A stretch of DNA of 46,781 nt, from IMG/VR virus record IMGVR_UViG_3300028394_000115, positions 1 through 46,781 of that record. The stretch is one strand, 5' to 3'. The notes beneath the pieces were generated by a model. The model was not told the DNA's origin. It ran no database searches and saw nothing but the letters and a program-made list of their open reading frames with translations. The first letter of the stretch is position 1; every line of letters starts with the position of its first letter. Shown in pieces: positions 1 through 46,781 of the stretch. The DNA is from a virus. Made by a program: the position numbers and the translations under genes.

Positions 1-62
1 AACGAACTTCGTTAAAAGTTCTATATACTACCAATTTCACAAACCTGTATAGTTTTTGACTA

Positions 63-113
63 AAAGTTATATAATAATGTATCACTTTTGTACATACATT
101 AGTGTATAACTTT
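63..113. repeat. Imperfect AT-rich palindrome
   Basis: The arms AAAGTTATA (63-71) and TATAACTTT (105-113) are inverted. A second inner pair, AATGTAT (76-82) and ATACATT (94-100), is inverted around the same centre, with four unpaired bases on each side between the pairs. The structure lies just downstream of the last gene of the leftward operon, in a 123-base stretch with no gene. It has no GC stem or T-tract of a classical intrinsic terminator, so it could be an operator, a weak terminator or a replication-related site. Bases 1-13 form another small palindrome (AACGAA-C-TTCGTT). Confidence 0.5.
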
Positions 114-123
114 AACTTTAAGT

Positions 124-360
124 TTATACGCCGCCCGCGTCTGCATCCCTTATCTGGCGCAGTACCCACTCCAGACCACCCCTGAAACCGTCATCCAAGT
201 TCTTCCAGCCAAGCTCAGTCTCAATGGCCTCAATAAGCTCTTGTTTATACTTAGCTTCGCCATCCTCTCTCCAACCATCTACCATTTCTGGATCTAGTCC
301 TTCAACTTTTCCAGTGGCGTAGCCGTCTTGATAGCCATAGTCATATGCTTCGATACTCAT
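124..360 (-). CDS. Small acidic hypothetical protein, last gene of leftward operon
   Basis: This 78-residue protein is not recognised. It is acidic and begins with a Tyr/Gly-rich stretch (residues 6-18, pattern YDYGYQDGYATGK), followed by a likely helical region. The same GY-x-DGY type of motif appears near the middle of the small protein at 17058-17387, so the two may be distantly related phage proteins. It starts with ATG at 360, about 11 bases after the stop of the glycosyltransferase gene, which fits co-transcription as the promoter-distal gene of the operon running from 2978. No catalytic motif, signal peptide or membrane segment is visible. Confidence 0.75.
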   Translation of the reverse strand: MSIEAYDYGYQDGYATGKVEGLDPEMVDGWREDGEAKYKQELIEAIETELGWKNLDDGFRGGLEWVLRQIRDADAGGV

Positions 361-371
361 TATGTTTTCTT

Positions 372-1085
372 CTAACTTACTGTATAGACGGTTTCTTTGT
401 GGTGCTTAAGTTTTACTGTAGGGTCTACGTATATTTTATATCCATTTTTCCTAGCATTCATACACCAAGAGTAGTCCTCACCAACGATACTCCCATACCC
501 GGGGGTATCCCAGGTTAAGTGCTCAATCATGAACCAAGGTCGATCCATATTCTCAAAAACTCCACTTTTCATAGTAACAAATCCAAATCCAACTCCAAAA
601 ACTTCCATTGGATCTATTTTATTAAAAAAAGAAAACTCATGCATATTAATAGTAGGCTTCTCTATCCCACGAGCATAGTACACTTGATTAAAAGAAGTAG
701 CACAGACTGTACCTTCAGAGTTCAGGGCATAGACCCCAGATATAATATCTAGATCAGACTCATAAAGTTTTTTAAAATCTTCAATCTCCCATTCAATGTC
801 AGAGTCAATCCAAAAAATCTTGTCGTAAGTATACTGCTTAGATCCGACAACACTGTATTCCATATCTAGAGCATTAGCTTTATTAAAATCAGCATCTCTA
901 TCTAAAGCTGTAAACTCTCTAACTAGAGGAATAAAAGATCCAGGCTTAGTTAAAAACTTATAAGTCAATCCTAAAGACTCTAACCAACCAACAGTCTTTA
1001 GTAAACTTTTAACGTAAGAGGCGTGCATCTGTCTTCCAGGAGTTGCAATCAAAACGTTGTAGTGCTTCATTATATCTTTACTCAT
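372..1085 (-). CDS. GT-A type glycosyltransferase
   Basis: This is a likely nucleotide-sugar-dependent glycosyltransferase. From the chosen start the protein has about 237 residues. An N-terminal beta strand (YNVLIATPG) is followed by a DxD-type metal and nucleotide-sugar motif, FWIDSDIEW (D94 and D96). Near the C-terminus a GEDYSWC segment (likely catalytic acid/base region) precedes a paired His (KHH), matching the end of the second GT at 18237-18977. I chose ATG at 1085 because it overlaps the upstream stop (ATGAGTAA) and has a GAGGG-like ribosome site. ATG codons at 1097 and 1070 are alternatives. Family assignment is secure at fold level only; sugar and acceptor are unknown. Confidence 0.8.
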   Translation of the reverse strand: MSKDIMKHYNVLIATPGRQMHASYVKSLLKTVGWLESLGLTYKFLTKPGSFIPLVREFTALDRDADFNKANALDMEYSVVGSKQYTYDKIFWIDSDIEWEIEDFKKLYESDLDIISGVYALNSEGTVCATSFNQVYYARGIEKPTINMHEFSFFNKIDPMEVFGVGFGFVTMKSGVFENMDRPWFMIEHLTWDTPGYGSIVGEDYSWCMNARKNGYKIYVDPTVKLKHHKETVYTVS

Positions 1086-1254
1086 TAACACCCTCACAGT
1101 TTAAGATTGCTTCACGCTCCGTGGGATATTTATCCCAACAGTTACCTATCTTCCCAACTCCTCCAAAAAGAAATCCGTAAATCAAAGCTCCAATCATTGC
1201 AATAATAATTCCCGCAACGACCAGTATCTCTTTCTTAGTTATGTTCTCACTCAT
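1078..1254 (-). CDS. Small single-pass membrane protein
   Basis: This protein of about 58 residues has one clear transmembrane helix (KEILVVAGIIIAMIGALIYG and following residues), a charged N-terminus and a short C-terminal part with two cysteines. The preferred start is ATG at 1254: it overlaps the upstream stop in ATGAGTGA and has GGAGAG six bases before it. A longer frame from 1266 has no better site. Its stop overlaps the start of the glycosyltransferase, so the two are translationally coupled. Function is unknown; it could help anchor or localise the glycosyltransferase, but that is only context. Confidence 0.7.
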   Translation of the reverse strand: MSENITKKEILVVAGIIIAMIGALIYGFLFGGVGKIGNCWDKYPTEREAILNCEGVNE

Positions 1255-1552
1255 CTGTCTCTCCATTTATTGCATTAGACTGCAACTTTTCCTCACTAAA
1301 TATTGCAGTAGACTGCAACTTTTCCTCAATAATTGCAATAGCCCAAGGAGAGCAAGCAGAGTCAGCCTCTTCAAGCTTAGAAATAAGCCTTTCACGCTCT
1401 TGCTGCCTAATGCTTTCTACCAGCTGAGCACCAATCTCGTCTAGCTCAAGCTCTACATACCTGGGCTTGCAGCAGACGCACTTGGGTTCAGTGTAGCGGG
1501 GGTCTCTAAAATCTCTCACTGGATTCCAACTTCCTTTTTTACAAACTGCCAA
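1247..1552 (-). CDS. Hypothetical protein with Cys-rich N-terminus and internal duplication
   Basis: This 101-residue protein is not recognised. The N-terminal part carries a CVCC cluster (about residues 25-28), which could bind a metal. The middle is a charged helix (about residues 36-65). The C-terminus holds an 11-residue tandem duplication, EEKLQSTAIFS / EEKLQSNAING, encoded by a 33-base direct repeat. It overlaps the upstream small zinc-finger gene by 37 bases and the downstream membrane gene by 8 bases, so it belongs to the same tight operon. The duplication looks recent because 26 of 27 core bases are identical. Confidence 0.65.
   Translation of the reverse strand: MAVCKKGSWNPVRDFRDPRYTEPKCVCCKPRYVELELDEIGAQLVESIRQQERERLISKLEEADSACSPWAIAIIEEKLQSTAIFSEEKLQSNAINGETDE
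1269..1328 (-). repeat. 33-base-period tandem duplication inside a gene
   Basis: Two 27-base copies (1269-1295 and 1302-1328) differ at one position and are offset by 33 bases, exactly 11 codons. The repeat therefore keeps the reading frame and duplicates EEKLQS-x-AI in the gene at 1247-1552. This is typical of replication slippage or recent segmental duplication. Confidence 0.85.
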
Positions 1553-1719
1553 AAGTCCTCATAATCAATGTCCATCTCTTCAAACGCATCTGAACGTCGC
1601 TTACGATCTTTAGGACCATCTATAAGCCTTTTTTCAGCTCTATGTACTTGAAAGTAGTGCTGGGAGCACATCCCACGACCAAACACAGTCTTCTGGCATT
1701 CGCTAGTGTAGTTGCACAT
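1516..1719 (-). CDS. Small Cys/His zinc-binding protein
   Basis: From ATG at 1719 the protein has 67 residues and begins MCNYTSECQKTVFGRGMCSQHY. Cysteines at about 2, 8 and 18 plus His 21 suggest one zinc site. The GRGMCSQHYF pattern is often seen in small phage proteins related to HNH or recombination-endonuclease zinc modules, but the catalytic His/Asn residues are not evident here. The rest is charged, with a C-terminal helix. A longer frame to 1785 is unlikely because it would overlap the upstream gene heavily, whereas ATG 1719 sits one base after that gene's stop and follows a GGAG-like site. Confidence 0.65.
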   Translation of the reverse strand: MCNYTSECQKTVFGRGMCSQHYFQVHRAEKRLIDGPKDRKRRSDAFEEMDIDYEDFWQFVKKEVGIQ

Positions 1720-1720
1720 A

Positions 1721-2044
1721 CTATTCTTTTTCTCCAAGGTTGTATCGAGCACAGCAGCCATCACAGTCATGAACCGTATACCCATGAGCCAGTCCGTGAC
1801 TGCAGGTTATGGTTCTTGAGACGTCCTGTGGCGTAATACTTCTACCATCTATAAGATCTAAAAGCTGTGTGGCAGTTAGCGTTATTTCATCACGTACATA
1901 GAACCCAGGATCCCATTCGATTCTACTAACATGCTTTAGAACTATTCTCCTTATGCGATCACGTTCTGTAAGCTTACCCTTATTATAGGCAGCGTCCAGC
2001 TGATCTTCTGAAGGTGTCTTGTTCAACATCCTAAACCTGCTCAT
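1721..2044 (-). CDS. Hypothetical protein with C-terminal Cys/His cluster
   Basis: This 107-residue protein is not recognised. It has a basic, probably helical N-terminal half and a C-terminal cluster, CSHGLAHGYTVHDCDGCC (about residues 81-98), which looks like a metal-binding knuckle. The start at 2044 is supported by AAAGGAG six bases upstream. It is separated from the methyltransferase by about 50 bases and abuts the next zinc-binding gene. Three consecutive small genes in this operon carry cysteine clusters, a pattern typical of phage early accessory regions, but no function can be assigned. Confidence 0.7.
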   Translation of the reverse strand: MSRFRMLNKTPSEDQLDAAYNKGKLTERDRIRRIVLKHVSRIEWDPGFYVRDEITLTATQLLDLIDGRSITPQDVSRTITCSHGLAHGYTVHDCDGCCARYNLGEKE

Positions 2045-2095
2045 ATCTCTCCTTTATTTTGAGGTGGTAGAAGTTTATCAAAGAATCTTAAAAAA

Positions 2096-2650
2096 TCAAA
2101 CTTCATTTCCCCACACATCCCAACCATCCATTGGACGACGGGCAAACATTTCTAGTTTAGCTAGATCTGGGTACAAACGCTCAATCCTTCGGTGGATTTC
2201 GTCTGGCTTCCTCGAGTGCTCCATCTTTGCAGCAAGAACCGCATGGGGAACACCCTCGTCCGCAAGGGGCAGGGGTCGGCCCTTCGTAACGTTTGAAGCA
2301 ACAATAACAAACTCCGCTGTCGGTTTTACGACGCTCGGGCGGACGCCTTGAGCGCCTATTGGAGTTACCCCGTCTTTGCGAGTCTTCACCCATGTAAATG
2401 CAACACCTCTATATGTATAACCCCAGTGGCGGAGTAGATCGATAGCAAAATCAAGACGAGGAGATGTCACCCACATAAAGATTACGCCAGGCTTGTTGAG
2501 AATGCTCTGAATGTCCATTGACATTAGATCAGCATCTGACATGGTTGGGTAGAACTTAGCAGCTGCACCCATTTTGTCCTGTGCCCCGTAGTATGACCAA
2601 GGTGGATCCATCAATATGACGTCATACTTCTTATTAGGAAGATCAGTCAA
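2096..2650 (-). CDS. MT-A70 family adenine-N6 DNA methyltransferase
   Basis: The protein is predicted to transfer a methyl group from S-adenosylmethionine to N6 of adenine, probably in DNA. The catalytic DPPW motif lies at about residues 15-18 (VILMDPPWSYYG), followed by typical MT-A70 features: FYPTMS, then a strand with FMWVTSPRL, then GYTYRGVAFTWVKTRK. The C-terminal AKMEHSRKPDEIHRRIERL and KLEMFARR segments match the family. The start is probably TTG at 2650: it has AAAGGA seven bases upstream and overlaps the previous stop. A TTG at 2671 is the alternative. There is no restriction nuclease beside it, so self-protection or expression control is more likely than a complete restriction system. 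Confidence 0.88.
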   Translation of the reverse strand: MTDLPNKKYDVILMDPPWSYYGAQDKMGAAAKFYPTMSDADLMSMDIQSILNKPGVIFMWVTSPRLDFAIDLLRHWGYTYRGVAFTWVKTRKDGVTPIGAQGVRPSVVKPTAEFVIVASNVTKGRPLPLADEGVPHAVLAAKMEHSRKPDEIHRRIERLYPDLAKLEMFARRPMDGWDVWGNEV

Positions 2651-2978
2651 TGTCTTTTTCCTTTGGCTCAATAGTTGTCCAAATTATGTCATCTATCTCT
2701 AAACCTAGATTTATTGCAATAAGAGCATCTTTGTCCGGGTTAGGCTCAGCAAAGCTCATAAACTCTGTTTCAAAATCTTCAACAGACTCTAGGCTTGTTT
2801 TGATTGTATTGTAAGTGTGATAGAGGTGGAGCTGAAGATCGTTGAACTCCATCCAAAGATCTAGGGCATACTTTACAGCTTGCTTCTGAACTTCTAGTTC
2901 ATCGGATCCAAACTCTTTTTCAATGTCACCATCCGAAATAAGTACGGACCAAACTCTGTGTTTAATGTCATTACGCAT
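2643..2978 (-). CDS. Hypothetical acidic protein, first gene of leftward operon
   Basis: This 111-residue acidic protein has predicted helices and no recognised domain, cysteine cluster or membrane segment. It is the promoter-proximal gene of the operon running to 124. The start ATG at 2978 lies only seven bases after a TAGGAT (2985-2990 on this strand), so either AGGA acts as the ribosome site or TAGGAT is a -10 element and the transcript is nearly leaderless. Its 3' end overlaps the start of the methyltransferase gene, implying coupled translation. Confidence 0.7.
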   Translation of the reverse strand: MRNDIKHRVWSVLISDGDIEKEFGSDELEVQKQAVKYALDLWMEFNDLQLHLYHTYNTIKTSLESVEDFETEFMSFAEPNPDKDALIAINLGLEIDDIIWTTIEPKEKDID

Positions 2979-3000
2979 ATTACAATCCTACACCAAAAGC

Positions 3001-3041
3001 GAAACCCCCTGACTGGCTCTTTCAAGTTTGCAGGGGGTTTC
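3001..3041. terminator. Bidirectional intrinsic terminator
   Basis: Perfect 11-base arms GAAACCCCCTG (3001-3011) and CAGGGGGTTTC (3031-3041) enclose a 19-base loop. The stem is GC-rich and flanked by A/T on both sides. It separates the tRNA/tmRNA transcript from the methyltransferase operon and probably ends leftward transcription through the tRNA. A second weaker hairpin (GCAGAC 3074-3079 with GTCTGC 3097-3102) lies between it and the tRNA. Confidence 0.8.
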
Positions 3042-3107
3042 TTATATTGGGAGAATTCCGTTGCCTAGGACGGGCAGACCGCTGGGCGCTCCCTTTGTCT
3101 GCAAGCG

Positions 3108-3178
3108 CACCGCCCCTAGGAGTCGAACCTAGGCCCACAGTTTTGGAGACTGCTGTGCTACCGTAACACTTGGGCGAT
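3108..3178 (-). tRNA. tRNA-Trp (anticodon CCA)
   Basis: A 71-base cloverleaf can be drawn by hand. The acceptor stem pairs ATCGCCC with GGGCGGT. The D-arm GTGT/GCAC encloses a loop containing GG. The anticodon stem GCAGT/ACTGT encloses loop CTCCAAA with anticodon CCA. The T-arm CTAGG/CCTAG encloses TTCGACT. The 3' CCA is not encoded, so the host CCA-adding enzyme would be needed. Its 5' end is one base from the 3' CCA of the tmRNA, so the two RNAs must be processed from one precursor. Confidence 0.93.
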
Positions 3179-3179
3179 T

Positions 3180-3523
3180 TGGTGGAGATGCGGGGAATTG
3201 AACCCCGGTCCAGTTATGGATTCATTGTTCTTCTACAAGCTTAGGCAGTTTGAATATAAATAGTGTTTGACCTGCCAGACCACTATATTTTCACTTTTCC
3301 AGGCAAGTGATTTAGCCCTGTTGCTTTGGTGTCCTATTTATTTAAAACCTAGCTGCCCACTTAGGACTGGTGCTTTGCTAGGGGCCTTAGCGACATAACT
3401 AGGTTACGCTGCTAGTGCGAATGCAGATTGTTCAGCATTTATTTTGTTTAGCGGTTTTACGAGACTCCGCCATCTCGGCTTGCTTCACCAACTTCAGAAT
3501 AACTGTCGAAACCAGTCATCCCC
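3180..3523 (-). ncRNA. ssrA: Transfer-messenger RNA (tmRNA)
   Basis: This RNA rescues stalled ribosomes and tags the unfinished protein for proteolysis. The 5' end GGGGATGACTGGTTTCGACA is a hallmark of tmRNA, and GGGGATG pairs with CATCTCC at the 3' end. The T-arm GGACCGGGGTTCAATTCCCC is followed by an encoded ACCA. The tag frame ends NAEQSAFALAA then TAA (stop at 3404-3406, leftward). The resume codon is uncertain; GTA or a nearby codon after GGAGTCTC is possible, giving a tag of up to about 18 residues. Length is 344 bases, normal for a one-piece tmRNA. It lies just downstream of an HNH gene on the same strand. Confidence 0.95.
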
Positions 3524-3544
3524 GTGAACACTATTAAGTTATGT

Positions 3545-3964
3545 TTAGATTGTAGCAGATGTCTGTGCAGGTTTCCAAGCTCTAATTTTTGCAGCTTTGC
3601 AATCCCTACATCTACATCCGGCATTGTAAGACTCTACAGTACCGCAATCAAACTCATTGATATTACCTGGAGCACCCTCATCTTCAGAATCAGGCTTACT
3701 GTTTTGAATAGCAGTTTTCTCCTCATGGCAAGACTCGCATAGGATATGGCAGTTAGCTAACTCCTCTTCGCGAATCTCATCTCGGGCAGACCAGATGTCC
3801 CGAGGGTTATACTTTTTAAGATCTTGGTCAATGTGGTCAACTTCTAGATTTCTAATTGACCCACACATAACGCACTCTCCGCCATTGGCTTTAATCCAAT
3901 CGCGTTTGCGTTTGTTGACAAAAGCGAGCTGATAGTCGCGCTTCTTTTTTCCTTCATAACCCAT
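3545..3964 (-). CDS. HNH endonuclease-like protein with C-terminal zinc module
   Basis: This 139-residue protein combines two modules. The first is an HNH nuclease core: CVMC at 31-34, VDH at 42-44, then NCHILCESCHEEKT at 71-84, giving the four-Cys structural zinc site and the DH and N/H residues. The second, from about residue 105, is a CGTVESYNAGCRCRDCKAAK module, a Cys-rich motif known from many small actinobacterial and actinophage proteins. It sits 21 bases upstream of the tmRNA on the same strand, so readthrough could link them. It may be a homing-type endonuclease or a packaging-associated HNH; no terminase is visible, so homing near the RNA genes is the better guess. Confidence 0.82.
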   Translation of the reverse strand: MGYEGKKKRDYQLAFVNKRKRDWIKANGGECVMCGSIRNLEVDHIDQDLKKYNPRDIWSARDEIREEELANCHILCESCHEEKTAIQNSKPDSEDEGAPGNINEFDCGTVESYNAGCRCRDCKAAKIRAWKPAQTSATI

Positions 3965-3993
3965 TGCATAAGTTTACCAGAAGGATGAAGAAA

Positions 3994-4146
3994 CTACTTT
4001 CCCAGGGGTGGCCCAACAACTAGGCGACGCTTCTCTGGATCCCAGATCTTTGGACGCTTTTTATAGGCCTTCTTTTTAGAGCTTACTCGATCGTCATTAC
4101 GGGCTGGACCGGACTTCTGTCCGCCTCCACCTTTTCCTTGTGCCAT
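3994..4146 (-). CDS. Small basic Gly/Lys-rich protein
   Basis: A 50-residue frame starts at ATG 4146 (MAQGKGGGGQKSGPARNDD) and ends at 3994. It is strongly basic, with a Gly-rich head, an SSKKKAYKKR segment and a PKIWDPEKRR segment. An AAGGAA-type ribosome site lies about seven bases upstream. It resembles short disordered nucleic-acid-binding proteins, but no family is recognised. It is 29 bases upstream of the HNH gene on the same strand and probably belongs to the same transcript. Confidence 0.6.
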   Translation of the reverse strand: MAQGKGGGGQKSGPARNDDRVSSKKKAYKKRPKIWDPEKRRLVVGPPLGK

Positions 4147-4210
4147 TTTATTCCTTTTTTCCTTGGCTATGTTTCAAAAGTTTAGCATAAAAAAATTTTT
4201 TAAGTCAAAT

Positions 4211-4239
4211 TTGACAATGCTATAAAAATTAATTATAGT
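4211..4239 (+). promoter_or_regulatory. Strong sigma70-type promoter
   Basis: TTGACA (4211-4216), a 17-base spacer and TATAGT (4234-4239) form a near-consensus housekeeping promoter facing right. Transcription would start near 4246, giving a leader of about 20 bases with AGGAG before the gene at 4265. This is the best-matching promoter in the window and implies high or early expression of the DNA-binding protein. Confidence 0.85.
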
Positions 4240-4264
4240 AGTCTTATTATTCAAACATAGGAGA

Positions 4265-4738
4265 ATGATGAAAGACGAACTACTGGAAACCTACGCAAGT
4301 CAGATGGCAGAGCTTCTGCCACTAGCCAGAAAGGCTTATGGCTCTCGTGGGACTAAATCACCGCAACATGACGCATCACGCTGCTACACATCCCTAGCCG
4401 TGGAGTACTACATGAATGGGGGGAGTCTTCTGGACCTAGCTGCAAAGCTGGGAGTTACATATGCCGGCCTACGCCGACGTGTAGTTACGGCAGACCTACC
4501 TTCCCCCAGTAAGCGTAATCGCAGCAGGGCTACTCCAGAAGAAGTTCAGCAGGCAGCTGATCGCATTCTTGAGGCTAAGTCAGTGGGTACAACTACGTAC
4601 CACGAAGCTCTACGTCGAGAGTATGAAGATAATGGAATCTCTCTGACTAAGATTGCAAAGGCTCTAGGTCTTAGCTCGGCTAACCCTTTGTATTATGGAG
4701 TCTCTAGAACGAAACTTAAAGAATCAGAAATTGTTTAG
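4265..4738 (+). CDS. Helix-turn-helix DNA-binding protein
   Basis: This 157-residue protein is probably a regulator. Two similar segments each look like a helix-turn-helix: SLLDLAAKLGVTYAGLRRRV (about residues 54-73) and SLTKIAKALGLSSANPLYYG (about 129-148), each preceded by EYYMNGG or EYEDNGI, so the protein may be an internal duplication with two DNA-reading heads. It has its own near-consensus promoter and a dedicated terminator, so it is an isolated single-gene unit. ATG at 4265 and ATG at 4268 are both possible; the second has better spacing from AGGAG. Its targets are unknown; the operators at 21770 and 21831 are candidates only by speculation. Confidence 0.75.
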   Translation: MMKDELLETYASQMAELLPLARKAYGSRGTKSPQHDASRCYTSLAVEYYMNGGSLLDLAAKLGVTYAGLRRRVVTADLPSPSKRNRSRATPEEVQQAADRILEAKSVGTTTYHEALRREYEDNGISLTKIAKALGLSSANPLYYGVSRTKLKESEIV

Positions 4739-4743
4739 ATAGT

Positions 4744-4779
4744 AAAAAACCCCCAAGGAGAAATCCAAGGGGGTTTTTT
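4744..4779. terminator. Bidirectional intrinsic terminator between convergent genes
   Basis: Perfect 11-base arms AAAAAACCCCC (4744-4754) and GGGGGTTTTTT (4769-4779) enclose a loop with an extra GGA/TCC pairing. It has a T-tract in both directions and separates the convergent genes ending at 4738 and 4787. Confidence 0.92.
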
Positions 4780-4786
4780 ACCTGAG

Positions 4787-5053
4787 TTAGAGCTCAGATA
4801 CCTTCTTGTTCTTAGATACTTCTGCTTCAGCAGAAGATGCAAATGCAGTGTTGATCTCTTCTTCATCAAGAACGCCATCTACGACGTAGGCACGAGCCAA
4901 CGATTCAGCAACTTCCATAATTCCAACAAAAGCGGCGATTAGGCCAGACTGCCACAGCTCGACACCGCCAATAGAACCAGCGGCTAGAACAGCACTGACC
5001 TTAAGAATTACAAGAGCAATGGTTCTCTTGAGGATTGTTTTTGCAATTTCCAT
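4787..5053 (-). CDS. Small membrane protein, holin candidate
   Basis: This 88-residue protein has two hydrophobic segments (about residues 9-28, ALVILKVSAVLAAGSIGG, and 33-52, WQSGLIAAFVGIMEVAESLA) and an acidic, charged C-terminal tail (DGVLDEEEINTAF then Lys/Glu-rich). The layout of short N-terminus, two helices and charged tail fits a small phage holin, but no lysin gene lies beside it, so holin is only one option. It is the last gene before the two-way terminator. Its leader shares a 13-base element with the leader of the glycosyltransferase at 18977, and its GGGAG ribosome site lies within a palindrome. Confidence 0.65.
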   Translation of the reverse strand: MEIAKTILKRTIALVILKVSAVLAAGSIGGVELWQSGLIAAFVGIMEVAESLARAYVVDGVLDEEEINTAFASSAEAEVSKNKKVSEL

Positions 5054-5115
5054 ATTTTCTCCCGGGAGACTAGTAGGGTTGATTGACCCTCTCTCCCAAG
5101 AGTTACTTCTATTTT
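5054..5115 (-). promoter_or_regulatory. Structured leader with shared 13-base element
   Basis: On the leftward strand, TAAAAT (near 5111) could be a -10 element. The leader then carries CTTGGGAGAGAGG (5100-5088), an AGGGT/ACCCT hairpin and TCTCCCGGGAGA just before the ATG. GGGAGA at 5096-5091 can pair with TCTCCC, while the same TCTCCC is complementary to the GGGAG ribosome site. Two exclusive pairings could therefore expose or hide the ribosome site. The same 13-mer occurs in the leader at 19053-19065. Confidence 0.45.
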
Positions 5116-5123
5116 ATCGCAAA

Positions 5124-5432
5124 TTATCGACGTCTATTATTGTACGTAATACGCATATCGCGGTTACCCCTGCGGATATTCACTCGATCTCTTTCGGTAG
5201 TCCCACCCCAGATACCATGCAATTCTGGTTGCTTTAGTGCATACTGTAGACAAGCCATTCTATATGGACACTCAGCGCAAACTTTTTTGGCTTCATTCTC
5301 ATGCTCATAAGTAGGTCGGTAAGACATGATCCCCTCTTTAGGCTCATCAGCAAAAAATGCATCTGGATCGGTTTCTGCACATGGCGCATCCCCCTGGTCT
5401 AAAAAAGCTGGTACGTCTGTGTAAAATTCCAT
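5124..5432 (-). CDS. WhiB-family iron-sulfur transcription factor
   Basis: WhiB-like proteins hold a [4Fe-4S] cluster and bind the housekeeping sigma factor to alter transcription; they are restricted to actinobacteria and their phages. This 102-residue protein has the four cysteines C18, C52, C55 and C61 (C-x2-C-x5-C), the diagnostic GIWGG turn at 73-77 and a basic C-terminal tail (NIRRGNRDMRITYNNRRR) for DNA contact. Length is usual for the family. It lies between the membrane gene and the FmdB-like gene on the same strand. Phage WhiB proteins can alter host transcription or superinfection; the role here is not known. Confidence 0.93.
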   Translation of the reverse strand: MEFYTDVPAFLDQGDAPCAETDPDAFFADEPKEGIMSYRPTYEHENEAKKVCAECPYRMACLQYALKQPELHGIWGGTTERDRVNIRRGNRDMRITYNNRRR

Positions 5433-5460
5433 TGGTGCGTCTCTATCTACTTATGTGAGC

Positions 5461-5652
5461 CTAAACCCAGTCTTTATTTGAACTGAATCCACCACCCTTG
5501 AGATTAATCTTAGGTGCGTGGAATACTCTTGAAAGCTTACCAGTACAACCCTCTACAACGCAAATTTGCTCTTTAGGCTCTTCCGCCATGATGGATCGGT
5601 GAACCAGATGCTTGTGCTCTGGATCTTCACTGCATTTATATTCGTAAGTCAT
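5461..5652 (-). CDS. FmdB-like zinc ribbon protein
   Basis: This 63-residue protein begins MTYEYKC and contains QICVVEGCTGKLSRVFHAP followed by a Gly-rich GGGFSSNKDW end. This matches the layout of FmdB-family putative regulators (TYEY-x-C head, C-x4-C in the second knuckle, RVF-x-P, then a glycine turn). Cysteines are C7, C31 and C36; the usual fourth ligand may be supplied by His in DPEHKHL. The gene sits nine bases upstream of the WhiB start region in a leftward operon with NrdH and the reductase. The function of FmdB proteins is poorly known. Confidence 0.75.
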   Translation of the reverse strand: MTYEYKCSEDPEHKHLVHRSIMAEEPKEQICVVEGCTGKLSRVFHAPKINLKGGGFSSNKDWV

Positions 5653-5661
5653 ATTTATATT

Positions 5662-5889
5662 CTAGCCCTCGTGGATTAGAGTGTTTAGCTTGTCCAGTCG
5701 AAATCCAGACCAGTTGTCCTCCCCCGCCACAACTACGGGGGCTGACGCATAGCCTTTTTCTTCAATTAGGTCAAACACCTCTGGACTATCGGAAATCATC
5801 TTTGACTCAAAAGGAATTTCTTTTAGAGTGAGAAATCTTTTAGTCTGCTCACATGCAGTGCAGTTTGGGTTGCTGTATACGGTTACCAT
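5662..5889 (-). CDS. nrdH: NrdH-like glutaredoxin
   Basis: A 75-residue thioredoxin-fold protein with an N-terminal strand VTVYSNPNC and a redox pair C10-T-A-C13. The cis-proline region ASAPVVV (about 48-54) and the GFRLDKL end match NrdH and glutaredoxin. NrdH passes electrons from thioredoxin reductase to ribonucleotide reductase. Its start overlaps the reductase stop by one base (TAATG), so the two are coupled and almost certainly function together: this protein would reduce the C-terminal cysteine pair of the reductase. Confidence 0.9.
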   Translation of the reverse strand: MVTVYSNPNCTACEQTKRFLTLKEIPFESKMISDSPEVFDLIEEKGYASAPVVVAGEDNWSGFRLDKLNTLIHEG

Positions 5890-7922
5890 TACTTCTGGTT
5901 TTCCGCAATCAACTTGATCTCACATGCGTCTGTGGTGCAGTATGCCTCACCGATTGCATCGATACCTAGACCCTGGTAGACACCATCAAACGAAATAGGG
6001 AACAACTTACCAGCTGCATCCTCATACTCTTCTTTAGTTATCCGGGTATATGGCATCTGAGGGTAGGTGAAGTTACCAGACGGCAAGAACGACACAGTCT
6101 TCAACTGACCGTCGTACATGTGAAGTACAGACTCAACGTGCTTGGCTTCTGTCTCAGGGTCAAACGAGATAGTTACAGATACAGAGTTATCTGACCAGTA
6201 ACGCTGAGCAGTTGCAGCAAGTGCCATCTTCTCAAAGATAGTTACATCGCGTTCTGCACGCTTTGCACCTGACTTGATTGGGAAGAATACTACTGAAGTA
6301 GTCTCTGGTGATTCAGAGGCTGGCTCAATCTTGTAGTTAGCCATTTTGAATAGAGGTAACATTGGGTCATTATTTCCAAAGCGAATAGCACGCATGAAGT
6401 ACTCACCACCTGGAGTCCAGTGAACGCCAGGTGACTCACCAGCAAGAATCGACACAGTACCCGATGGCTTGACCGTTGTGGTCTTGATTGACTCACGGAT
6501 ACCTAGCCACTCCGAGTATGTAACGTCATACTTCTTGACAACTGAGTAGCCCTCGTCCATCCAAGTACGGAGAGCGGGGATACCGTTGTTATCTGCAAAG
6601 TTAGCAATACCAGACATTGAAGTTCCAATACGACGGTTTCTCTGCATGATTGCATTTGTCTCTTCCCAGTGGGTAGGGAGAAGAGTCACGGTCTTTGCGT
6701 AGAGGTAAGCAAACTTCAAAGTACGAAGATAGTCTTCCTTGCTTTCGTGACGGTTTAGGTAAGTCTCAACAAGAGTACACATTTCGTAGCTCTCCAAAGA
6801 CTGCTCTGCACAAGGGTTGTATCCCATGATTCGGTGGTCCTTGTTATTGATTGGGTCGCCAAGACGACCATAAGCCTTTGACACGTCTTCCCAGATAACT
6901 CCAGGTTCACCGTTAAGGATGATTCCATCAATAATCTTTGAGAAGTCAGTGCCAACGTTTACCATGACTGAGTTGTTCGACATCCAACCCCACCCTGGGA
7001 TCTCTGGGTCATATGAGTTGCGCTCAGGAAACTTATCAACATTCTTGAGGTTTAAGAAGTTGTCATCGTCAATACGGCCAATCAAAAGCTCAGCCGAACG
7101 ACGGACGTTTCCAGAGACAACACAACGACCGATCAGGTTACCAATGTCCGCAATATCAACAGTGGTAACTAGCTGACCCTTGCGTCCTAAAAAGATCTGA
7201 GAGATCTTGTTGTGAAGAGCAATCAGTGGTTCCGGCCCAGAAGCCGTCCCACCAAATGTTGCAATAGGTGCACCATAGGGACGAATCTGATCATAGTTGA
7301 AGTCCCAGCTAGGCTGGTCTGGCTTTAGGAACGAGTTAATAAGAGCAACCGTTGACTCCTGCCAACCCTCGCGGGTGTCTGGGATTACGTACTCCTGAGG
7401 CTGACCTGGCGTATAGATCTCAAAGTTTTTGTCAGCACCCTTGTCATCAAAGCCAACACCGACGCCGAGCATCGATGCTTCCATAAGGAACGCAAACGGC
7501 TTACCCGGGTTTGCCTTGGTCATCTCCAAAGTAGACACAAAAGCACAGTTCTGCAGAGCAGCCGAGTTCTTCTGGACGTTTACAATATTGGTTCCCATAA
7601 CCCAAAGGCCGCGACCTGGAGGTGACCATTTAAGGTTGAATAGAGAATCAAAAAATTCTTTAGCCGAGGCAGCAGCCTTAGCATCTGACCACGGCAAGCG
7701 GTTCTGCTTAGCGTGGTCTTTCTGGATCGAGTATGTACCATTAGTAACTCGTTCACAAACCTCCGACCAAGTCTCTTTAGTGCCATCTTCTTTTTTGCGG
7801 GAGTACGTACGCAAGAATGTAATTTCGCCTACAGAGTTGCCAGCGGCATCTTTGTAACCGAAAGGGGATTCTTTTTGCTTGTACTCCGCTACAAATTCTT
7901 CATTTAACTTAAACGAGAACAT
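5889..7922 (-). CDS. nrdJ: Class II (B12-dependent) ribonucleotide reductase, monomeric type
   Basis: Reduces ribonucleotides to deoxyribonucleotides using adenosylcobalamin, so needs no oxygen or second subunit. The 677 residues carry all five cysteines of the Lactobacillus leichmannii type enzyme at matching spacing: C126 (QNCAF), thiyl-radical C371 (NPCAEQS, with E373), C382 eleven residues later (MCTLVE), and a C-terminal shuttle pair C662/C667 (YCTTDAC). The family's PSGTVS loop is at 486-491. At 677 residues it is shorter than the bacterial enzyme of about 740. It is the first gene of a unit with NrdH and supplies dNTPs for phage replication. The host must make or import B12. Start ATG 7922 has only a weak ribosome site. 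Confidence 0.93.
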   Translation of the reverse strand: MFSFKLNEEFVAEYKQKESPFGYKDAAGNSVGEITFLRTYSRKKEDGTKETWSEVCERVTNGTYSIQKDHAKQNRLPWSDAKAAASAKEFFDSLFNLKWSPPGRGLWVMGTNIVNVQKNSAALQNCAFVSTLEMTKANPGKPFAFLMEASMLGVGVGFDDKGADKNFEIYTPGQPQEYVIPDTREGWQESTVALINSFLKPDQPSWDFNYDQIRPYGAPIATFGGTASGPEPLIALHNKISQIFLGRKGQLVTTVDIADIGNLIGRCVVSGNVRRSAELLIGRIDDDNFLNLKNVDKFPERNSYDPEIPGWGWMSNNSVMVNVGTDFSKIIDGIILNGEPGVIWEDVSKAYGRLGDPINNKDHRIMGYNPCAEQSLESYEMCTLVETYLNRHESKEDYLRTLKFAYLYAKTVTLLPTHWEETNAIMQRNRRIGTSMSGIANFADNNGIPALRTWMDEGYSVVKKYDVTYSEWLGIRESIKTTTVKPSGTVSILAGESPGVHWTPGGEYFMRAIRFGNNDPMLPLFKMANYKIEPASESPETTSVVFFPIKSGAKRAERDVTIFEKMALAATAQRYWSDNSVSVTISFDPETEAKHVESVLHMYDGQLKTVSFLPSGNFTYPQMPYTRITKEEYEDAAGKLFPISFDGVYQGLGIDAIGEAYCTTDACEIKLIAENQK

Positions 7923-7963
7923 CTGCGTATTCGCTTTCTATAGGGAGTTATTTATGTTTTACC

Positions 7964-7978
7964 AGTATACTCTACACC
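7964..7978 (-). promoter_or_regulatory. Candidate promoter of the reductase operon
   Basis: On the leftward strand the sequence GGTGTAGAGTATACT contains TATACT (7969-7964) and an overlapping TAGAGT, both -10-like, about 40 bases before the reductase ATG. No good -35 is visible. A GTGTAG core also occurs before 2978, 18977 and 21729. Confidence 0.4.
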
Positions 7979-7992
7979 AAAAAAGTCGAGTA

Positions 7993-8223
7993 TTACTCAG
8001 TTTCTAGAAATAGTCCATTAATTATGTCGTGACATTCTAGACAAATTGGCAGTTTTAAAGGGTCTCTGTGAGGTACAAAAATTTTTCCGCATAGGGCTAT
8101 TACTGGAGTTCCCATAATATACCCCTCGGTAACTTCTGCCTTTTCAGCATAATGAGCAAATAGTGGCTCATCAGACTCCGTATCAAAGGTGTCCACATTT
8201 TCAATCACATCTAAATCAAACAA
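7993..8223 (-). CDS. DUF3039-like zinc protein
   Basis: A 76-residue protein with the pattern HYAEKAEVTEGYIMGTPV, then ALCGKIFVPHRDPLKLPICLECHDI. This is the recognisable DUF3039 layout of actinobacterial proteins: H24, C45, C61 and C64 as probable zinc ligands around a GTPVIALCGK-x-FVP core. The function of the family is unknown. The start is TTG at 8223 with GGAG nine bases upstream; the nearer ATG in that site is out of frame. It lies upstream of the reductase on the same strand and is divergent from the structural operon at 8334. Confidence 0.8.
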   Translation of the reverse strand: MFDLDVIENVDTFDTESDEPLFAHYAEKAEVTEGYIMGTPVIALCGKIFVPHRDPLKLPICLECHDIINGLFLETE

Positions 8224-8333
8224 CGTTAATCATCTCCAAAACTGTTTTAAGGTATATCAATCATACCAAACTTAGGTTTTCATAAATAGAGTAAAATTAG
8301 GGGTGAATCTCTCCCGTACAAAAGGACCAACAT
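8224..8333. promoter_or_regulatory. Divergent promoter region between DUF3039 gene and fibre operon
   Basis: Rightward: TAAAAT (8292-8297) is a plausible -10 for the structural operon, with AAAGGA seven bases before the ATG at 8334; the -35 is weak. Leftward: an extended -10, TGGTATGAT, occurs near 8250-8258 upstream of the TTG start at 8223. No coding frame is visible in this region. Confidence 0.45.
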
Positions 8334-8690
8334 ATGAGCTGTATTGCAGGAATATATAACATTACCTGTGACCAAGGTGCTACTCTCCAAAAGTCTATCA
8401 GTTGGACTGACTCTGCCAACAATCCATACAACCTAACTGGCTACTCAGCTAGAATGCAGGTTAGAGCAACAGCCGCATCTTCAACTGTATTACTAGAACT
8501 TACCACTGGAAATGGTAGAATTACCGTGGGATCAACAGAGTATAACGTTAATCTTTTGGTATCAGCTGCGACAACCGACGGATTGACTCCAGGCCTCTAC
8601 GTCTACGATCTTGAGATTGTATCTCCATCAGGCACAGTAGATCGAATTTTAGAAGGAAACTTTAAAGTAAAGATTGGTGTTACCCGATAG
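8334..8690 (+). CDS. Phage structural protein with BppU-like N-terminal fold (putative)
   Basis: A 118-residue protein of mostly beta structure. The opening, with DQGATLQKSISWTDS, then NPYNLTGYSARMQVRATAAS, then TPGLYVYDLEIVSPSG, and the end RILEGNFKV, matches a widespread phage protein type found beside fibre genes: an Ig-like baseplate or fibre-associated domain. It probably attaches or supports the receptor-binding proteins encoded next. Its stop codon directly abuts the ATG of the collagen-like gene, so translation is coupled. It is the first gene of the rightward structural operon. Confidence 0.7.
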   Translation: MSCIAGIYNITCDQGATLQKSISWTDSANNPYNLTGYSARMQVRATAASSTVLLELTTGNGRITVGSTEYNVNLLVSAATTDGLTPGLYVYDLEIVSPSGTVDRILEGNFKVKIGVTR

Positions 8691-9056
8691 ATGGCCATAG
8701 ATTTCGAGGATACCCCCAACAGGGTAATAGTAAACCCACGCGACGCTAACAAAGTTGTTGTTCGTGAAGAACCTACCCGCGTTCAAATTGCTATTGGAGG
8801 GCCTCAAGGAATTCCAGGCCCCGCCGGTGCCGCAGGGGCCACAGGGGCCACAGGAGCCGCTGGAGGCTCTTATACCCACACTCAAAATGCGGTATCATAT
8901 ATATGGAATATAACTCATAATTTAGGTTATTATCCAAACATAACTACAACTGACGTCACTGGATTCACTATAGAGGGAACAGTTGAGTACACAGGTTTAA
9001 ACACAGTGACAGTAACTTTTAGCTTTGCCAGCACCGGCTTTGCTTATCTATCTTAG
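8691..9056 (+). CDS. Collagen-like short tail fibre protein
   Basis: A 121-residue protein in three parts. The N-terminal beta region is about residues 1-40 (RVIVNPRDANKVVVREEP). A collagen-like Gly-x-y segment, about residues 41-62 (GPQGIPGPAGAAGATGATG), would trimerise the protein. The C-terminal receptor-facing domain contains THNLGYYPNITTTDVTGF and an FSFASTGFAYLS ending. The HNLGYYP-x-V pattern is common at the tips of phage fibres. It probably forms a short trimeric spike with the products of the flanking genes. Confidence 0.82.
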   Translation: MAIDFEDTPNRVIVNPRDANKVVVREEPTRVQIAIGGPQGIPGPAGAAGATGATGAAGGSYTHTQNAVSYIWNITHNLGYYPNITTTDVTGFTIEGTVEYTGLNTVTVTFSFASTGFAYLS

Positions 9057-9064
9057 GAATATAA

Positions 9065-12000
9065 ATGCCTCGTCAATTTTTTACCCCAATCAACCTGAAT
9101 GGTCTTGAACTTCAGGGCGCTGCTATTGGTAACCTTTCGACTTCGTCTATCGATGCCATCACTTCTGGCACTGGTCGTATTCAGTATGACTCGACGCTAA
9201 ACGTTCTGAAGTATCGTGACAATACAGGCTGGAAGACCATCTCTACTGGTGCTGGTTCGTTCACTCTTGGTAGCACAAGCATCGCCCTAGGTAGCACCAC
9301 AGCTACCATAGCGGGCATGACGTCGGTAACTTCTACCACTTTTGTCGGTGCTCTTACAGGCAACGCCTCTACTGCAACTAAATGGTCTTCAGCAGTAAAC
9401 CTTGCTGGTAACAGCGTTGATGGCTCTGCTGCTGTAGCCTTTGCAAACAAGTTTATAGTTCAAGGAACTGTAGACGCTGGTTTGTCTGGTGCTCAATTCC
9501 TAGGTGCTTTGGGAACAGGTATCCTAAAGAACACTACGACTACTGGTGTTCTGTCTATTGCTGTTGCGGGTGACTTCCCAACCCTAAACCAGAACACTAC
9601 TGGTTCTGCTGGTTCTGTTGCTAATGCTCTTACTTTTAGTACTGGTCTTACTCTTGATAGCGGAACTACATTTACTGGTGCAGCAGCTCGTTCTGTCTCT
9701 CTTGCTACAGTTGGTACTGCCGGAACTTACACCAAAGTAACTACAGATGCTTATGGCCGCGTATCTTCTGGAACTACGCTTTCTGCCACTGATATCCCAG
9801 CCTCTCTGACTTCCACTACATCTGTAAACGGAACTACAATCCCAAGCAGTGCCACTCTACTTACCAGCACATCTACCGCCTCCGCTCTTACCAGCGTTGG
9901 TTCATTAAACGGTTTGACAATTGCTGCCACTCAGACTGTGTCTATGGGTGGCAACAAGATTACTAACGTTGGAACACCTACAGCAGATTCAGATGCAGCA
10001 ACCAAGCTATACGTTGACTCAACAGCACAGGGAATTGACTGGAAAGCGTCTGTTCGTGCAGCCACTACTGCTAATGGAACTCTAGCCACAGCATACGCTA
10101 ATGGCTCAGTTATTGATGGTGTAACGCTTGCTACCGGAAACCGCATTCTTATTAAGGACCAAACTACTGGTTCAGAAAATGGTGTTTATACCGTAAACGC
10201 ATCTGGTGCACCTACACGTGCAGTTGACGCCGATACAGCGGCAGAAATAGTAGCTTCTTTTGCAGTCTTTGTTGAAGAAGGTACAGCTAACGCAGACAGC
10301 GGATTTGTACTTACTAACGATGGCACAATAACTGTTGGAACTACCGCTCTTGTATTCACTCAGTTCACTGGTCTAGGTCAAGTTACCGCTGGTACTGGTC
10401 TTACCAAAACTGGTAACACCCTAAACGCAGTAGGTACAGCTGACCGTATCACAGCTAACGCTGACAGCATTGACATTGCTTCAACTTACGCAGGTCAGTC
10501 AACTATAACTACAGTTTCTAGCACAACAGGTATTACTACTGGTGCTTGGAAAGCAACTGTAATTGACCCAACTTACGGTGGTACAGGTGTAGCCAACACT
10601 GGTAAAACAATTACTCTTGGTGGAAACCTTACTACTTCAGGTGCTTTTGCTACTACACTTACTACCACTGCTACCACATCAGTTACCCTACCTACATCAG
10701 GTACGCTTACTAGTGCTGCAGCAACACTAACTGCAGCTTCAATTCTAAAAGGTGATGGTGGCTCGGCTGTCGCAGTTGCTACAGGTGCAGAAATTGCAAC
10801 TGCAATCGGTGCAAGCACTGTTACTAACGCAACTAACGCTGGTAACTCAACTACTGTTACCGCTACTGAAAGCACCTCAGCCACTACACACTACCCTGTG
10901 TTTGCTACTAGCGGTACAGGTTCAAAAGGTTTACTTCTAAACGCTGCTGGAACTAATCCACTAAGTTACCAGCCTTCAACTGGAACCCTTACTACAACTA
11001 TCCTTACTACTCCTACGGTTACTTCCGCAGTTGCTCTTACCCTCAGTGGTGCACCTATAGCGGGTAACGGTTATGCAGTTACCGTAAACGGAGGTAACAC
11101 TACCACTGCTACAACAGGCACAGGTGGAGCGGCGACTCTTAGAGGTGGTAACGCTACTACTGCTGGCTCAACTGCTACAGGTGGTGCAGTAACTATCTCA
11201 GGTGGTACTGGAACTTTAGGAACTTCTGCAACGGTAGGTGGTGCTGTAACAATTACTGGTGGTGACACCAACACTACAGCGGGTACTGGTGGAGCGGTTA
11301 CAATTCTTGGTGGAAATGGTTTTACTAAGGGCGCTCTTAGCCTTGGAACTTCAAACACCGCTTCGGTTGCAATTGGTACTAGTGGTATTACAACCACTAT
11401 TACTGGCACAACCATTCTTACTGGAGATGTACTTGTTCTAGACACAACCGTTGCAAACTTTAGAAGCAGAGCAGTATCAGCAGGTTCAGGTGCAACCACT
11501 GGAAACGTGACACTTGCTTCTGGTGCTGCATCAGGTGGAAGTGGTACTGGAACCTCAGGTAACGTACGTTTAGATGTCGGTTACGCAACTGGAGCAACAT
11601 CAACTGCTGGAACTATCCAAATTGGTACTCAAAATGCTGCGGGTTCAAGCAACGTGTACGCAGCACCTGCTGCAATTTCTATTGGTCAATCTGGTGTTAC
11701 TACCACTGTAACTGGTGGTCTATCTATACCTACTATTGCCTCAGCAACTGGTCTTCTAAAAACCACTATTACTACTGGTGTAGTTGGTCTTGCTGCTGCT
11801 GGAACTGACTACCTTGCTCCTCCTTCAGGAACTGCCCTTCTAAAGGCAAACAGCGGAGGTGCGTTAGCAAACGCTGTAGCTGGAACTGATTACATTGCTC
11901 CTTACTCAAGCCAAACTGCAAACACGTTCCTTGCTGCTCCAAATGGTTCTACTGGAACGCCTACTTTCCGTACGGTTGTTTACGCTGACCTACCTACTAA

Positions 12001-12229
12001 CGTAGGAGTTGTTGCACGTAAGGTATCTCTTGCAGGTACTGGTTCTGGAACTTCTATTGCCCTGACTCACGGTCTTGGAACTAACCTAGTTACTGCTCAG
12101 GTTTACGACACTTCAACCTCTACCGCTACTTTGGTAGAAGTAGACATTACAGTAACTAGCACAGTTGCTACCGCTACATTTGCATCCACAACTACACTAA
12201 GCAACTACACACTCGTCGTCGTCGGTTAG
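9065..12229 (+). CDS. Long repetitive tail fibre protein
   Basis: A 1054-residue Thr/Ser/Gly/Ala-rich fibre. The N-terminus (FTPINLNGLELQGAA) leads into repeats. A fibre segment at about residues 280-440 includes GNKITNVGTPTADSDAATK and YVDS, then GNRILIKDQTTGSENGVY, a module seen in many phage fibres. A PTYGGTG motif follows. A Gly-rich region (about 680-770) has repeated TGGAxTxxGGN units suggestive of a beta-solenoid. The C-terminal domain (about 985-1054) contains IALTHGLGTNLVTAQVYD and probably contacts the receptor. The antisense strand carries several long open frames caused by composition, which are not genes. Start ATG 9065 follows TAGGAAT. Confidence 0.88.
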   Translation: MPRQFFTPINLNGLELQGAAIGNLSTSSIDAITSGTGRIQYDSTLNVLKYRDNTGWKTISTGAGSFTLGSTSIALGSTTATIAGMTSVTSTTFVGALTGNASTATKWSSAVNLAGNSVDGSAAVAFANKFIVQGTVDAGLSGAQFLGALGTGILKNTTTTGVLSIAVAGDFPTLNQNTTGSAGSVANALTFSTGLTLDSGTTFTGAAARSVSLATVGTAGTYTKVTTDAYGRVSSGTTLSATDIPASLTSTTSVNGTTIPSSATLLTSTSTASALTSVGSLNGLTIAATQTVSMGGNKITNVGTPTADSDAATKLYVDSTAQGIDWKASVRAATTANGTLATAYANGSVIDGVTLATGNRILIKDQTTGSENGVYTVNASGAPTRAVDADTAAEIVASFAVFVEEGTANADSGFVLTNDGTITVGTTALVFTQFTGLGQVTAGTGLTKTGNTLNAVGTADRITANADSIDIASTYAGQSTITTVSSTTGITTGAWKATVIDPTYGGTGVANTGKTITLGGNLTTSGAFATTLTTTATTSVTLPTSGTLTSAAATLTAASILKGDGGSAVAVATGAEIATAIGASTVTNATNAGNSTTVTATESTSATTHYPVFATSGTGSKGLLLNAAGTNPLSYQPSTGTLTTTILTTPTVTSAVALTLSGAPIAGNGYAVTVNGGNTTTATTGTGGAATLRGGNATTAGSTATGGAVTISGGTGTLGTSATVGGAVTITGGDTNTTAGTGGAVTILGGNGFTKGALSLGTSNTASVAIGTSGITTTITGTTILTGDVLVLDTTVANFRSRAVSAGSGATTGNVTLASGAASGGSGTGTSGNVRLDVGYATGATSTAGTIQIGTQNAAGSSNVYAAPAAISIGQSGVTTTVTGGLSIPTIASATGLLKTTITTGVVGLAAAGTDYLAPPSGTALLKANSGGALANAVAGTDYIAPYSSQTANTFLAAPNGSTGTPTFRTVVYADLPTNVGVVARKVSLAGTGSGTSIALTHGLGTNLVTAQVYDTSTSTATLVEVDITVTSTVATATFASTTTLSNYTLVVVG

Positions 12230-12238
12230 GATTAGCCT

Positions 12239-13231
12239 ATGACTAAAAATATATTTACGGACCTTACGGCTACTGGGCGTACAATCACCGCTACTACCTT
12301 TTTGGGTGACCATTCCGGAACTATAAACAGCATTACTATTTCTGGTACAGCAAGCACAACTATGACGCTGCCTTCTACCACAGCAACTATTGCTAGAACT
12401 GACGCCGCTCAAACTTTTACTGGAACTCAAACATTCTCTGGTCAGATTACTGCTAATGGAAACGTCGGTACTACTGCCGGTACGGGCATGACGGTGTTTA
12501 CGGGTAACACTACTACTACCACTGCATCTGCAAACTTGATTATTAGAACAGGTAACCAAACCGGTACGGCTGTTTCTGGAACAACCACTGTAAGCACGGG
12601 AGCTACCTCTGGTGCTGGGTCTGGGGCAATGAACCTAAAGACTGGCGATGCTACTTCAGGTGCTTCTGGTGGTATTAACATTCTCTCTGGAATTACAACT
12701 ACCTCTGGTAACTCTGGAACAGTTAACATTAACGTTGGTACTGCTGCTGGTACTGCTGGGGCAATCAATATTGGTACGCTTGCAGTTGCAAACTCTGTTG
12801 CTCCTTCGGCTATTGGTATTGGCACTTCTGGTGTGACAACTACTGTTAATGGAACTCTTGCAGCAGCCACTATTGCGGCTGGAACTACCGCTTCTGCTGC
12901 ATCGGGTGCTGGCTATATGGGTTTACCGCAAAATGCAACAACTACAGGTTCTTACACCGTTGTTGCTGCTGATGCAGGAACCCACATTTACGCCTCTGCA
13001 ACCCGCACGATAACTATTAACTCAAATGCTAACCTCGCACTGCCAATCGGAACTACCCTTACATTCATTGCTGGGTCTGGTGCAACAATGACCATTGCCA
13101 TCACAACGGACACAATGTACTTAGCAGGAACTGGAACAACTGGCTCACGCACGCTTGCCCCGTTTGGTATGGCAACTGCAGTAAAAATAACTTCAACCGC
13201 ATGGATTATTAGCGGTAACGGATTAACATAA
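12239..13231 (+). CDS. Second repetitive tail fibre protein
   Basis: A 330-residue fibre-like protein related in style to the preceding one, with Thr/Gly/Ala-rich repeats (SGAGSGAMNLKTGDATSGAS, then GGINILSG, then GAINIGT) that suggest beta-solenoid turns. The C-terminal domain, from about residue 215, has the common phage fibre tip pattern with YTVVAADAGTHIYASATRTI, then LPIGTTLTFIAGSGATMTI, ending TAWIISGNGL. AGGA lies seven bases before ATG 12239, and the stop overlaps the next start (TAATG), so the next product is translationally coupled. Confidence 0.85.
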   Translation: MTKNIFTDLTATGRTITATTFLGDHSGTINSITISGTASTTMTLPSTTATIARTDAAQTFTGTQTFSGQITANGNVGTTAGTGMTVFTGNTTTTTASANLIIRTGNQTGTAVSGTTTVSTGATSGAGSGAMNLKTGDATSGASGGINILSGITTTSGNSGTVNINVGTAAGTAGAINIGTLAVANSVAPSAIGIGTSGVTTTVNGTLAAATIAAGTTASAASGAGYMGLPQNATTTGSYTVVAADAGTHIYASATRTITINSNANLALPIGTTLTFIAGSGATMTIAITTDTMYLAGTGTTGSRTLAPFGMATAVKITSTAWIISGNGLT

Positions 13232-14472
13232 TGTCTGGTGCAGTTGCTGGATTGATTGGCAGCCTTAAAAGTGCTGTTGTAAGTATTGTCAATAAATATT
13301 TTGTTTTTCCAAGGTCAGTAGAAGCAAATGGTAATGTTTTTGCTGCTAGAGATATTATTAGCGATTCCTCTGGAAATGTATATGTTTCAAATAGCGGATA
13401 TCTATATAAATATTCTAAAGATGGGGTTTTCCAGTGGGCAAAAACTCATGGAGGGTTGTCAGGTTTAGGCGCATATTTTGCAATAGATTCTTCAAATATA
13501 TACATTTCAACTATAAATTCATCTGCTATGCCAGTAGTTACAGCACTTAGTCTCAGCGATGGTAGTGTTGTTTGGTCTAAAAAAGCAACAACTTATGCTA
13601 ATCAAAATGGTCCACTACCAATTTTAATTTTAAATAGCACTCAATTAGTAACAGCAATTAATCACGAAGCAGCATTTTCAAAAGACACAGATGATGGCTA
13701 TGTAGTTACTCTAAATAAATCTGATGGTTCCATGGCGTACAGCACTTATCTTGGGTATCCGATATATAGAATTCCAGGGGTAGACCCATCTGGAAATGCA
13801 TGGGTCTATAGTGCTAGTGGTACCTTTAAACTTAGTTCAACTTTAACAAAACTTGCAGTATATAATTGGACCCATGAAACACTTAAGTGGGATGCTTCCG
13901 GAAATGTTTATGGAGTTTATGCTCAATATGTATATAAATTTAACTCCAGTCTCACTGCTACTTGGAGAAGGAATGTCCCTACAGGAGGAAACTACACTAA
14001 GTGGAATGCAAGTGCTTTACTCGATATAGATGCTTCTGGAAATGTTTACTTTGTATCTGGTTCAGTTAGCGGTACAAATATTAGCCCTATAGTAAAATTA
14101 AACTCAGATGGAACTCTCAATTGGGCCAGAAGCATTTCTGCTGGTTCAGTGTACTCAACAATTACCTCAAACTTAAGACTTACATCAGATGAAGATATTT
14201 TAGTAAACATCGGTTCTATATCTGCAGCAGCAAAACTTAAGACAGATGGAGTTGTTTGGGGTCCAGTTACAACAAGTGGAACAGCAGTAACAACCTCATT
14301 AATTTCTTACACTACTACCTCAACTGCTACTACATCCATTAGTCCATTTGCTACAACAACATCTGGATTTGGAAATTTCCCTACTGCTGGAACTATAGCG
14401 GGATGGTCTACTAATACTTTCACTCAAACTAGCACATCTACAGTTCTTGATTCATACTACATATTTACTTAG
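13231..14472 (+). CDS. Beta-propeller-like receptor-binding protein (putative)
   Basis: A 413-residue protein. After an N-terminal helix (about residues 1-25), repeats of the type DSSGNVYVSNSGYLYKYSKDG, PSGNAWVYS, ASGNVYGVY and ASGNVYFVSG recur, each followed by a Trp-containing strand (FQWAKT, VWSKK, LNWARS). These SGNVY repeats resemble PQQ or SBBP beta-propeller blades. The C-terminus is Thr/Ser-rich. It is clearly more AT-rich than the two fibre genes before it, suggesting a separately acquired host-range module. Position at the end of the fibre genes suggests an outer receptor-binding or adhesin role. Confidence 0.7.
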   Translation: MSGAVAGLIGSLKSAVVSIVNKYFVFPRSVEANGNVFAARDIISDSSGNVYVSNSGYLYKYSKDGVFQWAKTHGGLSGLGAYFAIDSSNIYISTINSSAMPVVTALSLSDGSVVWSKKATTYANQNGPLPILILNSTQLVTAINHEAAFSKDTDDGYVVTLNKSDGSMAYSTYLGYPIYRIPGVDPSGNAWVYSASGTFKLSSTLTKLAVYNWTHETLKWDASGNVYGVYAQYVYKFNSSLTATWRRNVPTGGNYTKWNASALLDIDASGNVYFVSGSVSGTNISPIVKLNSDGTLNWARSISAGSVYSTITSNLRLTSDEDILVNIGSISAAAKLKTDGVVWGPVTTSGTAVTTSLISYTTTSTATTSISPFATTTSGFGNFPTAGTIAGWSTNTFTQTSTSTVLDSYYIFT

Positions 14473-14480
14473 GAGTCAAT

Positions 14481-15320
14481 ATGAAAACACTTTACATGCT
14501 ACATATACCCAAAACTGGCGGATTAGCAGTAAGAACAATTGCTAGATTACTTAATCTTAAAAACATTCTTTCATACCCATACTCACCATTCGGCATATAT
14601 GACTACAAAAAGTTTGCCTACATTCATGGTCATTTTGGAATCAAACCACTTACAGAATACCCAGAGATAGAAAGTGCTTGCCTAATTAGAGAGCCTTTAG
14701 ACAGGGTAGTAAGTAATTTTATTTGGCTACTTATGAATAATGAACTTCAAGAAAAAGAACCGTATAAAAATTTAAATTCAATCTATGAAAAAATGTGCTA
14801 TTACTTATTAGAAGATTCTGACTATTCAAAAAATAATTTAGTTACTAGATTTTTATCTAGTCAAATAGACGACGACTCTTTTAGAATAAATAATGTGTCT
14901 GTCTATAGAGAAGACGGTTCCTTAATAGAACTTAATAGGGCAGAAATGTATAAAGATTACTATAAAGACTGGTTTCTTGAAGATTCTACATCTCTAGAAA
15001 TTGCTAAAAGCACTGTAGATAAAATAACCATATTAGGCATTACTGAAAAACATAGTGAATTTACGGATAAAGTTTTTCAGTGGATTCTTGACAATCATAA
15101 AGTAGATATCAAGCAAGAGTATTTGGATATAAACGCAGAAATAATGGCAAAAACAGACGCTCCGTATGTAAACTTCAGCAGTTACACGGATTCAGACGGT
15201 ACAACCTACACAACTCAGTCTCTAAAAGCCTTGCTCACACAGGATGACATTGACCGCATCTATGCTAACAACTCACTAGACTTAGAGTTGTATAACTACG
15301 CAAAGGCAAAACTACAATGA
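14481..15320 (+). CDS. PAPS-dependent sulfotransferase-like protein
   Basis: Predicted to move sulfate from 3'-phosphoadenylyl sulfate (PAPS) to a sugar or other hydroxyl. In 279 residues the family's 5'-phosphosulfate loop is MLHIPKTGG (K11, T12), an HGHFG motif lies at 49-53, and the 3'-phosphate-binding motif is IREPLDRVVSNF (R70, P72, R75, S78). These match the membrane-derived carbohydrate (HIPKTGG) sulfotransferase group. No membrane anchor is seen, so it is cytosolic. AGGAG lies six bases before ATG 14481 and overlaps the stop of the fibre gene; its own stop overlaps the next start (ATGA). The gene is AT-rich. Targets could be tail fibre glycans or host surface polymer. Confidence 0.83.
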   Translation: MKTLYMLHIPKTGGLAVRTIARLLNLKNILSYPYSPFGIYDYKKFAYIHGHFGIKPLTEYPEIESACLIREPLDRVVSNFIWLLMNNELQEKEPYKNLNSIYEKMCYYLLEDSDYSKNNLVTRFLSSQIDDDSFRINNVSVYREDGSLIELNRAEMYKDYYKDWFLEDSTSLEIAKSTVDKITILGITEKHSEFTDKVFQWILDNHKVDIKQEYLDINAEIMAKTDAPYVNFSSYTDSDGTTYTTQSLKALLTQDDIDRIYANNSLDLELYNYAKAKLQ

Positions 15321-16063
15321 TTATTCAAATTTTAGGTCTACCAGGTTCAGGCAAGACAACCCTAGCCGAAGCCCTAAAAGAGCGTCTAAACGCTATTCAC
15401 CTCAACGCAGACGAGGTTCGCTCCACCCTAAATTCTGACCTTGGTTTTAGTGAGAAAGACAGAGCCGAGAATGCTCGTCGCCTCGGTGAGATGGCTAGGC
15501 TACTGTCTAAGCAAGGGCATACTGTAATTGTTGACTTCATCTGTCCAACCAAAAACACTCGTAAAGCCTTTGGTAAACCAGACATCAAAATTGTAATGAA
15601 CACAATTGTCTCTAGTCGCTTTGCCGACACAGACGCGATGTGGATTCCAGTAGAAGACGCTGACCACACTTTCTACGAGTGGAAGTCAGACAAAGAAATG
15701 ACTGACGAAGTAATCAGCAAGTTTAGTCTTTTTGATTGGTCTGCCCCCACCACTCTTATGCTTGGTCGTTATCAGCCTTGGCACGAAGGGCACCAAGCCC
15801 TAAAAGAAGAAGCACACAAAAGAACCGAGCAAGTCTTGGTTGGTATCCGCAACACTCACGGCACCTCCGAGAAAGACCCACTAACTTTTCAAGAAGTTGT
15901 TGAGTTTATTCCAGAGCAATCAGACACCCTAAAAATGCGTTTGCCAAACATTACAAACATTGTTTATGGTCGTGATGTTGGCTATCTAATCGAGAAGGTA
16001 GAACTAAGTCCAGAACTTCAGGCTATCTCAGCAACTAAAAAGCGTGCCGAACTGGGACTATGA
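15317..16063 (+). CDS. CysC-type kinase fused to a nucleotidyltransferase domain (putative PAPS supply enzyme)
   Basis: This 248-residue protein has two domains. Residues 1-125 are a P-loop kinase with Walker A GLPGSGKTT (7-15), LNADEVR (29-35) and GFSEKDRAENARRLGEMA (43-60), the signature of adenylylsulfate kinase, which makes PAPS. The usual KGLY lid is not evident. Residues 145-248 are a nucleotidyltransferase with GRYQPWHEGH (150-159, HxGH-type) and ISATKKR (237-243, ISxTxxR-type). The second domain is very short for ATP sulfurylase and also resembles NMN adenylyl- or cytidylyltransferases. The gene overlaps both neighbours by four bases (ATGA), coupling it to the sulfotransferase. PAPS synthesis is the best reading; NAD or nucleotide-sugar roles remain possible. 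Confidence 0.75.
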   Translation: MIIQILGLPGSGKTTLAEALKERLNAIHLNADEVRSTLNSDLGFSEKDRAENARRLGEMARLLSKQGHTVIVDFICPTKNTRKAFGKPDIKIVMNTIVSSRFADTDAMWIPVEDADHTFYEWKSDKEMTDEVISKFSLFDWSAPTTLMLGRYQPWHEGHQALKEEAHKRTEQVLVGIRNTHGTSEKDPLTFQEVVEFIPEQSDTLKMRLPNITNIVYGRDVGYLIEKVELSPELQAISATKKRAELGL

Positions 16064-16239
16064 TTTTACTAAAATCTATAATGTACAGAGTTTGGCAAAG
16101 CGTAATAACTTTTTTAATTGCTTTTATTGTCACTCATAAGTTTGAAACTGCCGCTCAGATTGTTGGGCTAGAAGTTTTGTTTAAAATCTTTACCTATTGG
16201 GTGTTTGAAAAACTTTGGAAAAAGGCAGTTAAGACTTAG
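16060..16239 (+). CDS. DUF2061-like small membrane protein
   Basis: A 59-residue protein starting MILLKSIMYRVWQSVITFLI, with two hydrophobic segments: about residues 12-28 and 33-50 (QIVGLEVLFKIFTYWVFEKL). The layout LKSIMYRVWQS, then TAAQIVGLEVLFKIFTYWVFEKLW, matches the DUF2061 family of unknown function. As I recall, DUF2061 genes often neighbour CysC/CysD/CysN sulfate-activation genes in bacteria, which would support the sulfation reading here; this needs checking. It begins with ATGA overlap to the kinase gene, so all three genes form one coupled unit. It may be an inner-membrane sulfur transport or anchoring component. Confidence 0.72.
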   Translation: MILLKSIMYRVWQSVITFLIAFIVTHKFETAAQIVGLEVLFKIFTYWVFEKLWKKAVKT

Positions 16240-16366
16240 GTCTTGGCTCTTGCTCAGGGCGTCTAATAAATACAACACCATCATGCTTCATTTCGCATAT
16301 TCGAGCTAGAGAATCTACTACAAATCTCTCTTTACAGACACTACATTGATTGCTTGATTTGCTCAT
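16229..16366 (-). CDS. Small CxxC protein
   Basis: A 45-residue frame starting MSKSSNQCSVCKERFVVDS, with C8-x2-C11 and a later Cys 25, then RRPEQEPRPKS. An AGGAG site lies five bases before ATG 16366. It overlaps the end of the DUF2061-like gene by 11 bases on the opposite strand. A zinc or redox role is possible, but no family is recognised. Good ribosome site and small Cys motif make it more likely real than chance. Confidence 0.55.
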   Translation of the reverse strand: MSKSSNQCSVCKERFVVDSLARICEMKHDGVVFIRRPEQEPRPKS

Positions 16367-16519
16367 AGATCTCCTGTGAAGTTGTACCTCAATTGTCTCA
16401 TGGCGTGGTTAGCGTGAATAGATAGACCTTTTGGTATAAGATTAATCCTAAGTTTATACAGCTATTTTTAAAAAGATGGATGTACGAAGATGATACATTA
16501 TTATATAAGTTAGGATACT
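16367..16519 (+). promoter_or_regulatory. Intergenic region upstream of nucleotide kinase operon
   Basis: This 153-base stretch has no open frame. TATAAG (16504-16509) with TGTACG 17 bases upstream (16481-16486) is a weak promoter candidate. TAGGATACT just before the ATG could act as the ribosome site (AGGA). The stretch is AT-rich, with TAATCCTAAG and TTTATAC runs. No strong terminator is visible for the cassette ending at 16239. Confidence 0.3.
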
Positions 16520-17068
16520 ATGCAGGAAATCATTGGACTCTCCGGATGGGCAAGATCCGGTAAAGACACGATAGCCGACTACTTAGTCGAACATCACGGA
16601 TTTGTAAAGCTATCGTTGGCAACCCCCATGCGAGAAGCTCTATACAGACTCAATCCAGACATTGTTGACTGGGGAAACATGCACTGGTCTCTAAGACAAG
16701 CAGTTGATCTATTTGGATGGGAAGATATGAAAACATCTTTCCCAATTTTGAGAGGTCTAATGCAAAGAATGGGGACTGAAGTTGGACGAGAAATGTTTGG
16801 TGAAGATTTCTGGGTAAATCAAGTGATTAAAGAAGCTAGCAAATATGACAAGGTAGTCATTGCTGACTGTAGATATCTCAATGAAGCAGAGGCAGTACGA
16901 TCCGCTGGTGGGCAAGTCTGGAGAGTCTCTAAAGACTCAGCTGCTGCCGCAAATGATCACGACTCAGAGCATGGACTAGATGACTATGCTTTTGACATAA
17001 ACTTAGATAACAACAAAACTATAGAAGATTTGCATAAGTTAGTAGAGGAGCTTAGAAGTGGAAGATAA
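16520..17068 (+). CDS. Deoxynucleoside monophosphate kinase
   Basis: Phosphorylates dNMPs to dNDPs, completing nucleotide supply. The 182-residue protein begins IIGLSGWARSGKDTIADYL (Walker A, about 5-17), followed by KLSLATPMREAL, RGLMQRMGTEVGREMFGEDFWV (about 87-108) and VVIADCRYLNEAEAVRSAGG (about 116-135). These are the hallmarks of the T4 gp1-like dNMP kinase family. Length is normal. It is the first gene of the rightward operon 16520-18245 and complements the ribonucleotide reductase at 5889. Confidence 0.88.
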   Translation: MQEIIGLSGWARSGKDTIADYLVEHHGFVKLSLATPMREALYRLNPDIVDWGNMHWSLRQAVDLFGWEDMKTSFPILRGLMQRMGTEVGREMFGEDFWVNQVIKEASKYDKVVIADCRYLNEAEAVRSAGGQVWRVSKDSAAAANDHDSEHGLDDYAFDINLDNNKTIEDLHKLVEELRSGR

Positions 17069-17387
17069 CCGAAGAATGTACAAGATCAACTGGAGAGCAA
17101 TTGATCTAGAACAAGACATTGACGAATCTGGGTATGTGTTTGTAGCGGCAGAAAATGAACTTGAGGCTGCAAAAGAGTTTAATGAGATGGAATACACCAT
17201 TAGAGAGGCCTCATACGAAGAAGCAGAGGCATACGTAGCTGGATACGAAGACGGGTACGATAACGCAATCGTAGCTGACAGACTCAGTGGCCTGGACATA
17301 AATTTAGATCAGTTGACTGAAGTTGATTTTGACAAACTATTTCCTTCCCTAGAGGAAGAAGAAGAAGAGGAGGAAGACAATGGATAG
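17058..17387 (+). CDS. Acidic hypothetical protein
   Basis: This 109-residue protein is very acidic and ends in a Glu/Asp run (about residues 97-107). The middle AYVAGYEDGYDNAIVADR shares the GY-x-DGY character of the small protein at 124-360. The start is GTG at 17058, with GAGGAG eight bases upstream; the ATG at 17076 has poorer spacing. It overlaps the kinase gene by 11 bases and the next gene by 8. The acidic tail could mimic DNA or bind a basic partner, but nothing specific supports that. Confidence 0.65.
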   Translation: MEDNRRMYKINWRAIDLEQDIDESGYVFVAAENELEAAKEFNEMEYTIREASYEEAEAYVAGYEDGYDNAIVADRLSGLDINLDQLTEVDFDKLFPSLEEEEEEEEDNG

Positions 17388-17592
17388 CTATGGAGTATTT
17401 CAAGCTGGAAACTATCTTGTGTCCGTACCCGGAGTCACTATTTTCATTGCAGTATTTGCATATCAAATATATTTAGTAGCAAAGGTTCCTAATCTAAACC
17501 CACCAATGAGGATGCTTCTTGGATTTATGTTTTTAGGATTTAATGTTTTAGTATGGACATTATTAGGAGTTTGGCCAATATCTAGATGGTAG
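17380..17592 (+). CDS. Small two-helix membrane protein
   Basis: A 70-residue protein with two hydrophobic helices: about residues 14-33 (SVPGVTIFIAVFAYQIYLVA) and 45-65 (LLGFMFLGFNVLVWTLLGVW). It has a short loop with Lys and Pro between them and no signal peptide. It overlaps both neighbours, so it is translated with the acidic protein and the recombinase. Function is unknown; small paired-helix proteins in phages include holins and superinfection factors. Confidence 0.65.
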   Translation: MDSYGVFQAGNYLVSVPGVTIFIAVFAYQIYLVAKVPNLNPPMRMLLGFMFLGFNVLVWTLLGVWPISRW

Positions 17593-18245
17593 ACACCTAT
17601 GAGGAATTAGCTATTCTATACACCAGAGTCTCAACCCAGATTCAAGTAAATGATGGTGTATCTCTGGACGTTCAAGAACGCCAGCTTCTTAGTGCCGCAA
17701 ACCTGGCTGGATACGAAGACATAGAAATAGTCAGAGAAGAAGGGCGCTCAGGTAAGTCCATTTCGGGGCGCCCAGCGCTCTCAGACGCCTTAAAACGCCT
17801 CGATGAGGGAAAAGCCAAAGCACTTTTTGTAACCCGCCTAGATCGCCTTGCACGCTCTACAAAAGACTTTCTAAGCATTATTGATAGGGCAAATAACAAT
17901 GGTTGGCGTCTAGTGATGCTTGACCAGAATTTGGATACCTCTAGCTATCAGGGACGCTTTGTGGTCACGATTATGTCAGCCCTAGCCGAGATGGAGCGAG
18001 GAATCATTGCTGAGCGTCAGAAGGATGTTCACAAAGATAGGCGCAGTCGTGGAATCGTTTGGGGAGTCGATATGGGACCTAGGAACAAGACATCAGACGA
18101 AATTAAAGAGCGTATCCGCCACGAGCGTTCAATTGGTAAGTCCTATAGACTCATTGCAACTAATCTAAACGCAGATGGAATACCTACGCAAAATGGGGGT
18201 AAGTGGTACGCCACTACCGTAAAAAATATTTCAGACCTATTTTGA
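17586..18245 (+). CDS. Short serine recombinase
   Basis: A 219-residue member of the resolvase/invertase superfamily. The catalytic domain spans about residues 8-150: ILYTRVSTQIQ with R14 and nucleophile S16, then GRSGKSISGRPAL, FVTRLDRLARSTKDF and MSALAEMERGIIAERQ. Residues 170-215 (ERSIGKSYRLIATNLNADGI, then PTQNGGKWYATTVKNI) are the start of the recombinase DNA-binding domain of large serine integrases, but the protein ends there. It lacks the long C-terminal domain (zinc ribbon and coiled coil) of classic integrases. It could be an invertase, a resolvase or a truncated integrase. No attachment site was found by eye. Confidence 0.88.
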   Translation: MVDTYEELAILYTRVSTQIQVNDGVSLDVQERQLLSAANLAGYEDIEIVREEGRSGKSISGRPALSDALKRLDEGKAKALFVTRLDRLARSTKDFLSIIDRANNNGWRLVMLDQNLDTSSYQGRFVVTIMSALAEMERGIIAERQKDVHKDRRSRGIVWGVDMGPRNKTSDEIKERIRHERSIGKSYRLIATNLNADGIPTQNGGKWYATTVKNISDLF

Positions 18246-18977
18246 CGGTTTGTTGTTTAGCAAAAGAACTTCTGCAAAACTTCCAGAGAAAGCATAGTCA
18301 CCATGGTGAGCTGTGTTGACCCAAGGGGCAGCATAAACTTCTCCACCCATCTGCTTCCACTTCTCACAAAAATAGTAATCCTCGCCTAGAAGCTCCCCAT
18401 GCTCATTGAACTGCATATCAAAAAATTGAGTGATGTCTCGAACGATTGTTTGTCCATTTTTAGTGGTCACATCTTTGTACGTTTTACAAGACGGAGCCAT
18501 CTCTTCAAAAACTCGTCGACTGATATACATTAGACCAGTTCCAACCCCATCTACGGCTACAGGCTCATCAAGCTTGATGCCCACCCCCTGAGGAATGCTT
18601 CTTCCAATAAAGTAGCCAGAGTATTTAGCTAGATCCGTTTCACCAGCCAGCACAGCTTCGCGAACTAAGTTCCAGTTGATACTCTTTTTAGGGTATATTG
18701 CACCAATTACATCTTTACCAGAGTCAATCATGTCAAGAACAGCCAGAGGGTCAAATGAGGTATCTGCATCAACAAACAGAATACCGTCAGCCCCAGAGTC
18801 AAGCATCTCATGCACTAGAGAATCTCTAGCACGAGTAATGATGCTCTCGTTATAAACGATTGGGTACGAGACAGAATCGCCTCTAGAAGCTAGGGCATAA
18901 GAGAGAGGTAGAACGCTGTGCATGTAAGCACCTTTGCAGTTACCACCGTACATTGGAGTTGCGATTGCGATATGCAT
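18237..18977 (-). CDS. GT-A type glycosyltransferase, second copy
   Basis: A 246-residue putative glycosyltransferase. N-terminal MHIAIATPMYGG is followed by NESIITRARDSLVHEMLDSG and the metal motif LFVDADTSFDP (D70, D72). A GTGLMYISRRVFEEM region follows, then LGEDYYFCEKWKQMGGEVYAAP and a paired His (TAHHGDY). The order DxD, GED-Y, HH is the same as in the protein at 372-1085, so they are related members of one family. It overlaps the recombinase end by nine bases (tail to tail) and is preceded by a structured leader. AAGGA is six bases before the ATG at 18977. Confidence 0.85.
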   Translation of the reverse strand: MHIAIATPMYGGNCKGAYMHSVLPLSYALASRGDSVSYPIVYNESIITRARDSLVHEMLDSGADGILFVDADTSFDPLAVLDMIDSGKDVIGAIYPKKSINWNLVREAVLAGETDLAKYSGYFIGRSIPQGVGIKLDEPVAVDGVGTGLMYISRRVFEEMAPSCKTYKDVTTKNGQTIVRDITQFFDMQFNEHGELLGEDYYFCEKWKQMGGEVYAAPWVNTAHHGDYAFSGSFAEVLLLNNKPSK

Positions 18978-19086
18978 ATATTTCCTTACTGAAGTTGGGC
19001 GGGGGGAAAACTAACCAGAGAGGTGAGTTGTTTTCAACCCCCGCCCGTTGTGCCTCTCTCCCAAGGAGCACATCTACTATCCTACA
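18978..19086 (-). promoter_or_regulatory. Leader with candidate pseudoknot and promoter for the glycosyltransferase
   Basis: Leftward, TAGGAT (19084-19079) directly after the primase stop is a -10 candidate. The leader RNA then holds AGAGAGG (19059-19053), GGGCGGGGG (19046-19038), CCUCUCU (19023-19017) and CCCCCGCCC (19005-18997). Stem 1 pairs the first with the third, and stem 2 the second with the fourth, so the stems interleave as in an H-type pseudoknot or act as alternatives. A GUUG/CAAC mini-hairpin sits inside. The last strand is about 15 bases before the ribosome site. The 13-mer CTTGGGAGAGAGG is shared with the leader at 5088-5100. Stem 2 alone could also act as the primase terminator. 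Confidence 0.5.
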
Positions 19087-21729
19087 CTAAACAACCAAGC
19101 TAATGGTTCCCCAGTCAACACCGCCACCATTAGATACAAGACGAGGAATCAGAACTCGGTTTTTAACTTCAGCACGAGATCCCTGTCCAGTAATCTGGAT
19201 ACCACGGTCAGCAAGCTTTCTGTGGAACGTTCCCATGTTCATAATGAAACGCTCTCCGCGCTCCTGTGACCACATTCTGTAGATCGTGTAGAGCTGCTTA
19301 ATACCTGTGCTAGATCCTTCAACTTCTTTAGTCTCTTCTTCTAGGAAGATACCAATACGATCTTCATTCTTGCGATAAATGTCTGCAGCTTCAGAGACAG
19401 CGGTACACCAACCCAAAGGATCACGAGCAGACGATCCTAGATATTTAATAGCGCCTTCGACAGCCCACGAAAGGACCGCAGGTAGTCCACCCTCTGGATC
19501 AAATAGATACGCTTTCAAATCTGGATCTGGTGATTCCGGGATATTGCTCCATGGCACAGGTCGAATACGACGCCACATAGCGTCATCGTTAATCTGCGGC
19601 CTGTGGTTAGTTGTAATCCATAGCTTAGCTTGAGCTTTAAATGTAAACGGCTTTTCTCCAGGAGAACGTGCCGAGATTTCAGACGAACCAGTAAGCTTCT
19701 TCACCGAGTTCTCTTTCATACGCTCAGAGTCTGGCAACTCATCCACCCAAACCATACGCTTACCGCGAAGCTCCGCCCAGTGGTACATGTCGGTACTACT
19801 GTTTGCGTTTCCAGTGTCAGCCAGGATACTGGAATCAAGAGGCCAAGCGTACTGGCTAGTCCCCATTGCCTTAACAATTGCTTCAACAAATGTGTTCTTA
19901 CCAGAACCTGGGGGACCGTAGACCAAGAACATAAGGTCTTGGTTATTTAGACCAGTCAGGGTATATCCTACCGCTCGCTGAATCCAGTCTTGCAGCTCTT
20001 TGTCACCGCCAGTGGCAAAATCGATGAACTGCTCCCAACGAACATTTCTCATTCCAGGGGTGTATGCAACAGGGGTACGCTTTGTGATGTGCAGGTCTGG
20101 ACGACCTCGTAGAAGTTCTCCAGTTTTTAGATTGATAACACCGTTAGCAACACCAAGCATGTACTCGTCACTATCCCAAGATTCAACGGGGACCACAACA
20201 CGCTCATCGGAGTTTGCACTCTCAACAGCTGAGTTCAAGCGAGAGTTTGACTTAGCTTGATTGGCCCACTTAAGAACTTCATTACGCTTGTCCTGATCGT
20301 CATAGTTACGAACCTCAGCAGCAATGATTGTAGGAATACGCTTAGCAAGCTCTTTCATACCAAGATCTTCGGCATCTGGACGCCAGTACTGACCATCCCA
20401 AATAAACCAACCAATACCAGGAGTGTATCTAACCGAAGACCCAAACGAGTCCACAATGCGTCGACCATTCCCAATATCAGATAGTGATCGCTTTCCAGGA
20501 GTACCACCCTCAGATTCTCTAATTGCATCCGGGTCCAACGGGACATCAACGTTTCCGCTACCGAATGCATCCGAGATAGATATTCCACTGTGAGCAGCAT
20601 CAGAAACAGCTGCACCAATAGTTCCAAGCATCAGTGGTGTAGAGTCACCCTCTTCTTCACCACGAAGAATAGATTTATCCTGAGCCTTAGCAGTCAGTAC
20701 AGCGCGAACTGTATTTAGAGTTTCTTGCTGATTCTGACGAGCCCAATCCTGAGCACCCGGCCAGATCATATCGCCTACAGGATTATTAGCAACAAAATCA
20801 ATCGCACGTCGGACGTGCATAAGTAGTCCACCCTGACCCTCAAGCTCGAGCGGAGGACGAACTTTTTCGTGGTTGAAGCGGATCATAAGTGTTTCCACTG
20901 CAAGCTTTCCAGCTTCGGAATCAACATTCATCTTGTTAGCAATTGCGCATGTTAGTTTGTAGATATCTACAGCACGGGAGCCCTCAGTAATTCCTTCTTC
21001 AAGAAACTTATTGATATCTACTTTTTCACCATCGGTGTTTAGATCTCCAAGCCATCCCCAGTCACCCTGTCCCAAAGATGTGCCACGACCGCGACTGCTT
21101 TTTTTACGCAAAGCATTTAAAAGTTCTTCTGGAGCATCTGCCATAGCAATCTCCCATGGAGCTCTACCCTCGGCCCAGTCGTACGTAACACCAGAACCGT
21201 GTCGGCTAGGTGCAACCATTACGTAACCATTGTGCTTAATATCGATACCAGGAAGCCCAGCTGCCTTTAGGTTTCCAACAAACTGCTCACCGTCTTCAAC
21301 CTTGAAATAGAGGTGACGCCCTCTAACTTCAGTTCCAAGATAGTTATATACACCAGTGTAGGCCTCTGGTGTTGCTGGCAAAGTGATGCCAAGCATCTCT
21401 TCAAACTTTTCAAAAGAATCAATACCGCCAGATCTAGGGTCAATATCTACAACAATAAAACCAGATCCCTGACAGTAAACACCGATGTTCGACTCGGGAT
21501 TGCGCTCCCACCAAGTAGCTACGGTTAGTGCATCATCTGTGGCACGCTCATTCCACCCACCGATTAGAGGGTGCTTACCTACATCTTTAGGCTCAGCATG
21601 CTTGTCATTACAAGTGCATCGACCACCATCGGTGATGCCAAAACATGGGAGTAGCTTCCAGCCATTTGCTGCATACCATGCAGCACCTTTGGCAAGTCTT
21701 TCCGTGTGCGTCATTTTGGGAGAGGACAT
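19087..21729 (-). CDS. Bifunctional primase-polymerase and SF3 helicase
   Basis: An 880-residue replication initiator-type protein. Residues about 10-210 are a prim-pol domain with VVDIDP (93-98, catalytic DxD), GRHLYF (137-142) and GIDIKHNGYVMVAPS (161-175). Residues about 500-880 hold the D5-type N-domain and an SF3 helicase: Walker A GPPGSGKN (605-612), Walker B VWVDEL (660-665), and sensor WITTNHRP (704-711). It primes and unwinds phage DNA. It starts at ATG 21729 behind AAAGG and a good divergent promoter, and ends just before a promoter for the glycosyltransferase. Family assignment is firm. Confidence 0.92.
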   Translation of the reverse strand: MSSPKMTHTERLAKGAAWYAANGWKLLPCFGITDGGRCTCNDKHAEPKDVGKHPLIGGWNERATDDALTVATWWERNPESNIGVYCQGSGFIVVDIDPRSGGIDSFEKFEEMLGITLPATPEAYTGVYNYLGTEVRGRHLYFKVEDGEQFVGNLKAAGLPGIDIKHNGYVMVAPSRHGSGVTYDWAEGRAPWEIAMADAPEELLNALRKKSSRGRGTSLGQGDWGWLGDLNTDGEKVDINKFLEEGITEGSRAVDIYKLTCAIANKMNVDSEAGKLAVETLMIRFNHEKVRPPLELEGQGGLLMHVRRAIDFVANNPVGDMIWPGAQDWARQNQQETLNTVRAVLTAKAQDKSILRGEEEGDSTPLMLGTIGAAVSDAAHSGISISDAFGSGNVDVPLDPDAIRESEGGTPGKRSLSDIGNGRRIVDSFGSSVRYTPGIGWFIWDGQYWRPDAEDLGMKELAKRIPTIIAAEVRNYDDQDKRNEVLKWANQAKSNSRLNSAVESANSDERVVVPVESWDSDEYMLGVANGVINLKTGELLRGRPDLHITKRTPVAYTPGMRNVRWEQFIDFATGGDKELQDWIQRAVGYTLTGLNNQDLMFLVYGPPGSGKNTFVEAIVKAMGTSQYAWPLDSSILADTGNANSSTDMYHWAELRGKRMVWVDELPDSERMKENSVKKLTGSSEISARSPGEKPFTFKAQAKLWITTNHRPQINDDAMWRRIRPVPWSNIPESPDPDLKAYLFDPEGGLPAVLSWAVEGAIKYLGSSARDPLGWCTAVSEAADIYRKNEDRIGIFLEEETKEVEGSSTGIKQLYTIYRMWSQERGERFIMNMGTFHRKLADRGIQITGQGSRAEVKNRVLIPRLVSNGGGVDWGTISLVV

Positions 21730-21908
21730 TACTACCTTTCGATTGGTGAAACTAATTAGAGATACTACACCCTAGGCCAAGGGATGGCAAATTAATGCCA
21801 GATTTTTTTGCTTTCTTGACAGTGTAGCACGCCTAGGGCTAATCACCAAAGTCAGGTTAGGTTACAATTATACATAAGTTTTCCATACCTATATATATAG
21901 GAATTTTT
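21730..21908. promoter_or_regulatory. Divergent promoter/operator region
   Basis: Leftward promoter: TTGCCA (21790-21785), 17 bases, TAGTAT (21767-21762), upstream of the primase. Rightward promoter: TTGACA (21816-21821), 18 bases, TAATCA (21840-21845), upstream of 21909. Inverted 8-mers CCCTAGGC (21770-21777) and GCCTAGGG (21831-21838) lie in the leftward and rightward spacers respectively, each containing the palindrome CCTAGG. A TGGCA/TGCCA inverted repeat (21785-21800) overlaps the leftward -35. This arrangement fits a regulator that controls both directions. Confidence 0.6.
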
Positions 21909-22241
21909 ATGCAATTTGACGGATTATTTACCGTAGCAGCTGTAATCACGGCCATTGGCGTTATTGTCGGTGGCATAATTGCTATCTATAGACTAGCACG
22001 AAAAATAGGCGATGCCATTGGTGTAGACTCAAAAGGTCGAACTCTTTCCGATAGATTAGAAAGAGTAGAGCATCAACTTTGGGAAAATGGTGGAAGCTCA
22101 CTAGCCGATAGAGTCAATGTGATTGAAGCTCACTCTATAAAGACGTCAACGGAAATAGAGATTATTAAGCATTTTGTTTTAGGGACCCAACCCGAAGTTG
22201 AAAAAACCATAAAAAGGACTAGAGTTAAAAAAGCAAGTTAG
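21909..22241 (+). CDS. Membrane-anchored coiled-coil protein
   Basis: A 110-residue protein with one N-terminal transmembrane helix (about residues 8-28, VAAVITAIGVIVGGIIAIYRL), then a charged coiled-coil-like segment with LSDRLERVEHQLWENGGSSLADRVNVIE, and a basic tail (KRTRVKKAS). The layout resembles small phage membrane proteins annotated as holin-like or of unknown function. It is the first gene of the rightward unit 21909-23773 driven by the divergent promoter. A hairpin (GATAGC 22241-22246, GCTATC 22264-22269) follows it and may reduce readthrough. Confidence 0.65.
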   Translation: MQFDGLFTVAAVITAIGVIVGGIIAIYRLARKIGDAIGVDSKGRTLSDRLERVEHQLWENGGSSLADRVNVIEAHSIKTSTEIEIIKHFVLGTQPEVEKTIKRTRVKKAS

Positions 22242-22307
22242 ATAGCAATTTAGCGTTTAGTGCGCTATCATATATAAAGACACAAATGACACACGAAGGA
22301 ATACAAT

Positions 22308-22577
22308 ATGTCCCTTTCAGATCGTTTATCTGAAGCAGAAAGCAAAGCCAAGGTTTCCGCTTGTAAAATTGGAATCCTAATTAATGGTCAAAAGCTTTCT
22401 GAAAAAGAAAAAAATCAACTAACAGCACTCATGTCTGTTCCAGAAGGAAACCCGACCAGAGTACCTAATGTTGCGTTGGCTAAGGTCCTTCGCGAAGAGG
22501 GTCATGATATTTCAAATAGTGCTATGGATCGCCACCGACGAAATGACTGCAGCTGCTACAGAAAGATAAGTAAATGA
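22308..22577 (+). CDS. Small basic protein with conserved Cys end (unknown)
   Basis: An 89-residue protein, probably helical. The end, ALAKVLREEGHDISNSAMDR and then HRRNDCSC, is a pattern I have seen in small actinophage proteins next to Mre11-like genes, where the HRR-x-DC-x-C end may bind DNA or metal. The ILINGQKLSEKEKNQL segment looks like a helix pair. The stop overlaps the start of the phosphoesterase by four bases (ATGA), so the two are coupled and may act together. Function is unknown. Confidence 0.65.
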   Translation: MSLSDRLSEAESKAKVSACKIGILINGQKLSEKEKNQLTALMSVPEGNPTRVPNVALAKVLREEGHDISNSAMDRHRRNDCSCYRKISK

Positions 22578-23773
22578 GCTTGTTTGACAAACTAGAAGAT
22601 CTATCAAATCCAGGGAAAAATGGATCGGACATTAAAGCACTAAATACTCCAGAGAACTGGCGTCCACGTATGGACGTTGATGATGTCTCTGGAGGTTTTA
22701 TTATCTCTGAACCCCGTGAGCCAGGCCAACCTCAGGATGCAAAAGACATTCTCGAAAGCTTTGATCTCAATCCAAACGACTGGGAGATTACGTCTATACG
22801 CCGCGGTAAGTGGCAGAAGTATGACGGAGAATATCTAGAGTCGTTACGTGTAAACGTGGTACCAGCTCGAGTAGCACTTGAAGACAGACTTGACGCCGAA
22901 TCCCTGATCGATGAGGTAAAGAAGTGGCGTCCATCTGCTGGCATTAAAAAAGCTATTGGCGATGGTGCGTATACCATTGTTGCAAGCGATCAACAGATTG
23001 GTAAAAAAGCTAATGGTCAGGGGACTCAGCAGTCGATTGATCGAATCCTACACCTCACAGAAGCTTCGGTAGAACGATTTCACAGCCTGCGAAGAATGGG
23101 TCTAAATCTAGGAACTATTGTTCTAGCACTTCCTGGAGACCACGTAGAGGGTCTCACAAGTCAGAATGGTCGCCTACAGGGCCAAGCTGCATCAGATTTA
23201 GGTTTAACAGAGCAGGTACGAGTCGCACGTCGACTTCTTATGGCTCAGATTAAAGCCCTCGCTCCACTAGCCGAGCGACTAGTTGTTCCGGTCATCAATG
23301 GAAACCACGATGAAGTAACTCGTCAGGTTGCTGCCGATCCCGCTGATGGCTGGAACGTTGAGATTGCCTCAGCAGTTCAAGACGCTTGCGCTGAGAACCC
23401 CGCACTACAGCACGTAGAGTTTAGATACCCAGCTACTGGACACCAGACACTCACCATAGATATCAATGGAACAATGCTTGGAATGTTCCACGGTCACCAG
23501 GCCGGACGAGATGTGATGAAATATCTTTCGGGCCAGGCAGCTGGTCAGACTGCTCTTGGAAACGCTGATGTTTGGGTTTCAGGACACTTCCACAACTTTA
23601 GATCAATGGATATCGGTCGCAGACTCTGGGTACAAGCCCCAACAACCGACCCCGGTTCAGAGTGGTTCCGTGACCGCGCAGGTCTAGAGTCAAAGCCAGG
23701 ACTTCTAACTATGGTTATTGGTGGAGACTACGATGCTCGCGAGCACCTAAATGTTATTCCAGTAAGACTCTAA
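22574..23773 (+). CDS. Calcineurin-like metallophosphoesterase (Mre11/SbcD-like)
   Basis: A 399-residue protein with all two-metal phosphoesterase motifs in order: ASDQQIG (D139), GDHVEG (D189), NGNHDE (N244, H245), FHGHQAG (H306, H308) and SGHFHNF (H338, H340). The first 130 residues are phage-specific. The fold includes DNA nucleases such as Mre11/SbcD and other phosphodiesterases. In this context, next to replication genes, a DNA nuclease is likely, but no SbcC-type partner is present. It is the last gene of the rightward unit and converges with the WhiB gene at 23770 (four-base overlap). Confidence 0.83.
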   Translation: MSLFDKLEDLSNPGKNGSDIKALNTPENWRPRMDVDDVSGGFIISEPREPGQPQDAKDILESFDLNPNDWEITSIRRGKWQKYDGEYLESLRVNVVPARVALEDRLDAESLIDEVKKWRPSAGIKKAIGDGAYTIVASDQQIGKKANGQGTQQSIDRILHLTEASVERFHSLRRMGLNLGTIVLALPGDHVEGLTSQNGRLQGQAASDLGLTEQVRVARRLLMAQIKALAPLAERLVVPVINGNHDEVTRQVAADPADGWNVEIASAVQDACAENPALQHVEFRYPATGHQTLTIDINGTMLGMFHGHQAGRDVMKYLSGQAAGQTALGNADVWVSGHFHNFRSMDIGRRLWVQAPTTDPGSEWFRDRAGLESKPGLLTMVIGGDYDAREHLNVIPVRL

Positions 23774-24270
23774 AATAGAGTTTCTGGGTTAATCTTCTTT
23801 TTGGTCGTTTTCTCTGCAACCATGGCATAGTAAGCATTTACTGCGTTTGAGCTAGTCCTGCTTCTCCATACAAAATCACAGTCTAGGCATTTAACTAGAC
23901 GTACGGTAGTCCAACGACCACCATCTGGATTTTTATCAATATAAGCTTGAAGTCGACTTGTTCTAGCACCACAATATAAGCATTGAGGAAACCTGTCTCT
24001 ACGGATCTCTGCCCCATCGGCATTTACAGACAGGGTACGACGGATCTCGTGCTCGTCTTTACCCCCCCAAATACCCCAGATCTGACTAGTTTCCAAAGCC
24101 CACTTGATGCAATTTTTTCTGACTGGACATCCGGCGCACAAAGCCCTAGCCTCTGCTTTTTCTCGGGGATCCTCTGAAAAGAAGAACTCTATCTTACTTC
24201 TATTTACTGGCTTAGCGCATTCACTATCTTCTTGCCAGTCCATATTTTTACTTGGTTCCCAAGCGTTCAT
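23770..24270 (-). CDS. WhiB-family regulator fused to a C-terminal zinc ribbon
   Basis: A second WhiB-type protein, about 166 residues. The WhiB part has C18, C45, C48 and C54 with GIWGG at 66-70. It then continues into a second module with C97-x2-C100 and C128-x2-C131 (QCLYCGA ... KCLDCDF), a four-Cys zinc ribbon, and a basic tail. Typical WhiB proteins end near residue 100-130, so this is an unusual fusion. ATG at 24270 is preferred: it overlaps the upstream stop (ATGA) and follows GGAG; the frame is open up to 24285. It is co-transcribed with the small protein at 24267. Confidence 0.88.
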   Translation of the reverse strand: MNAWEPSKNMDWQEDSECAKPVNRSKIEFFFSEDPREKAEARALCAGCPVRKNCIKWALETSQIWGIWGGKDEHEIRRTLSVNADGAEIRRDRFPQCLYCGARTSRLQAYIDKNPDGGRWTTVRLVKCLDCDFVWRSRTSSNAVNAYYAMVAEKTTKKKINPETLF

Positions 24271-24605
24271 TGGATCTCCACCCATGTAGTTTCGAATATT
24301 TCGTCAACTATGTCACCATAGGTAGTTTCTCCAGAAAAGTTGCATACAGATAGGTATATCTCGCCATCAATGTGGCCAGAGTACCCATGAATAGCATTAG
24401 CAGCCTCTACCGCACCGTACCCGTGTCCAAGCGAGACTACGGAACCGTCTCGTTGCAGTGCAGATGCTAAAGCACGTTTAACTACGTCTATTGACAAGTC
24501 AACATGCTCATGAGTATAAAAAATAATTGTAGAAGGTCTGGAGGGGACGAACCCTTCTCCAGACCACTCAACCCAAAGGCATTCGCCTTTTCTAGAATCT
24601 TTCAT
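24267..24605 (-). CDS. Hypothetical protein, first gene of the WhiB operon
   Basis: A 112-residue protein with mixed alpha/beta character and no recognised domain. The segment STIIFYTHEHVDLSIDVVKR has a His pair, and SLGHGYGAVEAANAIHGYSG is glycine-rich. Nothing points to an enzyme. It is preceded by a promoter-like pair at 24629-24658 and its stop overlaps the WhiB start, so it is the promoter-proximal gene of a two-gene unit. Confidence 0.65.
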   Translation of the reverse strand: MKDSRKGECLWVEWSGEGFVPSRPSTIIFYTHEHVDLSIDVVKRALASALQRDGSVVSLGHGYGAVEAANAIHGYSGHIDGEIYLSVCNFSGETTYGDIVDEIFETTWVEIQ

Positions 24606-24628
24606 CTACCATTAATCCTTACAGATTA

Positions 24629-24658
24629 ATTGTATCTGATTAGAGCAAATAATTACAA
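24629..24658 (-). promoter_or_regulatory. Candidate leftward promoter of WhiB operon
   Basis: Leftward TTGTAA (24658-24653), an 18-base spacer and TACAAT (24634-24629) fit a sigma70 promoter. Transcription would begin about 20 bases before ATG 24605. The 81-base gap 24606-24686 holds no frame. Confidence 0.55.
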
Positions 24659-24686
24659 TAAAACTCGGGATGTTTTGATTATAATT

Positions 24687-24905
24687 TTATTTAATTTTTG
24701 CTAGAACATCGGCCACATATAGGCCAGATCCAGCCAGATCATCAGAGACATTGATCTCAAGGTCAACGTGACGCTGTATTTCCTCGACAGACAAGTATTT
24801 TCCGCTGACTTCACCATAGAACTTAGTAACCTTAGCAAAAGTTTTTGCCATGATATCCATATGATCTTCACCCGATACCTCAAACTTCAGAATAGTTTTT
24901 ACCAT
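24687..24905 (-). CDS. Small hypothetical protein
   Basis: A 72-residue acidic protein, probably alpha/beta, with no cysteines and no membrane segment. It has LKFEVSGEDHMDIMAKTFAK and VSDDLAGSGLYVADVLAKI patterns, not matching a known family. Start ATG 24905 overlaps the upstream stop by one base. It is the distal gene of the operon 24687-26351. Confidence 0.6.
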   Translation of the reverse strand: MVKTILKFEVSGEDHMDIMAKTFAKVTKFYGEVSGKYLSVEEIQRHVDLEINVSDDLAGSGLYVADVLAKIK

Positions 24906-25324
24906 TATCGGATCTTTTTCTGCAGCTTATTAGGATCATAGTGAGCACCCTCTATCTTTGGGTGTTGATCATCACTTGAGTTAAAAATAATGTCACCAGA
25001 TCTAATGGCAACAATAACTCCACGACGCCCATTGTGGATATAGCCAAGTTCTCCATTGAATGCATCGTGACGAATTCGAACTACATCTCCAATAACTAAC
25101 TGTCCACGCTGGGCATCAACCCAAAATTCTTCAGTTGGCAGCGGCACCATAGAGTGACCTAGACCAACCTGGCTTAAGATATCTAGAACCTGCTTAGACT
25201 GTTCTGGTGGAAGATCAATCTCTTCCCATGTTTTGAGCATTTTTAAAACAGCTTTGCCTACACCAATACGAGTTTTAGACATAGCAAACTGCTCCTTTAC
25301 CCATTCGTAATTTATTTTTCGCAT
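24905..25324 (-). CDS. Hypothetical protein with SH3-like C-terminal region
   Basis: About 139 residues from the preferred start ATG at 25324 (MRKINYEWVKEQFAMSK), which follows AAGGAATAAT and lies one base after the upstream stop. The C-terminal half contains GDVVRIRHDAFNGELGYIHN and GRRGVIVAIRSGDIIF, reminiscent of KOW or SH3-like barrels that bind RNA or ribosomes. The N-terminal half is helical (about residues 15-60). The longer frame to 25381 would overlap the upstream gene and is rejected. Function unknown. Confidence 0.6.
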   Translation of the reverse strand: MRKINYEWVKEQFAMSKTRIGVGKAVLKMLKTWEEIDLPPEQSKQVLDILSQVGLGHSMVPLPTEEFWVDAQRGQLVIGDVVRIRHDAFNGELGYIHNGRRGVIVAIRSGDIIFNSSDDQHPKIEGAHYDPNKLQKKIR

Positions 25325-25325
25325 A

Positions 25326-26351
25326 TTATTCCTTACTAGAGGAGACACGTAGTGCAGTCTCCAGGTTTTTTGTTGAAACATTCCTATCTGGAATAGCTTC
25401 CAGATAGGAAAGCATTTGTTCAGTAGAAAGCATTAGCTTCTCCTGGTGAGATAGATCTTCAATTGCCTGAGCAAGATACCCCCACGCTGAGCCAAGTGTA
25501 GATGTCTCAGTCCAGTCTGAGTAGACTGGTGTAGACGCGTTCATAGCTTGGACATACCTAAATGACCACCACGTACCGTCGCCCCTATACGGGCTTACAA
25601 TGGCTCCAGAAGACCTTTGAATCTGATCTACGACCTGCTCATCAGTCCAGCCTTTATTCCATTTCATGGGCAACGTGGGGAACGCTAGGGTAGCTGTAAG
25701 CTTCTTGGTATCCTTGTTACTTAGGGTGTCTACAACCCATTTTTCGCGTTTTTCAGCAACTACGGGAGTACCTGGAACTAGAAAATGAGAGTCAAAGTTT
25801 AAACCCAAAAAATTTTTTAATGCATTTTTTGGGAGTTTTTTTCCAGCATTTTGATCAGTCTTCCAAGGCAGGTTCGGGTAGATAGTTGTAGGCCACTCTT
25901 CGTTCATCAATCTATTAGTTGCATTAGATATCCTGCTGGAGATAGCTACGTCAGAAACAACTGTAGCGTAGCCTTTTCGATAAGAATAGAACTCTTTGAG
26001 AAGGTTGCTCGGGTTAGACTCAATAGCCTTTAGGCTGTTTAGGATTTGCACAGTGTTTGGCGCATCTATAAATAGCGAAAGCTTAGTTGAGGACCATAAC
26101 AAATCTATGATGCTGAGAGCACCATACACACGGTTAGCCCCAATGCTTGTGATCGGGCCAACACCAACTAGAACAGCGTCAAACTGATCTAAGTCACTGA
26201 AAGTTTTATTTAGGTCTGGGTCTTCCCAGGTTACCTGATGACCAGCATCTGTCAGAACCTTATTGAGCACTCCAGCAAAGCTAAAGCACTTGACATTGGC
26301 ACTCGGTGATGCCTGAGGAGCTGTCATTCCTGTTAAATATATTTTTGCCAT
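25326..26351 (-). CDS. Putative GT-B type glycosyltransferase
   Basis: A 341-residue protein with the outline of a two-Rossmann-domain glycosyltransferase: N-terminal MAKIYLTGMT, a DAVLVGVGPITS strand, a linker, then a C-terminal domain with VSPYRGDGTWWSFRYVQAMN and STPVYSDWTETSTLGSAW, where the glycine-rich turn would bind the nucleotide sugar. No DxD motif is present, as expected for GT-B. It sits upstream of two small genes and after a terminator. It could modify DNA bases, host glycans or virion proteins; the sequence does not decide. Confidence is moderate because the motifs are degenerate. Confidence 0.5.
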   Translation of the reverse strand: MAKIYLTGMTAPQASPSANVKCFSFAGVLNKVLTDAGHQVTWEDPDLNKTFSDLDQFDAVLVGVGPITSIGANRVYGALSIIDLLWSSTKLSLFIDAPNTVQILNSLKAIESNPSNLLKEFYSYRKGYATVVSDVAISSRISNATNRLMNEEWPTTIYPNLPWKTDQNAGKKLPKNALKNFLGLNFDSHFLVPGTPVVAEKREKWVVDTLSNKDTKKLTATLAFPTLPMKWNKGWTDEQVVDQIQRSSGAIVSPYRGDGTWWSFRYVQAMNASTPVYSDWTETSTLGSAWGYLAQAIEDLSHQEKLMLSTEQMLSYLEAIPDRNVSTKNLETALRVSSSKE

Positions 26352-26372
26352 TATTCCCTAAATTTGTAAAGA

Positions 26373-26392
26373 GGGCCCCGTTTCCGAGGCCC
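26373..26392 (-). terminator. Intrinsic terminator after the SSB gene
   Basis: GGGCCCCG (26373-26380) pairs with CGAGGCCC (26385-26392), with one mismatch and loop TTTC. In the leftward direction the stem is followed by TCTTTACAAATTT. It lies between the SSB-like gene and the GT-B-like gene, so the latter probably depends on readthrough or a nearby promoter. Confidence 0.65.
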
Positions 26393-26408
26393 CCTAACCA
26401 GACTATCT

Positions 26409-26969
26409 CTAGAATGGAGCGTTAGCTGGAGCAGCTAGCGGAGCCGCTACAGGAGGCGCAGGTGGAGCAGGTGGAGCTGGAGGTGCAGGTGGAGCAGCTA
26501 CGGCAGCCGTTTCTGGCATGACGTATGGGGTTGCTGCAGGAGCAGCAACAGGAGCACCGGTGTTCACGTAGTAACGTGAGACCTTGTTCTTCTTGGCACC
26601 CTGGTAAACCTCAGAGCCAATCTGAGCACGGAACGAGCGACCCTGAAGAGTTGCTTCGATCTGAGCGTTGCTAGGGTTGTTAGCAGTGAAGAACTCACGA
26701 GGGATACCAAGGGCAGCCATCTTAGAGAAGAAGATACCAAGAGCATTCTTGTTCTCAGGTGAGATAGTGATGTTGTCCCAGATAAAGCGGTTAGCATATG
26801 GACCGCTAACAATCTTTGCCTTTACCTTGAACATGGTCTTACCAGTGCTGGTAGTACCTGCTGGAGCTTCCACAATCTGAAGGTCATAATCGCCATCAGG
26901 TAGTGGTTCGAAGTTGCCGGTGGCCTCGCCGGCGTCTTTTACAAGATCGGCCCAGTTGAGTGAACTCAC
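26409..26969 (-). CDS. SSB-like DNA-binding protein with Ala/Pro-rich tail
   Basis: A 186-residue protein probably coating single-stranded DNA in recombination. Residues about 18-130 (LPDGDYDLQIVEAPAGTTST, VKAKIVSGPYANRFIWDNIT, LGIFFSKMAALGI) match the phage SSB-like proteins found beside Sak4 ATPases. From about residue 133 it is Ala/Pro-rich, with PPAPPAPPAPPAPP repeats, ending NAPF; bacterial SSB tails also end in PF but are acidic, which this one is not. The start is GTG at 26969, with AAGGA nine bases upstream. Neighbours are the Sak4-like ATPase and nuclease, a standard phage recombination set. Confidence 0.78.
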   Translation of the reverse strand: MSSLNWADLVKDAGEATGNFEPLPDGDYDLQIVEAPAGTTSTGKTMFKVKAKIVSGPYANRFIWDNITISPENKNALGIFFSKMAALGIPREFFTANNPSNAQIEATLQGRSFRAQIGSEVYQGAKKNKVSRYYVNTGAPVAAPAATPYVMPETAAVAAPPAPPAPPAPPAPPVAAPLAAPANAPF

Positions 26970-27004
26970 TGTTTTGATTCCTTACTTTAGGGGTTGAGTG
27001 AAGT

Positions 27005-27763
27005 CTAGGACTTCTTTTTTGTTTCGGTCTTTTCACCGAAGATCATGTCGAGCATGCGCTCGACTCCAAGGTTCTGCTGCTCAACAATCGAGCCCAGACG
27101 TCCTTGGACGCGTTCACCAGCTTCAATGTCATCTGTACGCTCTACGTACATACGACGTGCCTTGTAAGGCAAACCCGTTGGATCTGGGTTCTGAATGGTT
27201 TCCATGGCAATGTATCCAAGTACATCGTAGAAGTATGGAGCCTGAACTGCAAGTTGACCTTGCAGATACGGGTGCATACGACCATCCTGACCACGGCGTG
27301 CCATGGCAGTCAGTACAACAGCCTCTAGAGCCTGTGTTGGGTGCATTGTTAGGTCACGTAGGTCACGTAGAAGAGCACCCATGTGGCGAAGTAGTTCGCC
27401 CCACTGCTGCATCTTCATCTGTTCGGTTCCTGCGATGTTGTCCATGCACTTAACCTGGAGCTCCGAGATGGAGTCAATGATCAAGGACTTGAACTGGTGC
27501 TTGCCGCTCTGAAGCCATTGGAATGTCTTCATAACGACGTCGTAGTCACGTACCTGGACTACAACTGTATCCCAAGTGCCGTCAGCCACTGGTGGCTCCT
27601 CACGCATTGGGTCCCAATACCTGACGTTGATTGGAAGGAAGCGGTGGCCGCCCTCCACGTCAAGCATTAGACGAGGATATGGTGCAGTTACAGCAAAGGT
27701 AGATTTACCAACCTTGGATTCGCCGTAGACCATTAGGGTTAGAGAACGCTGTACTTGTGACAT
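27005..27763 (-). CDS. Sak4-like RecA-family ATPase
   Basis: About 252 residues from ATG 27763 (MSQVQRSLTLMVYGESKVGK). Walker A is GESKVGKST (about 14-22) and Walker B-like SLIIDSISEL lies near residues 92-101. LMLDVEGGHRFLP and MHPYLQGQLAVQAPYFYDVL are typical of Sak4-type single-strand annealing ATPases of phages. It works with the SSB and the adjacent RecB/Cas4-like nuclease. An upstream-extended frame to 27868 overlaps the nuclease gene by more than 100 bases, so the shorter start, one base after the nuclease stop, is chosen. Confidence 0.85.
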   Translation of the reverse strand: MSQVQRSLTLMVYGESKVGKSTFAVTAPYPRLMLDVEGGHRFLPINVRYWDPMREEPPVADGTWDTVVVQVRDYDVVMKTFQWLQSGKHQFKSLIIDSISELQVKCMDNIAGTEQMKMQQWGELLRHMGALLRDLRDLTMHPTQALEAVVLTAMARRGQDGRMHPYLQGQLAVQAPYFYDVLGYIAMETIQNPDPTGLPYKARRMYVERTDDIEAGERVQGRLGSIVEQQNLGVERMLDMIFGEKTETKKKS

Positions 27764-27764
27764 G

Positions 27765-28730
27765 CTACTCGTTACCTTCTTTCTTTTCGTCTTTACCGTA
27801 GTATCCGTATGGGTCTGCGACCTCATACATCTGCTCAATAGCTGCCTCAGCTGCACTACCGTCGTCAATCATCGGACAGATTGTGTAGAACTGACACTTC
27901 CATTTGCAGTCTTTGTTCGGGCTCGGGTAAGCCACGAAGTTTGGGTCTGCTCCGGCATCAAGATTATTCTTGACACCCATCAGATCACTAATAGTACCAT
28001 GAATGCGCTGCCAAAACGAACGCATTGTGAAAACATTGTGACGAACTTCAATCTGCTCGTAGAAAGGAGGCTTAGCATTTGCTGTGCGCTTTACCTTTTT
28101 TAGCATGGTAAAGATACCACCCTCAGAGCGTTCGCCAGGTTCCTTGTTCTGTGCAGATTCTAGGAGCATATAGGTCAGGATCTGCTCATTCATCTGAGCC
28201 TGGTTAGCAAAGTCCGAGAATGAACCACCTACGGTCTTGAAGTCGCGGAACATGCGAACGCCATCGTTCTTGCGACGAACACGCATATCGAGCTTTCCTT
28301 GAAGAATAACTTCTCCATCAAATAGCGGCATCTGAATAATCTCTTCGTTAGAAATCTTTTCCAAGTTAGAGTCAATACCCTCTTCATCCATCCATTGTAG
28401 GTAGCCCTCAAGCATGATGCGACCGAGCTCGGCCTCGGACTCTAGGTCTGAGGTGTCTCGGTACTCAGCAACAAGCTTTGCTAGATCCTCAGCTACCAGA
28501 GTCGAGTGAGCCTCTAGAAGACCGACCTCACCATCGGATGAGTAGTAGCGGTCTAGTGCTTCGTGGATACGGGAACCAAGTGCAAGAGCTCCAGTGAACT
28601 CTTTCTGTCTTGGCTGTAGACGTCGGTAGTAGTTTAGCCACCACTTACGTCGGCAATCTTTGAACACCTGAATCTCTGAGTTAGAGAGGACGTATGGTGT
28701 CTTTACTTCTAGTGTAGTTTCGTCATTCAT
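27765..28730 (-). CDS. RecB/Cas4-like PD-(D/E)xK nuclease with Fe-S cluster
   Basis: A 321-residue exonuclease-like protein. Nuclease motifs: H56 (SRIHEAL), GKLD (D148), DFKT (D163, K165) and Q183-xxx-Y187. Four cysteines, C26 plus C275, C279 and C285 (DCKWKCQFYTIC), would hold a [4Fe-4S] cluster as in AddB and Cas4. It is likely to process DNA ends in recombination with the Sak4-like ATPase and SSB. The start at 28730 is two bases from the upstream helicase stop, indicating one operon. No Cas genes or CRISPR array are visible, so a CRISPR role is unlikely. Confidence 0.88.
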   Translation of the reverse strand: MNDETTLEVKTPYVLSNSEIQVFKDCRRKWWLNYYRRLQPRQKEFTGALALGSRIHEALDRYYSSDGEVGLLEAHSTLVAEDLAKLVAEYRDTSDLESEAELGRIMLEGYLQWMDEEGIDSNLEKISNEEIIQMPLFDGEVILQGKLDMRVRRKNDGVRMFRDFKTVGGSFSDFANQAQMNEQILTYMLLESAQNKEPGERSEGGIFTMLKKVKRTANAKPPFYEQIEVRHNVFTMRSFWQRIHGTISDLMGVKNNLDAGADPNFVAYPSPNKDCKWKCQFYTICPMIDDGSAAEAAIEQMYEVADPYGYYGKDEKKEGNE

Positions 28731-28732
28731 TT

Positions 28733-30547
28733 TTACAGCTTACCTGCCTTATCATCTTTTAGCAACTCCAAAAGTTTTGCTTTGTCGTGAACAATCTGTT
28801 CGAAGTTATCAGCTTTAGTTTCAAGAACTTGAAGAACACGTTCCTCGATTGTTCCTTCGGTCACGTAGTCCATGATAACCACGGAGTCGTGGATCTCTGA
28901 ACCGATTCGGTGAATGCGGTCAAGAGCCTGCTTATGATCAACTAGTGACCACGGGCGTTGTAGCATAACCAAACGACGAGCAGTCGTTAGAGTCACACCA
29001 ACTCCACCGGCAGCTGCAGTGAATAGAATCCACTTAGTTTTGCCGGATTGGAAATCATCAATAGATTTCTGACGCTCATCTTCAGATTGAGCACCAGTGA
29101 TCAAACCGTGAGCAATACCCTCTTTAGTCAGGCGTGCACTCAGTAGTTCAATAAGCTGACGAGATACGGCACAAACAGCCACGCTATCATCACCGAAGTC
29201 GCCCTCTTTAATATCGTCCATAACAGCGTCAACCTTACAGGATGGCTCTGACAAAATAGGTTTGATTTCTCCGGTAACTTCATCAACTACCATCTCGGCA
29301 AATGCGCTAGCTAGCTGAGTTAGTCGAGTTGTCTGAGTGAGAACACTTGATGCAACTAGAGTATCTCCGCTTTCAAGTTCAGCAATCATATTCTCGCGCA
29401 TGTCTTTATAGGCTTTGGCCTGCTTAGCTGACATCTCAACGTCACGACGCTCAAACATCATTTCAGGTAGCCAAGGAAGTACGCGAGCCTTAAGCATTCT
29501 GCGCATACGTGGGTTGATAGTAGCTTGGAACTCGGCCTCCATGGTTGGCTTTACGCCAAGAACCATCATGCCACCAAAAGCATTGAGCATAGTGTCGACC
29601 ATGCGATCAATCCAGCGAGTCTTGCTAGGCCACTCTTCAGGCGATAGCCAGTGAAGAATTGACCACAAGTCAAGGACGTTGTTTGCCATAGGGGTACCTG
29701 TAAGAGCAAAACGGATCTGAGCATCACCAGTAGCAGCCCAAAGAGCACGAGTCTGCTTAGATTTAGGATCTTTTGAGCGATGCATTTCATCTGCAACTAC
29801 AACTTTAAAATCAAGATTGTTTAGTTCACGTACGTGGACATCGCAGCGTGCCTCCGTGACACGCTCATCGTGACCACCACAAGCCTTACAGCGAGCAAGT
29901 GCAACTGAACCAAAAGGAGCTAGACGTGAGTGTGAACGTAGCGATTCCCAGTTGATTACATACACGTCAGCATTTTCTTCAAACTGTTTACGACGTTGCG
30001 TTGCAGTTCCCTTGATAACCTGAACATTGATTTTGCCCTCTGGCCACCACTTCGCAAACTCGCGCTGCCAGTTCTTTTTAAGAGTGTTCGGGCAAACGAT
30101 CAGGGCTGGAAATACTGCTTCACCCTGCTCTTGCAATGCCTTGATGGCACGGATTGCCTGAGCTGTCTTACCTAGACCTGGTTCATCGGCAAGCAAAGCT
30201 CGCTTAGCGGTGGCCAGAAACTTAACACCAGCACGCTGGTGAGGGAATAGATCTTGGTCGCCCTCCTCGTCAGGGAGCTGCTCCAGTTCTCGAAGTTGAG
30301 TTGATGGGTCGATACGGACAGCACGCTCATTAGTTGCCCATTCAGACAGGCGAGGACCAAGAACAAGGTCATCTCTAAAAGTAGAGCGTAGAGCTAGACA
30401 AGCAGTCCAAGATACTGGAATCTTCCACAGCTGGGTTTTACCATCATAGCCAGCTCCCGGGATGCTTTTACAAAGCTCCTTGAATCGCCAGTCAGCGGTA
30501 ATCATAATATTGGAGCCAGATTCATCTAGCTCAACTGATACAGGCAC
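28733..30547 (-). CDS. SNF2-family helicase with HARP-like N-terminus
   Basis: A 604-residue superfamily 2 ATPase. Residues 14-58 (ITADWRFKELCKSIPGAGYD and following) resemble the HARP-type domain of annealing helicases. Motif I is DEPGLGKT (121-128), motif II DEMH (253-256), motif III LTGTPMANN, and motif VI near HRIGS. A zinc knuckle, C220-x2-C223 and C235-x2-H238, is inserted before motif II. The family includes fork-remodelling enzymes such as SMARCAL1, and phage forms (T4 UvsW-like role) assist recombination-dependent replication. It lies upstream of the nuclease in the replication operon; ribosome site AAAGGAAGG precedes ATG 30547. Confidence 0.9.
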   Translation of the reverse strand: MPVSVELDESGSNIMITADWRFKELCKSIPGAGYDGKTQLWKIPVSWTACLALRSTFRDDLVLGPRLSEWATNERAVRIDPSTQLRELEQLPDEEGDQDLFPHQRAGVKFLATAKRALLADEPGLGKTAQAIRAIKALQEQGEAVFPALIVCPNTLKKNWQREFAKWWPEGKINVQVIKGTATQRRKQFEENADVYVINWESLRSHSRLAPFGSVALARCKACGGHDERVTEARCDVHVRELNNLDFKVVVADEMHRSKDPKSKQTRALWAATGDAQIRFALTGTPMANNVLDLWSILHWLSPEEWPSKTRWIDRMVDTMLNAFGGMMVLGVKPTMEAEFQATINPRMRRMLKARVLPWLPEMMFERRDVEMSAKQAKAYKDMRENMIAELESGDTLVASSVLTQTTRLTQLASAFAEMVVDEVTGEIKPILSEPSCKVDAVMDDIKEGDFGDDSVAVCAVSRQLIELLSARLTKEGIAHGLITGAQSEDERQKSIDDFQSGKTKWILFTAAAGGVGVTLTTARRLVMLQRPWSLVDHKQALDRIHRIGSEIHDSVVIMDYVTEGTIEERVLQVLETKADNFEQIVHDKAKLLELLKDDKAGKL

Positions 30548-30624
30548 TATGCCTTCCTTTCGTCACTACATACATACTAACACAAAATAGGAAAATATAT
30601 TTCCCAAAAATGCTTAGTATCTAT
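30548..30624 (-). promoter_or_regulatory. Gap with candidate promoter and small palindrome
   Basis: TAGTAT (30579-30574, leftward, within TGTGTTAGTATGT) is a -10 candidate about 27 bases before ATG 30547. A short inverted repeat with arms GGAAA/TTTCC (about 30591-30605) lies just upstream of it. No frame is present in the gap. Confidence 0.35.
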
Positions 30625-31095
30625 TTATTTTAGAAGTTTTAACGGCTTCCAACCGCTTTTTACTAACCTTAGCAGACCATGTCTGATGCTGTCAAGCGCG
30701 TGTCCTTCTCCACCACGATGCCAATACTCTAGTTTTTTTAGCTTCTCATTATTGAACATAGCTTTAGCATCTGCTGGAGACTGAAAATAGATGTCGTCCG
30801 GAGCTCTACCATAATCCATCATAATCTGCTTTAGGATCCCAATTTGCTCCAGTGAGTACGGAGCCTGGGAGTTCTTTACAGTCTGAGCATTAATAGTGAA
30901 TCGCTCGCAAACGATTTCTAGCCTTGCACCCTGCGATTGAGAATACGCAAAAGCCCTACGAATAGGATCAGCATACTCATGTTGTTGAACTTCCATAGAC
31001 CAATGTAGAACTGGCTCAGTCTCCGGGTTATCCCAAATAAAGTAAGAGAGTCCTGTAGCTTTTCCAGGGTCTACCGAAAGAATGTGTCTAGACAT
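30625..31095 (-). CDS. RuvC-like Holliday junction resolvase
   Basis: A 156-residue RNase H-fold nuclease that would cut branched DNA. The acidic residues are D9 (LSVDPGKATG), E64 (VCERF) and D135 in HALDSIRH, with H132 and H139. These match RuvC-type phage resolvases. It overlaps the polymerase stop by eight bases (start 31095) and is transcribed with it. It complements the SNF2 helicase, nuclease and Sak4 ATPase. Confidence 0.85.
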   Translation of the reverse strand: MSRHILSVDPGKATGLSYFIWDNPETEPVLHWSMEVQQHEYADPIRRAFAYSQSQGARLEIVCERFTINAQTVKNSQAPYSLEQIGILKQIMMDYGRAPDDIYFQSPADAKAMFNNEKLKKLEYWHRGGEGHALDSIRHGLLRLVKSGWKPLKLLK

Positions 31096-32908
31096 ATTTT
31101 TGTCCCCAGTTCTCTAATGGCCCATCGACATCGGCAGTAAGTGGCACTGACCAACCATCGCGAGTCGTCATACACTCACGAACAATCTGCATAATCTCTT
31201 TTGCATCCTCACGCGGAGCGTTAAGAACGATTTCATCGTGTACAGGAACAATCAGCAAGTCAGTTAAGTCAGCTTTGTCAAGCTTGACTAGGTTAGATTT
31301 AAACACCTCTGCAGCACCTCCTTGGATTAGGTAGTTAACTAGAGTATACACTCGGTCCTCGTCACAAGGCAAGCGACGTCCAGTCCAAGTATTTACGTAG
31401 CCCTGACCCTCTGCACGGAGACGTCGCATGCCCACATCTTCAACCTGTTTCTGGAAGCCAGTCATACCAGGGAAACGTAGATCAAAGGCATCAGATACAG
31501 CTCGCATCTGGTCCTCTGGAACACCTGCAGTTAGTGCTTGTTTAGCCACTCCAGCCCCGTAGAGACGTCCATAGACCACGCCCTTTATAAGAGATCGACG
31601 CTTGTCTGATTTGACCATAGACGGGTCCTGGTAGATCTCTCGACCTATCTCAGTGAATGGGTCAGAGCCAGTTGCATCAGCTAAATTGAATAGGCTGATT
31701 AGGTTTGGATCCTGAGACAGCGAAGCAAACATCCGGAACTCAACCTGGTCGAGGTCCGAGGTGATAATGACGTGGTCATCATCTTTAGGCAAGAACGCAC
31801 GGCGTACAGTGTCGTCTCCCTTAGGCAGGGTCTGTAACGCGGGGTTGGTAATTGACATACGTCCGGTACGAGCACCCATGGTCTTTACAGATGGGTGGAC
31901 GAAGCCATTAACATTGTCATCTAAAAAGTTTTTGAAGTAGGTGTTGGCCAACTTGTCAGCCTTACGCTGCTTTAGGACGATATCCGCTAGCTGCTTGACC
32001 TCAGGGCTGCCCTCGATAAGAAGTTTCTTCATCTGATCTGCAGAAGCTGACTTCTGGCCAGACGGGGTGAATTCGGTGATTTCGGCCCCGATAGACTCAA
32101 AGATTCGTACCAGCTGTATGTTACTGGTGATGGAAGCTCCATAAGTGGCTTTACCCCACTCTTTTACTTGCTCGGTATACCCAATCAACTCATCAAACTT
32201 CTTTTTAGAGTAATCAAGATCCACGCGAACCCCATTGAGTTCCATGCGAGTGACAATCTTGCGAGCCGCCATCTCAAGTTCATAGGCCTGAGAATAGGGC
32301 TGACCGGGGCCACACTTCTCCCAAAACTGCTCAAACAAACGCATAGTCAGAACCGTGTCAAGAGCACCATAGGCCCAGTAAGGTTCAAAGCTGGTTGGAA
32401 CAGTTCCCCAGGTCCAGCCGTTCTTTGCCAACTCTTGATCAAGTACGGATTGTAGTTGAGCAGCCTGACGGTCTACATACTGCGACGTAAGTTTCTTGAG
32501 AGCACCAGACCCCAACGGGTCGATAAGCTGAGCCATGATCATCGTGTCATGTGCTCGATGCCAAGGGATATCCCAGCGAGATTGGATATCAAACCAACGT
32601 GCTTCAAAAGCAATATTGTGACATACGATTTGACCATCAAACTTGCTCATAGCCTCATAAAATACACCGGACCATTCATCCCAAGGGATAGACCACCCGG
32701 TCTGGCCATCACCAACTTGAACTAGACGAATACGTCCATGCCAAGGGGACAGAGCATCAGCCCTAGGACGCCCAGGAAGCTCGCCAGTTTCAATGTCAAC
32801 TGCAATAGCATTAAATGGTCTACGCTCACCAAGCCAAGAAATAAACTTCTCTGCTTCGGCAACGCTATTTACTAGATTCAACTCTACGTTGCCTAGTCCT
32901 TCAGTCAT
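31088..32908 (-). CDS. Family A DNA polymerase with 3'-5' exonuclease
   Basis: A 606-residue replicative polymerase. Exonuclease motifs: DIETG (D38, E40), the HNIAFEARWF segment, and YGALD (Y180, D184). Polymerase motif A is SDLDQVEFR (D385), motif B RSLIKGVVYGRLYG (R438, K442, Y446), and motif C PVHDEIVL (HDE 557-559). Y446 aligns with E. coli Pol I F762, so the enzyme is the Tyr form (as in T7), linked by some virome studies with lytic phages. There is no 5'-3' exonuclease domain. It is the first gene after a promoter at 32971-33000. Confidence 0.93.
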   Translation of the reverse strand: MTEGLGNVELNLVNSVAEAEKFISWLGERRPFNAIAVDIETGELPGRPRADALSPWHGRIRLVQVGDGQTGWSIPWDEWSGVFYEAMSKFDGQIVCHNIAFEARWFDIQSRWDIPWHRAHDTMIMAQLIDPLGSGALKKLTSQYVDRQAAQLQSVLDQELAKNGWTWGTVPTSFEPYWAYGALDTVLTMRLFEQFWEKCGPGQPYSQAYELEMAARKIVTRMELNGVRVDLDYSKKKFDELIGYTEQVKEWGKATYGASITSNIQLVRIFESIGAEITEFTPSGQKSASADQMKKLLIEGSPEVKQLADIVLKQRKADKLANTYFKNFLDDNVNGFVHPSVKTMGARTGRMSITNPALQTLPKGDDTVRRAFLPKDDDHVIITSDLDQVEFRMFASLSQDPNLISLFNLADATGSDPFTEIGREIYQDPSMVKSDKRRSLIKGVVYGRLYGAGVAKQALTAGVPEDQMRAVSDAFDLRFPGMTGFQKQVEDVGMRRLRAEGQGYVNTWTGRRLPCDEDRVYTLVNYLIQGGAAEVFKSNLVKLDKADLTDLLIVPVHDEIVLNAPREDAKEIMQIVRECMTTRDGWSVPLTADVDGPLENWGQKYV

Positions 32909-32970
32909 TTTCGTCTTTCACAATCTGCTTTTAAAATTTTATAACTCTAGATAAATCTGAGTTACTTATG

Positions 32971-33000
32971 AACCTAGCACACTACAGATATAAAATGCAA
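32971..33000 (-). promoter_or_regulatory. Candidate promoter of the polymerase operon
   Basis: Leftward TTGCAT (33000-32995), an 18-base spacer and TGC-TAGGTT (-10 TAGGTT 32976-32971, extended -10 TG) fit a promoter about 60 bases upstream of ATG 32908. The gap 32909-33017 has no frame. Confidence 0.55.
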
Positions 33001-33017
33001 GTACTACTATTTAAGTT

Positions 33018-33278
33018 CTATCCTGAGGCCGGCGTGGGGCCATCTTCGTCATTAGGAAAGTTTTCCCCGTCATCTTCGTCATTAAAATCGTAATCATCGT
33101 ATCCCAAACGAGGTAGCATAACGCCCTCTGATACAGCTATTGAAACAATGTATAGGGCTTCTTTGCGGCTAAATCCAGCACGCGTTAAATGTAGGTACAT
33201 TTCGTGAAGCTCAAGGGCTATTACATCCATACTATTAAATGGACTATTTGGAGTAGTTTCCCGAGGTTCATCGCTCAT
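33018..33278 (-). CDS. Small acidic phage protein
   Basis: An 86-residue protein. The middle, ALELHEMYLHLTRAGFSRKE, followed by ALYIVSIAV, resembles a recurrent small protein of actinophages found beside polymerase genes: a helical region with GFS-RKEAL followed by a long acidic tail (YDDYDFNDEDDGENF). No function is known. It is the nearest gene to the polymerase promoter and belongs to the group 33018-33963. Confidence 0.65.
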   Translation of the reverse strand: MSDEPRETTPNSPFNSMDVIALELHEMYLHLTRAGFSRKEALYIVSIAVSEGVMLPRLGYDDYDFNDEDDGENFPNDEDGPTPASG

Positions 33279-33296
33279 GTAACCACTGTAACCTAT

Positions 33297-33767
33297 CTAT
33301 GGAATAACTTCAACTCTGTAGATGATTTCTACAGCCTTGTCTTTCTCAGACGCCGATTCTAGCAGACGTTGAGCTACATTTGTCAAATAACGAGCTCCAC
33401 CATCATCATATTTGTATAGAGCATCAAGAACAGCAGATGGATCATCAGATACTTGAGCCCAGTGCCGATATTTTTCGGGAAATATAAGGTCAGCTTGTTC
33501 AGTTGGTGAGCACAGCTCGCAGGGGATAGAGTGCTCGGCAAGGTCTTTGTGGTGGATCTCTTGAAGTTTATAAGTTTGCACGAGTCTACATGCTGCACCA
33601 TGGTAGACAAGAGAGACACCTACGCGCGAAAGCACGTAGGAGCCACTCTCGGTTCGATACAACGCGAACTCTATCCAACGAGTAGAACCACGTCGGTATG
33701 AAGTAGATTTGCCTAGTAACGATCCGTTAAATTGAAGCGTCCGAGCTCCATCTTTAACCTCGATCAT
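33297..33767 (-). CDS. Hypothetical actinophage protein
   Basis: A 156-residue protein with mostly beta structure in the first 70 residues (LQFNGSLLGKSTSYRRGSTR, then WIEFALYRTESGSYVLSRVG) and a CELC pair at 83-86 with nearby His (QEIHHKDL, EHSIPCELC), which could bind metal. I associate the layout with an uncharacterised protein family of actinophages, but the match is from memory. No enzyme motif is evident. It lies in a three-gene leftward unit with a coiled-coil protein upstream. Confidence 0.6.
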   Translation of the reverse strand: MIEVKDGARTLQFNGSLLGKSTSYRRGSTRWIEFALYRTESGSYVLSRVGVSLVYHGAACRLVQTYKLQEIHHKDLAEHSIPCELCSPTEQADLIFPEKYRHWAQVSDDPSAVLDALYKYDDGGARYLTNVAQRLLESASEKDKAVEIIYRVEVIP

Positions 33768-33774
33768 TCAGGGG

Positions 33775-33963
33775 CTACTTTTTGATCTGATCTTCTTTTG
33801 AAGCAGTGAGCTCAGCTAGACGCTTCTCAAGTTCTGCATTCTTAGAACGCTCAAAGGTAAGCAAAGCTTCTAGCTCGGCATTTAGGTTCATTGAACGGGT
33901 TAGCTGCTCCCGGGTGATGTTTAGTACTCCGGTTAGCAGCTCTGATTGGTCTTTTTCAGCCAT
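33775..33963 (-). CDS. Small coiled-coil protein
   Basis: A 62-residue, charged, strongly helical protein with heptad-like Leu/Ile spacing (LLTGVLNITREQLTRSMNLN, then ELEALLTFERSKNAELEKRL). It is probably an oligomerising coiled coil. AAGGAAAGAT lies before ATG 33963. Function is unknown; similar small proteins in phages act as adaptors. Confidence 0.65.
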   Translation of the reverse strand: MAEKDQSELLTGVLNITREQLTRSMNLNAELEALLTFERSKNAELEKRLAELTASKEDQIKK

Positions 33964-33999
33964 TATCTTTCCTTAATATGTATTGTGTATATCTACATC

Positions 34000-34018
34000 C
34001 TAGCAAACTTTTTGCTAG
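34000..34018. terminator. Short hairpin between tail and small-gene modules
   Basis: CTAGCAAA (34000-34007) and TTTGCTAG (34011-34018) are perfectly inverted with a 3-base loop. There is no T-tract after it in the leftward direction, so termination would be weak. It overlaps an extended -10-like TGCTAGGAT (leftward) that could serve the gene at 33963, so it may instead be an operator. Confidence 0.4.
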
Positions 34019-34022
34019 TCTA

Positions 34023-34151
34023 TTATCTACCAATGATATAGGTTATTGCCTCTTTATTGGTAGAAAACCTTGCTTCTTCGGTCCTTTTGACCATGTTGTA
34101 GACAATAAAGCAGTCAGCTCCGTCTACTATAGTTTTAATTATTTTATACAT
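34023..34151 (-). CDS. Tiny protein after the tail module
   Basis: A 42-residue frame starting MYKIIKTIVDGADCFIVYNM and ending ITYIIGR. Its ATG overlaps the stop of the S74 fibre gene (TAATG), typical of coupled translation. It has one cysteine and mixed strand/helix character. It may be a small fibre chaperone or an unrelated accessory protein; coupling is the only support. Confidence 0.5.
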   Translation of the reverse strand: MYKIIKTIVDGADCFIVYNMVKRTEEARFSTNKEAITYIIGR

Positions 34152-37100
34152 TAGCTGCCCTCCAGTGTAGTAATTCTAGACTCTAATGATTTAATTAGCC
34201 CGTCTTGATGCTTGATAGCAGAAACTAGAGCCGAAACCATTTCACCATAAGCGATACCGTCTGGAACTATTGAATTGTCTTCTTGTTTTAAGTAGTTTAC
34301 AAAAACCTTAAGGCTTTCAATCTGGTCTACTTCTTCGGCAATAAGACCAGCGTAGACTCTCGCTTCAGGATTAGATTGAACCTCTTCTTTTACTCTAAAT
34401 GTTTTTGGTGAAAGCAAAAGTATGTCTTCATAAATAAAGTTGGCAGATTGAATATCTTGCTTGTATCGCTCCGATGATGTTGTTCTAATAATTGTGCCAG
34501 TGTTGCTAATTGAGGCACCAGTCAGCCCACCGCCGTTTAGTATAGTTCTAGTTATAGAGCCGCCGGTAGTTAGGTTTCCGCCGGTTATAGTTCCGGTGGC
34601 GTCTACAGTCTGAGAAACAGTTAGAGTCTTTTGAAATGTAACCGCACCATTGGCGTAAAAAGGTGTAGGCACAGTATCTGAACTTTCTCCAATATTTACA
34701 GACCCACCGTACAGAGTAATGTCTCCGTCACTCCTGGTAGAGGGAGTTTCATGATAGCTATAGTTATTGTATACACTAGTGCCCCTTGGATAAATTTTAT
34801 TAATCTGTAAAGCACCCGAGATTTGAGTGTAGGCACTATCAATAACTACTCTACTGTTTTTGTATTCAGCATATGTTCGAACGCTAGCCTCTTGATCATA
34901 AGCATAAGACACCATCTCAGCCATAGCTGCAGCGTCGCCAGTGTAGAATGTTGCACGCGAACTAAAATTGTTTACGTCTGTGTCAGTAATATTAGCTTTA
35001 GAGAATGTACCACTAGTAATATCTAGTTGCTCGTAGTCGTACAAATCAAATAATTCGGCAGAGGAGGACGCACTGTAGATGCTAGAAATATTCGGTTTTG
35101 TTACTAGGGGGTGGCTTAGGTAGCTTGGTTTAAAACCTACATAGTCAAGGTTAGCTAAAGTTCCAGTCTGAGTGTCTAAATCAATGTCAATCCATTTTTT
35201 AGGACCCTGAACCGAGACTTGGCTGGGGCTATTTAGAGTACTATCTTTCCAATAATACGAGCTTGAAGTATCTCCGTAGAATGCCGTAGGCTCGGTTGAT
35301 ATAGACACTTCATCAATTATTGTATTAACAGTTTTATATCCGATAGCAGCGGCAGCTGATGTTGTACCTGCCGTTACAGTAAGAGATACGGTAAAGTTAG
35401 TGGATGTGGCAGTGTTGATTTTTACATTGGTAATGTTGTATTGAGAAGATGTAGCATTAGTAACACTAACATAATCCCCAGGTACAAAGTTATTTAATGC
35501 TGTGTATGTAATAGTTCCAGCGGTGTAGCTTATAGCCGTAACGCTAGCTTTTGAAGTGTGAATTACTCCAGTTACTGATGTGTATGTTGAGTCATATCCA
35601 TTAGTAAACGTCTGAGAGTAGGGTTTTGCTGGAAGCTGAAGTTTAATATCAGACTTTGTTAAAAAGTTTGTAGTGTCGCTTGAAGCATATATATCCCTAA
35701 GAGCGGAGCCATCAATAACAATTTCGTCAGTAATTAATGGGTCAATGCCGTCTACTGGATCCAAGTACTCAAGCATCCATGTTTCTGGATGTATTGTTTT
35801 ATATTTATATGCAGTACTTGCATCCCACGCAGCTTTAGTAGCTGAGTCTAGAACACTATATAAGCTGGTGGTAGTTCCATTAGGAAATACAAATAATACT
35901 TCACTTAGATCAATAACCGGCCAAACTACTTTATAGACATTCTTAGCTCTAGCAGTTCCACCCCCACGAGGCTCTATTCCAGTAGTAGTTATTCCTGCCG
36001 TAGCAGTGGCACCCTGAGTATTTTCAATTGTAAATGTTGTTGCCGTAGGAGTACTCAATACTGGAAAGATTTTAAGATTATTAAAAACATCGATTTCGTT
36101 AATAGCAAAGTTTTTAGCGGCACCCCCGGCAAGACCAGTCGAGCCTATTGCAGTGAAATCTAGATACACAATATCGTCAGTCTGCAGCCCATGAGCAGCG
36201 GCGGTAGTAATAGTTATGACTGTACCTGAAGTTGTGACAAAGTTGGAAATAGTGGCTTGGTATGGCTGATAGTTTAGGAAAGTGTCGTATTTAAAATACA
36301 ACGGCCTATCACCAGTAAAAAGTTTATAAGAGTCTCCAGTATTGTATCCAACGGTTGCTCTGAATTTATATGTAGGGGGGGTGGTTGTCCAAACAGCATA
36401 AGCACCAAAACTGCTAGCAGAAGCATAGTCTCTGAGGGTAGAGATGAATGACCAGCTAGATAGGGCTCCACCCGCAGAAGTGTCCCAGCTGGCAGTAGAT
36501 GGTTTAGTTGTAGATGTTATTGACCCAAAAACTGTACCAGTCCCAGCTGCTGTAAATGGTGCAGTAGATTCAGTTACTGTAGCAGTCCAAGCTCCAGCAA
36601 ATCCACCAATCGATGTAACAAAAAATGCGCCATTAAAGTAGCTAGGGGTAATACCACCAACATTTATTTTTTGATCAACAGAAAATGGGTTAGCTGTAGC
36701 AGTAGAGTCCACCGTGTATACAGCTACTGTAGTGCTAGATGCAGTGGCCGCTGTGACATCATAGGTTACTGTATCGGTATACTCAAAGCTGGCGTTGTAC
36801 ACAAGATTTAGTGTCTCGGCAGAGACGTAGGCTAGTCCGGCATTTGATATATAGCCATAGTCAAAGTTAGCTTTAGTGTAGTCTCTAAGGTATAGCCCGG
36901 AAACATCCGGATTTACAAATACAACCGTACCTGTAGTTTCAGTGGTAGCTACAGCAGAGCCCGGACTGGCATAGGAGAACGTGTCAGTAGTTATTGCAAT
37001 GATTTTAACTGGAGTACTTCCAGTGCTAAATCCGGCAACACTGTCCACTGTGACGGTAACTAAGTCTCCAACAAGGTAATTGTGGCCAACTACCGTGACA

Positions 37101-37588
37101 ACAGCATTGCCATCCGCATCTCTAGCAATAGCACTAAGAGCACCGTCAGCTTCAATGAAAGACTTAAACAGACCTACATAAGTGCCAGTAGCACCAGTGT
37201 CTGACCCACCTAGGTTTTGGCTCTCCAAAAATGTACCAAACAGAGTAGTAGTTCCAAAAGTTCTAGTTACGCTAGGAGTAGAAATATTCCAATAACCAAT
37301 AGTTCCAGTCTGCGCATTTATATCACCGCGAACATATACGTTCCCAAACTCAGCGTTACCAGAGCCGTCAATCTTCCAACCAGATTCAAACGGAACATAG
37401 TTATCACTTTGAAGAGCTTTATCAACTACCTGAATCTCTTCGCTAAAATTATCTCCACCAATTACACCAGCCGAGATAGACGTGACGTCATTTCTTTTTA
37501 TGCTGGTATTGAGGTCCTGAGCAGTTGCTGCAAGGTAGCCAGTAAGGCTAGCAGTTCTACGTATTCTTCTACTTGCCAATTTGGTCAA
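34151..37588 (-). CDS. Tail fibre/spike protein with S74 intramolecular chaperone
   Basis: A 1145-residue protein. The N-terminus (about 1-110) contains GWKIDGSGNAEFGNVYVRGD and AQTGTIGYW. The middle has Ig-like beta repeats (VGHNYLVGDLVTVTVDS, then HGLQTDDIVYLDF) and collagen-free fibre sequence. The last 110 residues form an endosialidase-type chaperone (peptidase S74): SSERYKQDI with S1038 and K1043 as likely Ser/Lys dyad, then YAGLIAEEVDQI and a C-terminal coiled coil. The chaperone trimerises the fibre and cuts itself off. Starts are TTG at 37588 or 37579. It overlaps the upstream gene by 20 bases. Confidence 0.87.
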   Translation of the reverse strand: MTKLASRRIRRTASLTGYLAATAQDLNTSIKRNDVTSISAGVIGGDNFSEEIQVVDKALQSDNYVPFESGWKIDGSGNAEFGNVYVRGDINAQTGTIGYWNISTPSVTRTFGTTTLFGTFLESQNLGGSDTGATGTYVGLFKSFIEADGALSAIARDADGNAVVTVVGHNYLVGDLVTVTVDSVAGFSTGSTPVKIIAITTDTFSYASPGSAVATTETTGTVVFVNPDVSGLYLRDYTKANFDYGYISNAGLAYVSAETLNLVYNASFEYTDTVTYDVTAATASSTTVAVYTVDSTATANPFSVDQKINVGGITPSYFNGAFFVTSIGGFAGAWTATVTESTAPFTAAGTGTVFGSITSTTKPSTASWDTSAGGALSSWSFISTLRDYASASSFGAYAVWTTTPPTYKFRATVGYNTGDSYKLFTGDRPLYFKYDTFLNYQPYQATISNFVTTSGTVITITTAAAHGLQTDDIVYLDFTAIGSTGLAGGAAKNFAINEIDVFNNLKIFPVLSTPTATTFTIENTQGATATAGITTTGIEPRGGGTARAKNVYKVVWPVIDLSEVLFVFPNGTTTSLYSVLDSATKAAWDASTAYKYKTIHPETWMLEYLDPVDGIDPLITDEIVIDGSALRDIYASSDTTNFLTKSDIKLQLPAKPYSQTFTNGYDSTYTSVTGVIHTSKASVTAISYTAGTITYTALNNFVPGDYVSVTNATSSQYNITNVKINTATSTNFTVSLTVTAGTTSAAAAIGYKTVNTIIDEVSISTEPTAFYGDTSSSYYWKDSTLNSPSQVSVQGPKKWIDIDLDTQTGTLANLDYVGFKPSYLSHPLVTKPNISSIYSASSSAELFDLYDYEQLDITSGTFSKANITDTDVNNFSSRATFYTGDAAAMAEMVSYAYDQEASVRTYAEYKNSRVVIDSAYTQISGALQINKIYPRGTSVYNNYSYHETPSTRSDGDITLYGGSVNIGESSDTVPTPFYANGAVTFQKTLTVSQTVDATGTITGGNLTTGGSITRTILNGGGLTGASISNTGTIIRTTSSERYKQDIQSANFIYEDILLLSPKTFRVKEEVQSNPEARVYAGLIAEEVDQIESLKVFVNYLKQEDNSIVPDGIAYGEMVSALVSAIKHQDGLIKSLESRITTLEGS

Positions 37589-40500
37589 CCTGCCAATCTG
37601 TAACCAATGTCAAGTCAATCTGCTCAGGGAAAGCTGGGCTATTCGGAACCTGAACCTTAATCCCATCAATCTTTCTTAAAATTCTATCAGTTCTAGGCTC
37701 TAGGTTGCTAGCTAAACGTTTTTTAGCAAAATCATCATTAATAACAATGGTGCACCAATCACCGGGATCATACGATCCAACGAGTGGGTTCATAGAACCA
37801 TTAACAGTAATGACATAGTTTCCAGCAGGTGGCTTTGATTCATACAAATATCTTTGAGCTGTTTTAAAGAAGTCTTCTTCAGCATCATAGTTTCCATAGT
37901 TATCCACGTTTATAACGTTAAATCCAACTAAAGGCCACTCTTGTTTTTCTCCCCTATCAAGCAGAGGCCAGCCTTTATTTAAAAGATCAGTGTCGCTTGC
38001 AGCAGCGTATCTAGACCCGGCATTTGCTCCGAGGTCGCTGTTGTTCCCAACAACAAATACACGAGTTGCTGCATTAGAGGCATCTTCCGACATATTCACG
38101 TTACTGACGTTTCCAGGATATTCAAATACTAGGGAATCAGCTCCCTGAGACGTTGGAGTGTTCTTAAACGCAAATGGCGGTGCAGCTTGACCAACCTCAA
38201 GCGGATATACATTTAAATACGATTCTAGATATTTTGGATAGTTGGGCACAAGAACAAAAGTCTTTTTAAAGTATCTTGCCCCCGAGGAGTCGTAGGCATA
38301 ACTTACATCAATTCTGTACTGAAAGCCATTGATGGAAGTTGAATAAGAGTCAATATGAGCCCCAACGTTCACTAGGTCACTGCCTCTAATTAGAGAGTTA
38401 GGGTACTGCTTATTGCTGTAGTTAGAGTCCTCAAAACTAATACCTCCCATATTAGAGTTTTCGGGAAACTCTCCATAAGTTCTGGTAAATACCGTAGGTT
38501 TCTTTTCAATAGTTGGGGCCGGAGTCACCACTCCTGCAGGAGAAGAATCGGTGTAGTTGGCTCCGGTGTTTGCGTAGGTGAAAGTGTTATCCGTGGCAGA
38601 AGTAATTTTTACAGCAGCATTGGAGTTATTAAAAGCCTTTTGAGCTGAAGCTTTTCCATAAAGCCAGACAACTACCCACTGACCTGCAACAAATCCGTGA
38701 TTGGTAGAAGTTATTGTTGCAACGTTAGATGCTCTAGTAGCGCCTTCGATAGTTTGGGCATCGCCTTTAGGGGATATATTGATGTAAGCGGTCCCAGTGC
38801 CGGCTGTAAACTTTGACGTTACTGTACCGCTATTTTTTACTTTTTCAACAGATTTTTCTTTTTTAACAAATGAAAAGGTCTTACTTGTAACCTTAGTCAC
38901 TGTAACGCTACCATTCCACGAAAACTTGTCTTTACCTGTATAGCTATCTGTTAGCCCAGAAATAACTACAACTTCCCCAATAGCAAGAGCATGTGTTACC
39001 GAAGTGTAGCACGTTCCAACGTTGGCAACAAGTTCTTTGTGAGTGATAGTGTATGCAGTGGTTCCAGAAGTGTCAGTCCCCACATTTGCGTAAGAAAAGG
39101 TGTCTTTAGTAACATCAAGTACTTTTTTAGGGGTAGATGTATCAAAAGCAGTCAAAGAATCCATCTCCACAGTAATCGAGTCACCAACGGAAAATTCGTG
39201 ATCATCGCTGACAACATAAGCCCTATTGTCTTTTCTGCGCACACGAGTAATTGGCATGGACACCACAGGTAAATCGCCAACTCTGGTTCTAACTCTTTCA
39301 ACGCTACCGCTAATAGTGTCGTAGTTTATATCATCAGAGGGAGGGCTATCAGTTGCACCGATTGAGTACGTAAGTTTGTCATAGTCTGGTATAGATTTTA
39401 CTTTGAATGTACCATTAAAAGCTCCACCCTTGGCAAGGTCAACTTTAATAGTATCTCCAACACCACAGCCATGTCTCTTACTTGTTATAAGAGTTACGGT
39501 GTTTTTGCCCTTAGCGGAGCTAGATTTATATGCAGTGTAGGCTCTTCCAGATACTGTGACGCTATTATCTGGCTCTCTAGTGGACCCGTACTCTGGAGTA
39601 AATCCAAACCACGCAGCCGCTGAATCTCCCGCCGTTAGGGTGTCATCTACCTCATCAACTAAGTGATACCCATTATAAATAGGAGTACCCCAATCAACTT
39701 CATCTACGCCACCAATGTAAATGTTATCGCCTTTTTCAAAAGTTGTAGCTGCTTTTGTATATACTCTAGCTTGAATCCTTTCTACGGCCAATACAGCACC
39801 ATTTTTAGATCTCTCTGATTCTTTTACTGTTGTAGTGGCTACAGCTTTAACAGTGGTGTCAGCTTGTTGATAGGTAAAAGTCTTGCCTTTATTAGTGACG
39901 CTTAAGACTTTTACCGAAAGTTTATTGTCTTCAAAAGTAACATCCGCTGGCATAGTAATTAAGACGTTGTCATTTACCTTAAAGCCATGAGCGTAGACTG
40001 TAGTTATGGTTGCAATCCTGGCAGCTGTCCTTGAGTATTTATCAATTGATTTTCTAGTAGTGGTGGTTAGTTGTCTGCTTTCAACCAAAATTTGTTTGGA
40101 CACAACTGCCACAGCTGGACTAATATTTGTATACGAAATTGCATCACCGTCATCGTCAGTTGCTGGAACAATGTAAGTGAATGTTGTAGCAGAAGGCACA
40201 TCAGTAACTGTGTGGGTGCCGTTAAGCTGAGTATCAACGTTCAGCACCTCAACAACTTGGCCAACAACAATTCCATGCTCGGATTCGGTAGTTAAAGTCG
40301 CTGTTCTAGTACTTGCGTTCAAAAACTTATAAGTTACGGTAAATGGAACTTTTTTACCGGGAGCCAAAATTTCATTGGAAAACGTAGTGTTTTTAAAGTC
40401 AACAAGAAGATCCGCAAACATCTCTTTTAGGTACTGGTAGGTGTCCACTTTGGTAGATATAGTTACTCCAGAGTAGTTAGCGTTTGGTCTAGCTGGAAGT

Positions 40501-41099
40501 TTAGGGATTTGTATGTAAAACTGTTTTGTGGTCGGTGCTTTGGCCCCTGTACCAATAACGCTATAGTACCCGCTATATTTGACGTACTCACCTTCGCTAA
40601 AGCTAACATATACCTTAGTAGGGTTTCCGGCTCCATCAGTAAGTGTCAATGGTTTTTTAAGTCTTTTAGTGTCAAGAACAATTTTGATATCGTCGTTTTT
40701 AGCTGCTTTGGTCAGTGTTGCACTGAAGCTATACGAGTATGTTTTCCAAATTGTACGATGAGCCAGGTAACTAGGAAACTCTGATGCAGATACAGTAAGG
40801 CTTCTACCATTCATATCATAAGTACGTTGCCAAATAATACCTCCCCAGACTGGCTTACTATTTCTAACTACATAAAGTGCAGTCTTGCCAGGCATAGTGC
40901 TGTTATAAAGGTCTAAGTGATTTGTGGCCTCGGAGACAGGAATATTACCATCAAAGTTTCCGGCACTTTTGAGGAGTCTTTCATACGAAACATCCTCGAA
41001 TGGAATTTCAGCAAGAATCTTATTAGTAAGCAAATCAGCTACATAATACCTATAACTCGGAGCCGTCTCCGAAGTTACCGGTTGAGTGGTAGTTGGCAT
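37569..41099 (-). CDS. Minor tail protein (tail hub-like)
   Basis: A 1176-residue tail tip protein. The opening, with YVADLLTNKILAEIPFEDVS and then GNFDGNIPV, is typical of the tail hub/minor tail proteins of actinophages. The middle contains many repeated beta modules of about 60-90 residues with HGF/HEF-x2-GD or HGI-x2-GQ, a strand, then FTY or FSY (for example AHGFKVNDNVLITMP, KHGCGVGDTIKVDLA and NHGFVAGQWVVVWL). The end, from about residue 1010, has YPGNVSNVNMSEDASNAATR and PLVGSYDPGDWC, resembling a hub closing domain. It follows the distal-tail-like gene and is likely part of the adsorption apparatus. Confidence 0.82.
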   Translation of the reverse strand: MPTTTQPVTSETAPSYRYYVADLLTNKILAEIPFEDVSYERLLKSAGNFDGNIPVSEATNHLDLYNSTMPGKTALYVVRNSKPVWGGIIWQRTYDMNGRSLTVSASEFPSYLAHRTIWKTYSYSFSATLTKAAKNDDIKIVLDTKRLKKPLTLTDGAGNPTKVYVSFSEGEYVKYSGYYSVIGTGAKAPTTKQFYIQIPKLPARPNANYSGVTISTKVDTYQYLKEMFADLLVDFKNTTFSNEILAPGKKVPFTVTYKFLNASTRTATLTTESEHGIVVGQVVEVLNVDTQLNGTHTVTDVPSATTFTYIVPATDDDGDAISYTNISPAVAVVSKQILVESRQLTTTTRKSIDKYSRTAARIATITTVYAHGFKVNDNVLITMPADVTFEDNKLSVKVLSVTNKGKTFTYQQADTTVKAVATTTVKESERSKNGAVLAVERIQARVYTKAATTFEKGDNIYIGGVDEVDWGTPIYNGYHLVDEVDDTLTAGDSAAAWFGFTPEYGSTREPDNSVTVSGRAYTAYKSSSAKGKNTVTLITSKRHGCGVGDTIKVDLAKGGAFNGTFKVKSIPDYDKLTYSIGATDSPPSDDINYDTISGSVERVRTRVGDLPVVSMPITRVRRKDNRAYVVSDDHEFSVGDSITVEMDSLTAFDTSTPKKVLDVTKDTFSYANVGTDTSGTTAYTITHKELVANVGTCYTSVTHALAIGEVVVISGLTDSYTGKDKFSWNGSVTVTKVTSKTFSFVKKEKSVEKVKNSGTVTSKFTAGTGTAYINISPKGDAQTIEGATRASNVATITSTNHGFVAGQWVVVWLYGKASAQKAFNNSNAAVKITSATDNTFTYANTGANYTDSSPAGVVTPAPTIEKKPTVFTRTYGEFPENSNMGGISFEDSNYSNKQYPNSLIRGSDLVNVGAHIDSYSTSINGFQYRIDVSYAYDSSGARYFKKTFVLVPNYPKYLESYLNVYPLEVGQAAPPFAFKNTPTSQGADSLVFEYPGNVSNVNMSEDASNAATRVFVVGNNSDLGANAGSRYAAASDTDLLNKGWPLLDRGEKQEWPLVGFNVINVDNYGNYDAEEDFFKTAQRYLYESKPPAGNYVITVNGSMNPLVGSYDPGDWCTIVINDDFAKKRLASNLEPRTDRILRKIDGIKVQVPNSPAFPEQIDLTLVTDWQVDQIGK

Positions 41100-41136
41100 T
41101 ATTTCCTCGCGTCAGTTGTCATTAGATATAACAAGT

Positions 41137-43059
41137 TTACCCTATCCAGGCACTTCTATATTTTACTGTACAGACAGCTGGAGTAGTCGAGCCACTCTTT
41201 TCTAGTCTAAGTTGATTAACTCCTGGCTTAAGTTTAGCCCAATCGACGTTAGCATCAATAATGGATCTAGATGTGTCAGCTATACCCCGATAAGAAACGC
41301 TATTACTGTACGTGTCAATCTCTAAAGTATCAGCTTGAAACAACTGAATTGTTCTAGTTCCACTGGAGTACGCCGTTGTGGCAACTTGTTTAGTGGCAGT
41401 CCCAGAAGTGGCAGATACTGTAGACGTGTCGGTTATTGTATATGTGAACTGTGTATCCGTTACTCTTGTAACTGTGTAAGTACCATCAAATGGGTCCCCT
41501 GCGTTATTAATATTCGCTGAGTTGCCAGTCACTAGTCCGTGGTTAGTTGAAGTAGTTGCGGTGACAGTACCAGCACTGCTAGAAATAGTCGAGATAGTTG
41601 CTCCCCGGTTTACGTATTGGAATGTGCTATCTCCGACGTCAGTGATGGTTACGTACCCGCCCGAGTCTTGTTGAAACGAAGTAGCCGCGCTGAGGCCTAG
41701 TACTAACTTATCCCCCACCAGCAGCGAGTGGTTGGCAGTTGTAGTTATAGTTGCCGTACCACCACTTCTGCTGTACGAAGAGATTAAAAATTGATATGCC
41801 GAGGATGCTGGACGAAGGTCTTTAACAATTTTAATAAACTTGTCAGTAGTTACATTTTTAATGTATGACGGAGATTTTAACGGACCAGTTATATTAAATA
41901 TTAGAGGAGAATCAATGTTTCCCTGATTAGCTAAAACAGTGTTTGTGGTTCCACCAGTAGCGTTTACAGATAGGTTGCTTAAAGTGTAGCCGTAAGATTG
42001 ATCAGAGGTATCCCAAGAGTACTTAATAGGGTCTCCAGCTTTTAGAGTGGCTGTAAAATCTATTCTTCCACGGGCATTGACAACTTTGAATGTTGGCTTA
42101 CCGACAAGCCTAACATATGCTGCTTTCATTGGGTCTTCATCAACAAGGAGCCATGCACCCTTATATACAAGAGATAGTGCTTCAGCAAGTTTTGCTCTAG
42201 CAGCCGGCATTTTATCTGGAGTTTGAGGTAATACGGAACCAGTTAGTACAAGGTTTCTAGCAGCCCAGCGGCCGCGGACATCATAAGATCCGTCATCTAA
42301 ACCTCGGGGTAAGTCCACAATCTGAGATTCTGGAAGATCCCACCAACCATCAATGTCTGTACAAATCCAAATAGTTCCATCGTCACCAATAGTGTTTAAG
42401 ACAAGACCATTGATAACAATGTCGCCTTGTAGCTTTAAACCAGTCAGATGCTGCTGATACTCCGGTCCACCAGGCTGAACCCTACGCAGGGCTTTATTTA
42501 CGGTGTCAGTTTCAACACCCTGCGTAACGGGCTCAACAAATCTAGTGACTACCGAGCCAAACTCTAACTTTACAGCATCAAGTAGGTATACATGACCAGA
42601 AGATGCAGCATTACCTAAAAACTCAACTACTACCTTTACTGTTGAAGTCGTGGAGTGGCTAGTTCCATTGCCAGTAATACGTACCCAGTTATCAGTCGAG
42701 GTTACTGTTTGATATGAACCGTATGTAGTAGTGAGAACGGTTCCCCCGCTATTTAAGCTTTGAAAACCAATCCTAAACTGACCAGACTCATTCCTAGTCG
42801 GGTAAGCAGTATCTAAGTTTAGTGGAATCCTTACATAAGCAGAGACCGCATAAGCCGTACTCTGATCTCCTGTAATGCTAAGAGAGATGGCACCCTGAGC
42901 AGCGGCTAGGTTGGCTTTGGTAACTTGAAGACACTTAGTTCCAACATAGCTATCAAGAGTGTATTCTGCAATTGCTACACCAGATCCAACTGCTGTCCAG
43001 CCAGTAGTTCCGTTATAGAACGAGGGGTTATTGGTTATTAGGTTTGCGTTATAAGCCAT
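41137..43059 (-). CDS. Distal-tail-like protein with carbohydrate-binding N-terminus
   Basis: A 640-residue protein. Residues about 1-165 resemble a carbohydrate-binding module (NPSFYNGTTGWTAVGSG, SAYVRIPLNL, then SSGHVYLLDAVKLEFG). A Dit-like segment follows (LQGDIVINGLVLNTIGDDGT, WWDLPESQIVDLPRGLDDGS, VRGRWAARNLVLTG). Beta repeats with NHSLLVGDKLVLGLS and NHGLVTGNSANIN share the module found in both neighbouring tail genes. The C-terminus closes with a beta domain. It lies directly after the tape measure gene, the usual place of a distal tail protein. Start ATG 43059. Confidence 0.82.
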   Translation of the reverse strand: MAYNANLITNNPSFYNGTTGWTAVGSGVAIAEYTLDSYVGTKCLQVTKANLAAAQGAISLSITGDQSTAYAVSAYVRIPLNLDTAYPTRNESGQFRIGFQSLNSGGTVLTTTYGSYQTVTSTDNWVRITGNGTSHSTTSTVKVVVEFLGNAASSGHVYLLDAVKLEFGSVVTRFVEPVTQGVETDTVNKALRRVQPGGPEYQQHLTGLKLQGDIVINGLVLNTIGDDGTIWICTDIDGWWDLPESQIVDLPRGLDDGSYDVRGRWAARNLVLTGSVLPQTPDKMPAARAKLAEALSLVYKGAWLLVDEDPMKAAYVRLVGKPTFKVVNARGRIDFTATLKAGDPIKYSWDTSDQSYGYTLSNLSVNATGGTTNTVLANQGNIDSPLIFNITGPLKSPSYIKNVTTDKFIKIVKDLRPASSAYQFLISSYSRSGGTATITTTANHSLLVGDKLVLGLSAATSFQQDSGGYVTITDVGDSTFQYVNRGATISTISSSAGTVTATTSTNHGLVTGNSANINNAGDPFDGTYTVTRVTDTQFTYTITDTSTVSATSGTATKQVATTAYSSGTRTIQLFQADTLEIDTYSNSVSYRGIADTSRSIIDANVDWAKLKPGVNQLRLEKSGSTTPAVCTVKYRSAWIG

Positions 43060-43062
43060 TTA

Positions 43063-46000
43063 CTATCCTCCAGCTGCCCATGCTTTTGCTAGCTGAGTAT
43101 TGAGGTCTTCCAAGAATGTTTTCTGGTTCTTGTTTAAACCAGCAGGTATCATAAACTGAGGAGCAACATTGTCTTTAGGGTCTTTATCAACAATAGTAAC
43201 AAGCTTTCCATCTTTTGTAGCCCAACCAGAGATAGATTTAGATAATCCAACCATACCAGCAGCTGCATCAACTAGAGCTCCTGAATCACCCTTAGCAAGT
43301 TTTACTTCTGTAGCATTTGGCTTCGATAGCGAGTAGATTCCAGCTGGATTTTTACCAAACACGTTAGCTGAATTCCAGTTACCCAGCTGACCTGCACCAA
43401 ATCGAGGGCCAACATTAGTTACACCCTGCTTGCCCATATTATCAAGTTCAAAGGGCAGTTCGATATTAGTCTTAACTGCTTTTATTTTAGAAGCACCTGG
43501 AGCCATAGAGACTTGTTTAACAGCACCATAGGCTGCTTTAACTAGACCCTCGTACTTAGTTATTCTGGTCTCATCGCCATCTTTTCTAGCATTATTCAGC
43601 TGTGTAACTAGTTCATTTAGTGAACGTGCTATATCTGTACCAGTTACATCAATAGGACCTTTATAATTTTTTAGCGCTCCACCCTGAGCCGCCTCACTGG
43701 CAAACGCAACGGCCTGTGCCTTAGTAAGAACTTGCTGACCACCCTGCATATATTCATCTTTGCGAATAACTCTACCCTGGTTTTGGGCAATTAGTGCAGC
43801 CGAAGTTTTACTGAGGTTTCCATTATTTTTTTCAAATATTGCCATTATCTGCTGAGAGATAGCCTCACTGCTTGCACTCTTTTCTTCAGCAGTTCCAAAT
43901 TTAAGCCCTCTAGCACCAGCAATTTGCGCTCCAGCTTGCGTAACTCCAGCAGCTAAGGCAGGATTATCAGCAATCTTTTTAGCAATCTCTGGGCTGTCAA
44001 TCATAACCTTTTGAAGTATTAGGTTAGCATCGTCCGCTTTTAGGCCTACACCGGTGTTTGCTTTGGCCGCTTCTATGGCTGAGTTTGTGAAAGCCATTGC
44101 ATCATCAAGAACTTTTTGACCTTCACTCAGATTTAGATTAGCCGCTTGCATAACTGCAGCAAGTGCATTTTCAGCATTTGTCTGTTGAAGAACTCTAATA
44201 TCTGCTTTAGCAATTTGAATAGTCTTCTTTTTTTCTTCTTCAGCAGTGATTGCACCACCGATAGCTGTCGCAATCATACCAGCAGCTTCTACACCAAGGG
44301 CAATTGGCATACCTACACCAGTCATAGCCATAACACCACCGGCAGCCATAAGACCGCTACCGATACCGCCCATAACGTTTCCAGCGCCACCCTCGCTCAT
44401 CTGACCAATAGCTGATCCTAGACCAACAGCACCACCTAGGGCAGCTCCACCGTATCGGGTAACCCTACTGCCTATAGCGGCTCGGCCACCAAGCTTATCT
44501 GCGCCATATTTTTGAGCAAGAGGCCCGCTAGTCAGCTGAGCATAGCTTGCAGTCTTTCCAGTAGAGGCAGCACTGGTAGCAATAGCTTCCATTTCAGCTT
44601 TAAGTTCTCTCATCGCTGCTTTTGCAGCTTTGCTTCTATCTTTAAGGTTGCTGATACCCTTAACCGACTCATTGATGGCTGCGGTAACTCTGTCGCTATT
44701 CTTTGCCATTGTCATCATGTAGTCAGCTTTTTTCAAGCTCTTGGATTGAGCATTCATCTGCATCATGGCTTTGGCGACGCCACCAATGCTAGCAGCACTT
44801 ATTTTTGCAGCATTACTTGTTGCAATTCTGAATTTGGTCATTGCTGTAGCAGCTGCAGGAATCTGTACAGTACTTAATTTTCCAAGACCTGGCATTAGAG
44901 GTTTATTCATTGCCCTACGAGCAATGGTGACCCTCTCACCGAAGTTTATAATGGCACCCGTTGTCTTACCAACCGTACGAGACATCTTTGCCAGGATACC
45001 CATAAATATGATGGCACCCTTGCGAAGAAGAACCAGAACTGTAATGACAGCCAATACTACACCGTGCCAAGCACCCATCTTATCTAGAATAGGTTTAATT
45101 ACTGTCAAGATTGAGTTAAATACATCAAATATAAATCCTAGAGTGTTGTAGAAGCTGATCAAAGCAGCAGAGTCAGACAAAAGAGAAATAAACTCTGTAA
45201 CTTTAACAATGACGTCAGCAAAAGCCGGGCCGGCCTTCATACCATCTTCAAAGATTTTTTTAACATTAGGTACTGCTTTTTGCAAGTTTTCCCAGAATTG
45301 TTTTGTCTCTGGTTGACCTGCTAGATCAACCATTATGCCCATGAAGTCACCAATAGTGGTTACTGCTGCAACAATGTTCTCCGTCGATCTTTGTAGCCAT
45401 CCGCTAAACTGTGGACTATCAGTGAACTTATCAAAACTCTTAGTGACTTTGGTAATAAAATCTAGCATTACCCAGCCGCCGCCCTTACCATTTTCAGGGA
45501 AGGCAGCATCCATTATGTTTAGTAGGCTCTCAATGACTTTACCGCCAGATGCCCCTAGTTCTTTCCAGAAGTCCCTCGCTCTACCCACGCCAATAGTCAT
45601 ACCGGTGGTAGCGTCAGTGATAGTGGTAATAGCCTTAGGATCTAGGAACTTTGCAATACTTCCATTAACCTCACCAATCTTCATGAGATCAGCGAAGCTT
45701 TTAGTTGTCTTTTCAGTCCAATCCAGGAATCTCTTTGTCAAAGGCTGAGCTGCAACTAGTAAGTTTAAAATTCCAGTAAATGCATTACCAGCACTTACGC
45801 CCATAGACTCTATATTTTCTTTAGAGTTTTCGGCAAACTCTTCAAATCGTTTTAGATTCTTTTTATTTGAGAAGGCCTTAGAGAAAGATATAGAAGCGTT
45901 TCCCATTCCCTCGCCCAGGGTGTGCAAAGCTGAGTTAAGAGTGGGCAGACTGGTCTCTACAATATTTTCAATTGCTTTTTGTAGCGGTGGCAGGAAGCCC

Positions 46001-46781
46001 GAAGCCGCGGACTCCTTAAGCTCTTTAACAATTGGCTTTAGGGTGAGTAGGTATTTAGCAAATACCTTTTGAGATTTAGTCAAGTCAGCAAAAGGATCTT
46101 TAGGAGCAACTACTCCGCGCTTAAGCTGATTCTGAGTATCCTTGGTTCTTGCCTTAGCCATACGGTAGTTAAGTTCGGCTTGATCTAGAGCAAGCCTTCC
46201 CTCACGGTACATACGGCTGTCAGGTGGGAGATCCTGCATACGAGCAAAATCTTCACGAGCCTTCTCAAGAGCGATAGCTGCTTCTTGTTCACTGAGAGCG
46301 GCCTGCTCTGCTTCAAATCTAAGATCACGGAATGCCTTTTTAGCATCGCGCAAAGCTTTATTGTATTGATTCTGCCCACTCCAAAGTTGTTGGACGGCCG
46401 CTCCAACTCCGCCCAGTGCTATCTTAGCCGCCATCATACCGGCCATCATGCTGGCCATGGCACCACCAATAGCTACAAGACCGCTGGCAGCTTGACCTGC
46501 TACAGCAACGAGTGACATCATTCCACCGACAAGGTCGCCAATAGTAGCTGCTAATGTTCCAAAAGCAGTTTGAAGCATGTAAGCAGTTTTTTGAAGTCTG
46601 TAGAAAATATCAGTTTGACGCTCAGCAAAACCCTTTGTTGGAGCAAATGCCGAGGCAGCGATGTTCAAGCTTCTAGACGCACGTTCCATCTTATTTTCTT
46701 GAGGGTGGAACTTTTCGCTAATGATCTGGCCTTTTTGGTAACCTCTCTGTAGGTTCTCTGTAAGGCTTGTAGTTCTATCTC
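43063..46781 (-). CDS. Tape measure protein, truncated by the window edge
   Basis: The frame has more than 1200 residues and no stop up to the right edge. In-frame codons continue upstream of the ATG at 46689 (LTENLQRGYQKGQIISEKFH), so the true start lies outside the window. Features: long Ala/Gly-rich helical and coiled segments; hydrophobic helices in VGGMMSLVAVAGQAASGLVA, VVLAVITVLVLL and GGAVGLGSAIGQMSEGG regions; and a C-terminal Ala-rich domain. Tape measure proteins set tail length and may assist DNA passage; the membrane-like segments fit this. The two tail genes downstream follow the usual order. Confidence 0.88.
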   Translation of the reverse strand, partial: DRTTSLTENLQRGYQKGQIISEKFHPQENKMERASRSLNIAASAFAPTKGFAERQTDIFYRLQKTAYMLQTAFGTLAATIGDLVGGMMSLVAVAGQAASGLVAIGGAMASMMAGMMAAKIALGGVGAAVQQLWSGQNQYNKALRDAKKAFRDLRFEAEQAALSEQEAAIALEKAREDFARMQDLPPDSRMYREGRLALDQAELNYRMAKARTKDTQNQLKRGVVAPKDPFADLTKSQKVFAKYLLTLKPIVKELKESAASGFLPPLQKAIENIVETSLPTLNSALHTLGEGMGNASISFSKAFSNKKNLKRFEEFAENSKENIESMGVSAGNAFTGILNLLVAAQPLTKRFLDWTEKTTKSFADLMKIGEVNGSIAKFLDPKAITTITDATTGMTIGVGRARDFWKELGASGGKVIESLLNIMDAAFPENGKGGGWVMLDFITKVTKSFDKFTDSPQFSGWLQRSTENIVAAVTTIGDFMGIMVDLAGQPETKQFWENLQKAVPNVKKIFEDGMKAGPAFADVIVKVTEFISLLSDSAALISFYNTLGFIFDVFNSILTVIKPILDKMGAWHGVVLAVITVLVLLRKGAIIFMGILAKMSRTVGKTTGAIINFGERVTIARRAMNKPLMPGLGKLSTVQIPAAATAMTKFRIATSNAAKISAASIGGVAKAMMQMNAQSKSLKKADYMMTMAKNSDRVTAAINESVKGISNLKDRSKAAKAAMRELKAEMEAIATSAASTGKTASYAQLTSGPLAQKYGADKLGGRAAIGSRVTRYGGAALGGAVGLGSAIGQMSEGGAGNVMGGIGSGLMAAGGVMAMTGVGMPIALGVEAAGMIATAIGGAITAEEEKKKTIQIAKADIRVLQQTNAENALAAVMQAANLNLSEGQKVLDDAMAFTNSAIEAAKANTGVGLKADDANLILQKVMIDSPEIAKKIADNPALAAGVTQAGAQIAGARGLKFGTAEEKSASSEAISQQIMAIFEKNNGNLSKTSAALIAQNQGRVIRKDEYMQGGQQVLTKAQAVAFASEAAQGGALKNYKGPIDVTGTDIARSLNELVTQLNNARKDGDETRITKYEGLVKAAYGAVKQVSMAPGASKIKAVKTNIELPFELDNMGKQGVTNVGPRFGAGQLGNWNSANVFGKNPAGIYSLSKPNATEVKLAKGDSGALVDAAAGMVGLSKSISGWATKDGKLVTIVDKDPKDNVAPQFMIPAGLNKNQKTFLEDLNTQLAKAWAAGG

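Follow-up and report, generated by a model that had tools for sequence, protein, structure and literature searches.

Between the primase-helicase gene and a glycosyltransferase-like (GT) gene of a virus recorded in IMG/VR lies a gap of 109 nt that, we are all but sure, holds a conserved, structured RNA element driven by a promoter. The record comprises 46,781 bases, and it is this whole stretch that we refer to here as 'the window'. Both flanking genes are read leftward, and so the relevant RNA is that of the minus strand. The element consists of a -10-like box, a 5' hairpin (H1) and a 3' hairpin (H2). Several phage messages carry, around their starts, sequence that the exposed loop of H1 fits, and the element is therefore probably a small RNA with a regulatory role, not a switch of the GT gene; that it is encoded by the phage to act in trans, the H1 loop pairing with phage translation starts, is the reading we favor, at somewhat better than even odds. 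The argument is carried by conservation, structure, promoter spacing, independence of GT, a second copy, and enriched complementarity, all read from the sequences. The locus is laid out as follows:

19087..21729, minus strand: primase/helicase gene of the prim-pol/D5 type, upstream of the element and its constant neighbor
19079..19084, minus strand: -10-like box TAGGAT, the putative promoter of the RNA, at near-constant distance from the H1 loop in relatives
19049..19072, minus strand: hairpin H1, stem GUGC../..GCAC, matched by covariance model R1 (built without the window) and backed by covariation
19056..19063, minus strand: conserved octaloop of H1, UGGGAGAG, the proposed seed, near-invariant in alignments
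18997..19046, minus strand: GC-rich hairpin H2, GGGCGGGGG/CCCCCGCCC with an inner GAAAAC/GUUUUC helix, predicted by folding, terminator-like without a U-tail here
18237..18977, minus strand: GT gene, PHROG_1574, downstream of the element and not an obligate partner

The nearest named relatives of the primase belong to Actinomycetia phage DSL-LC01, whose source is a metagenome assembly from Dishui Lake, and to Microbacterium phages.

The initial annotation described four interleaved arms in this gap. All four are present on the plus strand where it placed them: GGGCGGGGGG (18997-19006), AGAGAGG (19017-19023), CCCCCGCCC (19038-19046) and CCTCTCT (19053-19059). Their minus-strand order, AGAGAGG, GGGCGGGGG, CCUCUCU, CCCCCGCCC, makes an H-type pseudoknot topologically possible, and the nine-pair GC stem is real. 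The last arm had been put about 15 bases before the ribosome site; the C-rich arm in fact ends some 9-10 nt before AAGG. The letters of the proposed seven-pair AGAGAGG stem are there, but on the minus strand its arm overlaps the 3' arm of H1 (GUGC..UGGGAGAG..GCAC). Half of the AGAGAGG strand is loop and half is H1 stem, so that only a 5-bp loop–loop contact, GAGAG of the H1 loop with CUCUC, is compatible with both hairpins; CCUCUCU is carried in the loop of H2. Three things had escaped that description: the left part of the region forms a second hairpin, a -10 box (19084..19079) precedes H1, and the region as a whole is a conserved element. RNA of the plus strand folds with a z-score of -2.97, and 1 of 200 shuffles is equally stable; for the minus strand z is about -4.5.

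Read downstream of the primase, the -10-like box, H1 and H2 occur in the same order in 69 of 75 related loci. The six loci without the element (L135-L138, L141 and L157) have primases 58-60% identical to that of the window, and the Microbacterium phages A3Wally, Pumpernickel and Cece likewise have none behind their primase. A lack of conservation in relatives had been named at the outset as grounds for abandoning the stems; they are conserved, and the intergenic RNA is structured. What stays constant is a TANNNT -10 box, H1 with the loop YGGGAGAG, and an H2 that is GC-rich but free in sequence. The folding z averages about -5.1 in a set of 38 distinct sequences. The 5' arms of H2 seldom recur (the 38 have 35 different outer 8-mers), and the 3' arms are 98% paired with their own partner, a value inflated by the way hairpins are picked, versus 53% with a foreign one. 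In clade A4, for which the alignment of H1 and H2 is poor in gaps, 95% of cells pair; none of 500 shuffles reached the covariation score, and 10 of 500 reached the number of changes on both sides. For H1 across all clades (A1) the covariation score was again reached by 0 of 500 shuffles, but 232 of 500 had at least as many pairs with both partners changed. Model R1, comprising the -10 box and H1, matches the window at 19046-19086 (minus strand) with an E-value of 1e-6. RNAalifold returned no structure for a MAFFT alignment of H1 and H2, because stems of unequal length misalign; shuffles, arm-swapping and the clade alignment were used in its place.

The element has no counterpart in the collections searched. 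None of the Rfam 15 covariance models scored above its gathering threshold at the element (sub-threshold matches were chance miRNA hits only), and the Rfam matches in the window, tmRNA and tRNA, both lie elsewhere. There was no blastn match in a collection of phage DNA. A 16-mer scan of viral contigs recovered the locus in relatives plus four chance matches; among the matches listed in a 15-mer scan of bacterial genomes, a single Bacteroidales contig (L220) passed a filter for -10 box and hairpin, and is taken as chance. In one clade (L089-L093, L115, L139, L140, L145) H1 lacks the simple octaloop; a second GGGA segment is inserted there (CUUGGGAUCUAUUCGGGAGAA).

Conservation of the stems does not extend to the contact between them. 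Loop–loop complementarity is present in the window and in L142, L085, L149, L154, L086/L151 and L110, a few close relatives, and is at chance level in most others, and we rejected the pseudoknot as a general feature outside this subclade. A pseudoknot switch of GT, as first proposed, can point to the interleaved arms in the window and to UCUC-bearing H2 loops in L142, L085, L149 and L154, among others. A riboswitch or pseudoknot leader would be expected to stay with the gene it regulates and to covary in its pseudoknot pairing; this structure does neither. The element is kept in G006, G007 and DSL-LC01 (records of 121-129 kb), where GT is absent. In L083/L084 it is separated from GT by two genes, a kinase-like one and one for a convergent serine recombinase; here the element, whose H2 keeps a U-tail, remains with the primase, and the leader of the displaced GT has no H1. 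Among 88 other loci, comprising distant GT homologues and primase loci lacking the element, none has it save L003, the L090 locus under another label. The GT switch is thus largely refuted by the GT-less copies and the unconserved loop–loop contact, and hardly credible; the element follows the primase locus and is likely an autonomous unit. Serine recombinases converge on the primase–element locus in several phages (window 17586-18245, plus strand; L083 5232-5897; L120 5183-5845), and their position beside GT, or in its place, suggests a recombination-prone site.

In relatives, the fixed letters of TANNNT are conserved in 37/38 (T), 36/38 (A) and 37/38 (T) sequences, and no -35 signal is recognizable in these 38. 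The box keeps its spacing to H1, also at the second copy described below, as a putative promoter belonging to a trans-acting small RNA would. From the distance to the -10 box, the RNA is predicted to start at about 19072. H2 is strong everywhere. A U-tract follows it in L083, L085, L087, L120, L129 and L154, and U-tail terminators occur in several copies from which GT is absent or displaced; the tail is missing from the window (2 T in 8 nt) and from most GT-linked copies. A terminator scan of the window found no intrinsic terminator after the primase, nor is the canonical arrangement, stem then U-tract, seen there. The initial suggestion of a primase terminator finds a footing in several relatives in which a convergent recombinase comes next, and none in the window. 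That the element is simply a primase terminator or 3' untranslated region, with no function in trans, would suit the position of H2 directly after the primase and the A-tract/U-tract flanks in L120 and L129, which look bidirectional, but it leaves unexplained the conserved -10 box, the H1 loop, and a second copy before an unrelated gene; we regard it as very improbable. Upstream of the element in L085, L094, L098, L118 and L154, 8-bp inverted repeats of varying sequence (TTCTAnnn...nnnTAGAA), absent from the window, overlap the -10 box; they are possibly an operator or a primase terminator.

The -10 box and H1 occur a second time in the window, about 14 kb from the first copy and with identical -10 spacing, and most of the larger related contigs have a second copy 10-20 kb away:

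5081..5118, minus strand: copy 2 of the -10 box (TAAAAT) and H1 (ACUCU-UGGGAGAG-AGGGU), R1 E-value 0.0035
4787..5053, minus strand: gene for an 88-aa protein with two hydrophobic stretches, of which copy 2 is the 5' leader; its SD is GGGAGA, preceded by UCUCCC (5069-5064)

This putative membrane protein is 73-92% identical across relatives; its PHROG_26427 label is nuclease, and a Pfam search with it gave nothing significant. In its leader TTGGGAGAG is almost invariant, with the SD itself GGGAGA and a C/U-rich stretch before it. In the window (5064-5098, minus strand) and in alignment A5 of copy-2 leaders, either H1 forms and the SD is free, or a strand of H1 pairs with UCUCCCGGGAG and the SD is hidden. 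The second fold is predicted for nearly all of 24 copy-2 leaders, in which mean SD–H1 pairing is 0.62 versus 0.41 with shuffled linkers; covariation lends it no support. The two folds might act as a translational switch of the membrane protein. Cognate combinations of the small RNA and the copy-2 leader are predicted to pair weakly better than non-cognate ones (p 0.015, among related phages).

Two further explanations draw on this second copy. In the first, H1 is the 5' terminus of cis-acting leaders for the GT and membrane-protein transcripts, its SD-like polypurine loop stabilizing the mRNA or binding ribosomes or a protein, and H2 attenuates GT. Two different transcripts do have H1 at their predicted 5' end, equally far from the -10 box, GGGAG resembles an SD and equals that of the membrane-protein gene, and GT follows most copies of the first element. 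A leader of this kind would not, however, be kept where it has no gene to lead (GT absent, a convergent recombinase next), nor be missing from the displaced GT, and it does not predict the CUCCC sites in the reductase and tail leaders described below; we consider it unlikely. In the second explanation, the H1 loops and the GGGAGA SD bind an RNA-binding protein of phage or host (Csr/Rsm-like), which the short RNA titrates. CsrA targets have a layout like that of copy 2, in which a GGA-containing hairpin loop is combined with a GGGAGA SD. Such a sponge leaves the loop-complementary sites unexplained, and no gene for CsrA was found in 11 phage records, a search that bears on the phage side only; it is less probable again than the cis-acting leader.

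The trans-acting small RNA that we prefer would account for complementary sites elsewhere in the genome. The H1 loop of each phage was compared with the gene starts, as chosen automatically, of its own genes (81 gene families in 19 less-redundant contigs). The best family was PHROG_1084, the first gene of a tail operon on the opposite strand (p 5.9e-6, n=15), followed by ribonucleotide reductase (p 6.2e-5, n=11), a third, tail-like family (p 8.7e-4), the membrane protein of copy 2 (p 1.2e-3) and, fifth, the primase (p 2.9e-3). When the letters of the loop were permuted, none of 281 permutations equaled the observed value for the tail gene, reductase, membrane protein or primase; the family-wise p is only about 0.04, because 11 of the 281 gave some family an equally small p. 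The predicted target sites in the window are:

8308..8315, plus strand: leader of the PHROG_1084 tail-operon gene, UCUCUCCC, before the ATG at 8334
7943..7947, minus strand: leader of ribonucleotide reductase, CUCCC, before the ATG at 7922
21716..21724, minus strand: primase codons 2-5, CUCUCCCAA, a 9-bp complement of H1 UUGGGAGAG and the best site in this 2.7-kb gene

Of the 26 leaders of reductase and PHROG_1084 genes, 15 contain CUCCC, versus 19 of 1745 other genes; it is found in 0 of 5 reductase or tail leaders of phages without copy 1 (three phages only). The reductase leaders are near-identical in several phages, and so the p-values are inflated by common descent; those of PHROG_1084 tell more, since they retain CUCCC between differing flanks. 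Variants of the loop are matched by variants of the site: the GGGGAG loops of G006 and G008 face CUCCCC, with 8 bp in the reductase leader of G006 (UCGGGGAG/CUCCCCGA) and 8 bp in the tail leader of G008. The loop would thus offer a conserved and accessible seed complementary to the translation starts of its predicted targets, with the caveat of shared ancestry. A GTG-start gene with GCGTTCTCCC just before its SD, in G057 (4889, minus strand) and G008 (12295, minus strand), is another candidate target.

The primase site is more restricted, and absent in most lineages. A scan of gene starts with each phage's own loop placed that of the primase among the top two in 10 of 16 contigs, all with the UUGGGAGAG loop, and in 12 phages the best site within the primase gene is at +5 to +9. 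It varies between phages: L099, L102 and L110 have UCUCCCAAG (9 bp), and L094, L098 and L118 have CUCUCCCA, in another reading frame. The site uses rare codons (CCC, 9% of Pro; TCC, 7% of Ser; CTC, 7% of Leu), and randomization of synonymous codons gave p 0.004-0.03 in 9 of the 12 phages tested. Permutation of cognate and noncognate pairs over 17 clades gave a weak signal (p 0.10-0.19).

In the mechanism we propose, the element would be an autonomous small RNA of about 75 nt in the window, started near 19072 from a promoter that has a -10 box only and overlaps the primase stop codon. H1, at its 5' end, would display YGGGAGAG in the loop; H2, at its 3' end, would terminate or stabilize it, with read-through into GT where that gene follows without a U-tract. 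Acting in trans, the loop may then base-pair with sites of the CUCCC type where translation of phage mRNAs begins. These mRNAs would be those of ribonucleotide reductase, the first gene of the tail operon, the small membrane protein and, if the phage has the UUGGGAGAG loop, the primase, and the pairing would tune, most likely by repression, how they are translated. Production of the RNA, its pairing and the sign of its effect we infer from the features above. The missing U-tail of the window's H2 and the negative search for Hfq and CsrA genes in 11 phage records speak against this mechanism. More tentatively, and at somewhat less than even odds, the system could be an undescribed small-RNA regulon of lake phages, probably actinophages, in which one YGGGAGAG 5'-hairpin seed serves both as an autonomous RNA behind the primase and as the leader hairpin of a conserved membrane-protein mRNA. 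By pairing at translation starts it would coordinate the membrane protein and tail synthesis with DNA replication, in which primase and ribonucleotide reductase take part; in some phages a complement of the seed carried by H2 might mask it.

Trans-acting small RNAs with a hairpin-loop seed and a 3' terminator hairpin include the staphylococcal RsaE type, with C-rich seeds, and actinobacterial 6C RNA. The element shares with these its shortness, a promoter of its own (here putative), a loop seed facing translation starts and a terminator-like 3' hairpin; its seed, YGGGAGAG, is G/A-rich whereas theirs are C-rich, and there is no homology (Rfam negative). Stabilizers at the 5' end of mRNAs that contain polypurine or SD-like sequence are found in phage SP82 and in cryIIIA (STAB-SD). 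They resemble the element, from sequence alone, in combining a 5'-terminal hairpin with an SD-like polypurine tract; its purines differ in lying within the loop and in having complementary sites elsewhere. Regulatory RNAs of phages include P22 sar, P1 c4, lambda OOP and PreS, and VP882 VpdS; the phages reviewed are temperate, several of the RNAs act near phage mRNA translation starts, and several are linked to Hfq (PMC12197685). The element is, like these, phage-encoded and directed (as predicted here) at translation starts; unlike these RNAs, which belong to other hosts, it recurs across a diverse clade of aquatic phages, uses a seed hairpin in common with an mRNA leader, and is predicted to have several targets. 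Selected gene starts of cluster K mycobacteriophages bear SAS/ESAS, an SD-like motif (GGGATAGGAGCCC) that recurs with inverted repeats upstream of it, with 11-19 SAS sites per genome (PMC3203893). A repeated SD-like motif with inverted repeats at gene starts is common to both; the element differs in having mainly two copies, one of them promoter-linked with no constant gene downstream. Our literature searches found no description of the element. RNA-based regulation is poorly known in the large phages that infect the abundant, hard-to-culture bacteria of lakes. An RNA gene so widely conserved, for which specific targets are predicted, would offer a testable handle on the timing of replication, nucleotide supply and virion assembly, and a covariance model with which to annotate it.

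Two other features of the window were noted. A tmRNA gene (3108-3523, minus strand; Rfam 144.9 bits) is followed directly by a tRNA gene, and near the end of the window (372-500, minus strand) there is a weak second GT-like match, 30% identical over 43 residues, in a frame with one stop.
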